Source: Candidatus Palauibacter scopulicola
GTDB taxonomy: Bacteria; Gemmatimonadota; Gemmatimonadetes; Palauibacterales; Palauibacteraceae
Direction: 5' to 3'
Assembly (NCBI RefSeq): GCF_947581915.1
Contig: NZ_CANPWG010000021.1
Coordinates: 1 to 64,000, forward strand
DNA length: 64,000 bases
In this document: one piece after another, positions 1-64,000 of the stretch
Numbering within the stretch: position 1 is the stretch's first letter
Layout of the letters: each line of letters starts with the position of its first letter
Program-made: the position numbers and the translations under genes
Notes under the pieces: generated by a model
Database searches by the model: none
What the model was told of the DNA's origin: nothing
What the model saw: the letters and a program-made list of their open reading frames with translations, nothing else

Positions 1-1313
1 ACGGCGGCGGCTGGCTGGAGGCGTTCCTCGAGTCGCTGAACGCGGCCCGCGGGCGGGGCGAACTGGAGCTGGTCACGACGGGCGAGGCGGCCTCCGGCCC
101 GAGCCGCGGGCTCGTCTACCCCGCGATGGGCGCGTACCGCGAGATGGAGGAGTGGACGCTCCCCCGCCCCGCCGCGCGGCGCCTCAGCCGGCTCACCGGA
201 ACGGCATCGGGCGCCGCCCGCACCGATGCCGATCCCGGCCCGCTGATCCGCGGCGGGCACTGGAAGGGCTTCCTGCGCCGATACCCGGAGTCGAACCGCA
301 TGCACAAGACCGCGCTTCGGCTCTCCCGTCTGTGTCGGGAGCGGGGCGACCCGCCGGAGGCGAGGCGCGCCATCGGGCGGGCGCAGTGCAACGACGCGTA
401 TTGGCACGGGGTGTTCGGCGGGGTCTACCTTCCCCACCTGCGCCGGGCGGTCTGGCGCGAACTCTCCGCCGCCGAGCGGCGGCTGCGCGAGGACGAAGGC
501 ATCGCGTTCGAGATTCTCGACTTCGATTTGGACGGCCATGACGAGATCTGGATCCACTCGGCCCGGAGCTCCATCGTGATCAGCCCCCAACGCGGCGGCG
601 CGATCGAGATCCTCACCGTCTTCCGGGACGGCGTGAACTACGCCGACGTCCTCTCCCGCCGGCTCGAAGCCTACCACCGGGATCCCTCGGAGTCCGGCGC
701 GACGCGCGAGGGAGACGCAGGCCTCTCGCGCGAGGCGCAAGCCCGGAACGATGGGGTCGCCTCGGTCCACGACCGTGAGTCCGAGGCCCCGGCCGCGCCC
801 GCCCCGGACAGTGCCCCTCTGGCGCTGCTGCAGGAGATCGCGGCCGCACCGCCCGACGGTCCGGGCACGCGGCGACGCTCCGTGATCGCGGACTGGCGAC
901 GGCACCCGTTCCGGCTCGCCGACGTCCCGGATCTCGAGTCCGGCTCGGGGTCCGGTCGGGTCTGTCTCCGCCTCGAGTCCGAGCCGGGCCTGCCCCGCCT
1001 CGAGAAGACGCTGGAGATTCGAGGCGACGGCGGGGTCGAAGCGAGACTCGACTGGAGCGCGGGCGACCTCCCCGCGGACAGCCGCATCGTCACCCGGCTG
1101 CCGCTCGCGCACCCAATGAGGGTCGAGACCGAGGGGGCCGGCGAATCGCGGGAGTCGCGCGCGCGGATCGTCACGGTGGCGCGGTCCGAGCGCGGCTTCG
1201 AGGAGATCGACCAGGGTGAACTCGTCGAACTCGCGTGGCCGGCCGCGGCCGGGAGTGCCCGCGTCTGCCTGAGTCCCGAGAGCGGTCCCGACACCGCCGG
1301 AGGCGCGGGATGA
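1..1313 (+). CDS. GH57 4-alpha-glucanotransferase / alpha-amylase, C-terminal part
   Basis: The gene is cut by the window start; its reading frame is already open at base 3 and has no start in view. The visible ~436 residues match the C-terminal half of GH57 4-alpha-glucanotransferases (DUF1925 and DUF1926 regions), which rearrange alpha-1,4-glucans in the cytoplasm. The clearest signature is CNDAYWHGVFGGVYLPHLRR, typical of the DUF1926 start, preceded by a YREMEEW motif. The catalytic (beta/alpha)7 barrel would lie upstream of the window. The tail is a beta-rich region with many acidic and arginine residues. The stop overlaps the ATG of the next gene (ATGA). The family is clear; the precise activity (amylase or transferase) is not. 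Confidence 0.85.
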   Translation, partial: GGGWLEAFLESLNAARGRGELELVTTGEAASGPSRGLVYPAMGAYREMEEWTLPRPAARRLSRLTGTASGAARTDADPGPLIRGGHWKGFLRRYPESNRMHKTALRLSRLCRERGDPPEARRAIGRAQCNDAYWHGVFGGVYLPHLRRAVWRELSAAERRLREDEGIAFEILDFDLDGHDEIWIHSARSSIVISPQRGGAIEILTVFRDGVNYADVLSRRLEAYHRDPSESGATREGDAGLSREAQARNDGVASVHDRESEAPAAPAPDSAPLALLQEIAAAPPDGPGTRRRSVIADWRRHPFRLADVPDLESGSGSGRVCLRLESEPGLPRLEKTLEIRGDGGVEARLDWSAGDLPADSRIVTRLPLAHPMRVETEGAGESRESRARIVTVARSERGFEEIDQGELVELAWPAAAGSARVCLSPESGPDTAGGAG

Positions 1314-2704
1314 CGGGAGACGGGCGCTCCGCACGGCGCCCGCGGTGGGCGGTCCCGCTCGTCGTCGCCATGGCCGCCGCGTGCGGAGAAGCCGACACCG
1401 TCGCGCCCGCCGAGACCGGCCCGGCATCCATCGTCGTCCTGGCGGGGGCGGACCAGCGCGGCGTCCCGGGGCGCCCGCCGGCCGAAGCGATCGCGGTCCG
1501 CGTCCTCGACGGCGGCGGACGCCCCGTGCCCGGCGCGGCCGTCACGTTTGAGCCCGGTGCCGGCCACGGGATCGCGGATCCGACTTCGACGATCACGGAC
1601 GCCGGCGGCGAGGCGGCGACATCGTGGACGCTCGGGGCCACCCCCGGTCCGCAGCGCCTCGAGGCGTCCGCCGGGCGGGCGGGCGCCACGGTCCGCGCCG
1701 AGGCGATCGACCTGGAAGCGGAACTCGATGCGCTGTTCGCCCCCGCCTCGGCGACCGAGGTGGAGGCGGTGCGGACCGACTGGGCCCGCCGCGACGTTTC
1801 CGCGGAGGGAGTGTCCGTCGAACTGACCGAGGAAGTGGCGCTCGGCGAGTCGACCGCCACGCTCCGCATCGTCTCCCATGTGGTGGCGGGCGTCCGCCAC
1901 TTCGGCGCCATCATCGTGCCGGACGGCGCGGCTCCCGAGACCCTGCCCCTGCTGATGTACACTCACGGGGGCGACGGGGGCGTATCGGTCGACGCGATCG
2001 ATATCGTGACGCTGGCCCTCGGCGAGCGGAGCCGCCGGTTCGTCTACGCGATCCCCTCATTCCGCAGCGAGCCGCTCCGCTACGGGGACCGGAGCTGGGT
2101 GTCCGAGGGGCCCTCGGGCCACTGGGACTACGATGTCGACGATGCGCTCGCGCTCGCGAACGTCGTCTTCGAGACGACGCCGGAGGCCCGGCCGAACGCC
2201 ATCCACATCGTCGGCGGCAGCCGGGGGGCCGGCGTCGCCCTGCTCGCGGGCGCGCGGGACGAGCGGGTGGAACGCATCGCGGCGTTCTACGGACCGACGG
2301 ACTTCTTCGACGGCTGGATCAAGATCATCGCGCGGAAGACCGCGCTCGACGGCCCCTGGGACCTGCCAGGCCTCATCCATCTCGATTCCACCGTCGTGCA
2401 GCCACTGGTCCGGGGCACGCTGTCCACTTCCGAGGCGCGCCTCGAACTCGTGCGCCGCTCATCCGTCCTCTTCGCGGACGATCTCCCCGCGGTCCAGGTA
2501 CATCACGGCACGGCGGACTTCGTCGTGCCCGTGAGCCAGGCGGAGTCGCTGATGCGAACGATGGAGGCGCTCGGCCGCACCCCTCCCGATTTCGAGGCGT
2601 TCATCTACGAGGGAGGCGGGCACGACTTCCTCTCCCTGGACGGCGCCATCCCCCGCGCGGTCGAGTTCATCGCCGAGGCCCTGCAACCGAAAGGAAACCC
2701 GTAA
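1310..2704 (+). CDS. Lipoprotein with Ig-like domain and alpha/beta hydrolase domain
   Basis: A 464-aa predicted lipoprotein. The ATG at 1310 overlaps the previous stop and is followed by a positively charged segment, a hydrophobic run and a lipobox-like AMAAAC. Residues ~35-135 look like a bacterial Ig-like (Big_1-type) domain with the usual PVPGAAVTF motif. The C-terminal ~300 residues are an alpha/beta hydrolase of the S9-like type: nucleophile elbow GGSRGAG with Ser304, acid candidate Asp403 in HHGTAD, and His438 in GGGHDF. It probably sits on the outside of a membrane and cleaves an ester or peptide; the substrate is unknown. A longer in-frame start at 1235 would lie inside the preceding gene and would bury the signal peptide, so it was not chosen. 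Confidence 0.8.
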   Translation: MTGDGRSARRPRWAVPLVVAMAAACGEADTVAPAETGPASIVVLAGADQRGVPGRPPAEAIAVRVLDGGGRPVPGAAVTFEPGAGHGIADPTSTITDAGGEAATSWTLGATPGPQRLEASAGRAGATVRAEAIDLEAELDALFAPASATEVEAVRTDWARRDVSAEGVSVELTEEVALGESTATLRIVSHVVAGVRHFGAIIVPDGAAPETLPLLMYTHGGDGGVSVDAIDIVTLALGERSRRFVYAIPSFRSEPLRYGDRSWVSEGPSGHWDYDVDDALALANVVFETTPEARPNAIHIVGGSRGAGVALLAGARDERVERIAAFYGPTDFFDGWIKIIARKTALDGPWDLPGLIHLDSTVVQPLVRGTLSTSEARLELVRRSSVLFADDLPAVQVHHGTADFVVPVSQAESLMRTMEALGRTPPDFEAFIYEGGGHDFLSLDGAIPRAVEFIAEALQPKGNP

Positions 2705-2706
2705 GG

Positions 2707-3204
2707 ATGAGGACCCGGATCGCCCGCACCATTGAGGTCTTCGAAGCCGCGCGCCAACCCCTGTTCACCGTGCTCGACGGGATCTCGCGCGAGGACCTGG
2801 ACTGGCAGCCCGCGGACGGGATGCGCGGGATCGGGAAGATCTGCCGCCACATGTACCGGGTGGACGTCTGGTTCCTGAAGCAACTCGGCATCGTCCCCGT
2901 GATCGACGAAGATGCCCCCGGTCCGGCGGAGGAGATCGCCGCCCGCATGCGCATGATTCAGGAACAGATCATCGCCGAGGTGAACGCCTGCGGCAGCGAC
3001 GAGGATCTGGCGGCCGAGCGTACGTCTCCGGACGGAGAAAGGACCTTGCGGATGGGGGCGACCGTCCTCCATATCGCCCAGCACTATCTCTACCATCTGG
3101 CGCAGATCACCTACCTGCGCCGCATCCGCGACCGCGAGTGGTCCGCGCCGCTGGACGAATGGGAGACGGCCACCCACATCATCGAGGACCGGATTCTGGA
3201 GTAG
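2707..3204 (+). CDS. DinB family protein
   Basis: A 165-aa four-helix-bundle protein of the DinB/YfiT superfamily, starting 2 nt after the previous stop. The metal-binding histidine triad is visible: His48 in ICRHMYR, then His126 and His130 in HIAQHYLYHL. Members are metal-dependent thiol S-transferases or unknown enzymes. A YpdA-like reductase occurs ~20 kb away, so a bacillithiol-type thiol is a possible partner, but nothing local proves it. It is followed 3 nt later by a membrane protein on the same strand. Confidence 0.85.
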   Translation: MRTRIARTIEVFEAARQPLFTVLDGISREDLDWQPADGMRGIGKICRHMYRVDVWFLKQLGIVPVIDEDAPGPAEEIAARMRMIQEQIIAEVNACGSDEDLAAERTSPDGERTLRMGATVLHIAQHYLYHLAQITYLRRIRDREWSAPLDEWETATHIIEDRILE

Positions 3205-3207
3205 CCC

Positions 3208-4107
3208 GTGATACCACAGAGACCCCTGGGGTTCGGCGAGATACTGGACGGTGCGATCCAGTTCTACCGGCGCGACTTCGGACTGTACTTCCTCATCTCG
3301 CTCGTGGGCTCGCTCCCCGGCTATGCCATGGGCCTCGCGATCGGCGTGCCCAGCACGGGCGTCGATCCGTCGGGGAACCCCGCCTTCGGCGAGATCGGAC
3401 TCGAGTTGGCGATCCTGCTGCCGGCTGCGGCCATCTCGTGGATCGCGACGCTGGCCGTCGCCGTCGCCATCTGCGCACGGATGGAGGGTCGCCCGGCGTC
3501 GCTGGAGAAGGCGTACCGGGGGGTGCTCCGGCCCTTCCCGAGCGCCGCCGGAGGGCACCTGCTCGCCCTGCTCGCTGTCCTCCTGGCGGGCGGGCTCGCC
3601 ATGATCCCGGTCATCGTCCTGGGGGGGATCGGGATCGCCGTGTCGGACAGCGCCACCGGAGCGGCGGTTTTCTTCGGAATCGTCGGGCTCTCGGCCGCGC
3701 TCGCGGTCCTGGCACTCTGGTTCTGGACCACCTTCGCGATCTTTCCGGCCGTCCTGCTGGAGGGGCGGACGGCAACGCAGGCGGTACGCCGCTCGCTGAA
3801 GCTCAGCAAGGGAGCCCGCCTCCGGATCCTCGGGATCATGCTCGTCGTGCTGATCATCCGCGACGGTCCCTCGCTGGGGATCTTCGCTCTCTTCGGAGGC
3901 TTCGAGATGTTCACGTCGCCCGCAACGGCGGGCACCGTCAGCGCGGGCGTCATGGCGCTGCAAAACACGCTCGATCTGCTGTTCGGGTCGCTGGTCACGC
4001 CGTTCGCGGTGGCCACGCTGTTCCTCATCCACCACGATCGGCGCGTGCGCCTGGAGGCCGCCGACCTGGAGACGGCCGCGACCGCGATGGCGACGGACGA
4101 TCGGTGA
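3208..4107 (+). CDS. Multi-pass membrane protein (glycerophosphodiesterase-membrane-domain type)
   Basis: A 299-aa integral membrane protein with about six hydrophobic segments (roughly residues 25-45, 65-90, 110-135, 145-175, 205-235 and 250-275). The N-terminal LGFGEILDGAIQFYRRDFG motif is typical of the membrane domain family related to glycerophosphoryl diester phosphodiesterases (GDPD_memb/DUF7544-like), and the RSLKLSKG motif before the last helices fits. No catalytic domain is present. It starts with GTG and overlaps the next gene by 4 nt (GTGA). It opens a cluster with DUF4129, DUF4350, MoxR and DUF58 genes, an arrangement seen in many bacteria; its role there is unknown. Confidence 0.75.
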   Translation: MIPQRPLGFGEILDGAIQFYRRDFGLYFLISLVGSLPGYAMGLAIGVPSTGVDPSGNPAFGEIGLELAILLPAAAISWIATLAVAVAICARMEGRPASLEKAYRGVLRPFPSAAGGHLLALLAVLLAGGLAMIPVIVLGGIGIAVSDSATGAAVFFGIVGLSAALAVLALWFWTTFAIFPAVLLEGRTATQAVRRSLKLSKGARLRILGIMLVVLIIRDGPSLGIFALFGGFEMFTSPATAGTVSAGVMALQNTLDLLFGSLVTPFAVATLFLIHHDRRVRLEAADLETAATAMATDDR

Positions 4108-4796
4108 TCCGACTCCCGGGTCCCGCCGCTCTCCCGGCCGGGCAGGAGCCGTCCCCCGCCGCCGAACCCCTCCCCTCGCCGGGCGAGATGTCCGACGCGC
4201 TGCGGGAGATCCTCGCCCAGCCGGATTTCGTTTCTCCGCCCCTGCCTGCCCGGCAGCGGATCCTCGATTGGATCGCGAACACGCTCTCCGATGCGTGGGA
4301 TTGGCTGCGACGTTTCCTGTTCGATGAGGGCGGCGGGCTCATGGAAGTGCTGGCCATCCTCGTCGTCCTGGCCGCGCTCATCGCGCTGGGGACGGTAGCG
4401 CTGCGTCACGGGCCCCAGTGGGTGCAGGGCGCGCGGGAGAGGCGGGACGAGGGTCTGGAGGACGATGGCGCGCCCGGCTCGGCACGCGAGTGGCTTGGCC
4501 TCGCCCGGACGCGGGCGGGCGATGGGGAGTTCCGGCCGGCGGCGAGCGCGCTCTACCAGGGGTTCCTCCTCACGCTCGACGGGAAGGGCACGGTCGCGTT
4601 CCACCCGTCCAAGACGCCCGGGGATTACGCCGTCGAGATGGAAACCGCCGCCGGCCGCCACTTCATCCGTCGTTTCCAGGGACTTTCCTTCGGTCAGGAG
4701 GCGCCCACCTCCGCAGGCTACGCGGCCCTCGAGGATCTGGCGCGGGACGCGGGGTGCCCGACATCCGGGTCGAAGGGGGAGACCGCTTCATCGTGA
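4104..4796 (+). CDS. DUF4129 domain protein
   Basis: A 230-aa protein with one membrane helix (about residues 76-98, rich in Ile, Val, Leu and Ala) and a C-terminal DUF4129-type cytoplasmic domain containing the usual F-P-A-A-A-LYQGFL and TPGDYA motifs. The GTG start overlaps the previous stop. DUF4129 proteins commonly sit with MoxR ATPases and DUF58 proteins, sometimes fused to transglutaminase domains, and are thought to belong to a membrane complex assembled or remodelled by MoxR. The next gene starts with GTG overlapping this stop, so all these genes are likely translated together. Confidence 0.8.
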   Translation: MIRLPGPAALPAGQEPSPAAEPLPSPGEMSDALREILAQPDFVSPPLPARQRILDWIANTLSDAWDWLRRFLFDEGGGLMEVLAILVVLAALIALGTVALRHGPQWVQGARERRDEGLEDDGAPGSAREWLGLARTRAGDGEFRPAASALYQGFLLTLDGKGTVAFHPSKTPGDYAVEMETAAGRHFIRRFQGLSFGQEAPTSAGYAALEDLARDAGCPTSGSKGETASS

Positions 4797-6010
4797 GCGA
4801 CGGCAGGTTCAGGACGTTCGCGTGGGTCGGCGTGATCGCCCTGGTGGCGGGACTCGCCGCCTACTTCGCCCGGCCGGCGGGACGCACTGCCACCGACGTG
4901 AGGCGGAGTTCCTTCCGTACGACGCCGGACGGCGTGGCCGCGTTCGCCCGCGGGCTCGAACGGTTCGGCCGCCCGACCGCGCCCCGGCTCACGCCGCTGG
5001 CCGACGCGGATCCGGTCCCGGGGACGCTCGTGCTGCTCTCGCCCGCCGTCGTACCGAGCCCCGTCGAGGTCCATGCCCTCCTGGAGCGCGTGCGCCGCGG
5101 GGGCACCCTCGTGTACGCGCCGCAACTGTTTCCGGCCATCTCCAGCGCGTTGAGGATCACGCCGCTGATGGATTCCCTCGGCATCGCGTTCCGCGTCCCC
5201 CGGCCGGGCGATCTGGAGGGGGCGGAGTGGGCAGCCCACTCGCTGACCGACGGCCTGCCGGCACCGAGCGCTCCGCGCCGCGCGCTCCGGCGGATGACGT
5301 CCCGCGAACTCGGCGAAGACACCCGGTCCGTCCCTCCCCTGCAAACGCTGCTCACCGTGGGAAGCGACGAGGATCGGAGGTTGACGGGCGCCGCCCTCAT
5401 GCCCTTCGGGGATGGGCACATCGTGGTCCTCAGCGATGCGGAGCCGCTCTCGAACGGGCGCGTCGCCGACGACCCTCTCGCGCTCGTCGTCATGCGGGCC
5501 GTGCTGACCCACACGACGCCCGCCGACACGATCTTCTTCGCCGAGTTCCACCAGGGCATCCGCGGCTACGAGAGCACGGCGCGGCGCTGGGCGGGTTTCG
5601 TCTTCGGCTCGGCCGAGGGGCGCACGCTCCTTCAACTCCTCCTCGCCGCGTTCCTGGCGCTCGCGTGCGCGGGGCTGCGCTTCGGCGCCCCGACGACAGC
5701 CGTCGCTCCGCCGGACCTCGAACGAAGGTCTCCGCTGGAACACGTCTCCGCCCTCGGCGACCTGTACGAGAAGGCGCGGGCCCGGCAGACGGCCGCTCTC
5801 CTCCTTCTGGCGCGGCTGGCGCGCGGCGCTCGGCGCCCTCCGCCCAGGGACGTCGCCGAGGCCCGGGCGCTGATCCGTGAGCTGGAGGCCCGGCGGGGAG
5901 AACAGTCCGCGCTGGCCCGGATCCGACGCGGCTTGCGCGCCGATCCGGTGGACCTGACGATGGTCGCCGCCGGCATCGACGACCACCTCGGACGAAGGGC
6001 GGAGCCATGA
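4793..6010 (+). CDS. DUF4350 domain protein
   Basis: A 405-aa protein with an N-terminal membrane helix (about residues 7-25), a soluble DUF4350 domain (~40-230) with the motifs [21 protein letters not shown] and [17 protein letters not shown], a second membrane helix near 275-295, and a charged C-terminal region. DUF4350 proteins are typically the periplasmic or outer-face partner in MoxR/DUF58 clusters. The start is GTG overlapping the DUF4129 stop, and its own stop overlaps the ATG of the MoxR gene. Function is inferred only from context. Confidence 0.8.
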
Positions 6011-6954
6011 CCACGCACGACGCGGCACTGCGTCTGCTGGGCGACATCGAGAAGGTGATCCTGGGCCAGGAGACTGTCCTCAGGCAGCTCATGATCACGC
6101 TCCTCGCCCGCGGCCACGCGCTCCTCGAGGGCGTGCCGGGGACGGCCAAGACGCTCGCCGTCCGTGCGCTCGCCCGCGGGCTGGGGCTCGACTTCGGCCG
6201 CGTCCAGTTCACCCCCGATCTCATGCCCACCGATCTCGTCGGCGTGAGCGTGCTGGACGAGACGCAGCGGAACTTCCGCTATCGGCCCGGTCCCGTGTTC
6301 ACCGACCTCCTCCTCGCCGACGAGATCAACCGGGCGCCGCCCAAGACCCAGGCGGCGCTGCTGGAGGCGATGGAGGAGCGCCAGGTCACCGTCGACGGCG
6401 CGACGCGCGCCCTGCCCGCGCCGTTCACGGTGTTCGCGACCCAGAATCCGGTCGAGTACGAGGGGACCTATCCCCTCCCCGAAGCGCAGGTCGACCGCTT
6501 CCTGATGAAGGTCGTCATCGACTATCCGCCGGAGGAGGCGGAGCGGGCGATCCTCGACCGCCATGAGGCGGGGTTCCGGGCGGACGACGAGGCGACGTAT
6601 CCGATGGGCGAACCGCTGACGCGAGAGGCGCTGCTCGCGGCGCGCGGCGCGGTGGACGGCGTCCACATGGACGAGCGGGTTCGGCGCTACGTGACCGGGA
6701 TCGTGAGGGCGACGCGGGACGATCAGGCGTTCGCGCTCGGGGCGAGCCCCCGCGCGGGCGTGGCGCTCTTCCAGGCCGCGAGGGCGGAGGCGTTTCTGCA
6801 CGGCCGGGACTTCGTCACCCCGGACGACGTGAAGTCGCTCTCGTTCCCGGTGCTTCGGCATCGCGTCGTGCTGACCGCCGAGGCGGAGGTCGAAGGACGT
6901 TCTTCGGACGACGAACTGCGGGCGCTCCTCGAGACGCTGGAGGCGCCCCGATAG
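6007..6954 (+). CDS. MoxR family AAA+ ATPase
   Basis: A 315-aa AAA+ ATPase of the MoxR class. Walker A GVPGTAKT is at residues 42-49, Walker [13 protein letters not shown] has Asp105/Glu106, and the sensor 1 region [19 protein letters not shown] is canonical. The C-terminal lid contains the GASPRAG sensor 2 motif. MoxR proteins act as chaperone-like remodellers, usually delivering or activating a von Willebrand-type partner. Here the partner would be the DUF58 protein encoded 12 nt downstream. Length and motifs are complete. Confidence 0.95.
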
Positions 6955-6965
6955 TCCGCATTGCG

Positions 6966-8273
6966 GTGGTCCCGAGCGGGCGGGCGCTGTGGCTGCTGGG
7001 GCTGACCTCGTTCGTCTTCCTGTTCTCGGCATCCGGCGCCCTGGCGGCGGACGCCATCATCCTCCTCCTGGTCTGGATCGACGGCCGACGGACGCGGCCT
7101 CCGTCGGCCTCCCGCACCGCGCCGCGCATCGCCGCGCTCGGGGAGATCGCCGGGGTCGCGATCGAGTTGGTCAACCCGACGAAGCGTCGGCTTTCCATCC
7201 GGCTAACGGACGACCTCGATCCCTCCCTCCGCCGCCTCCCCGGACGTGACGGGAATGAAGCGTGGGAGGCGGGCGTGCCGCTAGACATCCCGCCCGCTTC
7301 GGTCATGCGAATCGGCTACAGGATGCGGCCGCGCACGCGCGGGTTTCTCGCGATGGGCGCGATCCACCTGCGGACCCGCTCGCCGTGGGGATTCGCCTGG
7401 CGGCGTTCCACCGTCGACGCGGCGCACACGCTGCAGGTGCAGCCCGGGATCCGGAGCCTGCTGCGCGACCGCAGCGGCCACGCGCTCCGGCGCGGCCTGC
7501 GCACGGCCGGTTCGCGCCGCAGCCGGCAGTGGGGCGACGGCCGCGAGTTCGAGAGCCTGCGCGACTACGCCGAGGGGGATGATCCGCGCATCGTCGACTG
7601 GAAGGCGTCAGCCAGGCGCCAGCGTTTCGTCGTCCGCAACTACGAGGCGGAACGCAGCCAGAACGTCGTTCTCGCGATCGACGCGGGCCGCCACATGCGC
7701 GAGCGGATCGAGGAGCGGGAGCGAGTGGACTTTGCGCTGGCGGCGGGCATGATGCTGGCCAACCGCGCGCGCAGCTACGGGGACCGCGTCGGAACCGTCG
7801 TGTTCGACGACGAGATCCGGCACCTGTCGCCGCCGCGCCGATCCGATCCGGCCTCGCTGGCCCGGGTCTTCGCGGGCGTGGAGACCCGGCCGGTCGAGCC
7901 CAACTATCCGCTCGCGCTCGCCACGCTGGGCCGGACGTTCCGCAAGCGGTCGCTCGTCATCCTCTTCTGCGATGTGATCGACGAGGCCGTCTCGCAGGCG
8001 CTCGTGACCTCGCTCGCCCGGATCGGGCGCGCGCACCTGCCGCTGGCCGTCGCCATCCGCAACCCGGCGCTCGAAGCGGCCGCGACGCGGCCCGCGGTGG
8101 ATGAGGCCGCGGTTTTCCATCGCGCCGCCGCCGAGGAACTCGTGCAGTCGCGCGCCACGACGCTTCAGGTCATGCGCCAGTCGGGGATCCTCGTCGTGGA
8201 CACGCCGCCCGGCGACGCGCTCGTGCGCACGCTCGACAAGTACGTCGAGATCAAGGAGCGGGGGCTGCTCTGA
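6966..8273 (+). CDS. DUF58 domain protein
   Basis: A 435-aa protein with two hydrophobic N-terminal helices (about residues 8-40) and the DUF58 signature near residues 180-225, including EFESLRDYAEGDDPRIVDWK. A von Willebrand-like domain follows; its first metal-site motif reads AIDAGRHM rather than the full DxSxS, so metal binding may be lost. DUF58 proteins are the usual partners of MoxR. The GTG at 6966 is the first good start after the MoxR stop. The 3' end overlaps the convergent RDD-SpoIIM gene by 23 nt, so the two messages are complementary over their ends. Confidence 0.9.
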   Translation: MVPSGRALWLLGLTSFVFLFSASGALAADAIILLLVWIDGRRTRPPSASRTAPRIAALGEIAGVAIELVNPTKRRLSIRLTDDLDPSLRRLPGRDGNEAWEAGVPLDIPPASVMRIGYRMRPRTRGFLAMGAIHLRTRSPWGFAWRRSTVDAAHTLQVQPGIRSLLRDRSGHALRRGLRTAGSRRSRQWGDGREFESLRDYAEGDDPRIVDWKASARRQRFVVRNYEAERSQNVVLAIDAGRHMRERIEERERVDFALAAGMMLANRARSYGDRVGTVVFDDEIRHLSPPRRSDPASLARVFAGVETRPVEPNYPLALATLGRTFRKRSLVILFCDVIDEAVSQALVTSLARIGRAHLPLAVAIRNPALEAAATRPAVDEAAVFHRAAAEELVQSRATTLQVMRQSGILVVDTPPGDALVRTLDKYVEIKERGLL

Positions 8274-10023
8274 CCTCCGCGCGCGGCTCGTCGTCCGAGC
8301 CGCGGCCCGCGAAACCGAAGTACGCCGCGAGCAGGAGCGCGGTGGCGCCTCCGAAGGCGAACTTCGCCACGGCCGGAAGTCCGGACGGGGAATAGAACCC
8401 CTCGACCAGACCCGCCACGATCAGCAGGAGCACCGACCCGCCGACGAGCGAGAGGAAGGCGCGGCCCCGCTCCCGCAGCGCCTCCCGGCGCGTGCGCCGT
8501 CCGGGCACGAGCAGCGCCGACCCGAGCCCCAGGCCGGCCCCGCCGGCCAGGCAGATGGCGGTGAGTTCCATCACGCCGTGCGGGAAGACGAAGGCGAGAA
8601 TCACCCCCAGAACCTCGTTGTTCGCATACAGACCGAACCCGGCCCCGAGCATGACGCCGTTCAAGACGAGGATCAGCACCGTGCCCGCGCCGGCGAGCAC
8701 CCCGCCCGCGAAGGCGAAAAAACTCACGCGCACGTTGTTCGTCATGAGGGCGGAGGAGAGGACCGGCCGCGCGGCGCCGTCGACATCGATGTAGGAGGCG
8801 TTGATGTCGCCACGGGCGGTGCTCTCGGCTCTCGCCAGCATCTCCGCCGGCATGATCGCACGCGCCCTCGCCGGCCAGTCGCGGACGGCCGCGTACGAGG
8901 CCAGCATGGGCCCGAAGAGCAGCAGGGCCGCGAGGAGCACCGGCCGGCGGTGGCGCCGCACCGCCCGCGGCAGTTCGCGCGCGATCCAGCCTCCGAGGGG
9001 GACCGTCGCCCTGCCCTTCGCTCGGTACAGGAGGTTGTGGCCGGCTCCCGCCCATCGTTCCACCGCCTCCAGCAGCCCCGGCGACGCGCCATAGGTGCGC
9101 GCGCGCGCCAGGTCCGCGGTCACGCCGCGGTACAGGCGGCCAAACGCGCGCACCTCCGCCTCGCTGAACCGGTCCAGCCCGCCGGCGCGCCCCTTCTCCA
9201 CGAGGTCGGTGTAGGCGGCCCACGCCTCGCGACGCTCGCGCGCCATCGCCGCGGCCTGCAGGCTCGCCCCGCCCTGGCGCGCCGCGTGTCTCGGGGCTTC
9301 GTCGTCGTGCAACCGGACGAGGCGCGTGTCGGGAGCCGCCTCGGAGTCCAGGCCGCCCAGGCCGTCCCCGCCCACCGCCGCTCGCACCGCATCCCACACC
9401 GAGGCCGCCACGCGGCTCCGGACATCCGGTTCGAGCCCGGCCCGGCGCGCGACGTAACCCGACACCAGCGCGAACTGTTCGGCGGAGAGTCGCGGGCGAC
9501 CCGCGCGGCCGTCCGTCGGCGCCTCGTCCCCGAACATCTCGCCGCCGCCCGCGTCCCGGACCACGATCGTGCCGGCGACGAGGTCTCCGAGGCGCTGCGC
9601 GCGGCGGTTGAACAGGATCGACGCGGCACCGGCCATCCCCGTCACCCCCGGCTGCAGATCCACGATCCGGATCAGGTTGCGGAGCACCGACCCCTGGAAG
9701 GAGAGCGGCTCCCCGCCGTCGTGCAGCACCCGCAGCCCCAGCGCGCGTTTCCCCGGCGTGCGTCCGTCCCACACGGCTTCAAAGAAGAGGAAATATCCCC
9801 ACATCGCGAAGAAGATGGCGATGTAGAGCACGGCCTGGCCGAGCGCGCCCGCGTAACGAAAGACGAGCGCCACCAGCAGGAGGGCCGCCACGATGATGGC
9901 CAGGTCGAGGGCAAGCGCGGCTGCGCGCGACCCCAGGTCCGCAAGCTGGTATTCGAGCTTGACGTGCTCCGGCGTCTCCAGCGACACCCGCCGATGCAGC
10001 CCCGCCCGCGTGTCACCCATCAT
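8251..10023 (-). CDS. RDD domain - SpoIIM (stage II sporulation M) domain fusion membrane protein
   Basis: A 590-aa polytopic membrane protein. Residues ~25-155 form an RDD domain (YQLADLGSRAAALALD, then WDGRTPGKRALGLRV and RIVDLQPG). Residues ~275-575 match the SpoIIM/DUF95 family, with a soluble AWAAYTDLVEKGR segment before the membrane part, then FFAFAGGVLAG, FPHGVMELTAICLAGGAGL and a final helix pair. The two families are usually separate neighbouring genes in MoxR/DUF58 clusters; here they are one polypeptide. The gene converges on the DUF58 gene with a 23-nt overlap. No sporulation role is implied: SpoIIM homologues occur widely in non-sporulating bacteria. Confidence 0.85.
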   Translation of the reverse strand: MMGDTRAGLHRRVSLETPEHVKLEYQLADLGSRAAALALDLAIIVAALLLVALVFRYAGALGQAVLYIAIFFAMWGYFLFFEAVWDGRTPGKRALGLRVLHDGGEPLSFQGSVLRNLIRIVDLQPGVTGMAGAASILFNRRAQRLGDLVAGTIVVRDAGGGEMFGDEAPTDGRAGRPRLSAEQFALVSGYVARRAGLEPDVRSRVAASVWDAVRAAVGGDGLGGLDSEAAPDTRLVRLHDDEAPRHAARQGGASLQAAAMARERREAWAAYTDLVEKGRAGGLDRFSEAEVRAFGRLYRGVTADLARARTYGASPGLLEAVERWAGAGHNLLYRAKGRATVPLGGWIARELPRAVRRHRRPVLLAALLLFGPMLASYAAVRDWPARARAIMPAEMLARAESTARGDINASYIDVDGAARPVLSSALMTNNVRVSFFAFAGGVLAGAGTVLILVLNGVMLGAGFGLYANNEVLGVILAFVFPHGVMELTAICLAGGAGLGLGSALLVPGRRTRREALRERGRAFLSLVGGSVLLLIVAGLVEGFYSPSGLPAVAKFAFGGATALLLAAYFGFAGRGSDDEPRAEVRAAPAP

Positions 10024-10107
10024 CCAACCTCGACCTCGATCCCCGATCCGTCCCGTATGCTGGAGACGCCACGCTGGAACCGTGGTGCGGCGGGCGCAAG
10101 GGCCCTG

Positions 10108-10941
10108 CTACAGGTCGCGGCGGCGGAACGAGATGAAGGCGATCCCGACGAGGAGCGCGGTCCAGGCGGCGGCGGTGATCAGGTGCCACGCGGGGTCGAC
10201 GGCGGGTGGCGGTGTTCGGCCCGCGGCTTCGACGGCGGTGGCGTAGCGCTCGTAGGTCGCCGCGTCGTAGTTGCGGAATTCCAGGAGCGGGAAGGTGTTC
10301 GAGAACGGCAGGTAGTCGAGCCAGCGGGTGTAGTCCGGCAGGAAGCGGCGGACGAGCACGGGCAGCATCCCCGACTCGATCGGGCCGATCCACAGGAACC
10401 ACACCGCCAGCGCCGCTCCCGTCCTGCGGATTACGAGCGACAGAAGGAAGGCGAGCGCGGCCACGCTCAGGAAGGCCAGCCCGAGTCCCCCGGCCGCCTG
10501 GAGGACGGACAGCGGAACGAGCGGTCCCTCGGCGGCCCCGAAGTCGGTCCGAATCAGCGCGAGCGCCGTCGGGATCAGCACGTGTACGCCGATGAAGGCG
10601 AGCCCCACCAGCGGTAGCAGGAGCGATTTGCCCCAGAACCACTGGGACTTCGAGAGGCCGTCGATCACATTCTGCCGGGCGGTCCGCCAGCCGAACTCCG
10701 TCGCCGACAGCAGCACGAGCGTGAGGGCGGCGAAGATCACCACCATGGTGGATTCGTCCCCGAACACGGCGGCCCAGATGTCGGGGAGCCGGAAGCCCTC
10801 GCTGCTGTCGAGGAAGGGCTGGGCGTGGTTCATCACCGTGAAGAACGCGTAGAAGCCGAGCGCGATCCAGAAGGCGAGCCGTTTCCTCGCCTTGAACCAC
10901 TCGTTGCGCAGCAGCACGCCGAACGCCCGCGCGCCCCTCAT
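10108..10941 (-). CDS. ABC-2 type transporter permease
   Basis: A 277-aa membrane protein with six predicted helices, starting MRGARAFGVLLRNEWFKARKR, the amphipathic start typical of ABC-2 permeases. The ATG at 10941 overlaps the stop of the ATPase gene (ATGA). Together they would form an exporter or a membrane-remodelling ABC complex. The substrate cannot be read from sequence. An upstream in-frame extension to 11469 lies within the ATPase gene in another frame and was rejected. Confidence 0.88.
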   Translation of the reverse strand: MRGARAFGVLLRNEWFKARKRLAFWIALGFYAFFTVMNHAQPFLDSSEGFRLPDIWAAVFGDESTMVVIFAALTLVLLSATEFGWRTARQNVIDGLSKSQWFWGKSLLLPLVGLAFIGVHVLIPTALALIRTDFGAAEGPLVPLSVLQAAGGLGLAFLSVAALAFLLSLVIRRTGAALAVWFLWIGPIESGMLPVLVRRFLPDYTRWLDYLPFSNTFPLLEFRNYDAATYERYATAVEAAGRTPPPAVDPAWHLITAAAWTALLVGIAFISFRRRDL

Positions 10942-11873
10942 TGGATCTCTCCAAACCCGTCGGGCGTGCCCGTGATCTCCATGAAGGCGTCCTCCAGCGA
11001 TTGCCGTTCCAGCGACAGGTGCGAGGCGTAGATCCCCCGGCCGGCGAGGAAGCGGTTCAACTCGGAGAGCCCGGCGCCCCCGATCTGCACCAGGACGCGG
11101 CCATCCTCGACCCGCGTATGTCCCGCGCCCTCGAACTCCGACACGGCCTGCCGAAGCGTCTCGATGTCCCCATCGGCACCCACGGCGGCCACCGTTCGGG
11201 CGGAGGTGAGGTCGTCGACGCTCCCCTCGCGGACGAGGCGGCCGGTCTCGATGATCGCGACGTGCGTGCAGGTGCGCTCGACCTCGTGCAGCATATGGCT
11301 CGAGAGGAAGATCGTCTTCCCGCGGCTGGCGAGTTCGCGGATGATGTCGCGGATCTCGCGCTGCCCCGCCGGATCGAGCCCGTTGGCCGGCTCGTCGAGG
11401 ATGATGAGTTCCGGGTCGCCGATCATCGTGGCCGCGAGCGCGAGGCGCTGCTTCATGCCCAGCGAGCACGCCTTGAACTTCGTCTTCCGGCGCGAGGCGA
11501 GCCCGACGATGTCGAGCACCTCGGCGATGTCCGCCTCGTCGCTCCCCTTCACCCGGGCCACGACCCGCAGGTTGTCCCGGCAGCTCAGGTAGGGGTAGAA
11601 GTTGGGGTATTCGAGCGTGGCGCCGATCCGCTGGCGCGCGGCGTGCAACTCGGCGGGTGTCTCCCCGCCGAACAGCCGGAAGGAGCCGCCGGTCGGGTTG
11701 ATGATCCCGAGCAGCATCCCGATCGTCGTCGTCTTGCCGCTCCCGTTCGGCCCCAGGAAACCGTACACCTGCCCGGCCTCCACCTGCACGGAGAGCTGGT
11801 CCACGGCGAGCGTCCCGTCGCCGCGCAGCGCCGCGTACCGCTTGGACAGTCCTTCGGTTTCGATGATCGTCAT
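10938..11873 (-). CDS. ABC transporter ATP-binding protein
   Basis: A 311-aa ABC ATPase of the CcmA/ABC-2 exporter type. Walker A GPNGSGKTT at residues 41-49, the signature SLGMKQR at 137-143 (M in place of the usual G, as in many ABC-2 members), Walker B LIILDE at 156-161, and the switch His in FLSSHMLHEV. The C-terminal ~90 residues form the accessory domain common in this class. The ATG at 11873 overlaps the stop of the small upstream gene; the longer open frame to 12167 would cover that gene in another frame. Confidence 0.93.
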   Translation of the reverse strand: MTIIETEGLSKRYAALRGDGTLAVDQLSVQVEAGQVYGFLGPNGSGKTTTIGMLLGIINPTGGSFRLFGGETPAELHAARQRIGATLEYPNFYPYLSCRDNLRVVARVKGSDEADIAEVLDIVGLASRRKTKFKACSLGMKQRLALAATMIGDPELIILDEPANGLDPAGQREIRDIIRELASRGKTIFLSSHMLHEVERTCTHVAIIETGRLVREGSVDDLTSARTVAAVGADGDIETLRQAVSEFEGAGHTRVEDGRVLVQIGGAGLSELNRFLAGRGIYASHLSLERQSLEDAFMEITGTPDGFGEIQ

Positions 11874-12160
11874 GTGAGTTCCCGTGGCCGTTCGCCGCCG
11901 GCGCGCTCTTCGAGTTGCCGCCGGAACAGTTCCGCCTCCGCGAGCTGATCCAGTAGTTCGCCCCGCTCCCGGTTCTCGCCTTCGAGCCGCTCGATCCGTT
12001 CCGTAAGCCGGGCGACCGTCTCCCGGTCCCGCTTCATCGGCCCGAGCGCTTCCGCCAGGTCCCGCACCAGCGGCCGCAGGGCGAAGTGCGTCGCCATCGC
12101 GAGGACCGGGATGCCGATCGTGAAGAAGATCGCGACGATGGCGATGATCATCTCTTCCAT
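11870..12160 (-). CDS. Small membrane protein with coiled coil (PspB-like layout)
   Basis: A 96-aa protein with one N-terminal membrane helix (residues ~4-27) followed by a charged region with coiled-coil heptads (about 45-85: ETVARLTERIERLEGE and on). The layout resembles phage-shock PspB-type proteins, but no specific motif proves this. It is the first gene of an operon with the ABC ATPase and permease, overlapping the ATPase start by 4 nt, so it may be an accessory or sensor subunit of that transporter. The 148 bases upstream (12161-12308) separate it from the end of the M1 peptidase gene and show no clear feature. Confidence 0.75.
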   Translation of the reverse strand: MEEMIIAIVAIFFTIGIPVLAMATHFALRPLVRDLAEALGPMKRDRETVARLTERIERLEGENRERGELLDQLAEAELFRRQLEERAGGERPRELT

Positions 12161-12308
12161 GTCTCACCCCTGCGCATGCGCTTCATCCGGCATAAGAACG
12201 GAAGGCGTGGCGCGGTGGTTTCGCCGCGTGGTTTCGCCGCGCCGGGACGGGCGGCCCTTCCCGGGCCGCGCCGGAGCCCCGTCCGGGGCCGCTCGCGGAT
12301 CGGCGGCG

Positions 12309-14372
12309 CTATCGCGGAGGCCGGCGGCCGAGAATGCCCCGGCCCCACACGTTGTTCCCGCGGTTCACGTCGGGCATCACGCCGTCCGGGTCGATCTGGA
12401 CGTTGCGCACGGGTCCGCCGGACACCGCCAGCACATAGGTGCCGTCCGCCTGCCACGCGTCGACCGGCACCTCGTATCGCTGCTCTTCTCCGTCCTGGAA
12501 GAGGATCCGCGCCTCGAGCGGCATCGGGATGCCTCCACGATTCTCGAACACGACCCGCGTCGTGTCCCCCACACGGGTGACGGAAGCGATCGCCTGGTCG
12601 AGCATCGCGTCATCGTAGATCCAGCCCCGGAAGAACCAGTCGAGATCCCGCCCCGACACGTCCTCCATCGTGCGGATGAAGTCGGCCGGCTGCGGGTGCT
12701 TGTACGCCCAGCGCCGGATGTACTCCCGGAAGCCTTCGTCGAACACCTCGGGCCCGAGGATCTCCTCCCGCAGGAGGACGAGCACAGCGGCCGGCTTGTT
12801 GTAGGCGAGAACCCCGATGTCCGCTTCCGGAATGCTGTCGGCCGGCGTGTACACGGCGTAGCTCGGGAGGCGCGTGTCCGTCGCGATCTGGGCGGGGGAC
12901 ATGAGTTCGCCCAGGATCGGCTCCCCGCCCGCGAACTCGATGCCGGAATAGTAGTTGATGAAGGTGGTGAACCCCTCGTCCATCCAGGCGTACCGCCGCT
13001 CGTCGGAGCCCACGATCATCGGGAACCACGTATGTCCGATCTCGTGGTCCGTGACGGAGAAGAGGAAGGCGCCGCGCGACCGCCACGAACAGAAGACGAT
13101 CATGGGATATTCCATCCCGAGCGCGAGGCCGGCCACGTTGATTGCGACGGGATATGGATAGCGGAACCACTTTTCCGAATAGTGCCGGACGCTGTGCCGG
13201 AGATATTCCGTGGAGCGCTCCCAGCCGCTGCCCACCGGTCCGCCGATGCTCTCCTGCGGGTAGGCGGACATGATGAGGACGTCCTCCCAGCCGGCGGCGT
13301 CCCAGACGAAGCGGTCGGACGTGGCCCACGCGAAGTCGCGCACGTTCTCCGCGCGGAAGCGCCAGGTGAGCGGCGCCTCGCCCGGCGGCCGCGTGTGATC
13401 CTCGCCGGCTTCATCCGGTCGGATGATGTGGACCGCCTCCTCCGAGAGGCGGGCCTCCGCGAGCCGCTCGCGCTGCATCGGCGTGAGGACCTCCTCCGGA
13501 TTGAGGAGTTCTCCGGTGGCGACGACGATGAACTCGCGCGGGACGGTGAGTTCGACATCGAAGTCGCCGTACTCGAGGTACCATTCGCCCTGCCCCAGGA
13601 AGGGAGACTGGTTCCATCCGTTCACGTCGTCGTAGGTGAAGACGCGGGGATACCACTGCGCGAGCTGATAGATGATCCCGCCCCGGATGTCGAGTTGCCC
13701 CATGCGGTCGCCGCCTGTCTCGGGGATCTCGAACGCGAAATCGATCTCGACCTCGACCTGGCTCCCGCCCGGAGGGAGGGGTTCGCCGAGGAGGATCTCC
13801 ATCATCGTGTCCTCGGTCCGGTACTCGGGGACCGTCATCTCGCCCCCGAGGTCGGCGCGCACCCCCGAGATCACGAAACCGCCGTCCCTGAAGAAGCCGC
13901 CGTGGCGGACGTCCCCACCGAGTTCCTCCGCTCGCAGCGCCCCGTAGCTGGTTTCGCGAAAGAGGTTCTGATCGAGCTGGACCCAGATGCTCGTGAGCGA
14001 ATCGGGGCTGTTGTTCGTGTAGGTGATGCGCTCGGTGCCCTCGATGCGGTCGTCGTCGAGCGTCGCCCGGATGTGGTAGTCGGCCCGCTGCTGCCAGTAG
14101 GCCGCGCCGGGGGCGCCCGCGGCATCCCGAAATTCGCCGGGTTCGGGAAGGTCGATGGGCTCGAAGGCGCCCGCCGGATCGAAGATCCTGCGCAGGGAGT
14201 CGCGGCGCGCGAGTTCGGCCGCCTCCGCCGCCTCCCGCGCTTCCCGTTCAGCTTCCTGCGCCGCCAGCCCGCCGCACGAGGACCAGTCGGCCGGCAGCGG
14301 CAGCGCCAGAGCGGCAAGCACGGCAAGCACGGTTGCGGAGCATGTGCGCGGCCCCGGGCCGGTTGCCTTCAT
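12309..14372 (-). CDS. Secreted M1 family metallopeptidase
   Basis: A 687-aa gluzincin. The zinc site is complete: HEIGH at residues 443-447 and the third ligand Glu466 in WMDEGFTTF. The substrate-anchoring motif reads GMEYP (419-423) in place of the classic GAMEN, as is common in secreted bacterial M1 relatives. An N-terminal hydrophobic run (residues ~11-30) indicates export. It likely releases N-terminal residues from peptides in the periplasm. A good ribosome site (GGGAGG) precedes the ATG at 14372. The DUF418 gene lies 52 nt downstream of its promoter side on the same strand. Confidence 0.92.
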   Translation of the reverse strand: MKATGPGPRTCSATVLAVLAALALPLPADWSSCGGLAAQEAEREAREAAEAAELARRDSLRRIFDPAGAFEPIDLPEPGEFRDAAGAPGAAYWQQRADYHIRATLDDDRIEGTERITYTNNSPDSLTSIWVQLDQNLFRETSYGALRAEELGGDVRHGGFFRDGGFVISGVRADLGGEMTVPEYRTEDTMMEILLGEPLPPGGSQVEVEIDFAFEIPETGGDRMGQLDIRGGIIYQLAQWYPRVFTYDDVNGWNQSPFLGQGEWYLEYGDFDVELTVPREFIVVATGELLNPEEVLTPMQRERLAEARLSEEAVHIIRPDEAGEDHTRPPGEAPLTWRFRAENVRDFAWATSDRFVWDAAGWEDVLIMSAYPQESIGGPVGSGWERSTEYLRHSVRHYSEKWFRYPYPVAINVAGLALGMEYPMIVFCSWRSRGAFLFSVTDHEIGHTWFPMIVGSDERRYAWMDEGFTTFINYYSGIEFAGGEPILGELMSPAQIATDTRLPSYAVYTPADSIPEADIGVLAYNKPAAVLVLLREEILGPEVFDEGFREYIRRWAYKHPQPADFIRTMEDVSGRDLDWFFRGWIYDDAMLDQAIASVTRVGDTTRVVFENRGGIPMPLEARILFQDGEEQRYEVPVDAWQADGTYVLAVSGGPVRNVQIDPDGVMPDVNRGNNVWGRGILGRRPPR

Positions 14373-14424
14373 CGAACCTCCCTCTGCGGTATTGGGTCCG
14401 TCGCCACGTTCATTGTCCGTTCGC

Positions 14425-15672
14425 TCACGCGATCCTCATCGGTTGACGCCGCCCGTAGGAGAGCGTACGCCAGAGCCACTCCAGAGGTCCGAAGCGGAAC
14501 CGCGCGAGCCACCACGGCGACCACGCCAGCTGGAGTGCCCAGATCGCCACGACGATGCCGACGCACGCCGCGCCCCCCACCCGCTCGAACAGGCCCAGCC
14601 CGTGGCCGTAGAAGATGAGTGAACACAGCACGCTCTGGGCAATGTAGTTCGTGAACGCCATGCGACCGACGGCGGCCAGGCGCGCCCGGGCGCGAGTCAG
14701 GCGCCCGCTCCGGGCCGCGAGCATCACCAGGCCCACGTAGCCCAGAAAGACACCGACGGAGCCGACGTAGTTGAAGAGGGTCCCTCCCAGCTTCGACTGC
14801 TCCCACGCGAACCCGGCCTCCACGTTGTACCAGACCCCGGCGGCGGCGAGCGGCAGGCCCGGCCCGAGCCCCCAGAGGGCGAGCCGGCGGTAGAACGAGG
14901 CCGGCCGGGCCGCCGAGAGCACGCCCAGCTTGTAGAGGGCCATCCCGACGAGCATGAGCCCACCCGCCCGCCACACGAGGTATCCCGCGAAAGCGACGGT
15001 CTCGACGAGGATGGCGTAGTAGGCACGGACCGGCATGTGCTGTGCCCAGCCCCCGCGCATGGCTTCGATCTCCGCGCCGACCTCCGCCGCCGGGGGCGCC
15101 CACTGAGCCGCGACCTCGGCCCGCTCCCCGGCCGGCCAGTACGGAACCGACCAGTGGGCGAGACCCATGACGAGTACGACGATCCCGACCGCACACCCGC
15201 CGGTCCACAGCAGGCGGCGGGGCGCCCAGTCGCGGAACCCGTACAGGATGAAGCCGCAGAGGGCGTAGGGGACGAGGATGTCGCCGTGCCAGATGCCGTA
15301 GGCGTGAAGAAGTCCGATCGCGAGGAGCCAGGACTGGCGGCGATAGTGCAGCCGATCTCCACGGACGCCGCGACGGTCCATGCGCTCGCTCATCATCGCG
15401 ATCCCCGCGCCGAACAACAGGGAGAAGATCGAGATGAACTTCGTGTCCGCGAATACGTTGACCGCGGCCCAGATCCAGAAGTCGGCGCCTGCGAGGCCGC
15501 CGCCGGGGGCTACGGACGGATTCCGGTACGCGGCGGAGACCCAGGCGAAGCTCCAGATGTTGACGATGAGGATGCCCAGCACCGCGACGCCGCGGAGCAC
15601 ATCGATCGCATGGATGCGCTCGGATCCCGACACGGGCGCGGGAGCGTGACTGGCCGGCAGAGTCTCGGACAT
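14425..15672 (-). CDS. DUF418 domain membrane protein
   Basis: A 415-aa polytopic membrane protein starting at the ATG at 15672. It begins with the acyltransferase-3/DUF418 style N-terminus ERIHAIDVLRGVAVLGILIVNI, then about ten helices, and ends with the DUF418 signature: FTNYIAQSVLCSLIFYGHG and the final FRFGPLEWLWRTLSYG. DUF418 proteins are inner-membrane proteins of uncertain function that are abundant in secretion-rich lineages. It is divergent from the S9 peptidase gene at 15768. Confidence 0.88.
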   Translation of the reverse strand: MSETLPASHAPAPVSGSERIHAIDVLRGVAVLGILIVNIWSFAWVSAAYRNPSVAPGGGLAGADFWIWAAVNVFADTKFISIFSLLFGAGIAMMSERMDRRGVRGDRLHYRRQSWLLAIGLLHAYGIWHGDILVPYALCGFILYGFRDWAPRRLLWTGGCAVGIVVLVMGLAHWSVPYWPAGERAEVAAQWAPPAAEVGAEIEAMRGGWAQHMPVRAYYAILVETVAFAGYLVWRAGGLMLVGMALYKLGVLSAARPASFYRRLALWGLGPGLPLAAAGVWYNVEAGFAWEQSKLGGTLFNYVGSVGVFLGYVGLVMLAARSGRLTRARARLAAVGRMAFTNYIAQSVLCSLIFYGHGLGLFERVGGAACVGIVVAIWALQLAWSPWWLARFRFGPLEWLWRTLSYGRRQPMRIA

Positions 15673-15677
15673 CTGTT

Positions 15678-15703
15678 GCCTGTTCGCTTGTGGCCTGTTC
15701 GCT
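15678..15703. repeat. Pair of 11-bp direct repeats in a divergent promoter region
   Basis: The 11-mer GCCTGTTCGCT occurs at 15678-15688 and again at 15693-15703, with a 15-bp period. It lies between the divergent starts of the DUF418 gene (15672) and the S9 peptidase gene (15768). It could be a tandem regulator site. No clear -35/-10 pair was found around it, so the regulatory role is only a suggestion. Confidence 0.4.
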
Positions 15704-15767
15704 ATGTTGGACGCGTGGTGCGCTGCGCGAGCACGCAACGACGCCGAGTGAACCGAGAGGTGTAAAC

Positions 15768-17945
15768 ATGTCCGGGTCCATGAACATTCTGTCTCAAGCC
15801 TTCCTCCGCCGCACGCCGCGGCGGATCCTCCAGCTGACCGCGGTCTTCGTACTGGCCGCCTCCTTCGGGGCGCCCGAAGCCCGCGCCCAGGCAGACGACG
15901 CCTGGACCCCGGCGCTGAGCATGCAGTACCGCGCGGTCTCCGGCACCGCGATCTCCCCCGACGGCTCCCGCATCGCCTTCGTCGTGCGCGAGCCGCTGAT
16001 GGAAGGACCGCAGTCGGAGTACCTGAGTCACATCTGGATGACGGACGCGGACGGGACACCGGCCGCGCAGTGGACGCGTGGGGAGGCGTCGGCGGGGTCG
16101 CCGCAGTTCTCGCCCGACGGCGCGTGGCTGAGCTTCACCTCCGGCCGCGACGGAGAGGGCGAGGCGGGCAGCCAGGTGTGGGCGCTGCCGATGACGGGCG
16201 GCGAGGCGCGGCAGCTCACGAAGGCGGAGGGGTCCGTGGCGGGGTACCGCTGGTCGCCGGACGGGACGCGGATCGCCTTCCTCATGCGGGATCCGCCGAC
16301 CGCGGAGGAGAAGAAGGCGCGGGAGGAGAAGCGGGACGTGATCCTCGTGGACCGGAACTACAAGTTCTCGCACCTGTACGTGGCCGCCATCGACGCGGAC
16401 TCGGACGAGCCCGCAACTCCCGTTCGGCTCACGGCGGGCGACTTCCACATCACCGGCTTCAGCTGGGCTCCGGAGGGGGGACGGATCGTGTTCGCGCACC
16501 AGGTCGATCCCCGCATCAATACGGGGCGGCTGAGCGGAGACCTCTCCACGACCACCGTTCCGGACGCCGCCGAGATCGGTGAAATCCTGGCCGCGCGGGA
16601 AGCCGAGGCGGATGAGGACGAAGACCCGGCCGAGGGCGCCGACGCCGATCCGGCCGCGGTCGGGGAGGTCGCGCTCCTCGTGGGCGGGGCAGGGATCGAA
16701 GGGAGTCCGCACTGGTCGCCGGACGGCTCCTGGATCGCTTACGTGTCGACCGGAAATCAGCCGGAGCCGATCGGCCTCGGCGACGTATACGTGATGCCGG
16801 CCGAGGGCGGCGAGGCCCGCCGGCTCGAGACGCCGAACCGGAGCGCCTTCGTCCTCGGCTGGTCGGGCGACTCCTCCGAACTGCTGCTGCTCGAAACGCT
16901 CGGCACGCGCCGGCACGTGCTGGCCGTTCCGGCCGCTGGCGGCGAGATGCGCTTCATCTCCTACGGGGACGGCGTGGTGGGCTCCGTCGCGCTCAACGAC
17001 GACGCGAGCCGCATGGCCTTCACGTGGCAGACCCCCGACGAACCGTGGGACGTCTTCGTGTCGCCCACGAACGGGTACTCCCCACAGCAGGTGACGGATC
17101 TCCATGCCGGCGTGCCGCGCCCGGAGATGGGACGCACGCAACTCGTCTCGTGGACTTCCACCGAGGGGTTCGAGATCGAAGGGCTCCTCACCTACCCCGT
17201 GGGCTACGAGGAAGGCGAGCGCGTGCCGCTCATCCTGAACGTGCACGGCGGGCCGGCCGGCGTGTACAGCCAGAACTTCACGGGCTCGCCCGCCATCTAC
17301 ATGCTCCAGTACTTCGCGCAGCAGGGCTTCGCGATCCTGCGCCCGAACCCCCGCGGCTCCACCGGCTACGGGAAGGACTTCCGCTACGCCAACTTCCAGG
17401 ACTGGGGCTACGGCGACTTCCGTGACCTCATGTCGGGGGTCGACCACGTGATCGACATGGGGGTGGCGGACCCGGATCGCCTCCTCCTCATGGGCTGGAG
17501 CTACGGCGGCTACATGACGTCGTGGGCCGTCACGCAGACGGACCGCTTCGTGGCGGCGAGCATGGGAGCCGGACTCCCGAACCTGATCTCGATGACGACG
17601 ACGACGGACATCCAGGACTATCTCGCGGGCCACATGGGCGTCGAGTTCTGGGAAGACTACGAGCGCTACGAGCGGCACTCGGCGATGTACCACATCGCGA
17701 ACGTGGTCACGCCGACGCAGGTGATTCACGGGGCCGAGGATCTGCGCGTCCCCTTCACGCAGGGGCAGGAGTTCTACCGCGCCCTCGACCGCCGCGGCGT
17801 GCCGACGGAGATGGTTGTGTACCCGCGCACGCCGCACGGGCCGCGCGAACCCAAGTTCACGATGGATGTCTCCGAGAGGATCCTGACCTGGTTCCGGAAG
17901 CATCTAGGGTCGGAGGCGGTTACGGCCGCAGGCGCGGGCCGCTGA
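15768..17945 (+). CDS. Secreted S9 family peptidase (dipeptidyl/acylaminoacyl-peptidase type)
   Basis: A 725-aa exported serine peptidase. An N-terminal signal peptide (hydrophobic LTAVFVLAASFG, cleavage near ARAQA) is followed by a WD40/TolB-like propeller with repeated SPDG motifs, and a C-terminal prolyl-oligopeptidase catalytic domain. The triad is Ser578 (GWSYGGY), Asp658 (HGAEDLR) and His690 (TPHGPR). An acidic insertion (~residues 275-300, rich in E, D and A) lies within the propeller. A GAGAGG ribosome site 7 nt before the ATG at 15768 supports this start over the upstream in-frame one at 15690. Confidence 0.93.
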   Translation: MSGSMNILSQAFLRRTPRRILQLTAVFVLAASFGAPEARAQADDAWTPALSMQYRAVSGTAISPDGSRIAFVVREPLMEGPQSEYLSHIWMTDADGTPAAQWTRGEASAGSPQFSPDGAWLSFTSGRDGEGEAGSQVWALPMTGGEARQLTKAEGSVAGYRWSPDGTRIAFLMRDPPTAEEKKAREEKRDVILVDRNYKFSHLYVAAIDADSDEPATPVRLTAGDFHITGFSWAPEGGRIVFAHQVDPRINTGRLSGDLSTTTVPDAAEIGEILAAREAEADEDEDPAEGADADPAAVGEVALLVGGAGIEGSPHWSPDGSWIAYVSTGNQPEPIGLGDVYVMPAEGGEARRLETPNRSAFVLGWSGDSSELLLLETLGTRRHVLAVPAAGGEMRFISYGDGVVGSVALNDDASRMAFTWQTPDEPWDVFVSPTNGYSPQQVTDLHAGVPRPEMGRTQLVSWTSTEGFEIEGLLTYPVGYEEGERVPLILNVHGGPAGVYSQNFTGSPAIYMLQYFAQQGFAILRPNPRGSTGYGKDFRYANFQDWGYGDFRDLMSGVDHVIDMGVADPDRLLLMGWSYGGYMTSWAVTQTDRFVAASMGAGLPNLISMTTTTDIQDYLAGHMGVEFWEDYERYERHSAMYHIANVVTPTQVIHGAEDLRVPFTQGQEFYRALDRRGVPTEMVVYPRTPHGPREPKFTMDVSERILTWFRKHLGSEAVTAAGAGR

Positions 17946-17994
17946 CGCGGGTCCGGGGGATGGTCGCGCCCGGAGGCGGGTCGCCGGCCGTGGC

Positions 17995-18831
17995 TTGCTG
18001 AGGCGGACGCTGTCCCGGGTCCTGCTCGAGCGGGATCCCGGGGCCGTCCTCATCGCCGACTGGACGCGCCGCATTGGCGAGGGCCTCCTCGCCGACTCCC
18101 CGCACGTTCGTGAGCCGAACTTCACGCGGATCCACACGGCCGACCTGGACCGCCTGTTCGCCGCCTACGACGGGCGCTTCCTGGACGGTCTCTGCGGGCG
18201 CATCCTCGGGCCGGACCGGCTGAGATTTCGCCTTTCCCGGCGCATGACCCGCGCCGGGGGCAAGACGACGCGCATCGAGACTCCGCAGGGCGCTCCACGA
18301 TTCGAGATCGCGGTCGCGACGACGATCCTGTTCGATGGGTTCGGGGAGGATGCTCGCGAGGTGACCGCGTGCGGTCTCCCGTGCGCGAACCGGCTGGAGG
18401 CGCTCCAGCGGATCTTCGAGCACGAACTCGTGCACCTCGCAGAGTACCTGTGCTGGAGCGAGAGCCACTGCGGGAGGTCGCGCTTCCAGGGGATCGCAAG
18501 ACGGATCTTCCTGCATCGAGCCCACACGCACCAACTCATCACTCGCCCCGAGCGCGCCGCCCGGGGCGGCATCGTGGTGGGCTCCCGCGTCATCTTCGCC
18601 TTTCGCGGCCGGCCCCTGACGGGACGCGTAAACCGGATCACCAAGCGCGCCACGGTGCTCGTGGAGGACTCGCGGGCTCCGCGCTGGTCCGACGGGCGCC
18701 GCTACGCCCGCTACTACGTGCCCCTCGACCAGCTCCGGCTCGTCGATCCGGCGTCGGCGCGCACGCCGAAGAAGGGGCGCGGGAAGCCCGAGGGGCGCGG
18801 GAAACCGGAAGTGCGACGGGAGCACGCGTGA
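17995..18831 (+). CDS. SprT-like zinc metalloprotease domain protein
   Basis: A 278-aa protein with a SprT-like core: HELVH at residues 143-147 in FEHELVHLAEYLCW, with further His near SESHCGRSRF, and a C-terminal basic tail. SprT/Spartan-type proteases cut DNA-protein crosslinks. The C-terminal ~80 residues contain a beta-rich SRVIFAFRGRPLTGRVNRI segment and a basic lysine/arginine end, consistent with nucleic-acid binding. The start is uncertain: TTG at 17995 gives the longest frame and no ATG precedes the core. The stop overlaps the next gene, which encodes a YcaQ-type DNA glycosylase. Confidence 0.65.
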   Translation: MLRRTLSRVLLERDPGAVLIADWTRRIGEGLLADSPHVREPNFTRIHTADLDRLFAAYDGRFLDGLCGRILGPDRLRFRLSRRMTRAGGKTTRIETPQGAPRFEIAVATTILFDGFGEDAREVTACGLPCANRLEALQRIFEHELVHLAEYLCWSESHCGRSRFQGIARRIFLHRAHTHQLITRPERAARGGIVVGSRVIFAFRGRPLTGRVNRITKRATVLVEDSRAPRWSDGRRYARYYVPLDQLRLVDPASARTPKKGRGKPEGRGKPEVRREHA

Positions 18832-20054
18832 TGACGGCCCGCCGGAGACTCCCGAGCTTCACCCGGGAGGCGGCCCTCCGACTGTGGCTGCACCGCCAGG
18901 GGTTCGGTCGGCCCCGCGGGTCGACGCCGCTCGACCCCGCAGCCTTCGTCGACCATCTCGAACGGACGGGTGCACTCCAACTCGACAGCGTGAACGTCGT
19001 TGACCGGGCCCACTACCTGACCCTGTGGAGCCGGTTCGGTTCGTACGACCGCGCCGATGTGGACCGGTGGGTGTACGGGGACCGCCTCGCCTACGAGTAC
19101 TGGGGGCACGAAGCCTCGATCCTTCCCATCTCTCATCTCCCCCTCGGACGACGGCGCATGCGGCGCTTTCCACCCCCGAGCTGGTCGGGCCGCAAGTGGT
19201 GGGACCGTTACTCGACGTCGACCGCATCGAAGCGGCGTGTCCTGCGGCGGTTGCGCGCCGAAGGCCCGCTGGAGAGCGCCGACTTCGCGCCACAGCCCGC
19301 GGAACTGGATGAGAAGACCGATTCGCTCGGCTGGCGTCTGCGCGAAGACAAGCGGTCACTCAAACTCCTTTGGCACGATGGCCGGGTTGCCGTGGCGGGG
19401 CGGCGCCACTTCCGCTGCGTCTATGGCCTGGCGGAACGCGTCTACCCCGACGGGCCGGCCGCGACGCTGGCGGAGTACCACGACAGCTGGCTCCTCATCG
19501 GGCTTTCGGGCTGCGGCATCGCCCCGGAGCGGCACCTCGTCAACTACTTCACCGGGCCGGAACTCAACGCGGCGGAGCGGCGGCGGACCATCGCCCGCAA
19601 CCTGCGGAAGAAGCGGATCGTCGAGGTCGAGGTGGAAGGCCTGCGCGGGCCCTGCTATGCCCTGCCCGAACACCTGGACGGCATCGACCGACTCCCGGAG
19701 CCCGCGGGGACGACGCTCATCTGCCCGTTCGACTCTCTGCTCTGGCAGCGGAAGCGGGCCGCCGAACTCCTGGACTTCCACTACACGGTCGAAATCTACG
19801 TCCCGGCGAAGAAGCGGAAGTACGGCTACTACGTCCTGCCCATCCTGCACGAGGGCCGGCTCGTGGGCCGGCTCGACCCGAAACTCCACCGCGACCGCGG
19901 CGCGCTCGAAATCCGGGCGTTGCACCTCGAACCGGACTTCACCCCGAGCGCGCGGTTCGACGCCGGGCTGAGCGACGCCGTCGCGGACCTCGCCGGTTTC
20001 CTCGGCGCGACCGACATCACCATGCCGCCGACCGGCCGGGCCGAGCCCGGATGA
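18831..20054 (+). CDS. Winged-helix DNA glycosylase, YcaQ/AlkZ family
   Basis: A 407-aa protein of the HTH_42 (DUF1006) family. Known members (E. coli YcaQ, Streptomyces AlkZ) excise alkylated bases and unhook interstrand crosslinks. The catalytic Q-phi-D motif is present as Gln50-Leu51-Asp52 in LQLDSVNVV, matching the YcaQ type (Q-phi-D) rather than AlkZ (Q-phi-Q). Other family landmarks are HYLTLWSRFG, YEYWGHEAS, CPFDSLLWQRKR and the YGYYVLPIL tail. The start overlaps the SprT-like stop; a GTG one codon upstream (18828) is an alternative. The L-2-hydroxyglutarate oxidase gene overlaps its 3' end by 4 nt. Confidence 0.88.
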   Translation: MTARRRLPSFTREAALRLWLHRQGFGRPRGSTPLDPAAFVDHLERTGALQLDSVNVVDRAHYLTLWSRFGSYDRADVDRWVYGDRLAYEYWGHEASILPISHLPLGRRRMRRFPPPSWSGRKWWDRYSTSTASKRRVLRRLRAEGPLESADFAPQPAELDEKTDSLGWRLREDKRSLKLLWHDGRVAVAGRRHFRCVYGLAERVYPDGPAATLAEYHDSWLLIGLSGCGIAPERHLVNYFTGPELNAAERRRTIARNLRKKRIVEVEVEGLRGPCYALPEHLDGIDRLPEPAGTTLICPFDSLLWQRKRAAELLDFHYTVEIYVPAKKRKYGYYVLPILHEGRLVGRLDPKLHRDRGALEIRALHLEPDFTPSARFDAGLSDAVADLAGFLGATDITMPPTGRAEPG

Positions 20055-21250
20055 CGAAGCCTCTCGACATCGCCGTCATCGGGGGCGGCATCGTCGGGCT
20101 CGCCACGGCCGACGCGATCCGGCGGGCGCGGCCGGACTTCTCGCTCACCGTGCTGGAGAAGGAGCCGGAGGTCGCGGCGCACCAGACGGGTCGCAACAGC
20201 GGCGTCATCCACGCCGGGCTGTACTACGCGCCGGGGTCGCTCAAGGCGCGGCTGTGCGCCGAGGGGGCCGAGCGGCTGTTTCGCTACTGCGCCGAGCGGG
20301 GCATTCCGACCACGCGCACCGGCAAGATCGTCATCGCCACCTCTCGCGATCAGCTCACGGCGCTCGCCGAACTCGAGCGGCGCGGGACGGCGAACGGCGT
20401 GGCCATGCAGCGGATCGGCCCCGGCGGAATCGCGGAGATCGAACCGCACGCGCGCGGCGTCGAGGCGCTCCACGTACCCGCCACCGGGGCGGTCGACTTC
20501 GGTGACGTGGCGCGGGCCTTCGCAGCGGATCTGTCCCGCGACGGCCACCCGATCCGCACCGGCTTCGAGGTGCGGGAAGCCCGCCGCTCCGGGCGCCGCA
20601 CCGTGCTCGCCGGCCCCCCGGGCGACATCGCGGCCCGCGTCGTCGTCAACTGCGCCGGGCTGCACGTCGACCGCGTGATGGGGATCCTCGGGCACGAACC
20701 CGATCTCAAGGTGCTGCCTTTCCGGGGCGAGTACCGGGGCCTCTCCGAAAGCGCCGCCGGGCTCGTGCGGGGCCACATCTACCCGGTTCCGGATCCGCGG
20801 CTCCCGCATCTCGGGGTCCACTTCACACGGAACGCGGCCGGACGTGTGGAACTCGGGCCGAACGCGGTCTGGGCCTGGGGCCGGGAGGCCTACGGCCGCC
20901 TGTCGGGCCGCCTGCCCGACGCCCTCGAAGCGTTGAGCTACCGCGGCTTCCGTCGTCTGGCGCAGGCCCACTGGCGGACCGCCGTCGAGGAGCAGTGGCG
21001 CTCCCTGGACCGGCGCTCCGTCGTGCGGAAGGCGCGCGCCATGCTGCCCGAACTCGAAGTGCGCGACCTCGAGACGTGGCGCTCCGGCATCCGCGCGCAG
21101 GCCGTGGACACGGAGGGCGCCCTGGTCCACGACTTCGTGATCCGGGAAGGGCCGGGCGTCGTGAACGTGCTCAACGCCCCCTCCCCCGCCGCCACCGCCT
21201 GCCTGGCCATCGGACGCCACATCGCGGAGCGCGCCCTCCAGCAACTCTGA
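20051..21250 (+). CDS. lhgO: L-2-hydroxyglutarate oxidase
   Basis: A 399-aa FAD-dependent oxidoreductase. The dinucleotide-binding motif GGGIVGL is at residues 11-17, followed by the family motif HQTGRNSGVIHAGLYY and the central RGEYRGL and YPVPDPRLPHLGVH motifs of LhgO/YgaF. It oxidises L-2-hydroxyglutarate to 2-oxoglutarate and passes electrons to the membrane quinone pool. The ATG overlaps the glycosylase stop. The gene converges on the VapC gene 15 nt away. Confidence 0.93.
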   Translation: MTKPLDIAVIGGGIVGLATADAIRRARPDFSLTVLEKEPEVAAHQTGRNSGVIHAGLYYAPGSLKARLCAEGAERLFRYCAERGIPTTRTGKIVIATSRDQLTALAELERRGTANGVAMQRIGPGGIAEIEPHARGVEALHVPATGAVDFGDVARAFAADLSRDGHPIRTGFEVREARRSGRRTVLAGPPGDIAARVVVNCAGLHVDRVMGILGHEPDLKVLPFRGEYRGLSESAAGLVRGHIYPVPDPRLPHLGVHFTRNAAGRVELGPNAVWAWGREAYGRLSGRLPDALEALSYRGFRRLAQAHWRTAVEEQWRSLDRRSVVRKARAMLPELEVRDLETWRSGIRAQAVDTEGALVHDFVIREGPGVVNVLNAPSPAATACLAIGRHIAERALQQL

Positions 21251-21265
21251 CCGGCTTCGGGCGAA

Positions 21266-21682
21266 CTAGTCGGCCGTTCCGAACGGATCGAAGATCTCGA
21301 CCCCCGAGGGCTCGAAGTCCTTTCGGTTGCGTGTGACGACGACGAGCCCGCGGGCAAGGGCCGTGGCCGCAATCAGGCTGTCCTTGACAGGCATCGGCCG
21401 CCCGCGCGAGCGGAGGTGTGCCAAGAGTTCCGCCCAGCGGAGCCCCGTATTCGCATCCAGCGGCACACATCGGATTCTGCGCACCACCTCTTCGAACCAT
21501 GACTCGAGCGCGTCGCGACCCTTCCCGGGGGTCATTGATCGTATTCCGTACCAGATCTCTCCGAGTACAACGGGATTGACGACGATCTGCAGTTCATGGT
21601 CGCGCAACCACGCGACGACGCGCGGATCGGGTCTCGTCCTGGTCGCCTCGGAAAGGACATTGGCATCGACGAGGTATCTAAT
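21266..21682 (-). CDS. VapC-like PIN domain toxin (probable ATT start)
   Basis: A PIN-domain ribonuclease of 138 aa if translation starts at the ATT at 21682. All four acidic active-site residues are present only with this long form: Asp6 (YLVDANVLSE), Glu42 (LGEIWYG), Asp101 (VKDSLIAA) and Asp122 (RKDFEP). The first in-frame ATG (21607) would remove Asp6. Between the in-frame stop upstream and Asp6 there is no ATG, GTG, TTG or CTG codon; ATT overlapping the antitoxin stop is the best candidate. Such toxins cut tRNA or rRNA. It is paired with the AbrB-type antitoxin gene upstream. Confidence 0.85.
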   Translation of the reverse strand: MRYLVDANVLSEATRTRPDPRVVAWLRDHELQIVVNPVVLGEIWYGIRSMTPGKGRDALESWFEEVVRRIRCVPLDANTGLRWAELLAHLRSRGRPMPVKDSLIAATALARGLVVVTRNRKDFEPSGVEIFDPFGTAD

Positions 21683-21938
21683 CGTCCGGCTCCCCGACTA
21701 CCGGGAGCGGCAGGTCGGCCGTCGAGTCGGAGGGGACCGGCATGAACCAACCCTTCTCGGGGCAGGTCAGAAGATGGTCGACGAGGCCCTCGTTCACGGC
21801 CGCCGGCGTGCGCGCGAGGCGGTAGACCCCCCGCCCAAGCCGCTTGATCTCGAATTCCTGGCCGGGAACGACGTCGTCCCGCCGCCGAAGTTCAGCCGGG
21901 AGTACGAGTTGCCCCTTGGTGGAGATAGTGGTTCGCAT
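21678..21938 (-). CDS. AbrB/SpoVT-type antitoxin
   Basis: An 86-aa antitoxin. The N-terminal swapped-hairpin AbrB domain is clear (MRTTISTKGQLVLPAELRRR), and the C-terminal half would wrap the PIN toxin. Its stop overlaps the toxin frame by a few bases, so the two are translated together. The start codon lies 4 nt from a near-perfect 20-bp palindrome, a likely autoregulatory operator. Confidence 0.9.
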   Translation of the reverse strand: MRTTISTKGQLVLPAELRRRDDVVPGQEFEIKRLGRGVYRLARTPAAVNEGLVDHLLTCPEKGWFMPVPSDSTADLPLPVVGEPDD

Positions 21939-21941
21939 TGT

Positions 21942-21961
21942 GGTAAGGTGGCCGCCTTACC
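21942..21961. promoter_or_regulatory. Palindromic operator upstream of the vapB-like gene
   Basis: The sequence GGTAAGGTGGCCGCCTTACC has 7-bp perfect arms (GGTAAGG at 21942-21948, CCTTACC at 21955-21961) and a centre that is palindromic apart from one pair. It ends 3 nt from the antitoxin start codon. Toxin-antitoxin complexes of this type usually bind such a site to repress their own promoter. Confidence 0.6.
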
Positions 21962-22009
21962 TTCGTTGCGCAAGGCTCGGACACGCCCGGATCCCTCAGG
22001 CGCGGCAGG

Positions 22010-22792
22010 TCAGGTGGCGTAGTCGTGGCCTTCGGCGTCGAGCATTTCTTTCATGCCCTCGAGATAGCCGGCCTCGCCGGCCGATTCGACGGACATGTCG
22101 GCGTTGTGCTGCGCCGCCTCGACCGGGATCGGGCGGATCTTCCGGCTCGTCTGGAGCGCGAGCATCTCGTTCATGCAGGCGCGCTCGAGCTGGTAGAGCC
22201 ACAGCATCGTCTTCTCGATCGTGTCGCCGACCATCAGCACCCCGTGGTTCGCGAGGAAAAGCACCCGCTTGTCCCCCAGCGCCTCGACCATGCGCTCGCC
22301 CTCGTCCGCCTCCGTGACGATGCCCTCGTATCCGAAGTAGGCGCAGTTCCCGAAGAACACCGCCGCGTTCTGGCTGCCGCGCTCATCCAGTCTCCACCCG
22401 TCGATGGAGGCGAGCGCGGTGCTGTACGGGGCATGGATGTGGAGCGCGCACATGATGTCGGGCCGCGCGCGCTGGACGGGCTCGTGAATCGCCCACGCGC
22501 TCACGTTGAGCCGCCCGTCGCCGCCCACCGGGCGGCCGTCCGGGCCCACCTCGACCAGATTGCTGGCCGTCACGCGCGAGAAGTGCGTCTGCCCGGGCGT
22601 GATGAGCAGGTGTCCGGGCCTCCCCGGCACCTTGCAACTGAAGTGGTTCCACGTGCCCTCGTGCATGTTCTCGTGCACGATGATCCGGTGCACCGCCGCG
22701 AAGTCGACGCGCGCCTGCCGGATCGCGGCTTCGTCGACAGATTCCCCGGACGGGGACGGAATGGGAGCGAATGCGGTCTCGACCGTGCTCAT
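22010..22792 (-). CDS. Class II aldolase/adducin family protein
   Basis: A 260-aa member of the zinc-dependent class II aldolase/adducin family. Metal-binding histidines are visible in ALHIHAPYSTAL and FLANHGVLMVG, along with the phosphate-loop-like GTWNHFSCKVP and LITPGQTHF motifs. Family members include L-fuculose-phosphate aldolase, ribulose-phosphate epimerase and decarboxylase-like enzymes. This sequence is closer to the broad adducin-like group, whose substrates are often unknown. It is divergent from the YpdA-like gene; the 162 bases between them show no clear motif. Confidence 0.88.
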   Translation of the reverse strand: MSTVETAFAPIPSPSGESVDEAAIRQARVDFAAVHRIIVHENMHEGTWNHFSCKVPGRPGHLLITPGQTHFSRVTASNLVEVGPDGRPVGGDGRLNVSAWAIHEPVQRARPDIMCALHIHAPYSTALASIDGWRLDERGSQNAAVFFGNCAYFGYEGIVTEADEGERMVEALGDKRVLFLANHGVLMVGDTIEKTMLWLYQLERACMNEMLALQTSRKIRPIPVEAAQHNADMSVESAGEAGYLEGMKEMLDAEGHDYAT

Positions 22793-22954
22793 CGCCTGCC
22801 TCCTGAAGAACGGACCTGAACCTCGACCAACTTCTCAAGCTCCACATGCCGGATCAAGCAGAGCGACGCTCTCCCGGTTCCCCGTTCCCGGTCCAGCGAT
22901 TACCATCCCGCGCTCACGAAGCCTCCCGGGAAAGTGCGGGTGACAGCGCCGACC

Positions 22955-23965
22955 ATGCCGGATTCCATCGCCGAGACCGAACCGCTTGACGTGATCATCG
23001 TCGGCGCCGGCCCCTGCGGGCTCGCCGTGGCGGTCGCCGTGAAGGAGCGCGGATTGAGCTACGCGATTCTCGACCGGGGGTGCATCACGGAGTCGCTGAC
23101 CCGCTATCCCTCCTACATGACCTTCTTCTCGACGGCGGAGTTGCTGGAGATCGGCGGCGTGCCGTTCACGATTCCCGAGCCGAAACCCACCCGCCGCGAC
23201 GCGCTCGCCTACTACCGGAAGGTCGTCTCTCACCACGGCATCGACGTCCGCCAGTACGAGGAGGTCACGGCCATCCATCGGGAGGCGGGCGCCTTCACGC
23301 TCGACACCCGAACGCGGGACGGACGCGAGCGGCGGATCGCCTCGCGGGCGGTGGTCATCGCCACGGGAGGCTTCGGAGCGCCGAACCGGCTGGAGTTCGA
23401 GGGAGACGGCCCGCACGACCGTGTCGTCCACTACTACAGGGAACCGTATCCCTTCTTCGACCAGGACGTCATCGTCGTGGGGGGTGGGAACTCCGCCGTC
23501 GAGGCGGCGCTCGACATGTACCGCAACGGCGTTCGCGTACGGATGGTCCACTTCGCCGACACGCTGGACCGGGGCGTGAAGCCATGGGTGCGCCCGGACA
23601 TCGAAAACCGGATCGCCGCCGCGGAGATCCCGATGCACTGGAACTCCCGGGTCGCCGCGCTCGGACCGGGCACGGCCACGATCGTCGACGAGGAGACAGG
23701 CGAAGAGACCGAGGTCGCGAACCACTGGGTGCTGGCGATGACGGGTTGGCGGCCGGACGCCGCCCTGCTCACGAGCCTGGGCGTCGCCGCGGATCCCGGC
23801 ACGGGAATCCCCGCTCACGACCCGGCCACCATGGCAACGTCGATCCCGGGCGTCTACATCGCCGGCGTGATTGCCGCCGGCTTCAACGCCAACAAGATCT
23901 TCATCGAGAACGGCCGCGAGCACGGCGCCCTGATCGCCGCCCACCTGGCCGGCACCGCCCTCTAG
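22955..23965 (+). CDS. YpdA-like bacillithiol disulfide reductase
   Basis: A 336-aa FAD/NAD(P)H oxidoreductase of the YpdA (Bdr) family. The FAD motif GAGPCGLA is near residue 17 and contains the Cys typical of YpdA; the NADPH motif VVGGGNSAVEAALD is central; the end AGVIAAGFNANKIFIENGR is family-specific. It reduces bacillithiol disulfide in organisms that make bacillithiol. The ATG at 22955 gives a normal-length N-terminus; a GTG at 22934 is a longer option. Confidence 0.88.
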   Translation: MPDSIAETEPLDVIIVGAGPCGLAVAVAVKERGLSYAILDRGCITESLTRYPSYMTFFSTAELLEIGGVPFTIPEPKPTRRDALAYYRKVVSHHGIDVRQYEEVTAIHREAGAFTLDTRTRDGRERRIASRAVVIATGGFGAPNRLEFEGDGPHDRVVHYYREPYPFFDQDVIVVGGGNSAVEAALDMYRNGVRVRMVHFADTLDRGVKPWVRPDIENRIAAAEIPMHWNSRVAALGPGTATIVDEETGEETEVANHWVLAMTGWRPDAALLTSLGVAADPGTGIPAHDPATMATSIPGVYIAGVIAAGFNANKIFIENGREHGALIAAHLAGTAL

Positions 23966-23986
23966 ATTCCGCCCTCGAACCAGAAA

Positions 23987-24024
23987 GATACGTGATTGAT
24001 TAGATTTACTCAGTAACGTATCAT
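23987..24024 (+). promoter_or_regulatory. Promoter with flanking inverted repeat for the island operon
   Basis: An AT-rich patch in an otherwise GC-rich region. TTGATT (23996-24001) and TATCAT (24019-24024) form a -35/-10 pair with a 17-bp spacer. The inverted repeat GATACGT (23987-23993) / ACGTATC (24016-24022) brackets the -35 and overlaps the -10, an operator-like arrangement. The predicted transcription start is near 24031, next to the second in-frame ATG (24032), which suggests a leaderless message. Confidence 0.6.
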
Positions 24025-25315
24025 GGTCGTCATGAATGGCTTCGAACGCCCCCATGTGGCGCGGCTTGTGCGGATGCTGGAAAACGACGATGCCATGCGG
24101 ATCGTCGCGATCACAGGGCCCCGCCAGACCGGCAAGACGACCATCGCCCTCCAGGCGCGCCGGCGGCTGGAGGCGTCCGGGCGACTGTGCTGGTACGTCC
24201 CGCTCGACGATCCCACGCCCGAGGAATTCCACGCACCGGGTCTACTGGACGGCGTGGACACGATCCCGGCGGGTGGCTCGCTCGATGCGCGGTGGCTGGT
24301 CGAGATCTGGGAGAGCGCCCGCCGGGCGGCGGAGCGGGTGGAGCAGGGTCTGGTGCTGATCCTCGATGAGATTCAGAGCATCCCGCGCTGGTCGAACGTC
24401 GTCAAGGGACTCTGGGACGGGGACCGGCGGTCGGAACGCCCGCTGCGGATCGCAATCCTCGGGTCGGCGCCGTGGTCCCTGCTGACCGGGCTGAACGAGA
24501 GTCTCGCGGGTCGTTTCGATCCCCTGCCCGTGGCCCACTGGTCGCTCCTGGAGATGGCGCGGGCCTTCGACCTTACGCTGGACGAGTACGTGTTCCTCGG
24601 CGGCTATCCGGGCTCCATTCAGGGTCGACCCGGCGCCTGGCAGCTGGATGCGTGGCGGCGGCACATTGCGCACGCGATCACGACGCCGGCGATCGACCGG
24701 GACATCGTCCAGTTGACTCGAGTGCGGAAGCCGGCCCTCATGCGCCAGTTGATGGACCTGGCTCCGCGCCATTCCGGCCAGATCATGTCTTTCAACAAGC
24801 TGCTTGGGCAGCTACGAGACGCGGGAAACGTGACGACCGTGGCGCAGTATCTGGAAGAGCTATCTGACGCGGGCCTCGTCACCGGACTGTCCAGGTACGC
24901 GCCGTCCCCGCACCGGAGCAGAGCCGCCTCTCCGAAGCTCAACGTCCTGAACACGGCGCTGATGACGGCGGCGTCGGGCTATTCTCTTGAGGAAGCGATG
25001 GCGGTCTCCGACTACTGGGGGCGCGTCGTCGAGAGCGCGGTGGGCGCCCACCTGTGGAACACGCGGGACGCAGGCACGCGGATTCACTACTGGCGGGATC
25101 GAGCCAAGCGGGCGAATGAGGTGGACTTCGTCGTTGAGCGCGGTCGCCACGTGCTTGGGATAGAGGTGAAGAGCGGCCGGCCGGGAGGCGCGTCCGGGCT
25201 GAAAGCCTTCCGGGAACGCTTCCGCGACGCTCGCACACTGCTCGTGGGCACGGGCGGAGTTCCGCTCAACGAGTTCCTGTCGCTGAGCGCCGAGGAATGG
25301 CTGGAGGAGTTGTGA
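24023..25315 (+). CDS. DUF4143 / AAA_14 ATPase with PD-(D/E)XK-like C-terminus
   Basis: A 430-aa protein with an N-terminal AAA_14 ATPase (Walker A GPRQTGKTT at residues 32-40, Walker B LVLILDEIQ with Asp115/Glu116) and a C-terminal DUF4143 domain. The C-terminal part carries a restriction-nuclease-fold signature: Asp368 in NEVDFVV, then Glu381-x-Lys383 in GIEVKSG. Proteins of this family are common in accessory regions, with poorly known function. The stop overlaps the GTG of the giant NTPase gene (GTGA), so the two are probably made in step. Translation may start at the second ATG (24032) if the message is leaderless. Confidence 0.9.
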   Translation: MVVMNGFERPHVARLVRMLENDDAMRIVAITGPRQTGKTTIALQARRRLEASGRLCWYVPLDDPTPEEFHAPGLLDGVDTIPAGGSLDARWLVEIWESARRAAERVEQGLVLILDEIQSIPRWSNVVKGLWDGDRRSERPLRIAILGSAPWSLLTGLNESLAGRFDPLPVAHWSLLEMARAFDLTLDEYVFLGGYPGSIQGRPGAWQLDAWRRHIAHAITTPAIDRDIVQLTRVRKPALMRQLMDLAPRHSGQIMSFNKLLGQLRDAGNVTTVAQYLEELSDAGLVTGLSRYAPSPHRSRAASPKLNVLNTALMTAASGYSLEEAMAVSDYWGRVVESAVGAHLWNTRDAGTRIHYWRDRAKRANEVDFVVERGRHVLGIEVKSGRPGGASGLKAFRERFRDARTLLVGTGGVPLNEFLSLSAEEWLEEL

Positions 25316-28300
25316 ACTCGCCCGTGACGCGCACCGTCAGCCTGATCGAGCCGCACGCTGACAAGCGGCTCGGCCGTGAGGGCCTCTCGCTGAGCGACTT
25401 CCGCTCGGACCACAGCTACGTCCTCCTGGGAGAGCCGGGTCTGGGCAAGAGCACGGAATTCGAGACGGAAGCTCGGCATGTGCAAGCTCCCGACCCGATT
25501 CCGGCTCGGCGGTTCATCAACCGGGATCCGGAGCGCCATCCCGAATGGCAAGCGGGACCCCTCTTCATCGACGGACTGGATGAAGTGCGCGCGAGCAGCG
25601 CGGATCCCAGATCGCCACTCGACAGGATCGTGGCCCGGCTGGAGGCGCTGGGGAATCCACCGTTCCGCCTGTCGTGCCGCTCCGGTAGTTGGCTCGAGCG
25701 GGGAGACCGGAGGGAACTCTCCTCCCTCCCAGGGGCTGCGTCGCTTCGGATCCTGGAACTGAACCGTCTGTCTCGCAACAACGTTCGCTGTCTCGTTTCC
25801 AACCGAAGAGATGATGCCGACGAGTTCATGTTCGAGGCGTTGGAACACGGGCTGGACGCCTTCCTGTGGAATCCGCAGTTGCTCGCGGTCCTACTGGACG
25901 CAGTGGAGGCGGATGGCTGGCCCGACAGCCCCCGAGCCGCATTCGAGAACGCGTGCCGCGAACTCTCGACGGAGCGGAATCCCGAACATCAGGACGCCCG
26001 CCGCGCGGTGGGACAGCCGGGTCGGGACGCCGTCTTGCGCGCCGCCGGACTGCTTTCTGCTCTCCTCCTGCTCACCGGTAAGGAGGGCTGGACGACAACG
26101 GACACGGACGATCCCGACCTCCTCTCGTTGCGCGATGTCGAGGACGGCGGGGGCCGGGACGAGCTACTCGCTGCCCTGGAATCGGGGTTGTTCGCGGGCT
26201 CGGCCACGTGTCGAACGCCCGTCCATCGGCTCGTGGCGGAGTTCCTGGCTGCCAGATACCTGGACGGACGGATCCGTGCGCCTCGCGGAACTACTCTACG
26301 GCGAGTGCTGTCGCTCTTGTTGGGGCACGACGGCATCCCGGTTCCGGACCTCCGAGGTCTTTCAGCGTGGCTCGCGTCTCTGAATGCAGACGCGCGAACT
26401 CTTCTGATCCCCGCGGATCCGGTCGCCGTGGCGTTTGGCGGCGACACGACCGACTTCACGCCGGGCGAGCGGCAGGAATTGTTGGCTCAGCTCGAAAACA
26501 GCCCCAGCCTACCCATTGTGTGGCCATCGTCCATCGCGCTCGGCGCCCTCGCCGGGAGCCCGGACCGGTCGCCGCTATGGGAACTGACCTCCTCTCCGGT
26601 TCGAACCGACGCCAGGCAGAACCTCGTCGCTCGACTGCTCGCCGGTTACAGGCACAAACTTCATTCGTCGACTGCCGGTCCTGGTCGGACCTCGGCAACG
26701 GACTACGACCTGGAGCGCCGCGCACTGCTCCGAATCGTTCGCGACGATAGTTGGCGTGGCCACGTTCGGTGCAAGGCCCTCGATGCCCTCGACCGCCTTC
26801 TCACCGGGCCGGACCGGTCTTCCGCGCTGCGGGGAATTCTGTCCGACATTGAATCGGATCGCCTGCCGGACCAGGATCTTGAACTGCTCGGGACTCTGCT
26901 CGGGCTGCTGTATCCGCAGGCCCTACGCCCCACCGAGATCTGGGAGCACTTGGCCACGCGACCCCGTGTCCCGGGTGCCACGTCCTACAGCATGTTCTGG
27001 AGCACCCTCGTCGATGAGTCGGATCCGGAGCAGATCCGGCTGTTGCTCGACTCGCTTTGCGACCGCGCCCAGGAGGTGCTTCCGAGGCTGGCGGACGACG
27101 GGCTCGGTTCCATCGTGCTTGAACTGCTCGCGCGGGGGCTGGAACTGTTCGGCGAATCCATGACCGTGGCGGAACTTCACCGTTGGTTTGCGCTCGTGAA
27201 CGCCGCTCCGAACCGCACGGGACTAGTCCCGGCCCACTGCCACAACGTATTGGCGGTCGACTTCTTCCCCGAACTCTCTGAGCGGATCCATACGTGGCTG
27301 AGTACACACCAAGCCGTCCAGTACAAGCTCATCGAACGCGGCCTGGGGGAGAGGGAGGACGATGTTGGGCGCAGGGCGCTCGACCAATCGATCGGCCGAA
27401 AATTCGTGGGAGACGAAGCTCAGCCGAGGTTTCGGCAGTGGTGCCTCGGGCGGGCCATTGAGCTGGCGGGCAGGCGACCAAGAATCGCGGAGGAGCTCGC
27501 TTGGTGGGCGATTCGTTCGAGAAGCGGCTGGGGACCGCCGATGTCCGACGAAGAAGTAGCCCGAGCCGTGCGGATCAACCCAACCCTCCGGGAGTGGAAC
27601 ACCAGGCGGATGATCGCCAAGGCGGATTGGGAACGGGAGGAAGCCGAGAGGGAGGAGCGGGATTCGACCGTCGCGAGCCTCGTCCGGGAGCGGCGCAGGG
27701 AATACGTGACCGCGGTGCGGGAGCACGCGGTGGAACTGGCGGAGGGACGCTGTCGCCCGGCCCTCTTGAATGAACTCGCGCAGGTCTACTTCGATGGGCT
27801 GGACGACGCCGGAGCCAGTACCGATCCACTGGCTCCGCTACGCCAACGACTCGATGGCGACGACGCGCTCTTGCGCGCAGCGCTGACCGGGTTTCGCAAA
27901 CTGTTGTCGCGCCATGACCTGCATGATCTACCCGAGGCCGCCCGCACGTACGGTGATGGACGGTTTTCCTTTTTCGCCCTGCCTTTTCTCGCGGGCTTGG
28001 CAGAGGAGGAGCGCGCGGGGCACGATCCGTTGCTGCTCCTCGACGAAGCGGGGTTGAGGCGAGCGCTTGGCTACTACCTCACTTGGGGGCAACACGTTTC
28101 GTTGTTCTCGCGCCGCACCGTTGGTGACTCATCGGATGATCGCGACGGGCCCGGGGGGCCTCGCTGGTACCGTAGTGCCCTCGAATCGAATCCCGAGGCG
28201 GTGGCGGACGCGATCATCGCCGTACACCGCGCCCAGGTGCGGAAGAAGGCAGGGCCGGACCGGCAGATCCGCGACCTTAGCCGGGATCCGGCCTATGCGG

Positions 28301-29553
28301 AAGTCGCGCCGCTCGCCGTGCCGAGGATGTTCGGCGTTTTCCCCAGCCGCTGCACGGAACCGCAAGTCGAGACTCTGCGTCTGGTGCTTTGGGCCGCCCT
28401 CGACCCGCGGAACATGCCACCCGCGGAATTCGCCGACGTCGTCCGCAAGCGGCTGCGGCGCCGAAGTATGGATGTGGCGCAGCGGATTCAGTGGCTGTGC
28501 GCGGGGCTGTTCGTGGCCCGAGAAGAGATCCTGCCCGAACTCGTCGACTACGCAACCGACGGGCGGGACCCGCGCATACACCACGTGGTCGATTTCTTCG
28601 TGTCGCCCAGCAACCGGTTTCGGGGCTCCCTCCCGCTCGACAAATGGAAGGCAGAGGAGTTGGCCCACTTGCTTCGGACGATCGGTCGGCGCACGCGACG
28701 CTTCGATCCACCCGGCGGCGTGGGTTTCCTCAGCGACAAGCAGGTGGCGCGGCTCCGGGCCGAGCCGCTGCTCAGCCGTCTGATCGGTACGCTCGCCGCG
28801 CGCGGCGACGACGAGGCCGCCGCCGCGTTGGAATCCCTCGCCGAAGATCCGACCCTCGATGGCTGGCGCTGGGAACTGGCTCAGGCTCGGGAGACGCAGG
28901 CCGAGAGACTCCGAGCGGCGAAACACCGGATGCCCGCGCTGGCCTCGATTCAGGAGACGCTCCGAGGCGGACGGCCAGCGAGCGCGGCGGACCTCGCCGC
29001 CCTCGTGCTCGACACGCTGGAGGAACTCGCCCGGCGAATCCGAGACGATTCAACGAACGACTGGCGACAGTACTGGCATCGCGATCCGGAGACGCGTCGG
29101 CTAGTGAAACCGCAGCACGAGAACGATTGTCGGGATGCGCTTCTCTCCGACCTGGCGTTGCGGCTTCAACCGCACGGCGCGGATGTGCAATCCGAAGCAC
29201 AGTACGCCGATGAAACTCGGGCGGACATTCGGATCGCGTGCGGCTCGCGAATCGCTATTCCGGTGGAGATCAAGAAGAACTCGCACCGCGATGTCTGGCG
29301 AGCAGCGGACGAACAACTCGTGGCCAAGTACGCGAGGGCGCCGGAATCGGAGGGCTACGGCATCTATCTGGTGCTGTGGTTCGGACCGGACTATACCAGA
29401 GTAATGCCGCCGTGTGGACTCTTGCCGCGCACACCGGCCGAGCTTCGGGAGCGCCTTGAGGCGCAACTTGAACCCAGCCAGCGGGCGAAGGTCGGCGTCA
29501 TCGTAATCGACGTCAGCCCATCCGGCAGGTATACTCGCATCGACCCCGACTAA
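25312..29553 (+). CDS. Large NACHT-type STAND NTPase with C-terminal PD-(D/E)XK nuclease motif
   Basis: A 1413-aa protein. A NACHT-like NTPase lies almost at the N-terminus: Walker A GEPGLGKST at residues 40-48 and Walker B LFIDGLDEVR at 84-93, which has the DGxDE form typical of NACHT; RLSCRSGSW follows as in NACHT sensor regions. Residues ~200-1250 are alpha-helical, Leu/Arg-rich and repeat-like, with a charged coiled coil near 765-800 (WEREEAEREERD). The last ~130 residues carry a nuclease-fold signature, Asp1305 (ADIRIACG) with Glu1319-x-Lys1321 (PVEIKKN). STAND proteins are signal-triggered switches; here a nuclease effector would sit at the C-terminus. The GTG start overlaps the DUF4143 stop. 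The gene converges on a small gene by 4 nt. Codon use looks less GC-biased than in neighbouring housekeeping genes. Confidence 0.8.
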   Translation: MNSPVTRTVSLIEPHADKRLGREGLSLSDFRSDHSYVLLGEPGLGKSTEFETEARHVQAPDPIPARRFINRDPERHPEWQAGPLFIDGLDEVRASSADPRSPLDRIVARLEALGNPPFRLSCRSGSWLERGDRRELSSLPGAASLRILELNRLSRNNVRCLVSNRRDDADEFMFEALEHGLDAFLWNPQLLAVLLDAVEADGWPDSPRAAFENACRELSTERNPEHQDARRAVGQPGRDAVLRAAGLLSALLLLTGKEGWTTTDTDDPDLLSLRDVEDGGGRDELLAALESGLFAGSATCRTPVHRLVAEFLAARYLDGRIRAPRGTTLRRVLSLLLGHDGIPVPDLRGLSAWLASLNADARTLLIPADPVAVAFGGDTTDFTPGERQELLAQLENSPSLPIVWPSSIALGALAGSPDRSPLWELTSSPVRTDARQNLVARLLAGYRHKLHSSTAGPGRTSATDYDLERRALLRIVRDDSWRGHVRCKALDALDRLLTGPDRSSALRGILSDIESDRLPDQDLELLGTLLGLLYPQALRPTEIWEHLATRPRVPGATSYSMFWSTLVDESDPEQIRLLLDSLCDRAQEVLPRLADDGLGSIVLELLARGLELFGESMTVAELHRWFALVNAAPNRTGLVPAHCHNVLAVDFFPELSERIHTWLSTHQAVQYKLIERGLGEREDDVGRRALDQSIGRKFVGDEAQPRFRQWCLGRAIELAGRRPRIAEELAWWAIRSRSGWGPPMSDEEVARAVRINPTLREWNTRRMIAKADWEREEAEREERDSTVASLVRERRREYVTAVREHAVELAEGRCRPALLNELAQVYFDGLDDAGASTDPLAPLRQRLDGDDALLRAALTGFRKLLSRHDLHDLPEAARTYGDGRFSFFALPFLAGLAEEERAGHDPLLLLDEAGLRRALGYYLTWGQHVSLFSRRTVGDSSDDRDGPGGPRWYRSALESNPEAVADAIIAVHRAQVRKKAGPDRQIRDLSRDPAYAEVAPLAVPRMFGVFPSRCTEPQVETLRLVLWAALDPRNMPPAEFADVVRKRLRRRSMDVAQRIQWLCAGLFVAREEILPELVDYATDGRDPRIHHVVDFFVSPSNRFRGSLPLDKWKAEELAHLLRTIGRRTRRFDPPGGVGFLSDKQVARLRAEPLLSRLIGTLAARGDDEAAAALESLAEDPTLDGWRWELAQARETQAERLRAAKHRMPALASIQETLRGGRPASAADLAALVLDTLEELARRIRDDSTNDWRQYWHRDPETRRLVKPQHENDCRDALLSDLALRLQPHGADVQSEAQYADETRADIRIACGSRIAIPVEIKKNSHRDVWRAADEQLVAKYARAPESEGYGIYLVLWFGPDYTRVMPPCGLLPRTPAELRERLEAQLEPSQRAKVGVIVIDVSPSGRYTRIDPD

Positions 29554-29825
29554 TCGCCCGCCTGCTGTCTCACGCACAGGTCGTACATGTCGTTGATGGT
29601 TTCTTCGGAAGTCGAGCCCAGGAGTCTGCCGAGACGCCAGCCGAGGTTCTCCCACGTGAGCTCCCTGAGCGCCTGTTTGCCATAGTCAGCACCGTTCACT
29701 GCTCTCTTCCAGCCTACCTTGAAGCGAACACGTCGGTGATGCGTGGCATTGGGATTGGTGTCTCGGACATCGGAGTCGAAGCTGAGCCCGCAGATCATCG
29801 GGATCTGAGTGCCTTCGTCGTGCAT
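29550..29825 (-). CDS. Small protein of unknown function
   Basis: A 91-aa soluble protein I do not recognise. The ATG at 29825 is chosen because the upstream in-frame extension (to 29927) is arginine-rich, low in complexity and runs into the duplicated hairpin region. The sequence has a beta-rich first half (PMICGLSFDSD, RRVRFKVGWKRAV) and a helical second half with aromatic and leucine spacing (LTWENLGWRLGRLLG, then ETINDMYDLCVRQQ). It overlaps the end of the giant NTPase gene tail to tail by 4 nt. It may be an accessory or immunity-type factor of the island, but only its position suggests this. Confidence 0.6.
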   Translation of the reverse strand: MHDEGTQIPMICGLSFDSDVRDTNPNATHHRRVRFKVGWKRAVNGADYGKQALRELTWENLGWRLGRLLGSTSEETINDMYDLCVRQQAGD

Positions 29826-29876
29826 GTAACGTCTCCGTCGCTGTGACGTGTCTGGTCCGCGGCGGTTTGAGCGAGC

Positions 29877-29968
29877 GAGACGTCCCGCGGGAACGTCTCC
29901 AGCGCCTGTTCGGCTATTCCGCCGCAATGCCGATCACGGCCTCCTCCGCCAAGCGGGAAACCGTGGCG
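29877..29968. repeat. Diverged copy A of a hairpin plus CoA-transferase gene end
   Basis: By hand alignment roughly 83% of positions over ~88 bases match 32753-32842 in the same orientation. It contains a near-palindromic hairpin (arms GAGACGT at 29877-29883 and ACGTCTC at 29893-29899) followed by bases matching the 3' end of the CaiB/BaiF CoA-transferase gene. See the pseudogene entry for the coding remnant. Confidence 0.7.
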
Positions 29969-29985
29969 CCAGCGGGAATTGTCGA
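29914..29985 (-). pseudogene. 3' remnant of a CaiB/BaiF CoA-transferase gene
   Basis: Read on the minus strand, this stretch encodes ATVSRLAEEAVIGIAAE followed by a stop. The intact CoA-transferase at 32788-34017 ends AEVSRLAEESVIGAAAE. Only the last ~18-24 codons are recognisable. Upstream the frame runs into unrelated sequence before the end of the NucS-like gene. This looks like the tail of a lost paralogue, or a piece left after a rearrangement at the island edge. Confidence 0.65.
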
Positions 29986-30022
29986 CTGGCGGGGCACGCT
30001 AGGGACGGTGCCGGCCTCTGGA

Positions 30023-31138
30023 TCATCTGTCCTTCCCCGGACGCGCGCCGAGCGGTGTCAACCCATCGCCGGAAACGTCGCTCGATTGAGTCGGCGTCTC
30101 AGGACCCCACGTAACGATCGCCCGTCGCACGGACTCCAGCCATTGCATGAGTCGGGACACTTCGTCGTCTGAGAACGCGCGGTCGATGTGGCACTTGAGC
30201 TCCCGGCCCGCCTCGACGAATAGATCCGTTGCCTCTGCTCCCTGGCGAAGAGAGTCGACCTGCTCCCCGGGGACTGCAGTTTTCGGGAAGCCGGAACCGT
30301 GGTGAAAGTTCGTATAGAGCGTTTGCCGGTATACGGCGGCGGGCGGGTACGCGTAGCAGACTACAACTCGGCTTCCGTCGACATCCACACCCACGGAGAA
30401 ACCCCGCGTTCCCCACCGGATCGGCATGTCATGGCTTCTCGCCCACTCCAGAATGCGAGAAAAGACTGCTCTGCCGTGGTCGTCACAGGACTCGAGAAAC
30501 ATGGGCTCCGTCACGATAGGGCGAGAACCGGAAACCGGATCGGGTTTCGCACCCCCTTCTCTGACGACGATCTCCTGGGACAGCAGACGGCGACCGCCAT
30601 CGGCTTGGAAGAAAGTGAACTCGACGCATGTGGCGCGGATGCCTTTCGACCCCAGGAACGCTGCTGTTTGTCGGATCTGAGGAGTTACCGTCTGTCCGAC
30701 GATGACGAGCCTCTGGTCCTTGTTGAAGGCCACCGCCTCCGCCTCATCGAGATCAAAGCACTTCCGGTGCTGGTCGGCGAGGCTGAGCGAATGATCTTGT
30801 TCATAGGCGTGAAGGATCCGCTCCAGCGCATCGGCGTCCAATCGCTCCGCGTAGGCCGCGTACTCGAGAGCCTGCGCGATCGTGTCCCTCGGTGTCCGGT
30901 CGCGTTTGAGTTCCACGACCACGACGTTCCCTTGACGATCCAGGCCGAGCAGGTCGATGAACCCGCCGAGGTCGGTCAGGACTTCCCGCCCGATGATCAG
31001 AAGCTTGCCATCGTCCAGGATTCCGTCGGGGTTCGCTTCCAGCCACTTCTGGAGCACCGCCTCTTCGTGTGCTGCTTCGAACTGCCTGGTTTCGTACTCC
31101 GTAAAGCTGTCGTCCGTCCCTATACTGAACACTCTCAT
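30023..31138 (-). CDS. NucS-like (DUF91) PD-(D/E)XK nuclease domain protein
   Basis: A 371-aa protein. Residues ~20-130 match the C-terminal nuclease domain of NucS/EndoMS-type enzymes: WLEANPDGILDDGKLLIIGRE, then Asp62 (GGFIDLLGLD) and Glu76-x-Lys78 (VVVELKRDRTPRDTI), with the conserved QALEYAAYAERL helix. The rest (~150-371) is a domain of unknown role with RWGTRGFSVGV and CYAYPPAAVY motifs. The N-terminal DNA-binding domain of true NucS is missing, so it is not a mismatch endonuclease by default. The ATG at 31138 starts the domain; a longer frame to 31300 was rejected. It is divergent from the M24 peptidase gene 112 nt away. Confidence 0.82.
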   Translation of the reverse strand: MRVFSIGTDDSFTEYETRQFEAAHEEAVLQKWLEANPDGILDDGKLLIIGREVLTDLGGFIDLLGLDRQGNVVVVELKRDRTPRDTIAQALEYAAYAERLDADALERILHAYEQDHSLSLADQHRKCFDLDEAEAVAFNKDQRLVIVGQTVTPQIRQTAAFLGSKGIRATCVEFTFFQADGGRRLLSQEIVVREGGAKPDPVSGSRPIVTEPMFLESCDDHGRAVFSRILEWARSHDMPIRWGTRGFSVGVDVDGSRVVVCYAYPPAAVYRQTLYTNFHHGSGFPKTAVPGEQVDSLRQGAEATDLFVEAGRELKCHIDRAFSDDEVSRLMQWLESVRRAIVTWGPETPTQSSDVSGDGLTPLGARPGKDR

Positions 31139-31250
31139 CCGCGCACCTTGGTTCTGGATGTCACCGTCCGCCGGGCCGCAAGAGTGACGGCTCCGACCCA
31201 GGGAGAGCAACGGGATACCGATTCCTGACTCCACGATGCGAGGACAGACG

Positions 31251-32729
31251 ATGCCGATGATCGCACCGCACGCCGCTGGATCCGCTTGGGGCACAAGCAC
31301 CGATTACGAGCAAGGGCACCATGTCTCCCGCAGTCACCGCAGAGCCACTCCACCGAGAGGAAGGATCCTCGCGGCGGTAGTGCTGTCGCTGGGCGGGATG
31401 CTGCAAGCTTCGGTGACCGCGCTGGAGGCGCAGGCGCGGGACTACCTGCCGGAGCGGCCCTTCGGGACGCTTCGGGAGCAGGCGCGGACGCAGCAGGCGT
31501 GGCTGGCGGAGCGGCTCGAGACGAACCTGCCCATGCTAATGCGGAAGCACGGCGTGGACATGTGGGTCGTGGCAATGCGGGAATACAACGAGGACCCCGT
31601 CTTCCGGGCTCTCGTCTCCCCGACCACCTTCGCGGCGCGCCGGCGGACCATCTACATCTTCCATGACCGGGGGCCGCAGCACGGCGTGGAACGTCTGGCG
31701 CTCGGCGGGAGCTCGCAGGGAGGCGTGTACGAGGCCGTGCGCGCGACGGCCACGGCGCCGGACGGGAGGCAGGCGGAGCTCTGGGGCTCCGACCAGTGGG
31801 ACCTGTTCGCCGACATGGTGCGGGAGCGCGACCCGGGGCGGATCGCCGTCAACATCTCGCACGAACACAACTTCGCCGACGGGCTTTCGGCCGGTGAATG
31901 GGAGCAGATGGAGGCCGCGCTCGGCGCCGATCTCGCGAGCCGCGTGGTCCGCGAGCCCCTGCTGGCGATCGAGTACCTCGCCATGCGCGTTCCCGCCATG
32001 ACCCCCGTCTACCGGCGGGTACAGGCGGTTGTGCACGAGATCATCGGCACCGCCTTCTCGGAGGTCGTCATCGTCCCCGGCCGGACCACGACCGCCGATG
32101 TCGTATGGTGGATGCGGCAGCGCGTGCACGATCTGGGCCTCGACTCCTGGTTCCAGCCCTCGGTCTCGGTGCAGCGGCGCGGCGCGGACATGAGCGGCGT
32201 GACGGCGCCGGTGATCGAGCGGGGCGACGTCCTCCACTGCGACTTCGGGCTCGTCGCGTTCGGGCTCGCGACGGACACGCAGCACATGGCCTACGTCCTC
32301 CGGGAGGGCGAGACGGAAGCGCCGGCCGGGCTCAGGCAGGCGCTCGCGAACTCGAACCGCCTCCAGGACATCCTGCTCGAGGAGACGAAGGTCGGCCGCA
32401 CCGGAAACGAGATCCTGGCTTCGGTGCTGGAGAAGATGAGGGCGGAGGGACTCAACGGGACGATGTACACGCACCCGATCGGCGACCACGGCCACGGCGC
32501 GGGACCGCTCATCGGACTGTGGGACTACCAGACGGGCGTGCCCGGCCGCGGCGACCCGCCGGTGATCCCCGGCATGTGGTTCTCGACCGAACTCCAGGTC
32601 ACGACGCCGGTACCCGAGTGGGACGGCCAGCCTGTCCGCATGGCCCAGGAAGAGGAAGCGGAGATCACACTAGACGGCGAGATCCGCTGGATGCTCCGCC
32701 GGCAGACCGAGTTGCACCTGATCCGGTAG
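31251..32729 (+). CDS. Secreted M24 family metallopeptidase (Xaa-Pro peptidase-like)
   Basis: A 492-aa exported protein. A hydrophobic segment (RILAAVVLSLGGML) precedes the creatinase-like N-domain and the pita-bread M24 domain. Metal ligands can be read in order: Asp in HCDFGL, Asp in ATDTQHMAY, His in THPIGDHGHGAG, Glu in FSTELQV and Glu in EEEAEITLDG. It likely removes residues ahead of proline in the periplasm. The ATG at 31251 has a GAGGA site 7 nt upstream; an ATG at 31236 has none. A long basic stretch precedes the signal hydrophobic core, which is unusual. Confidence 0.88.
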   Translation: MPMIAPHAAGSAWGTSTDYEQGHHVSRSHRRATPPRGRILAAVVLSLGGMLQASVTALEAQARDYLPERPFGTLREQARTQQAWLAERLETNLPMLMRKHGVDMWVVAMREYNEDPVFRALVSPTTFAARRRTIYIFHDRGPQHGVERLALGGSSQGGVYEAVRATATAPDGRQAELWGSDQWDLFADMVRERDPGRIAVNISHEHNFADGLSAGEWEQMEAALGADLASRVVREPLLAIEYLAMRVPAMTPVYRRVQAVVHEIIGTAFSEVVIVPGRTTTADVVWWMRQRVHDLGLDSWFQPSVSVQRRGADMSGVTAPVIERGDVLHCDFGLVAFGLATDTQHMAYVLREGETEAPAGLRQALANSNRLQDILLEETKVGRTGNEILASVLEKMRAEGLNGTMYTHPIGDHGHGAGPLIGLWDYQTGVPGRGDPPVIPGMWFSTELQVTTPVPEWDGQPVRMAQEEEAEITLDGEIRWMLRRQTELHLIR

Positions 32730-32750
32730 CGACGCGCCGGGCGCGAATCC

Positions 32751-32772
32751 GGACGTTCCCGCGGGAACGTCC
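32751..32772. terminator. Perfect 22-bp palindrome between convergent genes
   Basis: GGACGTTCCCG followed directly by its reverse complement CGGGAACGTCC. It lies 21 nt past the M24 stop and 15 nt past the CoA-transferase stop, so it could act as a terminator hairpin for both. There is no T-tract on either side, so intrinsic termination is unproven. A diverged copy exists at 29877-29899. Confidence 0.5.
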
Positions 32773-32842
32773 CCGGCGCTGGTTCGGCTATTCCGCCGCT
32801 GCCCCGATCACGGACTCCTCCGCGAGGCGGGAGACCTCGGCG
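32751..32842. repeat. Copy B of the hairpin plus CoA-transferase gene end
   Basis: The intact counterpart of the 29877-29968 repeat, made of the 22-bp palindrome and the last ~18 codons of the CoA-transferase gene. The two copies are in the same orientation, about 2.9 kb apart, with the NucS-like and M24 genes between them. Confidence 0.7.
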
Positions 32843-34017
32843 TCGGGGAGGTCGAGGATTTCGGTGAGGATCTGGCGGGTGTCGCGGCCGAGGGTGGGCG
32901 CGGGGTTCACGGGGACGTCGGGAGCGTCGGAGGTGAGGAGCGGGGTGCGGACGAACTGGAGTTCTCCGAGTCCGTCGTAGTCCACGGTGACCCGCACGCC
33001 GCGCGCCTCGAGTTGCGGACACTCGAGCAGGTCGTCGGAGGTCTGCACGGGCCCCGCGGGGACGCCCACATCCTGAAGCCGCCGCACCGCCTCGTCGCGG
33101 GTCAGTTCGGCGAACACCGGTCGGACGACCTCGTCGAGGAGCGCGCGGTTCTCGGTGCGCGCGTCGGGGGAATCCAGGCGGGGATCCTCCAGCAGGTCGG
33201 GGCGTTCCAGCATGCGGCAGAAGCGGCGCCACATGATGTCATCGGGGATCGTAAAGGCGACGTATCCGTCGCTCACCGGCATCGGCCCGCGCGGGTAGAA
33301 ACCGGGCGGATCGCCCCGCCTCGGCCGCGCCCCGGTGTTGGCGGCGAGCGAGACCATGCGCTCGTTCAGCGACAGCACGCCGTCGTACATGGCGGAGTCG
33401 ATGAACTGACCCTTCCCCGTCATGGTGCGCCGGTAGAGCGCCATCGAGACGCCGTGCGCCGCGGCCATCCCCGCGTAGAGGTCCGGCATCCCGTAGATCG
33501 AGGGCGAGGGCGGCTTGTCGGCGAAGCCGATCATGTGCATGACGCCCCCCATCGCCTCCGCCACGACGTCGAACGAGGGCCAGTCGCCGTACGGGCCCTC
33601 GCGCCCGGGCAGCCTCCCGAACCCGGACACGGCGGCGTACACGAGCCCCGGGTTCAGCTCGGCCAGCGCCTCGTAGCCGAGGCCCATCCGGTCGACGGAC
33701 CCCGGCCGCAGGTTCTCCACGACGACATCGGACTTCGCCACGAGGGAACGGTAGAGATCGCGTCCCTCGTCGCTCTTGAGGTTGAGCGCGAGGGATTTCT
33801 TGTTCCGGTTGTAGGCCATGAATCCGACGCCCATGCGGACGCCGTTCCGCTCCACGAAGGGAGGGATGGACCGGCGCGGGTCCCCCAGGCCCGGACGCTC
33901 GATCTTGATGACCTCGGCCCCCGCGTCCGCGAGCAGGAGCGAGCAGTAGGGGGCGGACATGTACTGTTCGAGGGCAAGGACGCGCACTCCCGCCAGCGGC
34001 CGGCCGGCGTCGCTCAT
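32788..34017 (-). CDS. CaiB/BaiF family CoA-transferase
   Basis: A 409-aa family III CoA-transferase. Family motifs include LAGVRVLALEQYMSAPYC, DAGAEVIKIERPG, GDPRRSIPPF, NRNKKSLALNLKS, DVVVENLRPG and the substrate region GVPAGPVQT. These enzymes move CoA between carboxylic acids through a covalent Asp intermediate; the Asp is probably the one in MPDLYAG. The acid substrate is unknown. The ATG at 34017 is used; a longer frame to 34839 is a shadow over the S9 peptidase gene. Its last codons are duplicated at 29914-29985. Confidence 0.92.
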   Translation of the reverse strand: MSDAGRPLAGVRVLALEQYMSAPYCSLLLADAGAEVIKIERPGLGDPRRSIPPFVERNGVRMGVGFMAYNRNKKSLALNLKSDEGRDLYRSLVAKSDVVVENLRPGSVDRMGLGYEALAELNPGLVYAAVSGFGRLPGREGPYGDWPSFDVVAEAMGGVMHMIGFADKPPSPSIYGMPDLYAGMAAAHGVSMALYRRTMTGKGQFIDSAMYDGVLSLNERMVSLAANTGARPRRGDPPGFYPRGPMPVSDGYVAFTIPDDIMWRRFCRMLERPDLLEDPRLDSPDARTENRALLDEVVRPVFAELTRDEAVRRLQDVGVPAGPVQTSDDLLECPQLEARGVRVTVDYDGLGELQFVRTPLLTSDAPDVPVNPAPTLGRDTRQILTEILDLPDAEVSRLAEESVIGAAAE

Positions 34018-34067
34018 GCGTGATCTCCCGGGTTCGGGGGCGGCGTTCGACGACAGGTCCGAGGGCG

Positions 34068-36149
34068 TCAACTCGTGGCGGGCGGCGTCCGGTACTTGTC
34101 GAACCAGGCGACGATGTTCGCGATCTTGGCCATCAGTTGGCTCGGGCGGCGGCTCATGTCGTGCGACGCGCCGGGCAGGCGGATCACGGCCGTGTCGATC
34201 CCGCGCAGCTTGAGCGCGTGGAACATCTGGTACGACTCCGAGAGCGGCGTCCGCAGGTCTTCCTCCCCCGTGATGATCATCGTGGGCGTGTTCACGTCGC
34301 CCACGAGCGAGATGGGAGAGAACTCCCAGTACGCGTCCGGGTTCTCCCACGGCAGCCCCTCGTAGCGGCTGTGGTAGTAGCCGTACCAGTTGTCCGCCGT
34401 GAGCGTCTTGCTGATCCAGTTGACCACGGGTTTCTGGGCGACCGCGGCCCGGAAGCGGTCCGTCTTGCCGACGATCCAGGCCGTCATGATGCCGCCGGCG
34501 CTCCCTCCGGTGACGAAGAGGTTGTCCTCGTCGATGTACCCCCGCTCGATGACGGCATCGACGCCGGAAATGAGGTCGTCGTAGTCCTGCCCGGGGTAGT
34601 TGTGATAGAGGAGGTCCGCGAACTCCTCGCCGTAGCTCGTGCTGCCGCGCGGGTTCGCGTAGAGGACGACGTAGCCGGCGGCGGCGAGCAGTTGCATCTC
34701 GGCGGAGAAGCGGTCTCCGTAGTTCGAGACGGGCCCGCCGTGGATCTCGAGGATGAGGGGATAGCGCCGGGCCGGATCGAAGTCGGGCGGCTTCACGATC
34801 CACCCGTGGATGGGACGCCCGTCGAACGAGGAATCCCACCAGATCTCCTCGACCTCGCCGAGTTGACGGTTCGCGAGCAGGTCTTCGTTCAGCGAGGTGA
34901 TGCGGCGCACGCCGCGGCCCCTCGCGCCCACGGCGACCTCTCCCGGCGATTCGGGACGGGTCTGATTGAGCGCGAAGCTCCCGTCGTCGGCGACACTGAA
35001 GGACCCGCCGCCGTACGGACGGCCGTAGGACGTGCCCCCCAGGTCCTCCGCCAGCACTTCGAGGTCACCGTCGAGCGTGGCGAAGCCGACCTTCGAGTTC
35101 CCCTCGTCGTCGTACTGGAAGTAAATGCCGCTCCCGTCGGAGGCCCACACCGGGCTGGAGACGCTGCGGTCGAGACCGCCCGTGAGGACGCGCCGCCCGC
35201 TTCCGTCCAGGTTCATCACCTGGAGCCGGCTCACCTGGTAGGTGCGCGTGCGGTCCTCGTAGCCCACGAAGGCGATCTGCCGCCCGTCGGGAGATACCGC
35301 CGGACTCCGGTCGGGTCCGGGGCGGTCGGTGAGGGCGCGCACCTCGCCGGTGGCGACGGAGACGATGTAGAGTTCGGAATTGCGGTAGTCGTGGATCCAG
35401 TCGTCGTTCCGGTTCGACGAGAAGACGAGGCTCGCGCCGTCCGGGGTCCAGGCGGCCGGGCTCTGGTGCTGGAAGTCGCCCGATGTGACCTGCGTGGGCG
35501 TCCCACCCTCGACCGGGACGATGAAGAGATGATCGAAGCCGAAATCGAGATATCCGACGCCGTCCTGCCGGTTCTTGAAGCGGTCCTCCATGATGGGGGG
35601 ATCGGCCCACTCCGCCCCGGCGGGGGGCCTGGGCGGCGGGGCGAGGCTCGGCGGCGGATAGGGAACGAGCTTGTTGAACGCGAGGTAGCGCCCGTCCGGC
35701 GACCAGCGGAGCCCGCGCGGCGATTCGATGAGCTGCGTGAGCGTGGCTTCCTCGCCTGTATCCATCCAGCGCACATGGATCTGGCCGTCGTCCGTGTAGG
35801 CGATCCGGATCCCGTCGGGCGACCAGCGCGGGGACCCGCCCACCCCCACGCGCCGGTGATCCGACCCGTCGGCATTCATGATCCACAGCTCGGACTTCTT
35901 CGCGTCCCGCATGATGTCCATGGACGTGCGGACGTAGATCACCTGACTGCCGTCGGGCGAAATCCGCGGGTCCGCGGCGTATTCGATCTGGAACACATCC
36001 ATCGGCTCGAACCGGCCCTGCCCGGCCAGGGGACCCGCGCTCAGCGTGCCTGACACGGCGAGCAGGACCAAGGCGAACAGGACCAGGGCGAACTTCGTCA
36101 TTCGGATCTTGTGAAGGCTCTTCTCGCTCTTCTCGCTCGTCTCGCGCAT
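34068..36149 (-). CDS. Secreted S9 family peptidase
   Basis: A 693-aa exported serine peptidase when started at the ATG at 36149. The signal segment FALVLFALVLLAVSG is followed by a TolB-like propeller (several SPDG repeats) and a prolyl-oligopeptidase domain. The nucleophile is Ser550 in GGSAGGI, the acid is the Asp in GEEDLRTP and the base is the His in ASHDMSRRP. Alternative starts are 36191 and 36101; the last still keeps the hydrophobic core. It lies 50 nt from the CoA-transferase gene on the same strand and is divergent from the amidohydrolase gene. Confidence 0.92.
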   Translation of the reverse strand: MRETSEKSEKSLHKIRMTKFALVLFALVLLAVSGTLSAGPLAGQGRFEPMDVFQIEYAADPRISPDGSQVIYVRTSMDIMRDAKKSELWIMNADGSDHRRVGVGGSPRWSPDGIRIAYTDDGQIHVRWMDTGEEATLTQLIESPRGLRWSPDGRYLAFNKLVPYPPPSLAPPPRPPAGAEWADPPIMEDRFKNRQDGVGYLDFGFDHLFIVPVEGGTPTQVTSGDFQHQSPAAWTPDGASLVFSSNRNDDWIHDYRNSELYIVSVATGEVRALTDRPGPDRSPAVSPDGRQIAFVGYEDRTRTYQVSRLQVMNLDGSGRRVLTGGLDRSVSSPVWASDGSGIYFQYDDEGNSKVGFATLDGDLEVLAEDLGGTSYGRPYGGGSFSVADDGSFALNQTRPESPGEVAVGARGRGVRRITSLNEDLLANRQLGEVEEIWWDSSFDGRPIHGWIVKPPDFDPARRYPLILEIHGGPVSNYGDRFSAEMQLLAAAGYVVLYANPRGSTSYGEEFADLLYHNYPGQDYDDLISGVDAVIERGYIDEDNLFVTGGSAGGIMTAWIVGKTDRFRAAVAQKPVVNWISKTLTADNWYGYYHSRYEGLPWENPDAYWEFSPISLVGDVNTPTMIITGEEDLRTPLSESYQMFHALKLRGIDTAVIRLPGASHDMSRRPSQLMAKIANIVAWFDKYRTPPATS

Positions 36150-36286
36150 CGTCGGCTCCCGGGATCGGACAGGGGACAGGGCCCGAAACATATCTCCCCG
36201 ATTCGACCCGCGGGCAACCGTCGCGTTATCGTCCGGCTGGTCAGGGTCGTCCGACAGTGCCGCGTTGCTTCCCCGGGGTGATTGAC

Positions 36287-38041
36287 ATGATTCGGCTTAC
36301 CGCACCGTGCGCCGCCTTCCTGGTTACGAGCGCCGCCCTCGCGGCGGGCGCCCTCCCCCTCCCGCTTTCCGGCCAGGAATACGACATCCTCATCCGGAAC
36401 GGGCGCGTGATCGACGGCACGGGGGACCCGTGGTTCGAGGCGGACATTGCCGTCGCCGGCGACCGGATCGTGCGGATCGGGAGGCTCGGCGACGCGACGG
36501 CGCGGCGGGTCGTGGACGCGACAGGGATGTACGTCGTGCCGGGGTTCATCGACCTGCACTCGCACGCCGACCGCGCCATGACCTCCGAGCACCTGGAGGC
36601 CCGGCGGGCGAAGAGCCTGAACAGCCAGGGGCTCACGACGGTCATCGGCGGGCCGGACGGCCGCAATCAGTCATGGCCGCTCAGCGCGGAGATCGCGGCT
36701 CTCCGCGAGCTGGGACACGCGATGAACTTCGTCCCCATGGTCGGCCACAGCACGGTGCGCGCCGAAGTGATGGGCAACGACTACTGGCGTGCGGCGACGG
36801 AGGACGAGATCGCCCGCATGCAGGCGCTCGTGCGCGAGGGAATGGAGTCGGGGGCGTGGGGGCTGGGCGCCGGCGTCGAGTACCGCCCCGCCCGCTACAG
36901 CACGCCGGAGGAGGTCATCGCCCTCGCCGGGGCCGTGGCCCCCTACGACGGCTTCTACGTCGCGCACCAGCGCAGCGAGGCGGCCATGCCGCTGTGGGAA
37001 CTGCCGAGCACCGCGACGGAGGGGCCCGTGGACGGGAACGAGGGGCTGGCGGAGACCGTGAACATCGCCCGTGAAACGGGGATCCGCGTCGTGGCGAGCC
37101 ACCACAAGGCGCGGGGCCGCGCCAGCTTCGGCCGCTCCGGGCAGGACACGCTGGTCGTGAACCGGGCGCGCGCGGAGGGGCTGGAAGTCTACCTCGACGT
37201 CTACCCCTACGAGACGTTCGGCGGGGGCGCGCGCCCCATGATCCCGCGCTGGAGCCTGGTGCACGACACCGTGGACACGAGCGGCGGGAGGGACAGCCCG
37301 GTCTACAACCGCCCGGGGGTGTTCGACGATGCCCGGGCGCACCTGGAGCGCCGGTGGGCCGACCCGGAACTCCGGGGCCTCATCGCCCGCGACATCGAGT
37401 GGATCGTGGACCACAACGGGGGGCCGGACCGGGTGGTCGTGGTGGGCTACCCCGACTCGACCTGGGTGGGCCGCACGCTGGAGGAACTGGGGCGCACCTT
37501 GGACATCACGTACCAGGAGGTCGTCGTCCACATGGCGCTCAACGGGTACCCGGAGGTGCTCGGCGGAGCCTGGACGCGCGGCTACGGAATCCACGACTCG
37601 GACGTCATCAACTACTACCGGCAGGACTACACGGCGACGGCGTCGGACGCGGCCGTGAGCGGGGTCGAAGGCGTGCCCGAGTTCGCCTCGCGGCCCGGCG
37701 CGCACCCCCGCCATTTCGGCGCCTTCACGCGCAAGATCGCCCGCTACGTGAAGGACCTGCAGGCGATCACGCTTCCGTTCGCGGTCCGCTCGATGACGGG
37801 GCTGCCAGCGCGGATCATCGGGCTGGAGGATCGCGGCTTCGTCCGCGAAGGGTACCGGGCCGACCTCGTCGTCTTCGACCTCGAGCGGCTCCGGGACCGG
37901 GCCACCGTGCTGGAGCCGGACCGGTTCAGCGAGGGTGTCGACTACGTGATGGTCAACGGCGTGTTCACGGTGGACGCGGGCGAGTTCACCGACGAACTCC
38001 CCGGCGAGGTCATCCTCCGGCCCGGGAACTCCGCGAACTAG
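36287..38041 (+). CDS. Secreted D-aminoacylase-like amidohydrolase
   Basis: A 584-aa amidohydrolase-superfamily protein. After a signal peptide (PCAAFLVTSAALAAGALPL) come the beta-sandwich start YDILIRNGRVIDGTG and the metal motif GFIDLHSHAD. Further features are GPDGRNQSWP, YVAHQRSEA and VVASHHKARG, then a C-terminal FVREGYRADLVVFD. The pattern is of N-acyl-D-amino-acid deacylases and related dihydroorotase-like hydrolases. The ATG at 36287 has a GGGGTG site upstream; the ATG at 36257 would add ten residues before the signal. The precise substrate is not evident. Confidence 0.88.
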   Translation: MIRLTAPCAAFLVTSAALAAGALPLPLSGQEYDILIRNGRVIDGTGDPWFEADIAVAGDRIVRIGRLGDATARRVVDATGMYVVPGFIDLHSHADRAMTSEHLEARRAKSLNSQGLTTVIGGPDGRNQSWPLSAEIAALRELGHAMNFVPMVGHSTVRAEVMGNDYWRAATEDEIARMQALVREGMESGAWGLGAGVEYRPARYSTPEEVIALAGAVAPYDGFYVAHQRSEAAMPLWELPSTATEGPVDGNEGLAETVNIARETGIRVVASHHKARGRASFGRSGQDTLVVNRARAEGLEVYLDVYPYETFGGGARPMIPRWSLVHDTVDTSGGRDSPVYNRPGVFDDARAHLERRWADPELRGLIARDIEWIVDHNGGPDRVVVVGYPDSTWVGRTLEELGRTLDITYQEVVVHMALNGYPEVLGGAWTRGYGIHDSDVINYYRQDYTATASDAAVSGVEGVPEFASRPGAHPRHFGAFTRKIARYVKDLQAITLPFAVRSMTGLPARIIGLEDRGFVREGYRADLVVFDLERLRDRATVLEPDRFSEGVDYVMVNGVFTVDAGEFTDELPGEVILRPGNSAN

Positions 38042-38090
38042 CAGCCCGTGGCAAAAGCCCCGCTGCGTTCGAGCGGGCGAGCCTGAACGC

Positions 38091-38126
38091 TTGACAGGCG
38101 ATATCGACATGGCCAGAATGGCCAGA
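38091..38126 (+). promoter_or_regulatory. Promoter of the Phd/PIN pair with a 9-bp tandem repeat
   Basis: TTGACA (38091-38096) and CAGAAT (38114-38119) form a -35/-10 pair with a 17-bp spacer. The expected transcription start falls on or beside the A of the antitoxin ATG (38126), so the message may be leaderless. The 9-mer ATGGCCAGA is tandemly repeated at 38109-38117 and 38118-38126, covering the -10 and the start, a likely site for autoregulation. Confidence 0.6.
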
Positions 38127-38425
38127 TGAGACGAGCCAGCGTCAGCGAAGCGAAGAACGCCCTCAGCGGGCTCCTGGGCGACGTCCGTCGCGGGGAAGCC
38201 GTGTTGATCACGCATCGCGGAGAGCCCGTGGCGCGAATCGAACCTTGCCGCCCGGACGATCTGGGCGGCGACCATGAAGTCGCGGACCTCGTACGCCGGG
38301 GCGTGGCGACTCCTCCCCGCACTCCCTTCGATGTCGAACGCTTCCTGAGTGTCCCCGCCCCGCGGCTCGCCGAAGGGGTGAGCGCCAGCGACATGATCGT
38401 GGCCGAGCGCGCCGAGGGCCGTTGA
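38126..38425 (+). CDS. Phd/YefM-type antitoxin
   Basis: A 99-aa antitoxin. The N-terminal fold is typical (ASVSEAKNALSGLLGDVRRGE, then VLITHRGEPVARIEP) and the C-terminal part has the toxin-wrapping region with PRTPFDVERFL. Its stop overlaps the TTG of the PIN toxin. No Shine-Dalgarno site precedes the start, in line with a leaderless message. Confidence 0.9.
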   Translation: MRRASVSEAKNALSGLLGDVRRGEAVLITHRGEPVARIEPCRPDDLGGDHEVADLVRRGVATPPRTPFDVERFLSVPAPRLAEGVSASDMIVAERAEGR

Positions 38426-38841
38426 AATACTGGGATTCGTCGGCTCTCGTGACACTTCTCGTGGACGAGGCGGGCAGCGCCGAGCGCCGTGCCACGATCC
38501 GGGACGATCCGGCGATCGTTACGTGGTGGGGAAGCCGCGTCGAATGCGCGTCGGCCCTGAACCGTCTCCACCGGGAGCAGCATTTCGAACCCGGCGGGCT
38601 CGACCGGTCCCTGGAGCGGCTTCGGCGGTTGGCCGCCGGTTGGATAGAGGTCGAGCCTCTCGAACAGGTTCGCAACCGTGCGATCAGACTGCTTCGGCTT
38701 CACCCGCTGCGGGGGGCGGACGCGCTGCAGTTGGCGGCAGCCCTTGCCGCTGCAGCCGAAGATCCGCAGCGGCTCGAGCTGGTCAGCAGCGACCACCGCC
38801 TCTCCAACGCGGCAAGGCGGGAGGGGTTCAGGGTCCTTTGA
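38422..38841 (+). CDS. PIN domain toxin
   Basis: A 139-aa PIN-domain ribonuclease. Acidic residues of the active site are Asp5 (KYWDSSALV), Glu41 (RVECASAL), Asp100 (RGADALQLA) and Asp124 (SSDHRLSNAA). Translation starts at TTG (38422), overlapping the antitoxin stop, so toxin synthesis likely depends on antitoxin translation. It likely cuts a structured RNA when free of antitoxin. Confidence 0.9.
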   Translation: MKYWDSSALVTLLVDEAGSAERRATIRDDPAIVTWWGSRVECASALNRLHREQHFEPGGLDRSLERLRRLAAGWIEVEPLEQVRNRAIRLLRLHPLRGADALQLAAALAAAAEDPQRLELVSSDHRLSNAARREGFRVL

Positions 38842-38865
38842 ACGGGTCGTGACTGAGGACATCGG

Positions 38866-38887
38866 ACAGTGTTAGATCGTACACTGT
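38866..38887. promoter_or_regulatory. Inverted repeat upstream of the quinohemoprotein gene
   Basis: ACAGTGT (38866-38872) and ACACTGT (38881-38887) are perfect 7-bp arms with an 8-bp AT-containing spacer, so the half-site centres are 15 bp apart. It lies 25 nt after the toxin gene and 42 nt before the dehydrogenase ATG. It looks like a dimeric regulator operator for the dehydrogenase. Confidence 0.5.
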
Positions 38888-38929
38888 TCGGTTGAGGTCC
38901 GTACCCCACCCCCGTGACCGGGAGAGACC

Positions 38930-41053
38930 ATGCGCACGCGACTCCATGCCCTGCTGCTCCTCGCTCCCGTCGCCGCCTGCACCGCGGACGCGCCACCGCC
39001 CGAGCCGTCGGCCGTGCGGAGCGCCGCCGACGTGACGGACGCCGTGCTCGAGGCGGCGCGGCCGGATGGCAACTGGCTCACCTACGGCGGCAACTACGCG
39101 GAGGACCGCTTCAGCACGCTGGATGAGGTCACGCGGGACAACGTCGACGGTCTCGGCCTCGCGTGGACGTACGACATCGAGCTGCGGGGCGGGGTCGAGG
39201 CCACGCCGCTCGTCGTGGGCGGCGTCATGTACATCAGTTCCCCGTGGAGCGTCGTGCACGCGATCGACACGCGCACCGGGGAGCGGCTGTGGCGCCACGA
39301 CCCCGGCGTCCCGCGCATCCGCGGGCGCCTCGCCTGCTGCGACGTGGTGAACCGGGGCGTCGCGCTCTACGAGGGCAAGGTGATCGTGGGCACGATCGAC
39401 GGCCGCCTCGTCGCCCTCGACGCGGAGACCGGCGACGTCGTGTGGGAGACGCTCACCATCGACCCGAACGAGGCCTACACGATCACGGGCGCGGTCCGCG
39501 TGGTGCAGGGGCTCGCGATCATCGGCAACGGGGGAGCCGAGTACGGCGTCCGCGGCTACGTCTCCGCGTACGACGCGGACGACGGCGAACTCGTGTGGCG
39601 CACCTACACGGTGCCCGGCAACCCGGCGGACGGCTTTGAGTCCGAAACCATGGAGATGGCGGCGGAGACGTGGAGCGGCGAGTGGTGGATCGCGGGCGGC
39701 GGCGGCACGGCCTGGGACTCCATCATCTACGACCCGGAGCTCGACCTCCTCTACATCGGAACCGGCAACGGGTCCCCGTGGTCGCGCAGCCACCGGAGCC
39801 CGGGGGGCGGCGACAACCTGTTCCTCGCCTCGATCCTCGCGCTGCGCCCGCAGACGGGCGAGTACGTGTGGCACTTCCAGACAACGCCCGGCGACCACTG
39901 GGACTACACGGCGGTCCAGCCGATGACGCTCGCCGATCTCGAGTTCGACGGCCGCATGCGCCGCGTGATCATGCAGGCGCCGAAGAACGGCTTCTTCTAC
40001 GTCCTGGACGCCGAGACGGGCGAGTTCCTGTCGGGCCAGGAATACATCGTGCAGAACTGGGCGGAGGGACTCGACCTCGAGACCGGCCGCCCCACCGAGC
40101 GGCCGGAAGCCGTGCACGCGGAGGTCTGGACGCTGATCACGCCGGCCGCCCTCGGAGGCCACAACTGGCAGCCGCAGTCGTTCAACCCGGAGACGGGGCT
40201 CATGTACCTGCCGATCCAGGAGGGGTGGGTCGAGCGCAGCGAGCCGCCCGACTGGGTGTTCACGGACCTCGAAATCGAGGACCACGGCTACGGGCCCGCG
40301 GTGAGCAACCTCGGGCTCCGGAGCCGCTACGGCGCCCGCGATGACGCCGGGTTCCTCGTCGCCTGGGACCCCAAGGCGCAGGAGGCGCGCTGGACCGTCC
40401 CCCAGCTCGGCTACTGGAACGGCGGCACGATGACGACGACGACGGGCCTCGTGTTCCAGGGCGGCGGGGACGGCCGCTTCGTCGCCTACGACGCCGAGAC
40501 GGGAGACCAGTTGTGGGACGTCTCCACCGGCCTCGGCATCCTCGGCGGCCCGGTGACCTACCTCGTCGACGGGCGGCAGCACGTGTCCGTGGCGGCCGGC
40601 TGGGGCGGCGCGCGCGGACGCAGCGGATCTCCCTACGGCGACGCGGCGAACTACGAGCAGCGGGGGCGGGTCTTCACCTTCGTGCTGGGCGGGACGGAGC
40701 CCATGCCGACGCCGCAGCGGAAGCGGCCCGCGAACGTGCCCGACCTCGACCTGCCCACGGACGCCGAGTCGCTGGCGCGCGGGGCGGACGTGTACGGGCA
40801 GTACTGCGGCATCTGTCATGGCGGCGGAGGCGGCTCGGAGGGCGCGATGCCGAACCTGCAGCGGTCGACCGACATCGTGCACCGCAACTTCGAGGACATC
40901 GTGCTCGGAGGAAGTCGCGAAGCGCAGGGGATGCCGTCGTACGAGGGATTGCTCGATTCCGAGCAGGTTCGGGCGATCCAGGCCTACATCGTGTCGCAGG
41001 CGAGGGAGACGCTCGCGGAGGCGGCCGAGACGCCGGCAGATGGCGACCACTGA
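38930..41053 (+). CDS. PQQ-dependent quinohemoprotein dehydrogenase (lipoprotein)
   Basis: A 707-aa protein. A lipobox-like APVAAC follows a short hydrophobic start. The eight-bladed propeller begins with NWLTYGGNYAEDRFSTLDEV and carries tryptophan-docking repeats. The vicinal cysteines Cys136-Cys137 (LACCD), which form the strained disulfide near PQQ, are present, as is TPGDHWDY. The C-terminal cytochrome c domain has a single haem site, CGICH (Cys626, Cys629, His630). It oxidises an alcohol or aldehyde in the periplasm and passes electrons through the built-in haem. A candidate operator sits just upstream and a secreted RidA gene follows 38 nt later. Confidence 0.93.
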   Translation: MRTRLHALLLLAPVAACTADAPPPEPSAVRSAADVTDAVLEAARPDGNWLTYGGNYAEDRFSTLDEVTRDNVDGLGLAWTYDIELRGGVEATPLVVGGVMYISSPWSVVHAIDTRTGERLWRHDPGVPRIRGRLACCDVVNRGVALYEGKVIVGTIDGRLVALDAETGDVVWETLTIDPNEAYTITGAVRVVQGLAIIGNGGAEYGVRGYVSAYDADDGELVWRTYTVPGNPADGFESETMEMAAETWSGEWWIAGGGGTAWDSIIYDPELDLLYIGTGNGSPWSRSHRSPGGGDNLFLASILALRPQTGEYVWHFQTTPGDHWDYTAVQPMTLADLEFDGRMRRVIMQAPKNGFFYVLDAETGEFLSGQEYIVQNWAEGLDLETGRPTERPEAVHAEVWTLITPAALGGHNWQPQSFNPETGLMYLPIQEGWVERSEPPDWVFTDLEIEDHGYGPAVSNLGLRSRYGARDDAGFLVAWDPKAQEARWTVPQLGYWNGGTMTTTTGLVFQGGGDGRFVAYDAETGDQLWDVSTGLGILGGPVTYLVDGRQHVSVAAGWGGARGRSGSPYGDAANYEQRGRVFTFVLGGTEPMPTPQRKRPANVPDLDLPTDAESLARGADVYGQYCGICHGGGGGSEGAMPNLQRSTDIVHRNFEDIVLGGSREAQGMPSYEGLLDSEQVRAIQAYIVSQARETLAEAAETPADGDH

Positions 41054-41091
41054 ACCGGCGACCACTGAACCCCAACAAGAGGAACCGACTC

Positions 41092-41538
41092 ATGAAGCGC
41101 TTCATCCTGGTCTCACTTCTTGCCACCGGAGGTTTCGCGGCCATGGCTTCCGATCTTTCGGCCCAGCGTGAGTACATCAACCCGCGGCACGCGAGCGAGG
41201 AGGGCGTTCTTCCCTTCAGCGGCGCCGTCTGGGTGGGCGACCTGCTCTTCGTGTCCGGGTCGCTGGGACTCGTGGACGGGCGTCCGCCCAACGACGCGGA
41301 GGAGGAGGCCCGGCTCGTCATGGAGGCGATCAAGAACACGGTGGAAGAGGCCGGGATTACGATGGACGACCTCGTCTCGGTGCAGGTGTTCTGCTCGGAT
41401 GTCGCTCTCTACGACGTGTTCAACGAGGTCTACCGGACCTACTTCACGGAGAACTTCCCGGCGCGCGCCTTCCTCGGCTCCGGGCCCCTCCTGTTCGGGG
41501 CGCGGTTCGAAGTGATGGCGATCGGCTCGCGCAACTGA
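41092..41538 (+). CDS. RidA family protein with signal peptide
   Basis: A 148-aa Rid (YjgF/YER057c/UK114) domain protein. Residues 1-24 form an N-terminal signal peptide (FILVSLLATGGFAAMASDLSAQ), which is unusual because classic RidA is cytoplasmic and removes reactive imines/enamines. The conserved Arg of the active pocket is present in FPARAFLGSG. The C-terminal EVMAIG motif lacks the second acidic residue of RidA itself, so it belongs to another Rid subgroup. It follows the dehydrogenase and may act on an imine or keto product in the periplasm. Confidence 0.88.
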   Translation: MKRFILVSLLATGGFAAMASDLSAQREYINPRHASEEGVLPFSGAVWVGDLLFVSGSLGLVDGRPPNDAEEEARLVMEAIKNTVEEAGITMDDLVSVQVFCSDVALYDVFNEVYRTYFTENFPARAFLGSGPLLFGARFEVMAIGSRN

Positions 41539-41565
41539 TCCGCGCCCACAACTGAGCGGGGGCAC

Positions 41566-42519
41566 CTGAACCCGGGGCGGGGTCCGGTCACCGAGGCAGG
41601 GCCCGTCCGCGGCCCGCGGCCCGATCTCGCCGACGCGCTGGAGCGGGGGGAGATCGTCCTCTTCCCCGTCTGCCCGCTCGAACTCCCGCCGGATGAGGAT
41701 CTCGAGCGGCTGCGGACGGAACTCCCGCGCCAGTTGCGTGCAAAAAACGTCAGCTACCACCCGGAGAGCGGGCGCCTTCGCGGCGTGGCGGCGCGCGGAG
41801 GGCTGCGGGATGCCGTTCTCGACACCCTCACTGCGCACGGCGCCCGGGTTCGCGCCTTCCTCCGGGAGTGCCTGCCCGCGCTCACCGAGGGCTGGACGGT
41901 GGGGACGACAAGCTTCCGCCCGATTCAGGAGCGGGGCCGCGGCCTCTCCCCGCACGCGAGCAACGAACTCATCCACTTCGACGCCGGCGCCTACGGGGCG
42001 ACCGACGGGGACCGGATTCTTCGTTTCTTCGTCAACGTGAACCCGGACGAGGACCGCGTGTGGTGTACGAAGGGGACGTTCCCCGACGTGTTCGCCCTCT
42101 ATGGGACGGAGGCGGGTGTGGCGGACGGCGGCTCGCTCGCGCGGGGCCCCGTGGACCGTCTCCGCGGACGTCTGCTGCGGGGGATCGCGAAGGCGGGGCT
42201 GGGTGAGGCGGTGCTCGCGGACTCCAGCCCGTACGACCGTCTCATGCGGCGCTTCCACAACTACATGAAGGACACGCCGTCCTTCCAGGAGCAGGACGAG
42301 ACGTGGCGGGAGGTCCGCTTCCCGCCCTTCTCCGCCTGGATGGTCCTCACCGACATGGTCAGCCACGCGAGCCTGTCCGGCCAGCACGCCCTCGTCGACA
42401 CCTTCATCCTCCGCCTGGCCGCCTGCCGCCACCCCGACCTCGCCCCCATCAACATCCTCCGCGCCGGACCTCCTCCGAACGCCCGAGGCCCCAACATTCC
42501 TGGCGCGGGACGGCGATGA
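41566..42519 (+). CDS. Kdo hydroxylase-like Fe(II)/2-oxoglutarate oxygenase (KdoO family)
   Basis: A ~317-aa protein in the KdoO family, which adds a hydroxyl to Kdo at C3 in lipopolysaccharide. The iron motif His-x-Asp is in NELIHFDAGAYG, a distal His is likely in DMVSHASLSG, and RFFVNVNPDEDRVW fits the family. The reading frame is open from just after the RidA stop, but the first ATG, GTG or TTG is the TTG at 41734, which would remove the family N-terminus (ALERGEIVLFPVCPLELP). A CTG at 41566 preceded by GAGCGGGGG is the likely start. The stop overlaps the ATG of the DUF429-HIT gene. Confidence 0.75.
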   Translation: MNPGRGPVTEAGPVRGPRPDLADALERGEIVLFPVCPLELPPDEDLERLRTELPRQLRAKNVSYHPESGRLRGVAARGGLRDAVLDTLTAHGARVRAFLRECLPALTEGWTVGTTSFRPIQERGRGLSPHASNELIHFDAGAYGATDGDRILRFFVNVNPDEDRVWCTKGTFPDVFALYGTEAGVADGGSLARGPVDRLRGRLLRGIAKAGLGEAVLADSSPYDRLMRRFHNYMKDTPSFQEQDETWREVRFPPFSAWMVLTDMVSHASLSGQHALVDTFILRLAACRHPDLAPINILRAGPPPNARGPNIPGAGRR

Positions 42520-43715
42520 CCCGCGCCATCGCCGTCGACTGGTCCGGCGCGAAATCGGGGGCGTCGTCGAAGATCTGGCTCGCCGAGGTACGGGACGGAC
42601 GCCTGGCTCGCCTGGAGTCCGGCCGCGACCGCGGCGAATGGATCCGCCATCTGATCGACGACGCGGCGGCGGACTCCGATGTCGTGGTTGGCCTGGATTT
42701 CGGGTTCTCCTTCCCCCTCTGGTTCGCCGAGCACCTGGGCGCGACGTCGATAGAAGAACTTTGGGACATCGTCTCCACCCAGGGAGAAGGATGGCTAAGC
42801 AGCTGCCCGCCCCCGTTCTGGGGAAGACCGGGAAAGGGGAAGCCGAAGCTGCGCCACCATTTTCGGCACACCGAACGAGAGGTGTCCGGGGAGACGGGTT
42901 CGAATCCCAAAAGCGTGTTCCAGATCGGCGGCGGCGGTGCGGTGGGCACCGGCTCGATCCGAGGAATGCCTCACCTGGCCACGCTCCGCGCGGCGGGCTT
43001 CTCGATCTGGCCGTTTCATGAAGTCCGGATGCCACTGGTGATCGAGATCTACCCGCGACTGCTCACGGGCCCGGTGAACAAGTCCGATTTCGATGCGCGG
43101 CAGGCGTATCTGGATCAGGGACTGCCAGAAATAGAGGGCTCACTCGCGTGCAAGGCCATGTCGTCCGAGGACGCCTTCGACGCAGCGGTGTCCGCCGTGG
43201 TCATGGGCCGCCACGTGGACGATATCTCCGCTCTGACCGCAGCTCGAGATGAAACGAAGTTGATGGAAGGGATGATCTGGTGGCCTCGAGAAACCCGGGA
43301 GGCTACCGCCAGTTCGCGTGGTGCCGCCGTCCAAAAGGCCGACTGCCCCTTCTGCGATGTGCCCAGGGAATCCGTGGTTGCCGAGTCGCGGCATGCTCTC
43401 GCGGTCGAGGACCGGTATCCGGTGAGCCGCGGCCACACGCTCGTAGTCCCCAGAGAGCACACGGAGACCTTCTTCGCCCGAAGTGACGAGGTCCAGGCGG
43501 ACATATGGAGCCTCGTCTCCGGCGTGAGGGCAAGGCTTCAAGCGGAACTCAATCCCGACGGCTTCAACGTGGGGATCAACGAGGGGCGGGCGGGCGGCCA
43601 GACCGTGGGGCACGCCCACATACATGTGATCCCCCGCTTCAAGGGAGATGTGGCAGACCCGAGAGGCGGGATTCGCTGGGTCCTGCCCGAGCACGCCGCG
43701 TACTGGGACTCATGA
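42516..43715 (+). CDS. DUF429 (RNase H-like) - HIT domain fusion
   Basis: A 399-aa protein joining two domains. Residues 1-260 look like the DUF429 family, a predicted RNase H-fold nuclease: Asp8 (IAVDWSG), Asp61 (VGLDFGFSFP) and the late acidic helix with Asp219/Asp222 (SEDAFDAAVSAVVMG). Residues ~270-399 are a HIT domain: CPFC (277-280), GHTLVVPREH, and the triad GHAHIHVIPR with His366, His368 and His370. HIT enzymes hydrolyse or transfer nucleotides such as Ap4A or AMP esters. The gene overlaps both neighbours by 4 nt and is coupled to an HNH nuclease, suggesting joint work on nucleic acid or nucleotides. Confidence 0.85.
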   Translation: MTRAIAVDWSGAKSGASSKIWLAEVRDGRLARLESGRDRGEWIRHLIDDAAADSDVVVGLDFGFSFPLWFAEHLGATSIEELWDIVSTQGEGWLSSCPPPFWGRPGKGKPKLRHHFRHTEREVSGETGSNPKSVFQIGGGGAVGTGSIRGMPHLATLRAAGFSIWPFHEVRMPLVIEIYPRLLTGPVNKSDFDARQAYLDQGLPEIEGSLACKAMSSEDAFDAAVSAVVMGRHVDDISALTAARDETKLMEGMIWWPRETREATASSRGAAVQKADCPFCDVPRESVVAESRHALAVEDRYPVSRGHTLVVPREHTETFFARSDEVQADIWSLVSGVRARLQAELNPDGFNVGINEGRAGGQTVGHAHIHVIPRFKGDVADPRGGIRWVLPEHAAYWDS

Positions 43716-44782
43716 ACGCGCCGCGGCCGCCGACGGCCGAAGGGCAGCTCGAGTTTCTCCGGTCGCTCCAGCGCCTGCTCGACGAGGGCAGCTTCACGTC
43801 CAGTTACAAGTTCGCGCTGCTCCATGCCATCGCCGACCTGTGCCTCGTCAAGGGTGACGACAGTGGGGACGAACTTGAACTGTCCACCGCCGACATTGCC
43901 GAGCAGTTCGTGCGGCTGTACTGGCCCCAGGCAATGCCGTACCCCGCCGGCGACAACGCGGGGATCCTGCACCAGAACACGGGCCGACAGGCACTGGTTG
44001 TCCGCGAGTTGGCCGAGCGCCACAACCGCTACCAAGGCTCCCTGGCCGAGCTTGAGAGAAGCCGCCCGGATTGGGACAACCTCCGGCGGAGGGTGGAGCA
44101 GACGGTAAGGAAGATGCCGCTCTGGAAGTTGCAGACGGTCGGGTCGGAACGCCTCGAGTTCCTGTACGAGAACGTCGATAGAGGCGGGTCGGTTCGGCTA
44201 CAATCCGGCGTCGCCTACTGCTTTCGGGTGTTCTATCCGCTGGTCACCGACGTGATCGAGGGAGCCTGGTCCCACTTCGTTCAGCGGCTCAACCCTCAGC
44301 TTCTCGGCCAGGTCGTCGATCTGCGGTCGTTCCTCTTCGGCTCTCAGCGCACCTCGCTTGACTCGTATCGTCCTCTCCTCAGGGCGGTGCAAGGTGGCCG
44401 TTGCTTCTACTGCGAGAGCGACATCAAGTCCGGTGGCGATGTCGACCACTTCATCCCGTGGCGACGATACTCGCTCGACCTGGGACACAACTTCGTATTG
44501 GCCCATCGGGGGTGTAACTCGAGCAAGTCCGACCTGCTCGCGGCGGAAGAGCATCTCGAACGCTGGACGGAACGGAACCGCGTTTGCCGGGACGAACTGG
44601 AGGCCGGCTTCGAGGAGAGCCGGGTCCTCCATGACTGGCGGGCGACGCTTCAGATCGCTCGCTGGGCCTATGGCCAGGTGCAGCGAGCCGGAGGACAGGT
44701 GTGGGTTCAAGCGAACGAGTTGACGCGCCTGTCGGGCGATTGGCGGAGGATACTGACCGCTGTAGACGACGAGGCTGCCTGA
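43712..44782 (+). CDS. HNH endonuclease with helical N-terminal domain
   Basis: A 356-aa protein. The HNH core is at residues ~230-275: Cys231/Cys234 (CFYC), Asp245-His246 (DVDHFIPW), Asn260 (GHNFVLAHRGC), His265 and Cys268, completing the zinc ribbon and the metal site. The N-terminal domain, starting GQLEFLRSLQRLLDEGSF and including YKFALLHAIADLCL, is helical and recurs in HNH proteins from accessory regions. The start overlaps the DUF429-HIT stop, so these two are a translational pair. Codon use is looser than in the flanking dehydrogenase genes. It converges on the gamma-glutamyltransferase gene. Confidence 0.9.
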   Translation: MNAPRPPTAEGQLEFLRSLQRLLDEGSFTSSYKFALLHAIADLCLVKGDDSGDELELSTADIAEQFVRLYWPQAMPYPAGDNAGILHQNTGRQALVVRELAERHNRYQGSLAELERSRPDWDNLRRRVEQTVRKMPLWKLQTVGSERLEFLYENVDRGGSVRLQSGVAYCFRVFYPLVTDVIEGAWSHFVQRLNPQLLGQVVDLRSFLFGSQRTSLDSYRPLLRAVQGGRCFYCESDIKSGGDVDHFIPWRRYSLDLGHNFVLAHRGCNSSKSDLLAAEEHLERWTERNRVCRDELEAGFEESRVLHDWRATLQIARWAYGQVQRAGGQVWVQANELTRLSGDWRRILTAVDDEAA

Positions 44783-44798
44783 TTCGCGTTGACGGGCT

Positions 44799-46676
44799 TT
44801 ACCAGCCGACGGCGTAGGCGACGCGGCGGGGGTCGGCGCCGGCCATGAGGGCGCCGGTCGCGGCATCGTAGGTGATGCCCTGGATGCTGCCGAAGGCATA
44901 ACCGGGGGCGAGTTCCACGGTGTATCCGAGCCCTTCGAGCGTCGCCTTCACGTCTTCGGGCAGGCGATCCTCCAGGCGGAAACGGATTTCGGCTCCGGGG
45001 CGGTAGAAGTTGGGCTCCCCGCTCAGAGTGAAGCGGGGCGTCGCGATCGCCTCCTGTATCGGCATCCCGAAGTCGAGGAGGTTCACGAGCACCTGGAACT
45101 GTGTCTGGCCGATCGTCTCGCCGCCCGGCGTCCCCAGAGCCGCGTGGAACCGACCTTCCCTGAGCACGATGATGGGAGAGTTGTTGAGGATCGGGATCTG
45201 CCCTCCCCGGACGTAGTTCACGTGGTCGGGGTAGGGCGACGTCGAACCGATGCGCGATCCGTTGTTGAAGGTGAGGCCGGTGTTGCCGACCACCACGCCT
45301 GTGCCGAAGGCCCCGCCGTGGGTGGGCGTGGCCGCGACGACGTTGCCGAAGCGGTCCGCGATGGAAAAGCTGGTCGTGCTCCCCGCCTGCGCCTGTTCGG
45401 CCAGGTGTCCCCGCCGTAGCGGGGCCGCGGTCGCTCCCGCCGCCTCTCCCCGGGCGCGCGCGTCCGACTCCAACGCTGCCGCCGACTGGAATTCGTCGAC
45501 CTGCACCGGATTCCCGGCGCCCGGGTACGCCATCACGCGGGACGGGTCGATGAGGGATCGGCGAACCGCCGCGTATTCCTTCGACAGCAACGCGTCGAGG
45601 GGCACGTCGACCAGGGCGGGGTCGGCCGCATAGGTATAGACATCGGCCTTGGCGACCTTGATCGCCTCCGACAGCAGGTGGATGGTCTCCGCGCTCCCGG
45701 CGCCGAGGGCCCGCAGATCGAATCCCTCGACGAGGTTCAACTGCATCGTCACCTCCAACCCTCCGCGCGACGTCGGCGGGCTGGTGTAGATGTCGTATCC
45801 CCGGTACGTCGTGTGGATCGGCTCCGCCCAGATGGGCTCGTAACGGGCGAAGTCCTCCGTGGTGAAGTCGCCTCCGTTCTCCGCATAAAATTGAGCCATC
45901 TCCTCGGCGATGTCGCCCCGGTAGAACCGGTCGAAGGCGGCCTGGAGCGCCTCCGAGCGCGTCCTGCCGGCCGCCAGAGCCGCCTGCTCGGCCTCGACCA
46001 CCTTGCGGAGCGTGTTCGCCAGGTCGGGCATGCGGAACGTTTCGCCGGGCTCCGGCACCCTGCCGCGCGGGAGGAACATCCGCCGGCTGGACGGGAAGCT
46101 CTCGAAGAGCTCCCGGTGAGACTCGATCGCCGCCACCACGGACGCCTCGATGGGGTGGCCGTTCTCGGCGTAGTCGATGGCCGGGGCGAGCACCTGGGCC
46201 AGGCTCATGGTGCCGAAGCGGTCCAGGAGAGCGATCCATCCCCCGAACAGGCCGGGGACGACGCCCGCGTGAATCCCCTTGTTCAACTCGTCGGCCGTGC
46301 GGCTCGCGGGATCGATGGCCAGCGGAGCGGCCCCCGTGGCCCCGAGCGAGTACACGCGATCGGAGACGCGGTCGTAGAGGGTGACGAACCCATTCCCCGC
46401 CATCCCGGACATCTGCGGCCGCACGATGTTAAGCGTGGCCAGGGTCGCGACAGCGGCGTCTGCGGCGTTGCCGCCCGCCATGAGCGTGCGGAGACCCGCA
46501 ATGGACGCCAGAGGATGGCCCGCTGTCACCAGCCCGTTCGGGCCCGGCACCGCCGGACGGTGCGCCGGCCGGTCGGCACGCCCGCCGAAGCTCGCCTGAC
46601 GGGCCGTGGCCTCCGGCGGCAGGAGGAGGAGAGACGCGGCGAACAGGGCGATCATCCGGATCGGGAAGCGTTTCAT
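44799..46676 (-). CDS. ggt: Gamma-glutamyltransferase
   Basis: A 625-aa exported Ntn-hydrolase. The signal peptide IALFAASLLLLPPEA is followed by the large-subunit region (AGGNAADAAVATLATLNIV) and the self-cleavage point at Thr434 in GSTTSFSIAD. The downstream GGETIGQ motif binds the substrate carboxylate. It cleaves gamma-glutamyl compounds such as glutathione in the periplasm. The ATG at 46676 starts the signal peptide; a longer frame to 46910 covers the neighbouring gene in another frame and was rejected. Confidence 0.92.
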   Translation of the reverse strand: MKRFPIRMIALFAASLLLLPPEATARQASFGGRADRPAHRPAVPGPNGLVTAGHPLASIAGLRTLMAGGNAADAAVATLATLNIVRPQMSGMAGNGFVTLYDRVSDRVYSLGATGAAPLAIDPASRTADELNKGIHAGVVPGLFGGWIALLDRFGTMSLAQVLAPAIDYAENGHPIEASVVAAIESHRELFESFPSSRRMFLPRGRVPEPGETFRMPDLANTLRKVVEAEQAALAAGRTRSEALQAAFDRFYRGDIAEEMAQFYAENGGDFTTEDFARYEPIWAEPIHTTYRGYDIYTSPPTSRGGLEVTMQLNLVEGFDLRALGAGSAETIHLLSEAIKVAKADVYTYAADPALVDVPLDALLSKEYAAVRRSLIDPSRVMAYPGAGNPVQVDEFQSAAALESDARARGEAAGATAAPLRRGHLAEQAQAGSTTSFSIADRFGNVVAATPTHGGAFGTGVVVGNTGLTFNNGSRIGSTSPYPDHVNYVRGGQIPILNNSPIIVLREGRFHAALGTPGGETIGQTQFQVLVNLLDFGMPIQEAIATPRFTLSGEPNFYRPGAEIRFRLEDRLPEDVKATLEGLGYTVELAPGYAFGSIQGITYDAATGALMAGADPRRVAYAVGW

Positions 46677-46720
46677 CAGGCCCTTCCTTCGTATGACAGG
46701 ACAAACAACTTCGACATCGG

Positions 46721-47392
46721 TCAGAATCCCAGCACGCCGTAGTGGCCGTCGAGGATCAGGCGAACTGAGACGTACAGTCCGAATGCGGGGCACAGCACCC
46801 AGAACGCGGTCGGGGCGCCGACGTAGACGAGGAACTCGCTTTTCGTGATCAGCGTCTGCCTCTGCGCAACGAAGAAGCTGACCCAGTAGAGCGACGAGAC
46901 GTACGTCCACTGCCAGAACAGCATGGCGGCGAGAATGCCGGCCACGACGGCCGGCAGGAAAGCGAAGGTGAAGGCCGCGTAGAGGACCAGCGTCGGGACC
47001 GGGGTGAAGAATCCGTTGGCGATATCGGCGGTGAACCCGAACGTGCGGCGATCCGCATAGGATTCATCCACCATCGAATAGGTCGCCCAGGCGTCCGCCC
47101 AGACCGTCGGGGACAGAATCCGTCTCAGCGGCACCCGCGTGGTCAGAAACTCGACGGCCGGGGTCCGGCCGGTCTCGCGCCGCCGGTCGCGCCAGTACAC
47201 GCGGCGCTCCTCGATGTAGTCCCGCCGCAGGTAGAGGCACGCCTCCCAGTAGCAGATCAGCAGGTTCGTCGAGAAGAACAGGCTGAACAGACCGTGGATG
47301 GCGTTGAGATCGCCGTGCACGTAGTAGCGGGCGCCCACCCCGAGCAGCGTCAGGAGCGCGATGATCAGCCCCGATAACAGTCCGGCCGGCAT
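46721..47392 (-). CDS. Integral membrane protein of unknown function
   Basis: A 223-aa membrane protein with about five helices (~residues 5-22, 30-50, 120-140, 143-165 and 190-212) and a charged loop DYIEERRVYWRDRRRETGR between the second and third. No family was recognised. It lies 3 nt downstream of the PLP enzyme gene and 44 nt upstream of the gamma-glutamyltransferase gene, so the three are probably one operon. Confidence 0.75.
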   Translation of the reverse strand: MPAGLLSGLIIALLTLLGVGARYYVHGDLNAIHGLFSLFFSTNLLICYWEACLYLRRDYIEERRVYWRDRRRETGRTPAVEFLTTRVPLRRILSPTVWADAWATYSMVDESYADRRTFGFTADIANGFFTPVPTLVLYAAFTFAFLPAVVAGILAAMLFWQWTYVSSLYWVSFFVAQRQTLITKSEFLVYVGAPTAFWVLCPAFGLYVSVRLILDGHYGVLGF

Positions 47393-47395
47393 CGG

Positions 47396-48691
47396 TTAGT
47401 AGGTGCCGTCGAGGAAGGTGTCTTCGAGGCGGTCGCGCCGGGCGATGGCGACGCACGCCTCGAGGTCCGAGAGGTACTCGCCGAGCACGGGCGTGTGGAC
47501 GGACGTGATGGGCTGGTGGATGGCGGGCGGCCTGCGGTGCTGTCCCATCATCCAGCCCCGCTCGTTCATGAGCCTCGCGACCGCGAAGATGTTGAACGGT
47601 TCGCCGGGCTCGACATCGTAGCGGAAGAGGTTCGTGTCCCCCTCGGGCTCGAACACGTAGAGGCCGTCGATCGCCCTCACGCCCTCGATCGCCGCGCGCG
47701 TCGTCTCCATGATCCCGCGCACGATCTCCCGGTATCCCTCCCGGCCGAGGTGCCGGAGCATGGTCCACGCGCAGGCCACCGCGCCTCCCGGCCGGGAGCC
47801 CTGGGCCGTGGCCGAGGCGTAGGAGCCGCCAACGAGGTCGCGGATGACGTACCGCGCGTAGCGCAGGTCGTCGCCATCGGCGAAGAGGACGAGCGAGGCG
47901 CTCTTCTGCGCGAAACCGAACTTGTGGAGGTCGGCGGACAGGCTGGACACGCCCGGCACGGAGAGATCGAAGTCGGGGACCGGATAGCCCAGTTCCCGCG
48001 CGAACGGCGCGATGAAGCCGCCGTAGCAGGCATCCGAGTGCAGGCGGACGCCCGTCTCGAGGGCGAGTTCGCCGAGTTCGCGCATCGGGTCGATGAGCCC
48101 GTAGTAGATGGTGGGAGCCCCGGCGTAGATGAAGACGGAGGCTTCATCGATGGCCTCGCGGATGGCGTCCACGTCCGCCCGGAAGTCGGCTCGGCAATCC
48201 ACGTACTTCATGTCGAGGTCGAGGATCTGGGCGGCCTTGTCCACGGAGGGGTGGCGGCTGTAGGCGGCGACGATGTTGAGCCGGCCCAGGTCCGGGCGCG
48301 CCTCGCGCTTCATGTCCCGCGCGACCTTCACGGCCTGGAAGATGCTCTCCGTGCCCCCGGAGGTGAACTGCCCCCCCGCACCCTCGGGCGCGTTGAAGAG
48401 ATCCAGGCCCATCTGGATGACCTCGTCCTCCATCGCCCCGACGCTGGGGAAGGAACCCTGCCCGGAGAGGGCGTTCTCCACCGAGTAGATGGCGTGCGAG
48501 GCGTCCTGCACCTGCTTCAGCGCCTCGTTCACGTAGTAGACGAGGTACGGGACGCGACCGTTCCTCCAGTCGTAGTCGACCGCCTTCCGGCCGAGCAGTT
48601 CGCTCCTGAGCGTCTCCCAGTCGATTCCCCGCTCGGGAAGTCGCTGGCGGGTATGGACTTCGGGACTCAGGGTACTCGTTGCCTGCGCCAC
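47396..48691 (-). CDS. PLP-dependent decarboxylase / sphingosine-1-phosphate lyase-like enzyme
   Basis: A 431-aa group II PLP enzyme. Landmarks: SGGTESIFQAVKVARD at the cofactor phosphate site, the aspartate and histidine in LHSDACYGGF, and Lys257 in SADLHKFGFAQK for the Schiff base. The closest type by eye is sphingosine-1-phosphate lyase or glutamate/tyrosine decarboxylase. The GTG at 48691 has a GGAGG site 8 nt upstream, so the ATG at 48859 was not used. It is divergent from the symporter gene. Its neighbours are a membrane protein and gamma-glutamyltransferase. Confidence 0.87.
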   Translation of the reverse strand: MAQATSTLSPEVHTRQRLPERGIDWETLRSELLGRKAVDYDWRNGRVPYLVYYVNEALKQVQDASHAIYSVENALSGQGSFPSVGAMEDEVIQMGLDLFNAPEGAGGQFTSGGTESIFQAVKVARDMKREARPDLGRLNIVAAYSRHPSVDKAAQILDLDMKYVDCRADFRADVDAIREAIDEASVFIYAGAPTIYYGLIDPMRELGELALETGVRLHSDACYGGFIAPFARELGYPVPDFDLSVPGVSSLSADLHKFGFAQKSASLVLFADGDDLRYARYVIRDLVGGSYASATAQGSRPGGAVACAWTMLRHLGREGYREIVRGIMETTRAAIEGVRAIDGLYVFEPEGDTNLFRYDVEPGEPFNIFAVARLMNERGWMMGQHRRPPAIHQPITSVHTPVLGEYLSDLEACVAIARRDRLEDTFLDGTY

Positions 48692-48958
48692 TTCGATGCC
48701 CTCCGTCGTACGGTAGCGTGACCCGGGATCGATCCGCGTCACCGACCGCTGCCGGTCGTCGAAATCCAACCTTGCGTCAGGCGATTGGCGAGGCAACGGA
48801 AAGGGCGAGGACCGGCAGGGGGATTGGAGCCGGGGCTTGTCCGAGGACGCGAGGTCCAATCAGATACCGGGGTCGAACCGCCGAATGCCCGGCGAACGCC
48901 CGCGGCGGCCCGCGACCGGACTGGAGACCGCCCCCCGAACCCCGGACCCGAGAGGCGA

Positions 48959-50410
48959 ATGGCCTGGCTGCAGACACACTGGATCGCGGTGGCGCTCCTC
49001 GCCGTCTACGGCGCCCTGCTCGTGCGGCACGCGATCGAGGGCCGCCGCGGCACGAAGGGACGGGCGGATTACTACGTCGGAGGGCGGTCGATGGGCGGGG
49101 TCGTGCTCGGCCTCTCCTTCTTCGCGACCTACTCGAGCACGAACAGCTTCGTCGGTTTCTCCGGACAGGCGTATACGTACGGGGCGCCGTGGCTCCTGCT
49201 CGCGCCCGCCGTCGTCGTCTTCTCGCTCTCGGCCTGGATCTGGGTCGCGCCGCGGCTGCGCGCCTTTACGGGGGCGGTGGACTCGGTCACGCTCGCCGAC
49301 TACGTGGGGTTCCGCTTCGAGAGCCGGGCGGCGCGCGTCCTGGCGGCGGTCATCGTGATCTTTGCCAGTTTCCTGTACATGATTGCGGTGTTCAAGGGGA
49401 TCGGGAACCTGCTCGAGATCTTCCTCGACATCCCCTATCGGGGCGCGATCGGATTCGTGTTCATCGTCGTCGTCCTCTACACGGCGGTGGGCGGGTTCAT
49501 CTCGGTCGTGAAGACGGATGCGGTTCAGGGGATCGTGATGTCCATCGCCGCCATCCTCCTCTTCTGGGGGACGCTGAACAGCGCCGGAGGGCTTGGGGCC
49601 ATCGACGCGATCCGCGCGGCGCCGGATACGTCCGGCCTCTTCCGCTGGGACGCGGCCATGCCCTTCCCCGTCCTCATCGGGATCATCGTGGCGGGGACGC
49701 TCAAGTTCATCGTCGATCCGAGACAGCTCTCGCGCTTCTATGCGCTCGCCGATCCGCAGGCGGTGCGCCGCGGGCTCGTCGTGTCGACGATCGCGTTCCT
49801 CGGCGTGTACACGCTTCTGCTCCCGATCGGGCTCTATGCCCACGCGGTGATCGGCAGCGGGCTCGCGGAATCGGACCTCGTCGTGCCGACGCTGCTCGGC
49901 GACGCGGGGATCCTGCCGGCGCTCCCGGCGGCGTTCATCCTCGTGGCCATGCTCGCGGCGGCGATGTCGTCGCTGGACAGCGTACTGCTCGTGATGGCTT
50001 CGACCTGGGAGCGGGATGTGATCTCGCTCTTCCGGCCGCAGGCGGATGAGGGGCGCGCGGTGGCGCATACGCGGTTCTGGGTCGCGCTATTCGCGATCAT
50101 CACGGCCTGGCTCGCGCTCAATCCGCCGGGGAGCATCGTCACGCTGACCGCGTTCTCGGGCGGGCTCTACGCGGCCTGCTTCTTCCCGGCCGTGGTGCTC
50201 GGCCTGCTCTGGCGGCGAGGCACGGGGGCGGGGGCCGTGGCTTCGCTCCTGACCGGCTTCACGGTGCTGCTGTGCTGGCGCTGGGTCCCGTTCTCCGAGG
50301 CCGTGCACGAGGTGTTCCCCGCGATGGCGCTTTCGCTCGCCGCCTACGTGGGCTGCGGCCTCGCGGCCCCGCCGCTGGCTGCGGCCAGGCGCCTCGACAT
50401 CAAGCTCTAA
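48959..50410 (+). CDS. Sodium:solute symporter family protein
   Basis: A 483-aa transporter with about 13 helices in the SSS (LeuT-fold) family. It has the early YYVGGRSMGG and FFATYSSTNSFVG helix-1 motif and the mid-protein VGGFISVVKTDAVQGIVM motif, followed by an AAAMSSLDSVLLV stretch. It would import an organic solute with sodium; the solute is unknown. The ATG at 48959 begins a membrane helix directly; the upstream in-frame ATG at 48785 has a proline/arginine-rich, non-conserved leader. The 267 bases between this start and the divergent PLP gene hold the promoters, though no clear motif was found. Confidence 0.9.
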   Translation: MAWLQTHWIAVALLAVYGALLVRHAIEGRRGTKGRADYYVGGRSMGGVVLGLSFFATYSSTNSFVGFSGQAYTYGAPWLLLAPAVVVFSLSAWIWVAPRLRAFTGAVDSVTLADYVGFRFESRAARVLAAVIVIFASFLYMIAVFKGIGNLLEIFLDIPYRGAIGFVFIVVVLYTAVGGFISVVKTDAVQGIVMSIAAILLFWGTLNSAGGLGAIDAIRAAPDTSGLFRWDAAMPFPVLIGIIVAGTLKFIVDPRQLSRFYALADPQAVRRGLVVSTIAFLGVYTLLLPIGLYAHAVIGSGLAESDLVVPTLLGDAGILPALPAAFILVAMLAAAMSSLDSVLLVMASTWERDVISLFRPQADEGRAVAHTRFWVALFAIITAWLALNPPGSIVTLTAFSGGLYAACFFPAVVLGLLWRRGTGAGAVASLLTGFTVLLCWRWVPFSEAVHEVFPAMALSLAAYVGCGLAAPPLAAARRLDIKL

Positions 50411-50437
50411 GCCGGTAGCCGGCCTGTGTGGCAGGCC
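50411..50437. terminator. Two adjacent hairpins between convergent genes
   Basis: Directly after the symporter stop there is a 5-bp stem (GCCGG 50411-50415 / CCGGC 50419-50423, loop TAG), then an overlapping 6-bp stem (GGCCTG 50421-50426 / CAGGCC 50432-50437, loop TGTGG). The Nudix gene ends 9 nt further on. The two stems cannot form at once. No T-tract is present, so this is a weak terminator call. Confidence 0.4.
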
Positions 50438-50445
50438 TCCGGGCT

Positions 50446-50913
50446 CTATGCTCCGCTCGCCGCCGCGAAGTCGAGGGCGAGCCGGCAGCACAGCGACCCG
50501 CGGTCCGCCCCGCCCCGGAGTTCGGACGGCAGCTTCCAGTCCCACTCGGAATACTGGGTGACGCCGGGGACGGACTGGGGCACGCGGGGTTCGCCCGCCA
50601 CGACCCGGGCCGCGTGCAGGCGCATCTCGAGCCGATAGCCCGGCCGGTCGAGGTGGCCCTCGCTCAGGCGGCCCAGATCCTCGGCCTCCACGCCGAGCTT
50701 CTCGCGGCCGATGCGCCGGACGAGCGCCTCGTCCGTCTCGCCGCCGGCATGCGAGCCCGCGGGCAGGCCCCACACGCCGGGCAGATCGGGATCGTCATCG
50801 GGGCGGCGCACGAGCAGCCAGCGGCGCGTCTCTCCGGCCGGCCCGGGAGCTTCGATCACGAGGGCCAGCGCGGTACGCGAAGGGCGGGCCCCGGAGCCGC
50901 GGCCACCCGTCAC
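50446..50913 (-). CDS. Nudix hydrolase with degenerate catalytic box
   Basis: A 155-aa Nudix-fold protein. The box begins correctly, G-x5-E in GSHAGGE, but the REUxEE part reads RIGREK: the first Glu is Ile and the last is Lys, leaving one catalytic acidic residue. The rest of the fold, including LVIEAPGPAG, WLLVRRPDDDPDLPGVWGLPAG and the final helix, fits. Its start is GTG, overlapping the stop of the upstream propeller-hydrolase gene. It may have weakened or altered activity. Confidence 0.8.
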   Translation of the reverse strand: MTGGRGSGARPSRTALALVIEAPGPAGETRRWLLVRRPDDDPDLPGVWGLPAGSHAGGETDEALVRRIGREKLGVEAEDLGRLSEGHLDRPGYRLEMRLHAARVVAGEPRVPQSVPGVTQYSEWDWKLPSELRGGADRGSLCCRLALDFAAASGA

Positions 50914-53417
50914 CGCGCGGCCAGCGCCTCCAGCCGTTCACGGGCGGCGTCGAAACGACCGAGGAGTTCGGGGATGTCCGCGCCGCCGTAGCCCGCGGTC
51001 AGCCTGAGGCGCGCCACGCCCAGAATCGCGAGGAGTTCGGCGACCGCCGTCTGACGGGCCTCGGGGTCGGAACTGCCGACGCTCCCGATCCAGACGGGTG
51101 CCGTGTGCGCGAACGGATAGTTCGCCATCATCGGCCAGCGGGCGGGGCCGCCGACGGCGCGCGCGGCGACCCATCCCCCCTCCGGAAGCGTCAGGTCGCC
51201 TTCGAAGCGCCGCGAGCCGGGGCCGTCGAGCCCCTCCCCGCTCCACGCCACGTCGCCGTTGACCAGCACCTCGACCCGATCCACTTCCGTGGCGGTCGCG
51301 ACGTCAAGCGACCACGAGACCTCTCCGGCGGGCACGACGCCGCCCGGACCCGCCGCGCCGACGCTGAACTCGAGGAACGGTCCGTTGGTCACGAACGTCT
51401 GGCCGCGCCGGAGCGCGTCCATGTAGGTCGACCAGTTCGCCATCGGCCCCGTCTGCGCGTACACGCGCGACACGCCGATGGCCATCGTGCGGTAGAAGTT
51501 GTTCATCACATCGGTCCCGGCCGAGGGCACGATCGGGATGCCGGCGTTCAGGAGCAGGTGCCAGATCTGGGAGGTGAGGACTTCGTCGCTCCAGAGACAG
51601 ACGATCTCGAGCGCGTCCAGATCTCCCAGCACGGCATCCGTGACGAGTTCGATCGGCACGCTGCCGTGGAGGTCGGCGATCGGTGCTTCGGCCCACGGCG
51701 TCGCGCGCGGCCTGCCCCGGTTGCTCACGGGATGCACGTAGTACTGGAAGCCTCCCTGGGCGCGTGCGTGGCGCAGCGGCTCGGCGTTCGCGCGGTCGTC
51801 CGACCCGTAGACCTGGTAGCCGGGCCCCCACACCCAGGGCCAGAACAGGTCGTCGATCTCGATCAGGCCCAGGTGTCCCAGGAAGTGGGACCGGACCTCC
51901 TGGCCGAAGCGGACGAAGGGCGGGCCGCCCGAGTGGCGCCACGTCCACAGATCCTGGTCCTCGAAGCGGTTGTGGAGGTTCGCGAGGAGCGGCGTGGCGA
52001 AGTCGAGCGCCTCGCCCCGCATCATCGGCGGAAGGTCGTCGGGAGAGAGGTCGTAGGGGCCGCCGTAGTTGAGGTGAAAGTGATGTTCGCCCGAACTCCA
52101 GCCGCCGGCCCGCGCGTCCCAGACGGGAGACAGCACGACTTCGACCTCCGCAACGCCGGACGCCTCGTCGAGCTGCAGCGTCGTCGATGATTCGGGCGTC
52201 GCGAGCCCCTGAACGGCCGCGACGGTGACCTCGCCGACGGGTACGGTGAGTTCGATGACGCCGGGCGAATAGAAGAAGACGCGGCCGCTCTGTCCATCGA
52301 ACCGCGACGCGGGACCGTCCGGGACGAGCGGATGCCCCGCCCCATCCACAACGGAGAGTCGGGCTGCAACCGGAGCACCGCCACCCTCGAACACCGTTCG
52401 TATCCGAAGGCTCGCGGTCGCGGTTCCCCAATCCCGGGCCGTCACGTTCACGGCCTCGACGGGGCCACCCGCGGCCCGCACGCGCTTGAGCTTCAGCCGT
52501 TCCCGGTCATCGGCTTCGGAGAAGTAGACCCACTCGCCTGACGGCCCCCACGCGGGCGTCAGCGGCAGGCCTCCCGACGCCAGCAGGATCGACGGCCCCG
52601 GGTCGGCGACGTTCAGGAGTCTCAGATCCCATCCGTCCTGGGTCGGCCAGTTCACGGCCACGGTGGACCCGTCGGGACTCAGGGCCGGCCGCGCCATGGA
52701 CGCGATGTTCCCCTCGATGAGCGTCCGTGGCTCCGGCGAATCGTCGGAGCGCACGACGACGCGGTCGCGGCCGCCGCCCTTCCACAGGTAGACGAGCGCG
52801 CGTTCGCCGGGTTGGGGCTTGAGTTCGAGCCCGGGCGCGTCGGTCACCGGCCGCCGAACCCCGGTCGCGATGTCGACGGCCCACAGATCCAGCGCCCGCA
52901 CCTCCGACTCGGCGGACGAGTAGAAGATCTTCGTCCCGTCAGCGGAAAACGCGGGGTCGAGTTCCAGTCCGGGGCTGTCGACGCGGCCGAGTTCGGCTCC
53001 GCTGCCCGCGGCGACCCAGACGATCTCCGTGTCCTCCGTGTCGTCGCGCACGAACGCGACCAGTTGCCCGTCGGGAGACCAGGCGGGCCGCGCGTCGATC
53101 CCCCCGCCGCGGGTCAGCCGCCGCGTCACGCCGCTCGCAAGGTCCATGACCCAGATCCAGCCGCGCGACGCGAACGCCACCCGCTCGCCGTCCGGCGACA
53201 CGGCCGGGTCGATGGGCCCCGCCGTGAGCAGCGGAAGCTCGTAGCCCTCGAGGTACACGTGGTGCCCGTACCCCGCGACCTTCGGATACCGGTTCGTCCA
53301 CTGCGCGTTCACGCCAAGGGGCAACAGAGCGAGTCCGAACACGGCCGCGACGACAGGCAGGTACGACGGAACTCGGCGGGGCGAAGCCGAAGGCGGAGCA
53401 GTCGATTGCGTTCGCAT
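50910..53417 (-). CDS. Propeller protein fused to a CehA/McbA-type metallohydrolase domain
   Basis: An 835-aa exported protein. A signal peptide (PVVAAVFGLALLPLGVNAQ) leads into a TolB-like beta-propeller with several SPDG/SADG motifs, then a beta-rich region, and a C-terminal PHP-fold domain of the CehA/McbA kind. The metal-binding start GEHHFHLNYGG has His445, His446 and His448, and later HPVSNRGRP, VCLWSDEVL and PSAGTDVMNN supply further candidates. Known members hydrolyse carbamates and nucleotides. The ATG at 53417 is chosen; an ATG at 53477 adds a basic stretch. It overlaps the Nudix gene by 4 nt. Confidence 0.83.
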   Translation of the reverse strand: MRTQSTAPPSASPRRVPSYLPVVAAVFGLALLPLGVNAQWTNRYPKVAGYGHHVYLEGYELPLLTAGPIDPAVSPDGERVAFASRGWIWVMDLASGVTRRLTRGGGIDARPAWSPDGQLVAFVRDDTEDTEIVWVAAGSGAELGRVDSPGLELDPAFSADGTKIFYSSAESEVRALDLWAVDIATGVRRPVTDAPGLELKPQPGERALVYLWKGGGRDRVVVRSDDSPEPRTLIEGNIASMARPALSPDGSTVAVNWPTQDGWDLRLLNVADPGPSILLASGGLPLTPAWGPSGEWVYFSEADDRERLKLKRVRAAGGPVEAVNVTARDWGTATASLRIRTVFEGGGAPVAARLSVVDGAGHPLVPDGPASRFDGQSGRVFFYSPGVIELTVPVGEVTVAAVQGLATPESSTTLQLDEASGVAEVEVVLSPVWDARAGGWSSGEHHFHLNYGGPYDLSPDDLPPMMRGEALDFATPLLANLHNRFEDQDLWTWRHSGGPPFVRFGQEVRSHFLGHLGLIEIDDLFWPWVWGPGYQVYGSDDRANAEPLRHARAQGGFQYYVHPVSNRGRPRATPWAEAPIADLHGSVPIELVTDAVLGDLDALEIVCLWSDEVLTSQIWHLLLNAGIPIVPSAGTDVMNNFYRTMAIGVSRVYAQTGPMANWSTYMDALRRGQTFVTNGPFLEFSVGAAGPGGVVPAGEVSWSLDVATATEVDRVEVLVNGDVAWSGEGLDGPGSRRFEGDLTLPEGGWVAARAVGGPARWPMMANYPFAHTAPVWIGSVGSSDPEARQTAVAELLAILGVARLRLTAGYGGADIPELLGRFDAARERLEALAAR

Positions 53418-53539
53418 GCGCCCTCCCGTTCGTTGTTTCCCGCGATCCCGACCTCGGAATGCGGGTTTCGCCGACACCGCAAGACGGGGGAACCCGCGGC
53501 CGAGCTGTCCGTCGCCCGGCCGCCAGGTTCAGCCTCGAA

Positions 53540-56500
53540 TCAGCGCCGCCAGGCCGACGCGCCGGGGAGTCCGCTGCTCACCAACACTTCGAGCCCCGGC
53601 TCCGGCGCGCGGTCTTCCGCAGCGGTCTGGGCCAGCGGACCGGGCGGCAGGTCGGTGAGAATGGCCCGCACCTGGCCCGTTCCCGGGTCGCGCAGGATCG
53701 CGACCGGAGGCTCGCTTCCCTCCGTCATCTCGACGCTCCCGTCCGGCCCGGAGAGCACCAGGCTCGTCAACTCCGTCGCCCACGCCGGCTGGACGGGCAG
53801 CGCGAAGGAGAATCCCGACCGCCCGTCGCCATCCCACAGGCCCGCCATCGTGAAAGCCAGAGAGAACAGTTCGCCGCCGTCCGCCCGGCGCCCGGTCAAC
53901 CGCCACGGTCCGCCCGCGGTGGGCACGGCCGGTCGCGTGTCGACGACGAAGGCGGGATCGAGCCAGGGATCGCCGTCCGCCGTGACGCCGCCGGAGACCA
54001 CGAGCATCCGCGAGGCGGCCGGAGCTTCCCGCCGCACGTCGGTCGTGTCCTGGAGACGGAAGCGCAGCGCGTTCGAGAAGTAGTAGTCGCTCACCCACGA
54101 CGGGTCGCAGTACGTCATGAAGTCCCGAACCGTGGATGTGGGGTCCACGAGCGAGCCGCCGTCGCGCGGATCCCAGCCCCAGACACCGATCCCTCCGTTC
54201 TCGTACGGGTAGGTCAGGTCCGGGCCTTCCTCGTCTCCTCTGCACGTCGCGTGCGACAGGCTGATGTTGTGTCCGAGTTCGTGCGCGATCGTCTCCGCGC
54301 TCAGCCGCGAGGCCGCGGTCTTCCCCAGGTGCGTGAGGCTGTCGGGCCCGAACGGCAGCCACGCGACGCCGTTGGTACCGCCGGCAGGATTCGGGAGGAG
54401 ACCCAACCAGTGTCCGACCCCATTCTCCACAGTCCGGATGGTCACCACGCGACTCAGGATCTCGAGCATGTCGTTCGTGTCGACCCTCACGCTTGCGTGG
54501 CGGATGATCTCCAGCTCTCCGACGGGGAGATAGTTGTTCGTCTGCCAGAAGATCTCGTCATCCGGGTCGGCGTTGCTGACGAGCGTCACCGCGTCCTGGT
54601 CGTTGTCGACGGTCGAGACGAAGGGGATCAGGGTCAGGTACATCGGAGGCACGGCCTTCACATCGACGGCCGATCGTCCAGTCTCGGGGACGCGCTTCGA
54701 CACGCCCAGATTCGGATCGAGCGTCCCATCCGGGTCGACCTCCACCACCATCTCCAGTCCGGGCTGGATCACCTCGGCGGGGATGATGGCGTGGGGCGAG
54801 AGGTCCAGTTCGCCTTCCTGCACTTCCGTTGGAATCACGGACGAACCGGCGGGGATATCCTCCACGTGCACCTCCGCGCCATCCACGAAGAACGTGGCCC
54901 GGACGGGCGGCATCATCGCCCCGGTCTCCTGTTCGGATGTCACGAAGACGCGCAGGAGCGCTTCTTCCCCGGCCACCAGGGGAACGGGATAGTCCCGCGA
55001 CTGTACCGCCTGCGTCAGGTAGGCCTCGGCGTGGGCTTCGGCCCCGCAGGTCCGGATCCGGTACTTCGAGAGCGCGGATTCCAGCCACGCGCGGAAGGCG
55101 GGAGTCTGCGGCATGCACAACCCGGTGTCCGCCGCCTGCAGTTCGAAGATCTCCTCGAGCGCGGTCATGCTCTCCGGCAGCGGTCCCGACAGGTCCGGGT
55201 TGCCATTGAGCCGCACGGTGTTGAGCCGGCTGGCGTCGCCGAGGTCGGCGGGCAGCGGTCCGGACAATCGGTTGTTCTCCGCCCAGAGGAACACCAGGCT
55301 GTCGGCCTGGCCGAGTCCGGCCGGAAGCGGTCCCTCGATGTCGTTGTCGGAGACCCAGAGCGAGAACAGGCTGTCGAGTTGCCCAATCCAGGAAGGGAGG
55401 GGGTCCGACAACTCGTTGTCGTACAGGCGGATCGCGCGGAGCTTCCCGAGCGCTCCCAGGCTCTCGGACAGTCCCCCGCCGATGTTCGTCCCCGTGATGC
55501 GGAGAACCTCCAGCTCGCTCAGGTTGCCGAACTCCGCCGGGATCGAACCGTCGAACTTCGATTCGTACAGATTGAGCACCCGCAGGCTGTCGAGGTTGCC
55601 TAGTTCGGGCGGGATGGGGCCGGACAGTTGGTTGCCGTCCCCGCCGCCCAACCAGAGGACTTCGAGCCTCGCGAGGTTCCCGAGCTCCGGCGGGATGCCG
55701 CCCCTGAACGGGTTTCCGTCGATGTCCATGCGCCGCAGTTCGGTGAGGAGGCCGATCTCCGCCGGGATCTCGCCCTCGAGCCGGTTGTAATCCAGGCGCA
55801 GGACGCGCAGGTGCGGGAAGTACTGGATCTCGGTGGGGACCTCACCGGAGAGGTTGTTTCGATTCAGGTTGATCGTCGTGACCCGTCCCGTGGAATCGTC
55901 GACGGCGATGCCGTACCAGTTCTCCAACGGGGCGCTGGTTCCCCAGTTGGCGGATTCCGTCCAGGCCTCCCCGCCCATGGCCTCGTACAACGCCATCAGG
56001 TCGGACCGTTCCTCGTTGCAGGCGAGGAACTCGCCAGCGCGCGTCGGAATCGCGTTCAGCCACGCCTGGAAGTCCTCGTCGCGCACCGTGCACAGCATCG
56101 TGCCGCCGTAGTTGAGCGTCTGGATGCCCAGGTCCGACAGGGAGAACGGGATGGGACCGGAGAGGTTGCCGTTTCCGCCCACCTCCACTTCGGTGAGGAA
56201 GGCCATGCTGCCGAGATCCTCGGGAAGCTGACCGTTGAGGCCGTTCTCGCTCAGGTCGATCGCCGTCACGCGGGACTGTTCGTTCGCCGTCAGGCCGTAC
56301 CAGCTGCCGACCGGCGCGTCGGTCCCCCAGCCGCCGTTGTTCGTCCACTCGCCCCCGCGCGTGCCGATGTAGAGGTCCATGAGCGTCGCGCGGTCCTGGC
56401 TGTGAACGGCGACCGGGGCGGAGTTCGAGACGGGGCCCGACGTGGCGGTCAGGCTCGCGTTCCCCTCCTTGAGGCCGGTCACGAGGCCGGTGGCATCGAC

Positions 56501-56821
56501 CGTGGCGGTAGCCGGATCGCTGCTCGTCCATGTCACCACCGCATCGGAGATGGGCTGCGCCCGGTCGTTCAGGACGCGCGCACGCACCCGAACCGTGTCG
56601 CCCGCCACGACCGCGACCTCCTCCGGCTCCAGCGTGATTCTCGCCGGCACGGTCGCGGTCGGAGGCGGAGGCGGAGGCCCGGGCGGCGGTCCCGAAGTGT
56701 CGCCGCCACCGCAGGAGAGGATGGCCAGACCGAGAAAGCCGAGCGCCGCGGGACGCCAGACACGGGCGCGAGAGAAAGCTGAACCGTCGGAGTCGAGGGT
56801 GGTGCGGGTGTGCTTCCTCAT
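53540..56821 (-). CDS. Lipoprotein with Ig-like domain, leucine-rich repeats and metzincin protease domain
   Basis: A 1093-aa protein. The lipobox-like LAILSC is followed by a Gly/Pro-rich spacer, then an Ig-like (Big_2-type) domain (ITLEPEEVAVVAGDTVRVRA ...). Residues ~140-580 are plant-type leucine-rich repeats (L-x-GPIPPELGNL form), broken near 225-270 by a small Cys-bearing segment. The C-terminal half is a zinc protease with HELGHNISLSH at residues 847-857 (His847, Glu848, His851, His857), a metzincin-like HExxHxxxxxH in which the usual Gly is Ser. It resembles secreted M66-like proteases. It would be a surface-anchored protease whose repeats bind a protein or glycan. Confidence 0.85.
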   Translation of the reverse strand: MRKHTRTTLDSDGSAFSRARVWRPAALGFLGLAILSCGGGDTSGPPPGPPPPPPTATVPARITLEPEEVAVVAGDTVRVRARVLNDRAQPISDAVVTWTSSDPATATVDATGLVTGLKEGNASLTATSGPVSNSAPVAVHSQDRATLMDLYIGTRGGEWTNNGGWGTDAPVGSWYGLTANEQSRVTAIDLSENGLNGQLPEDLGSMAFLTEVEVGGNGNLSGPIPFSLSDLGIQTLNYGGTMLCTVRDEDFQAWLNAIPTRAGEFLACNEERSDLMALYEAMGGEAWTESANWGTSAPLENWYGIAVDDSTGRVTTINLNRNNLSGEVPTEIQYFPHLRVLRLDYNRLEGEIPAEIGLLTELRRMDIDGNPFRGGIPPELGNLARLEVLWLGGGDGNQLSGPIPPELGNLDSLRVLNLYESKFDGSIPAEFGNLSELEVLRITGTNIGGGLSESLGALGKLRAIRLYDNELSDPLPSWIGQLDSLFSLWVSDNDIEGPLPAGLGQADSLVFLWAENNRLSGPLPADLGDASRLNTVRLNGNPDLSGPLPESMTALEEIFELQAADTGLCMPQTPAFRAWLESALSKYRIRTCGAEAHAEAYLTQAVQSRDYPVPLVAGEEALLRVFVTSEQETGAMMPPVRATFFVDGAEVHVEDIPAGSSVIPTEVQEGELDLSPHAIIPAEVIQPGLEMVVEVDPDGTLDPNLGVSKRVPETGRSAVDVKAVPPMYLTLIPFVSTVDNDQDAVTLVSNADPDDEIFWQTNNYLPVGELEIIRHASVRVDTNDMLEILSRVVTIRTVENGVGHWLGLLPNPAGGTNGVAWLPFGPDSLTHLGKTAASRLSAETIAHELGHNISLSHATCRGDEEGPDLTYPYENGGIGVWGWDPRDGGSLVDPTSTVRDFMTYCDPSWVSDYYFSNALRFRLQDTTDVRREAPAASRMLVVSGGVTADGDPWLDPAFVVDTRPAVPTAGGPWRLTGRRADGGELFSLAFTMAGLWDGDGRSGFSFALPVQPAWATELTSLVLSGPDGSVEMTEGSEPPVAILRDPGTGQVRAILTDLPPGPLAQTAAEDRAPEPGLEVLVSSGLPGASAWRR

Positions 56822-56864
56822 GGGCTTGCCTTGCGTCGTTTTGGGGGGAAAGGCCGCGGTTACA

Positions 56865-58856
56865 CTAATCTAGAGATGTGCCGCCGGCTTGGCATCCTCC
56901 GAGGTGCTGGTCGAAGAAGGCCTGGAGCCGACTGTACATGTCGATCGAATTGGCGGGGTCCCGGAAGCCGTGGCCTTCGGGGTACGTCTTCGATTCGAAC
57001 TCCTTGCCCAGCGCCTCCAGCCGCTCGACCGCGAGTTCGAAGTTCTCGAACGGCGCCCTCACGTCGAATTCTCCGTGCATGATGAGGACGGGGGCCGTGA
57101 TGCGGTCCAGCCGGTCGAGCGTCTCGCTCTTTGCGTAGATCTCGGGCCGCTCCTCCGGCGTCCCGCCGTGCCCCGTGATCGCGAAGATCTTCCCCACGCG
57201 GTCCGCGTACGGGAGGGTCAGGGACTCGGAGTAGATGCCGCGCATGGGGACGGCCGCATCGAACTTGTCGGGCGTCCGCGTGATCGCGGACATGGACTGC
57301 ATGCCTCCGTAGCTCCCGCCGTAGATGCCCACGCGCCCGTTCACGTACGGCTGGCGGCGCAGCCAGTCCGCCGCGGCGCCCGGATCCTTCGACTGGTCGT
57401 TCAGCCAGTCCTCGACCGAGAGGTCCTGAAACTCGCGCCCGAAGCCGGACCCGCCGCGATAGTTGATGGCGAGCACGACGAAGCCCTCGTTCGCGAGGTA
57501 CTGCTCCACGAGGTTCGTCCCCTGGGTGTAGGAGTTCGTCCCTCCCCCGTGTACCTGGACGAGAGCGGGGCAAGCGGGCGGGTCGGAGCCGGCGGAGTGC
57601 GCGGCCCGGATCGCCGGCGGCAGGTAGAGAAATCCCTGGATGTACAGGCCGTCGAAGGAGCGGAAGGAGATCTCCGCGGGCCGCTGGACGCCCTCGAAGT
57701 GGGGCGAGAAGTCCGTGAGGCGGGCCGGGACGCCGCCGTCGAGGTCGACGAGCCAGGCTTCCCTGCCCTCCGTCGCGGCATCGCGCGTGAACGCGGCGCG
57801 GCGGCCGTCCGGCGTCGCGTGCAGGGACGACCAGGACCCTCCGACGTTCGTGACCCGCGTGGCGACGCCGCCCGAGGCGGACACGGACCACAGGTCGAAG
57901 GCTCCGCGCTGCTGGTACGGGAAGTAGATGCGCGCGCCGTCGCCGGACCAGAAGGGATCGAAACGCATGATCGCGTCGGTCGCGTAGACCTGCATGTCGA
58001 GCGGCGCCTCCCGGAGGACGCGGGGCGCGGGGCCGGCGAGATCGAGGTCGATCCGATACAGGTAGGCGAGATCCTGGTACCAGTATTCGTCCTTGGCCGT
58101 CCCCAGCAGGGCGAGGCTCGACCCGTCCGGCGACCAGACGGGGCTGGATGAGGCCATGAGCGAAGTGGAGACCCGGTGCGCTTCTCCGGACGCCACGCCG
58201 ACGAGCCACACGTCGTCGTGCCACCAGTCGGCCCGGTTCGAGACGTAGGCGATCCACCGGCCGTCCGGCGACCACATCGGACTGAAGCGGCTGTCCTCGG
58301 CCTCCGCCGCGCCGGTCGTGAGCTGCCGGGGCGCCGCCGCCCCGGCGGCGTTGACGAGCCAGATGTCCTGGGAACCGGACGCCGTGGAGTAGTAGGCGAG
58401 CGTCTCCCCGTCCGGTGACCACGACGGGGCCCGCAGGCCGCTCGCGCCTTCCACCACCACCCGGCCCGGCTCTCCCGTCGCGGCGACGAGGAGGTTCCCT
58501 CCCGCGATGAAGGCCAGCCGCCCTCCATCCGGAGACCACGTCTGCGCGCGCCCGGCGACCCGGAAGGTCGAGGCGTCGGCGGCGGCCACCCCCTCCGCCG
58601 TCGCCGGGATCGGGACGAGGTGGACCCCGGATCCGCCCGCACCTTCGGCGGGTCCGGACACGGCGAGCGTGGATCCGTCGGGCGAGAGCACCGCGCGTCC
58701 CGCGCCCCCTCCGGCGGTAAAGACGTTCTCCAGCGTGAGAGGAATCCGGCCGTCGTTGACGACTCCGCCTCCGGGGAGCGACCAGCCTGCGGCGAGGAAC
58801 CCCATGACCGCGGGCAGCAGATAGCCGATTCGGACCGTTCGCGGGGATCGAGGCAC
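56865..58856 (-). CDS. Secreted S9 family peptidase
   Basis: A 663-aa serine peptidase. A signal-like segment (GYLLPAVMGFLAAGWSL) precedes a TolB-like propeller and a prolyl-oligopeptidase domain. The nucleophile is Ser515 in YGGSYGGM; the acid is the Asp in MHGEFDVRAP; the base is the His in YPEGHGFRDP. The GTG at 58856 has a GAAGGAGGAG site directly upstream and gives a normal start; the ATG at 58985 would lie in the divergent gene's promoter region. Confidence 0.92.
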   Translation of the reverse strand: MPRSPRTVRIGYLLPAVMGFLAAGWSLPGGGVVNDGRIPLTLENVFTAGGGAGRAVLSPDGSTLAVSGPAEGAGGSGVHLVPIPATAEGVAAADASTFRVAGRAQTWSPDGGRLAFIAGGNLLVAATGEPGRVVVEGASGLRAPSWSPDGETLAYYSTASGSQDIWLVNAAGAAAPRQLTTGAAEAEDSRFSPMWSPDGRWIAYVSNRADWWHDDVWLVGVASGEAHRVSTSLMASSSPVWSPDGSSLALLGTAKDEYWYQDLAYLYRIDLDLAGPAPRVLREAPLDMQVYATDAIMRFDPFWSGDGARIYFPYQQRGAFDLWSVSASGGVATRVTNVGGSWSSLHATPDGRRAAFTRDAATEGREAWLVDLDGGVPARLTDFSPHFEGVQRPAEISFRSFDGLYIQGFLYLPPAIRAAHSAGSDPPACPALVQVHGGGTNSYTQGTNLVEQYLANEGFVVLAINYRGGSGFGREFQDLSVEDWLNDQSKDPGAAADWLRRQPYVNGRVGIYGGSYGGMQSMSAITRTPDKFDAAVPMRGIYSESLTLPYADRVGKIFAITGHGGTPEERPEIYAKSETLDRLDRITAPVLIMHGEFDVRAPFENFELAVERLEALGKEFESKTYPEGHGFRDPANSIDMYSRLQAFFDQHLGGCQAGGTSLD

Positions 58857-58965
58857 GGCTCCTCCTTCTTCGCGGTGGCGTGGTGTGAGTATTGCCCCGG
58901 GCGATGGTCGGACAATACCGATCAGAGAGGAAAAAACCCATTCCGCGACCGGAGGTCGAAGCGCC

Positions 58966-59583
58966 TTGACCGAACCTGCCGTCACGCTGACCGACTACGG
59001 GCTCACCCTGCTCTGCGCCTTTCTGGTCTGGCGCGCGCGCTCGCACGTGCGGGCCGACCTCCGCCCGTGGGCGATGGGACTCTTCGCCGGCTCCGGCGCC
59101 GCGGCCCTCTTCGCCGGGACGGTGCACGGCTTCTTCGGGGACGCCGCAACCCTCGGCTACCGCGTCCTGTGGCCGGCCACGATCCTCACGGTGGGCGCGA
59201 CCGGGCTCGCGGCCTGGGGGCTGGGCGCCCGCGTCGGCGGTCGGGGGATCGGTGCGCGGTGGATCACGCGAATCGCGGGGCTCGCGTACGTCGCCTACGT
59301 CGCCGTCGTCCTTGCCGGGTGGCAGGCGTTCGCCGTCGCGGTCGCCTTCTATCTGCCCGCCGTCATCTATCTCACGGTGCGCTTCGCGCTCGCCTGGCGC
59401 CGCCGCCCCACCGCAAGCCGGCGGCGGGCGCTGATCGGCTTCGGTCTCACCTTCGCGGCGGCCGCCATCCAGCAACTGCAGATCCCGATCCACCCGGTGT
59501 GGTTCGACCACAATGCGCTGTACCACGTCGTGCAGGCGGCGGCGTTCGTCCTGCTCTATCTGGGCGTGAGCGGCGAAGAATAA
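58966..59583 (+). CDS. Membrane protein, DUF6962-like
   Basis: A 205-aa protein with about six helices. The TLTDYGLTLLCAFLVW start and the closing WFDHNALYHVVQAAAF motif fit the DUF6962-type family, with a conserved His-rich last helix. The TTG at 58966 has GGAGG 10 nt upstream; an ATG at 58885 lies farther up in a less plausible leader. The S9 peptidase gene begins 30 nt downstream. Confidence 0.75.
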   Translation: MTEPAVTLTDYGLTLLCAFLVWRARSHVRADLRPWAMGLFAGSGAAALFAGTVHGFFGDAATLGYRVLWPATILTVGATGLAAWGLGARVGGRGIGARWITRIAGLAYVAYVAVVLAGWQAFAVAVAFYLPAVIYLTVRFALAWRRRPTASRRRALIGFGLTFAAAAIQQLQIPIHPVWFDHNALYHVVQAAAFVLLYLGVSGEE

Positions 59584-59612
59584 CGATGCTTCTTCAACGT
59601 CAGGGGTGTGCC

Positions 59613-61676
59613 ATGCGTGCCGCGACCTTCCCCGCCTCCCGGGTTCTCGCCACGGGTTCCGTCCTCTCTGTCCTCCTCTCTGTCCTCCTCTCCGTCGCCC
59701 TCTCGGCCGGATTGGACGCCCAGGAGCGCCGGCCCATGACGGTCGAGGATGTCCTCGCCCTCAGGAGCCTCTCGCAGATCTCCGTGAGTCCGGGCGGACG
59801 GTGGGTGGCCTACGTCGTCACGGAACGGGACATGGAGGAGGACCGCCAGGAAACCGACGTGTGGGTCGTGCCCGCGGCGGGAGGCCCGGCCGATGCCCGC
59901 CAGCTCACGTTCCGTCCCGGTTCCGACGATGCGCCGGTATGGCACCCATCGGGGGAATGGCTCGCCTTCTCCTCGGACCGGGAGGGCGTGAGGCAGGTGT
60001 ACGGCATCCGGCCCGACGGCGGCGAGGCATGGCAGGTGACGTCCCACGAGACCTCGGTCGGGAGCTTCCGCTTCGCGCCCGATGGCCGCCGGCTCGGTTT
60101 CGTGGCGAGCCCGGCCGCGACGGAGGCGGACCGCGAACTCGAGGAGGTGCGCGGCCGCCCGATGGTCTGGGACTCGGTCTACACGGACCAGTGGTCGCGC
60201 CTCCACGTCGCCGAACTCGAGGACGACGTGGCCGGCAAAGCGGTGAGATGGTCGCCGGACGGCCTCCACGTCACGTCTTTCGTGTGGTCCCCCGACTCCC
60301 GGGCGCTCGCGTTCGGCGCGCGGTCGTCGCCCGTGCTGAGGACGACCTACTACGGCGCGACCTACGTGCAGGAGGGCGCGGAGGCCGAGGCCCGGAGCGT
60401 GACGTCGATGGCGGGCGGGGAGAACCCGGTGGCGTGGGACGATGAGTCGGGCCTCGTCGTGTCCGGAACGGGGCAACTCCTCGGCACCTTCAATCGACAG
60501 CTCTGGCGCGTGCCGTTCGGCGCGGACGGCGCGGCAATGGAGCCCGTGTCGCTCACCGCCGGTCTGGACGCGAACGCGAACCTCGTCCACATCGATGGCT
60601 CGCGGCTCATCGTCTCGGCGGCCCGACGCACCGGAGCGACCGTGTACCGCGTCCCGCTCGCCGATGGCGCCGCAGCGGGGCCGCCGAGCGACCTGACCGA
60701 TGGCCGGCACTACTACTCCGGCGCCTCCATGTCGGCGGACGGGCGCTTCCTCGCGTTCACCGCGGAGGACGGCATGGCGCCGCCGGACCTCTTCATCACT
60801 CCGGTGGACGCCTTCGGCCCCGAGCGCCTGACCGACCTGAACCCGCAGGTCGCCGGCCTCGCGCTCGGCGAACAGCGCGTCGAGTCGTGGCCTTCACGCG
60901 CCGGCGGCGAGGAAATCGAAGGCGTGCTTACGCTTCCCGTCGGGTACGCGGAGGGGGACCGTGTCCCGCTGGTCCTCGTGATCCACGGCGGCCCGTCCGG
61001 CATCTCGTCGGACCGCTTCAACGCGACGCGCGGCGCCTACCCGGTGCAGGTGTACGCGGGCATGGGGTTCGCCGTCCTGCAGCCGAACTACCGCGGTTCG
61101 AGCGGCTACGGCGAGCGCTTCCGGGGACTCAACCGCGGCGACATCTCCGGCCGGGACTGGGTCGACATCGACTCCGGGGTGGACGTCATGGTCGACCGCG
61201 GGATCGCGGATCCCGATCGGCTCGCCGTGAGCGGATGGAGCTTCGGCGGGCACCACACCTACTGGGGCATCACGCAGACCGACCGCTTCAGGGCGGCGAG
61301 CGCGGGCGCCGGCGCGAACGACCTGATCTCGATGTACTCGCAGACGGACATCCCCGAGTTCTACCACACCTACCTGGGCTCGAAACCGTGGGAGGACTGG
61401 GATCTCTACGAGGAGCGCTCCGCCTACCGTCATGTTGAAAACGTGACGACACCGCTCCTCATCCAGGTGGGAGAAAGGGACGAGAGGGTGCCGGCCGAAC
61501 AGAGCATCCAGTTCTTCGAGGCCGTCCGCGCCATCGGTAAAGCGCCGACGACCCTTGTGTTGTACCCTGATCAACCGCATGGCGTTAGGTCTCCGCGTCT
61601 CCAGCGAGATCTCATGTCGAGAAACGTGGAGTGGCTCACGCGCTGGGTTCTGGAACCGGAGGCGCTGGTTCCGTAA
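59613..61676 (+). CDS. Secreted S9 family peptidase
   Basis: A 687-aa serine peptidase with a signal peptide, a propeller (SPGGRW, APDGRR and SPDGLH repeats) and a prolyl-oligopeptidase domain: Ser543 in GWSFGGH, Asp in GERDERVP and His in YPDQPHGVR. The ATG at 59613 has an AGGGGTG site; an ATG at 59586 adds nine residues. The signal peptide codes a tandem LSVLLSVLLSV, caused by a 12-bp repeat in the DNA around 59664-59690; this is a local slippage feature, not a second gene. Confidence 0.92.
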   Translation: MRAATFPASRVLATGSVLSVLLSVLLSVALSAGLDAQERRPMTVEDVLALRSLSQISVSPGGRWVAYVVTERDMEEDRQETDVWVVPAAGGPADARQLTFRPGSDDAPVWHPSGEWLAFSSDREGVRQVYGIRPDGGEAWQVTSHETSVGSFRFAPDGRRLGFVASPAATEADRELEEVRGRPMVWDSVYTDQWSRLHVAELEDDVAGKAVRWSPDGLHVTSFVWSPDSRALAFGARSSPVLRTTYYGATYVQEGAEAEARSVTSMAGGENPVAWDDESGLVVSGTGQLLGTFNRQLWRVPFGADGAAMEPVSLTAGLDANANLVHIDGSRLIVSAARRTGATVYRVPLADGAAAGPPSDLTDGRHYYSGASMSADGRFLAFTAEDGMAPPDLFITPVDAFGPERLTDLNPQVAGLALGEQRVESWPSRAGGEEIEGVLTLPVGYAEGDRVPLVLVIHGGPSGISSDRFNATRGAYPVQVYAGMGFAVLQPNYRGSSGYGERFRGLNRGDISGRDWVDIDSGVDVMVDRGIADPDRLAVSGWSFGGHHTYWGITQTDRFRAASAGAGANDLISMYSQTDIPEFYHTYLGSKPWEDWDLYEERSAYRHVENVTTPLLIQVGERDERVPAEQSIQFFEAVRAIGKAPTTLVLYPDQPHGVRSPRLQRDLMSRNVEWLTRWVLEPEALVP

Positions 61677-61738
61677 GGCCCGGCCGGGCGGCTACGTTGA
61701 TTAGTGGCGAGAAGGGACGCCCGCGGAGGAGGAGGATC

Positions 61739-62557
61739 ATGCGACGGCTCCGTCCGAGTCTGTGCGGTCTCGCGCTCGTGGCGAGCGCGCTCGCGGCGGC
61801 TGGCCAGGCGGCGGCCCAGGATGAGACCGAGGTCACCGAAGCCGGTCTCGCGCGCGGCGCGATGTTCTACCAGGCCCACTGCGGCCGGTGCCACGGCATG
61901 CTCGGCCACGGGGGAGAAGGGCCGAGCCTGGCGCGCCCCACCCTGCCCCGCGCACCGGACCACGAATCGCTCGTGGAGGTGATCCGCAGCGGGATCCCCG
62001 GTACCGGCATGCCCGGGACGAGATCCAACCTGGTGTCGGATCTGGAAGTCGACCTTATCGCGGCCTACGTCCGCACGCTGGGACAGGACGCCGTCGTCGA
62101 GGTCACGGGCGACGCCGCGCGCGGCGGTGAAGTATTTGCCACCGCCGGCGACTGCTACTCCTGCCACGTCGTCGAGGGCCGCGGCACGGGGATCGGCCCT
62201 GAACTCACCGGCATCGGGCTGCGGCGCGGCGTCGACTACCTCTACGCGTCCCTGCAGACGCCCGACTCGGAGTTGCCGGTCTCCCGGCGCGGTCTGCTGC
62301 GGGGGTTCAGGGGATACCTGCCGATCCGCGCGGTCACGCGCGAGGGCCGCGTCATCACGGGCATGCGCGTGAACGAGGACGCCTTCACGATCCAGTTGCG
62401 GTCGATCTCCGGCCGCACGGTCTCGCTTCGCAAGGAAGATCTCGTGGAACTCGAGAAACAGTTCGACCACTCCCTGATGCCCGCCGTGGAAGAGATGACG
62501 GAAGCGGACATCGACGACCTCGTCGCCTTCCTCGTCGACCTCGGGGAGGGATCATGA
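61739..62557 (+). CDS. Dihaem c-type cytochrome
   Basis: A 272-aa exported cytochrome. The signal peptide (LCGLALVASALAAAGQAAAQ) is followed by two haem sites: CGRCH in the first domain and CYSCH in the second. The second domain continues with GPELTGIGLRRGVDYLYASLQ and RTVSLRKEDLVELEK, features of the heme-binding family common in Planctomycetes-type cytochromes. A GGAGGAGGA site precedes the ATG. Its stop overlaps the start of the PQQ-type propeller gene, so it probably serves as that enzyme's electron acceptor. Confidence 0.9.
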   Translation: MRRLRPSLCGLALVASALAAAGQAAAQDETEVTEAGLARGAMFYQAHCGRCHGMLGHGGEGPSLARPTLPRAPDHESLVEVIRSGIPGTGMPGTRSNLVSDLEVDLIAAYVRTLGQDAVVEVTGDAARGGEVFATAGDCYSCHVVEGRGTGIGPELTGIGLRRGVDYLYASLQTPDSELPVSRRGLLRGFRGYLPIRAVTREGRVITGMRVNEDAFTIQLRSISGRTVSLRKEDLVELEKQFDHSLMPAVEEMTEADIDDLVAFLVDLGEGS

Positions 62558-64000
62558 GACCTGGACCACGGCGCCCTTCCGCCGTCGCGGCTCCCGCGCT
62601 CGCGGCAGTGGCTCTCCTGTGCGGCGGCGCCTTCGCGGGCGCGGGCGCGCAGGTGCCGTTCGAACGGCTCGTGAACGCGGACGACGAGCCGCACAACTGG
62701 TTCATGTACTCGGGCAACTACGCCTCGCACCGTTTCTCCGCGCTCGACGAAATCCACCGCGACAACGTCCAGGACCTCAAGGTGATCTGGGCCTACCAGA
62801 TGAGCGGCGGGCTCATCGAGACGACGCCGGTCGTGGTGGACGGCGTGATGTACGTGACGGAGCCGCCGAGCAACGTGAGCGCGCTCGACGCGCGCACCGG
62901 GCGCCGCCTCTGGCACTGGTCGGCGGAAGTCCCCGCCTCGACGAAGAACATCGGCTTCCCGCGCGTGAACCGGGGCGTCGCGATCCTCGACGAGACGGTA
63001 TTCGTGGGCACGCTCGACGCCCGTCTCGTGGCGCTCGACGCCCGGTCCGGCGCCGTCCGCTGGGAGGTGGACGTCGCGGACAACTTCCTCGGCTTCTCGA
63101 TCACGACGGCGCCGCTCGCGCTCGACGGCAAGGTCATCGTCGGCGTGTCGGGCGCGGAGGCCGGCGCGAACGGCTTTGTCGACGCCTACGACCCCGAGAC
63201 CGGAGATCTCCTCTGGCGCACGTTCACGATCCCCCGGCCGGGCGAGCCGGGGAGCGAGACGTGGGGCGGCGACAGCTGGGAGCACGGCGGCGGCTCGACC
63301 TGGCTCACCGGCTCGTACGACCCGGAGCTGGACCTCCTCTACTGGCCCACCGGGAACCCGGCCCCCGACTGGAACGGGGACCTGCGGCCCGGCGACAACC
63401 TGTACACGAACTCCATCCTCGCCCTCGACCCCGACACGGGCGAGATGCAGTGGTACTTCCAGTACACGCCGCACGACACGCACGACTGGGACGCGAACCA
63501 GATCCAGGTGCTCGTGGACGCCGAATGGGAGGGCGAACCCCGCAAGCTGGTCGTCACGGCGAACCGGAACGCCTTCTACTACGTGCTCGACCGCGAGACC
63601 GGCGAGTTCCTGCACGGCGCGGAGTACTCGAAGCAGACGTGGGCCGAGGGCCTCGACGAGAACGGCCGCCCGATCGTGATTCCCGGCACCGAACCCACCG
63701 AGGAGGGGAACCTCGTCTGGCCCAGCCTCCAGGGGGCGGCGAACTGGTTCAGCCCCTCGTACAGCCCGGACACCGGGCTCTTCTACCAGGCGACCCGGAT
63801 CATGGGCGCCGTCTACTACAAGGCCGACGTCGAGTACGAGCCCGGCCAGCCGTTTCTCGGCGGCGGCGAGCAGGCGCTGTCCGGCGACGACGCGAGCGGG
63901 GCGGTCAAGGCGCTCGACGTGCTCACGGGGGAGCTCAAGTGGGAGTTCCCGCTGCTCTCCCCGCCGTGGGCCGGCGTGATGGCCACGCGGGGCGGCCTCG
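62554..64000 (+). CDS. PQQ-binding-like propeller dehydrogenase, N-terminal part
   Basis: The gene runs off the window end; 482 codons are visible. After a signal peptide it has the dehydrogenase start HNWFMYSGNYASHRFSALDE and propeller repeats, with HDTHDWDANQ at the active-site blade and RETGEFLHGAEY in a later blade. It lacks the vicinal Cys pair found in the 38930 protein: the matching region reads KNIGFPRVNRGV. The haem is separate, encoded by the coupled upstream cytochrome gene. It is an alcohol-, glucose- or sugar-type quinoprotein; the rest of the protein is needed to tell. Confidence 0.85.
   Translation, partial: MRPGPRRPSAVAAPALAAVALLCGGAFAGAGAQVPFERLVNADDEPHNWFMYSGNYASHRFSALDEIHRDNVQDLKVIWAYQMSGGLIETTPVVVDGVMYVTEPPSNVSALDARTGRRLWHWSAEVPASTKNIGFPRVNRGVAILDETVFVGTLDARLVALDARSGAVRWEVDVADNFLGFSITTAPLALDGKVIVGVSGAEAGANGFVDAYDPETGDLLWRTFTIPRPGEPGSETWGGDSWEHGGGSTWLTGSYDPELDLLYWPTGNPAPDWNGDLRPGDNLYTNSILALDPDTGEMQWYFQYTPHDTHDWDANQIQVLVDAEWEGEPRKLVVTANRNAFYYVLDRETGEFLHGAEYSKQTWAEGLDENGRPIVIPGTEPTEEGNLVWPSLQGAANWFSPSYSPDTGLFYQATRIMGAVYYKADVEYEPGQPFLGGGEQALSGDDASGAVKALDVLTGELKWEFPLLSPPWAGVMATRGGL

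Follow-up and report, generated by a model that had tools for sequence, protein, structure and literature searches.

The DUF429–HIT and HNH Genes and Their Insertion Site

The window analyzed here, a 64,000-nucleotide stretch of a Candidatus Palauibacter scopulicola contig, contains two overlapping genes, which the initial annotation described as a fusion of a DUF429 domain to a complete HIT domain, followed by an HNH nuclease. Both open reading frames and their ATGA overlap are confirmed (Table 1). The fusion, the gene order, and the 4-bp overlap, the latter seen in the intact loci inspected, are conserved across genera, and the arrangement is therefore not due to chance.

Table 1. The two genes, their domains, and the insertion site (positions in the window)
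Feature	Position	Strand	Remarks
DUF429–HIT fusion gene	42516-43715	+	399 aa ORF
HNH nuclease gene	43712-44782	+	356 aa ORF; ATGA overlap with DUF429–HIT gene
DUF429-type RNase H-like domain, residues 1-262 of fusion	42516..43301	+	Asp8/Asp61/Glu177/Asp222 invariant
Linker and HIT domain, residues 263-399 of fusion	43302..43715	+	HxHxH at 366/368/370
HNH protein, conserved N-terminal domain, residues 1-200	43712..44311	+	Contains SYKFALLHAIADL motif
HNH catalytic region, residues 231-274	44402..44533	+	CxxC...DH..P(W/F)...HN...CN..K
Inserted cassette, full extent	42466..44800	+	Missing in six congeners, flanks contiguous there
Kdo hydroxylase-like host gene at insertion point	41734..42519	+	PF11004 E=7.7e-54; outside module

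A Kdo hydroxylase-like gene has received the insertion at its 3′ end; its final codons have been replaced, and it now shares ATGA with the DUF429–HIT gene. Six congeners (L174, L176, L177, L179, L180, and L181) have an empty site with 1–52 bp between the flanks, which correspond to window positions of about 42466 and 44786–44801; as the flanks join directly in these congeners, the window holds a clean 2.33-kb insertion of exactly two genes, in keeping with the earlier remark that they are wedged into a metabolic region. The entire cassette is found in four congeners (G000, G259, G292, and G395), and two (L038 and L039) have DUF429 only. The insertion showed neither a target-site duplication nor an integrase. 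The G+C content is 64–66% in the cassette compared with 68–71% in the flanking genes, and dN/dS values of 0.09–0.34 across all three domains indicate a constrained function under purifying selection. At the same chromosomal site, the congener L178 (G053) carries unrelated sequence in place of both the cassette and the gamma-glutamyltransferase-like gene that lies downstream.

The neighbors in the window are metabolic genes and a toxin–antitoxin-like pair, and do not constitute a defense island. On inspection of the sequence, overlapping open reading frames for a Phd/YefM-like antitoxin and a PIN-like toxin are seen at 38126–38841; the stretch 38024–38915 is missing in the congeners L004 and L038 and is thus a variable region too.

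Domain Assignment and Conservation

The fusion protein belongs to the HIT superfamily: It matches PF01230 in Pfam (E=1.8e-20, 73.8 bits vs. a cut-off of 21.5) and carries the H-x-H-x-H motif, the histidines of which (His366, His368, and His370) are invariant in all 12 DUF429–HIT fusions aligned. When the predicted structure of the fusion was compared with the PDB using Foldseek, the best 50 matches were exclusively HIT proteins; among solved structures, the HIT domain is closest to 3imi and, more generally, to bacterial proteins of the HIT/Ap4A type. Aprataxin is absent both from the sequence-search matches listed and from the 50 best fold matches. An alignment of 28 HITs revealed a C-terminal signature common to those with an HNH partner (GD..DPRGGxRWVxP.xAxYW); the HITs of Jeotgalibacillus and Paraburkholderia, where an HNH neighbor was not detected, have a similar tail. 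A HIT of A. baumannii (L143) served as the comparison HIT without an HNH, and the HIT tree was poorly resolved.

The N-terminal 262 residues of the fusion are, as judged by sequence comparison and structure prediction, a divergent DUF429-type RNase H-like domain. PF04250 was not matched by the fusion protein of the window at E<=1, and is found in 5 of 29 relatives (best E=2.8e-4); the comparison with PF04250-type proteins using hhalign was weakly positive (E=1.5e-4, probability 52%). Four acidic residues (Asp8, Asp61, Glu177, and Asp222) are invariant in 29/29 of the sequences aligned. The strand order of the predicted structure (pLDDT 74) fits an RNase H-like fold, and viral ribonuclease H and RuvC proteins match the predicted fold of the fusion at E values of about 0.01–0.04, ranked below the HIT matches. 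Together, these lines of evidence uphold the relationship to DUF429 proposed from the sequence, though the domain in the window is by itself below Pfam detection. It also matches the PADLOC candidate PDC-S44 (E=3.9e-5).

DUF429-type domains were found in 41 of the 395 Gemmatimonadota genomes sampled, either alone or fused to HIT, HD_4, a decarboxylase, or an unmatched C-terminus (L044). Fusions to HD_4, a (p)ppGpp-hydrolase-like type, occur in a sister genus within the same family (L049:9607-10992, L051:3069-4439, and, by homology, L047:3328-4692), and those to a pyridoxal-dependent decarboxylase at L053:8257-10632 (Pfam) and L064:8041-10065 (C-terminus by similarity). In the DUF429 tree the HIT fusions cluster with two congeners in which the HIT and HNH parts have been lost, whereas the HD fusions make up a clade of their own. 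This patchy fusion to other enzymes fits the published fusions of DUF429 to the nucleotide-metabolism domains Nudix and RelA/SpoT (PMC3985635, PMC3153485). The domain resembles DUF429 (PF04250) in its acidic residues, its RuvC-like fold signal, and its fusion to enzymes of nucleotide metabolism, but in the window protein it lies beyond Pfam detection, and its fusion to HIT with an HNH partner was not found described. Viral contigs and phages yielded no relative of the fusion or of the DUF429-type domain, and GTDB contigs only two full-length relatives of the fusion, plus lone HITs.

The HNH protein of the window falls just under the Pfam cut-off for PF01844 (E=0.001, score 19.6 vs. 21.4), whereas two relatives exceed theirs (L142 for PF13395, L182 for PF01844). 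Its membership in the HNH superfamily is supported by the catalytic motif DH...N...N, with Asp245, His246, Asn260, Asn269, and Lys272 invariant in 35/35 HNH proteins aligned. Residues 1–200 matched no known family; the helical character attributed to this N-terminal domain was recovered as a largely helical prediction, but in a model of low confidence (pLDDT 57), and the Foldseek matches of this poor model (cytochromes and others) were discarded.

Distribution of the HIT–HNH Pair

A profile search for the HNH protein identified 24 Gemmatimonadota genomes with strong matches (E<=1e-30), or about 23 independent ones, as G045 and G224 look near-identical. A HIT is encoded adjacent to the HNH in 20 of the 24: 13 have the DUF429–HIT fusion, in one (G318) DUF429 and HIT are encoded by two different genes, and in six a HIT adjoins the HNH without DUF429. 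The remaining four have no adjoining HIT or methyltransferase, and two of these are fragments. It should be noted that the genomes are often metagenome-assembled, with frameshifts in G138, G247, and G161 that are possibly assembly errors.

Phyla other than Gemmatimonadota were surveyed through their plasmids. The pair is present on plasmids of the Betaproteobacteria Polaromonas and Aromatoleum and, in reversed order with the HNH first, on those of the Bacteroidota Hymenobacter and Persicobacter. The fusion is as unusual as first supposed, and the pairing of a HIT with an HNH, far from being unique to this locus, recurs in three phyla; no description of a HIT–HNH pair was found in the open-access literature. 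The distances between HITs and between HNHs are correlated (r=0.856 over 20 pairs, Mantel 0/2000), which partly reflects shared phylogeny. The DUF429-fused HNHs make up a single group of the HNH tree, next to the HIT-only member L131; this group includes one HNH (L130) that has lost its partner. From this grouping, the DUF429 domain is most simply seen as a lineage-specific addition that would have arisen about once. As HIT–HNH pairs without DUF429 exist in three phyla, the domain is inessential to the unit.

Exchange of the Partner Enzyme

Related HNHs pair with a class I methyltransferase of 196–198 amino acids on Acinetobacter and Pseudoalteromonas plasmids and on an IMG/VR contig, and a Roseomonas plasmid encodes the methyltransferase–HNH pair in reversed order. 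This methyltransferase is TehB/Methyltransf_25-like and by inspection has no [DNS]PP[YFW] DNA-methylase motif. It was found together with HIT in none of the loci inspected, and E. coli genomes gave no DNA match to the methyltransferase–HNH pair. On two Paenibacillus plasmids, an NTP pyrophosphohydrolase is encoded within about 20 bp downstream of distant HNHs; this is weaker evidence, since these HNHs are only 24–28% identical. Given the variety of partners, the core unit would be the HNH plus an exchangeable small-molecule or nucleotide enzyme.

This exchange bears on the restriction module proposed in the initial annotation, the outline of which is supported by the defense-type context of relatives elsewhere. 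The swap with a TehB-like methyltransferase without a DNA-methylase motif argues against classical restriction–modification, however, and for a small-molecule or nucleotide role of the partner.

Polaromonas W11N encodes a partner-family methyltransferase joined to a PLD-ResIII protein (L139:5998-7755). A contig from a viral collection (L182:4983-6524) encodes the methyltransferase followed by an HNH that carries a fused Peptidase_S24 domain of the LexA/UmuD type; genes of SOS-peptidase-like and SSB-like proteins lie close by. An SOS-response peptidase adjoins the HIT–HNH pair of Aromatoleum (L081).

Genomic Neighborhoods and Comparison with Known Defense Systems

Relatives on plasmids adjoin CRISPR I-F, BREX, or an AAA ATPase/McrC with type I restriction–modification, and the Hymenobacter HNH–HIT island includes a restriction endonuclease and a NUDIX–helicase pair. 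Directly upstream in L075 are ZacB (E=4e-166) and ZacC (E=0), and two further genes of matching size lie as a pair on the opposite strand; the upstream gene pair of L073 is of the same size and homologous to this ZacB/ZacC pair. A Schlafen group 3 (SLFN-g3) helicase is encoded directly upstream in L076 and nearby in L135 (PDC-S41, E=1.4e-203). A defense role suggested by such neighbors is guilt by association. In the Hymenobacter island (L141:6847-10134), the NUDIX gene lies 10 bp before the gene of a PLD-ResIII-DUF3427 helicase, which resembles SauUSI in domain architecture (PMC3874153).

Neither gene of the cassette was recognized by PADLOC as a named system. The ThsC model of PADLOC matches the HIT of the window (E=1.4e-10); ThsC is the HIT protein of type II Thoeris, for which the synthesis or removal of a nucleotide second messenger has been proposed (PMC8565338). 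In the window, however, the partner is an HNH nuclease, and PADLOC, run on both proteins of the cassette, found no TIR (ThsB) or ThsA, so that the cassette is not a type II Thoeris system. Septu PtuAB also has an HNH effector, and PtuB models weakly match residues 218–280 of the window HNH; the family described here differs in its HIT or methyltransferase partner and its N-terminal domain, and with no PtuA ATPase gene in the cassette, Septu was rejected as well. HNH restriction–modification systems likewise combine a nuclease with a small enzyme, and some relatives have a methyltransferase gene, but one of the TehB/Methyltransf_25-like kind that lacks [DNS]PP[YFW]; the window has no methyltransferase, and type II restriction–modification was rejected for want of a cognate DNA methyltransferase in the cassette.

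Putative Function

We favor the view, held with about as much confidence as doubt, that the pair is a transferable anti-phage or anti-mobile-element module in which the HIT would act as controller of the HNH. The cassette is probably separate from the surrounding metabolic region; since its relatives sit in defense islands of several phyla, a defense module appears more fitting than a metabolic one. The HNH, whose motif is intact, would be the effector and cut nucleic acid. The HIT would be its catalytic controller, a role suggested by analogy and partner exchange: Its histidines are intact, the pairing looks obligate, and it is replaced by another small-molecule enzyme, with the ThsC of type II Thoeris (PMC8565338) as a precedent. 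The methyltransferase, and more weakly the NTP pyrophosphohydrolase, would fill the same control slot in relatives.

It is a tentative extension of this idea that the relatives form a cross-phylum family of nucleotide-gated defense nucleases, with one HNH effector, interchangeable controllers (HIT, TehB-like methyltransferase, and NTP pyrophosphohydrolase), and the Gemmatimonadota DUF429 as an added nuclease or sensor. More doubtful is the proposal, by analogy, that the HIT is an off-switch, which would hydrolyze a nucleotide signal or a nucleotidylated intermediate so that the nuclease of a healthy cell is kept or turned off. The DUF429 domain has retained its acidic residues and may add a second nucleic-acid-binding or cutting function; this is the least certain part, and one dispensable for the core idea, the domain being missing from most branches of the family.

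Other explanations were weighed against this controlled-nuclease module. Two small overlapping genes, in either order and often on plasmids, inserted cleanly without further cargo, could also be an addiction pair, with a host-toxic HNH, the HIT or methyltransferase as enzymatic antitoxin, and plasmid or island maintenance as the main selected role. We consider this rather unlikely, as a solo HNH (G066) and an HNH without HIT or methyltransferase (G013) suggest that the HNH is not in every case lethal by itself, and several relatives lie in defense islands. A modification-dependent (type IV-like) restriction, where foreign DNA would be cleaved by the HNH if modified, and the partner would rid the host pool of modified nucleotides to spare the host's own DNA, would accommodate the fusion of the partner methyltransferase family to a PLD-ResIII protein, the NUDIX gene abutting the SauUSI-like PLD-ResIII-DUF3427 helicase in the Hymenobacter island, and the NTP pyrophosphohydrolase after distant HNHs in two Paenibacillus. 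It nevertheless seems unlikely, with no modified-base reader domain identified in the HNH protein, and HIT enzymes are not known to act as dNTP sanitizers.

Intact HIT catalytic residues fused to a nuclease-fold domain would also suit an aprataxin-like activity, in which nucleic acid would be broken by the HNH and the RNase H-like domain, and the HIT, as the initial annotation proposed, would attach a nucleotide adduct to the broken ends or take one away. This is improbable, as the nearest solved relatives are HIT/Ap4A-type proteins, no aprataxin occurs among the sequence matches or 50 best folds, and such a role is hard to square with the swap for a non-DNA methyltransferase. A metabolic operon, with the fusion and the Kdo hydroxylase encoded upstream of it acting together in envelope metabolism, is suggested by the ATGA overlap of the two reading frames in the window and in L003/L038, but is largely refuted by the empty sites, where congeners retain the Kdo hydroxylase without the cassette, and with unrelated upstream genes in other genera we regard it as barely plausible.

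The HIT–HNH pair gives context to what were two orphan parts, the DUF429 fusion and the standalone HIT enzyme. As a HIT-controlled nuclease module, it would be an undescribed HNH-based defense candidate, at 2.3 kb small enough for direct testing. If HIT and methyltransferase share one slot, the family could show unrelated nucleotide enzymes controlling one nuclease.

What the first reader, a model, noticed from the sequence alone, without database searches (positions are those of the whole stretch)
53540..56821. Surface lipoprotein joining leucine-rich repeats to a metzincin protease
A lipobox, an Ig-like domain, plant-type leucine-rich repeats and an HELGHNISLSH zinc site (His847, Glu848, His851, His857) occur in one chain. 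The metzincin motif lacks the usual Gly. Repeat-type binding modules on a bacterial protease suggest targeting of a protein or glycan, for example of a eukaryotic host or of competitors.
Basis: partly seen in the sequence, partly recalled or inferred. Interest (0 to 1): 0.55.

Follow-up and report, generated by a model that had tools for sequence, protein, structure and literature searches.

The report
LRR-armed mucinase-like lipoprotein of sponge symbionts
A bacterium of a sponge-associated genus carries a probably surface-anchored protein that joins plant-receptor-type leucine-rich repeats to a zinc protease built like a known mucin-cutting enzyme, and it and some distant relatives hold many copies, which hints at a repertoire for recognising and cutting proteins of the host or its surroundings.

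Summary
ORF 53540-56821(-), 1093 aa, has a lipobox, a proline-rich linker, a Big_2 domain, two blocks of plant-type LRRs, and a metzincin with HELGHNISLSH (847-857) and Met-turn MTYC (902-905). The missing Gly is a family trait: Ser in 62, Gly in 29 of 123 relatives.

The gene is one of about eleven copies in this genome. The genome belongs to the Palauibacter genus (Gemmatimonadota), which holds the sponge MAGs of its order. Of 16 other genomes of the genus, 13 have 7-21 matches and 3 none; of 18 genomes of sister genera, 1 has one weak match. Plant-type LRRs were found in 22 of 22 genomes with LRR-bearing copies and 0 of 29 others. LRR-bearing copies interleave in the tree with those of another family, which seems to include Gaopeijia.

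Most likely it is an outer-membrane lipoprotein protease whose LRRs recognise the substrate, perhaps host glycoproteins. Activity, substrate and host role are inferred. Not a new fold or enzyme class; a new variant of an M66-like protease.

The parts
53540..56821 (-). Gene for the LRR / M66-like metzincin lipoprotein, 1093 aa
   Evidence: ORF; relatives at the same place in 12 fetched loci of the genus
56711..56821 (-). Lipoprotein signal peptide, residues 1-37, lipobox ILSC, lipid Cys37, +2 Gly
   Evidence: Sequence; a lipoprotein-like signal found by a rough pattern in 44 of 79 relatives tested (at least two of the 44 look false, and some of the 79 are open at their N-terminus)
56648..56710 (-). 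Gly/Pro-rich linker, residues 38-58
   Evidence: Sequence
56408..56638 (-). Bacterial Ig-like domain Big_2, residues 62-138
   Evidence: Pfam E 3.4e-14
56018..56401 (-). LRR block 1, about residues 141-268, with its own cap segments (Cys244/Cys268)
   Evidence: Read by eye; cysteine positions; the pairing is inferred
55046..56014 (-). LRR block 2, about residues 270-592, some ten plant-type repeats, cap segments (Cys569/Cys592)
   Evidence: Pfam LRR; PDB plant receptor kinases; block means of pLDDT mostly 80-96 for about 300-570 in the full-length model
54668..55030 (-). N-terminal beta domain of the protease module, about residues 598-718 (CARDB-like)
   Evidence: AlphaFold model; within the StcE alignment span; CARDB chain 3idu in the Foldseek list; Pfam CARDB in 1 of 49 members
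54023..54664 (-). Metzincin catalytic domain, residues about 720-933
   Evidence: Realigned to ADAM/adamalysin folds, Z 10-11.6 over model 125-336
54251..54283 (-). Zinc motif HELGHNISLSH, residues 847-857, Ser854 in the usual Gly position
   Evidence: Sequence; conservation
54107..54118 (-). Met-turn MTYC, residues 902-905; Tyr904 at Met+2; Cys905 (probable pair with Cys860)
   Evidence: Met 119, Tyr 117, Cys 123 of 123
53543..54016 (-). C-terminal beta domain of the protease module, residues 936-1093
   Evidence: AlphaFold model; the StcE alignment runs to model residue 450
56865..58985 (-). Upstream gene: S9 prolyl-oligopeptidase-family peptidase, 43 bp before the LRR-protease gene
   Evidence: Pfam S9 E 7.7e-39; at the same place in 9 of 12 loci, two of the other three cut short by the contig end
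50910..53477 (-). Downstream gene, 62 bp on: PD40/DPPIV_N propeller protein of 855 aa (called PHP in my scripts from memory; no PHP model was hit)
   Evidence: Pfam PD40, DPPIV_N; 12 of 12 loci
50446..50913 (-). Next downstream gene, overlaps the preceding one by 4 bp; NUDIX-like by eye
   Evidence: ORF; 12 of 12 loci; name not tested with a family search

Best explanation
It is a cell-surface protease of a bacterium of the sponge-associated genus Palauibacter. The protein is exported, lipidated at Cys37 and held on the outer membrane by a proline-rich linker and an Ig-like stalk. Two capped LRR solenoids bind a protein or glycoprotein and present it to a StcE-like (M66-type) zinc metzincin at the C-terminus, which cuts it outside the cell. 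Copies differ in LRR number and in the catalytic core, so the family works as a set of surface proteases of different specificity. The likeliest substrates are glycoproteins of the host matrix or mucus. Shown by sequence or model: domain order, intact catalytic residues, metzincin fold, StcE-like layout, family expansion, purifying selection. Inferred: export and lipidation, proteolytic activity, LRRs as substrate binders, O-glycoprotein preference, host as target. Rough odds: active zinc protease 0.85, surface lipoprotein 0.85, LRRs recognise the substrate 0.6, host material as main substrate 0.4, O-glycoproteins 0.3.
For: Fold: model of residues 596-1093, pLDDT 90.6, pTM 0.90; best realigned chain StcE 3ujz, Z 12.7, 336 residues over model 1-450, then ADAM-8 at Z 11.6 with 173 residues. 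Pfam M66 at E 0.1 or better in 47 of 49 family members, best 4.4e-9. Zinc motif intact in 117 of 123 members; Met 119 and Met+2 Tyr 117 of 123; that Tyr is lost in 3 of the 6 members with a broken motif but in 3 of the 117 with an intact one. Seven cysteines: Cys37 and three plausible pairs. LRRs closest to plant receptor kinases, whose ectodomains bind ligands (recalled). Expansion: 13 of 16 other genomes of the genus have 7-21 matches (fragments counted), against 1 weak match in 18 genomes of sister genera and 0 of 8 in the next family of the order. LRR_1 found in 14 of 17 genomes of the genus, 0 of 18 of sister genera. Sponge MAGs of the order fall in one genus, soil and sediment species in 8 others (PMC10469786 section 11). 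StcE, CpaA and the lipoprotein BT_4244 are listed as O-glycoproteases, and Ig-like folds recur in such enzymes (PMC7542363 passages).
Against: The Pfam M66 match is short (47 of 306 positions) and barely over its cut-off; Reprolysin models also match many members. Foldseek's own listed top 50 hold neither StcE nor another metzincin; the StcE match comes from realigning Foldseek's candidates, with rmsd 7.6 and 15% identity, about 1 Z above ADAM-8. The full-length model is poor over the protease (mean pLDDT 53), so the placing of the LRRs against the active site is unknown. No positive selection on the LRRs. Relatives without plant-type LRRs exist in other families, so the protease does not need them. 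S9 or propeller neighbours are rare at other copies.
Confidence: 0.5

Rival explanations
1. General scavenging: the proteases digest extracellular protein for food, with peptides passed to S9 peptidases; host association is incidental.
For: An S9 peptidase gene lies 43 bp upstream and a DPPIV-like propeller gene 62 bp downstream, and the arrangement is conserved in the genus. Three genomes searched hold 28-32 S9 matches each. Relatives occur in 131 of 298 genomes of the phylum.
Against: Only 4 of 54 other protease loci have an S9 or propeller homologue in the fetched stretch, so the pairing is mostly local to this locus. LRRs and 7-21 copies are not obviously needed for scavenging, and the sister genera, which hold the soil and sediment species, lack the family but for one weak match.
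Confidence: 0.25
2. Adhesin first: LRRs bind host or neighbour surfaces and the protease serves to release or mature the protein; cutting a target is secondary.
For: LRR proteins of the same make but without the protease exist in the genome. Six of 123 relatives have a broken zinc motif but keep LRRs and an alignable protease region; two of them, in different genomes, share the same altered motif and are sisters.
Against: 117 of 123 keep the motif. Genes of the second tandem type differ from the window's gene most in the catalytic core (61-66% identity) and least in residues 1-270 (81-93%), which suggests that the two types differ in what they cut (drift not excluded).
Confidence: 0.15
3. Weapon against other microbes or protist grazers in the sponge.
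For: The lipoprotein signal and copy number would fit; no direct evidence.
Against: Nothing specific; immunity genes and delivery parts were not searched for.
Confidence: 0.1

Closest known systems
StcE and StcE-like M66 metallopeptidases (mucinases)
   Same: Metzincin core with beta domains on both sides; Pfam M66 over cut-off; best realigned fold match
   Different: About 15% identity over the aligned part; Ser for Gly in the zinc motif; lipobox, whereas StcE is secreted by type II (PMC7542363 passages); LRR blocks in front; no substrate known
CpaA (M72) and BT_4244 (M60), O-glycoproteases
   Same: Extracellular zinc proteases with Ig-like domains; BT_4244 is listed as an extracellular lipoprotein (PMC7542363 table 1, passages)
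   Different: Other MEROPS families; no LRRs (recalled)
Plant LRR receptor kinases (GSO1, FLS2, PEPR1)
   Same: Same repeat type, LxxLxLxxNxLxGxIP
   Different: Bacterial lipoprotein with a protease in place of the membrane span and kinase
Eukaryotic-like repeat proteins of sponge symbionts
   Same: LRR proteins are reported as enriched in sponge-associated bacteria (PMC8163846 passages)
   Different: The passages seen treat them as repeat proteins and mention no fused protease

Membership tests
Peptidase M66 (Pfam PF10462, StcE family) | Profile match over the curated cut-off | tested here: met
   22.2 bits (25.0 for the C-terminal part alone) against 20.6; marginal and partial, 47 of 306 positions
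Peptidase M66 (Pfam PF10462, StcE family) | StcE-like fold and domain layout | tested here: met
   Z 12.7, 336 aligned over model 1-450, best of 1000 realigned chains, rmsd 7.6; not in Foldseek's own listed top 50
Peptidase M66 (Pfam PF10462, StcE family) | Cleavage of O-glycosylated proteins | not testable with these tools
   Needs protein and substrates
Metzincins | Three-His zinc motif with Glu, HExxHxxxxxH | tested here: met
   H847 E848 H851 H857; 117 of 123 relatives
Metzincins | Gly at position 8 of HExxHxxGxxH | tested here: not met
   Ser854; across 123 relatives S 62, G 29, N 14, D 7, H 5, R 2, F 2, Y 1 and one not shown. As it is a trait of the whole branch with an otherwise kept site, I treat it as a variant and rest the filing on fold and zinc motif
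Metzincins | Met-turn and overall fold | tested here: met
   Met902; fold match to ADAM/adamalysin domains over model 125-336; geometry not measured
ADAM/reprolysin M12B | Pfam Reprolysin model over cut-off | tested here: not met
   Whole protein: Reprolysin_4 18.8 against 22, Reprolysin_3 17.3 against 22.4, Reprolysin_5 15 against 27; C-terminal part alone 19.5, 18.8 and 16.5
Plant-type LRR proteins | LRR profile over cut-off, plant repeat consensus | tested here: met
   LRR_1 83.6 bits against 20.6; plant kinases top the PDB list
Outer-membrane lipoproteins | Lipobox and surface exposure | tested here: inconclusive
   Lipobox present by eye and pattern; localisation not testable

The most novel reading that the evidence does not exclude
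Sponge-associated Gemmatimonadota of two families share, by repeated gene exchange, a repertoire of receptor-like proteases: LRR ectodomains of the plant receptor type, varied in length from copy to copy, each steering a StcE-like mucinase core at the cell surface to a particular host glycoprotein, with some copies turned into inactive decoys or lectin-like binders.
Probability: 0.25. Interest if true: 0.75.

Novelty: new variant of a known kind. Interest (0 to 1): 0.5.

Why it matters
LRR proteins are a recurrent but unexplained signature of sponge symbionts. Here the repeats are joined to an enzyme that can be assayed, so one of the eukaryotic-like repeat families becomes directly testable: what does the LRR bind and what is cut. 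If the habitat link holds, the pair of LRRs and this protease subfamily could serve as a genomic marker of host association in Gemmatimonadota, and the set may be a source of new O-glycoproteases.

Tried and rejected
Rejected: chance ORF (conserved, purifying selection). Rejected: S9 peptidases as a fixed partner of the family; of 54 other protease loci, two have an S9 homologue in the fetched stretch (L106 at 57% identity, L097 at 28%) and two a propeller homologue (L103, L085) (stretches of 5-19 kb). Rejected as a habitat proxy: molybdenum-cofactor genes. PMC11651109 (passages) says only host-associated Gaopeijiales showed potential for cofactor synthesis, so I predicted, in a note before looking, that expanded genomes would have MoaC/MoaA and others not. 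The prediction failed: both are near-universal (53 and 55 of 58 genomes), also in G112, the genome whose length equals that of the cultured type strain. So the habitat of the expanded genomes outside Palauibacter stays unknown. A search for four genome or contig lengths in papers gave nothing relevant.

Full-length AlphaFold with 14 rows gave a poor protease part and was not used for domain arrangement. Foldseek's listed top 50 held no metzincin; its first rows are alignments with rmsd above 17 and TM-scores of 0.15 or less to the model, which I disregard. My pattern for plant-type LRRs misses other LRR types: L109 scored 0 by pattern but has LRR_8 by Pfam, so 'LRR 0' means no plant-type repeat seen in the stretch held, and many loci hold only about 500 residues before the protease.

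In print: no paper describing an LRR/M66 fusion, or this family in Gemmatimonadota, was found in full-text searches of the open PMC library. Subscription papers are not covered. Papers: PMC10469786 passages and section 11; PMC11651109, PMC8163846, PMC9531527, PMC7542363 passages only; all others as search listings.

Whether LRR/M66 fusions exist outside Gemmatimonadota was not settled: the single scan of named genomes used patterns from one protein and finds close relatives only; four of its 14 loci are distant relatives in other phyla, whose upstream parts I did not examine.
Full report
What is there. The reading frame 53540-56821 on the minus strand codes for 1093 residues. In order: a lipoprotein signal with lipobox ILSC at Cys37 and a Gly/Pro-rich linker; a Big_2 Ig-like domain at 62-138; LRR block 1, about 141-268; LRR block 2, about 270-592, with some ten plant-type repeats; and residues 596-1093, the protease module. 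Both LRR blocks begin with the same kind of cap segment and end in a cap with two cysteines (244/268 and 569/592), read by eye. The seven cysteines of the chain then fall into place: the lipid Cys37, the two cap pairs, and Cys860 with Cys905 beside the active site (positions; the pairing is inferred). Cys905 is present in 123 of 123 relatives and Cys860 in 119.

The protease module. AlphaFold with a 49-row alignment gave mean pLDDT 90.6 and pTM 0.90. Realigned against the 1000 chains that Foldseek ranks highest, the best is StcE, the M66 mucinase of E. coli (3ujz; Z 12.7, rmsd 7.6, 336 residues over model 1-450); next come ADAM-8 (Z 11.6, 173 residues) and snake-venom and ADAM catalytic domains at Z 10-11, which mostly cover model 125-336 only. 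StcE thus also spans the beta domains before and after the catalytic domain. Against this: Foldseek's own listed top 50 held no metzincin, the rmsd is large, and StcE leads by only about 1 Z. Pfam M66 matches 47 of 49 members at E 0.1 or better, best 4.4e-9, but the matches I saw cover a short part of the model. A profile search of PDB sequences gave snake-venom enzymes first, at E 8e-4 and worse. HELGH lies in a predicted helix (residues 842-852) and the Met-turn Met902 stands before the next long helix. Zinc distances could not be measured. I therefore call it M66-like, with the catalytic domain secure and the M66 filing probable.

The missing Gly. Across 123 relatives the position holds Ser in 62, Gly in 29, Asn in 14, Asp in 7 and others in the rest; among the 85 rows with two or more plant-type repeats by pattern, Gly is in 8. 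By the tree labels, Gly is in 17 of the 24 rows outside the clade that holds the LRR-bearing rows. The Met-turn has Tyr at Met+2 in 117 of 123, as in astacins and serralysins where that Tyr binds zinc (recalled). Six of 123 have a broken zinc motif; all six are in family f6 and have plant-type repeats by pattern. That Tyr is lost in 3 of these 6 and in 3 of the 117 with an intact motif. The Tyr is therefore probably part of the site, and those six are probably inactive.

Whose gene. Ten of the 14 loci found in named genomes are Gemmatimonadota at 68-93% identity: four from Candidatus Palauibacter species and six from MAGs without a species name. Contig lengths tie several anonymous genomes of the window's genus to these names (for example G002 to P. 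rhopaloidicola and G015 to P. poriticola). In the order Palauibacterales, sponge MAGs fall in one genus, and the soil and sediment species in eight others (PMC10469786, section 11).

Copy number. The window's genome has 14 matches to the protease module, which I count as eleven copies plus fragments. In 60 genomes (the window's own included), 13 of 16 others of the genus have 7-21 matches, fragments counted, and 3 of 16 none; of 18 genomes of sister genera 1 has one match at E 9.9e-4; of 8 in the next family of the order none; of 17 further class members 7 have matches, and three of these, all in family f6, have 10-21. Phylum-wide, 131 of 298 genomes match at E 1e-10 or better (at most 5 candidates per genome were scored there as a rule, so copy numbers are cut). 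Family f6 holds a genome of 4,224,903 bases (G112), the exact length given for Gaopeijia maritima DH-78 (PMC11651109), from which I infer its identity; it has one copy, with no plant-type repeat in the stretch held.

LRRs go with the protease subfamily. I searched LRR_1 in 51 genomes: the window's and 16 others of the genus, 18 of sister genera, and 16 of f6. I had picked the 16 knowing that 8 have LRR-bearing copies and that 7 showed none in the copies held (for G199 no copy had been fetched, and of some others not every copy). LRR_1 was found in 14 of 17, 0 of 18 and 8 of 16; the last 8 are exactly those with LRR-bearing copies. The three genomes of the genus without the protease also lack the LRRs. 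So 22 of 22 genomes in which I saw LRR-bearing copies, and 0 of 29 others. As the f6 half was chosen by protease type, this is no independent test of the coupling there: it shows that plant-type LRRs were not found in f6 genomes without LRR-bearing copies.

Descent. In a tree of 123 protease modules (199 stretches reduced to 123 by removing near-copies; quick method, so its stars are to be trusted less) every row with plant-type repeats by pattern lies in one clade of 99 rows (support 100) made only of Palauibacter and f6. Palauibacter rows do not form one group: starred branches force at least 5 changes of label. On a subset of 72 rows (27 Palauibacter, 45 f6; rows with fewer than two repeats by pattern, rows of 420 residues or fewer and 12 near-copies left out) one clade for Palauibacter is rejected (difference in log-likelihood 306, p-AU 3e-51). 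Since the sister genera lack the family, exchange between the two families seems likelier than common descent with many losses, but the closest pair across families among the fetched rows is only 66% identical, so any exchange is old or between unsampled kin.

The locus. The order S9 peptidase, LRR-protease, propeller protein, NUDIX-like gene, facing a sodium:solute symporter, is kept in the genus: the propeller, NUDIX-like and symporter genes in 12 of 12 loci, the S9 gene in 9 of 12, two of the other three ending at a contig edge (a thirteenth locus, L075, is a copy elsewhere in G002 and has none of these neighbours). Three loci (L064, L065, L068) have two LRR-protease genes in tandem. Genes of the second type (L064a, L065a, L068b, L070, L071) share residues 1-270 with the window's gene at 81-93% identity but the catalytic core at only 61-66%, with dN/dS 0.29-0.45 in that core. 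The simplest reading is an old tandem duplication, conversion of the front half, and divergence of the catalytic core; the two tandem genes of one genome were not compared with each other. The window keeps one type only. Genes of the window's type (5 compared) show dN/dS 0.18-0.36 in the LRRs, 0.18-0.33 in the catalytic core and 0.13-0.21 in the whole protease module: constraint, with no sign of positive selection on the LRRs.

How it most likely works. Export and lipid anchoring put the chain on the cell surface; the linker and Ig-like domain hold it away from the membrane; the LRR arcs bind a protein or glycoprotein; the metzincin cuts it. StcE and related O-glycoproteases act on mucins and cell-surface glycoproteins and commonly carry Ig-like folds (PMC7542363 passages); sponge-associated bacteria are enriched in LRR proteins (PMC8163846 passages). 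Host glycoprotein cutting is therefore the leading inference, not a result. The neighbouring S9 peptidase suggests peptide use at this locus, but such neighbours are rare at other copies (4 of 54 loci).

Limits. One transition (Palauibacter against its sisters) carries the host link; the habitat of the f6 genomes is unknown and my attempt at a proxy failed. Novelty rests on searches of an open-access library. The combination is a new variant of a known enzyme kind, with an unusual expansion.

Noticed in passing
L083:5468-8368 and L185:13582-16521 (also L084, L086, L146, and the first frame of L185): Relatives with LRRs and an alignable protease region but a broken zinc motif; two in different genomes share the same altered motif (HLLGHNFFLGD) and are sisters in the tree, so an inactive form appears to be maintained.
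   Followed up: partly
L193:1345-16416, L180:2514-18033: Tandem arrays of three large LRR-protease genes (open frames of 1621-1881 codons) in Palauibacter-genus genome G004 and in f6 genome G102, with differing repeat numbers.
   Followed up: no
L112:5638-8016, L113:6109-7962, L114:424-2187 (window's genome): LRR proteins with lipoprotein-like starts and similar caps (by eye) but no protease.
   Followed up: partly
L106:7850-10840 (contig 21, about 68,850-71,840, just beyond the window): A copy without LRRs by Pfam, beside an S9 peptidase 57% identical to the one next to the window's gene.
   Followed up: partly
L110:5160-5744, L111:6366-6773, L105:3-2104: Fragments of the protease module and a copy split over two frames in the window's genome: remnants or assembly errors.
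   Followed up: no
window 16191-16821 (-): ARAGORN reports a permuted tmRNA with an unlikely long tag; probably false.
   Followed up: no
G003, G005, G013: Three genomes placed in the same genus that lack both the LRRs and this protease family.
   Followed up: partly
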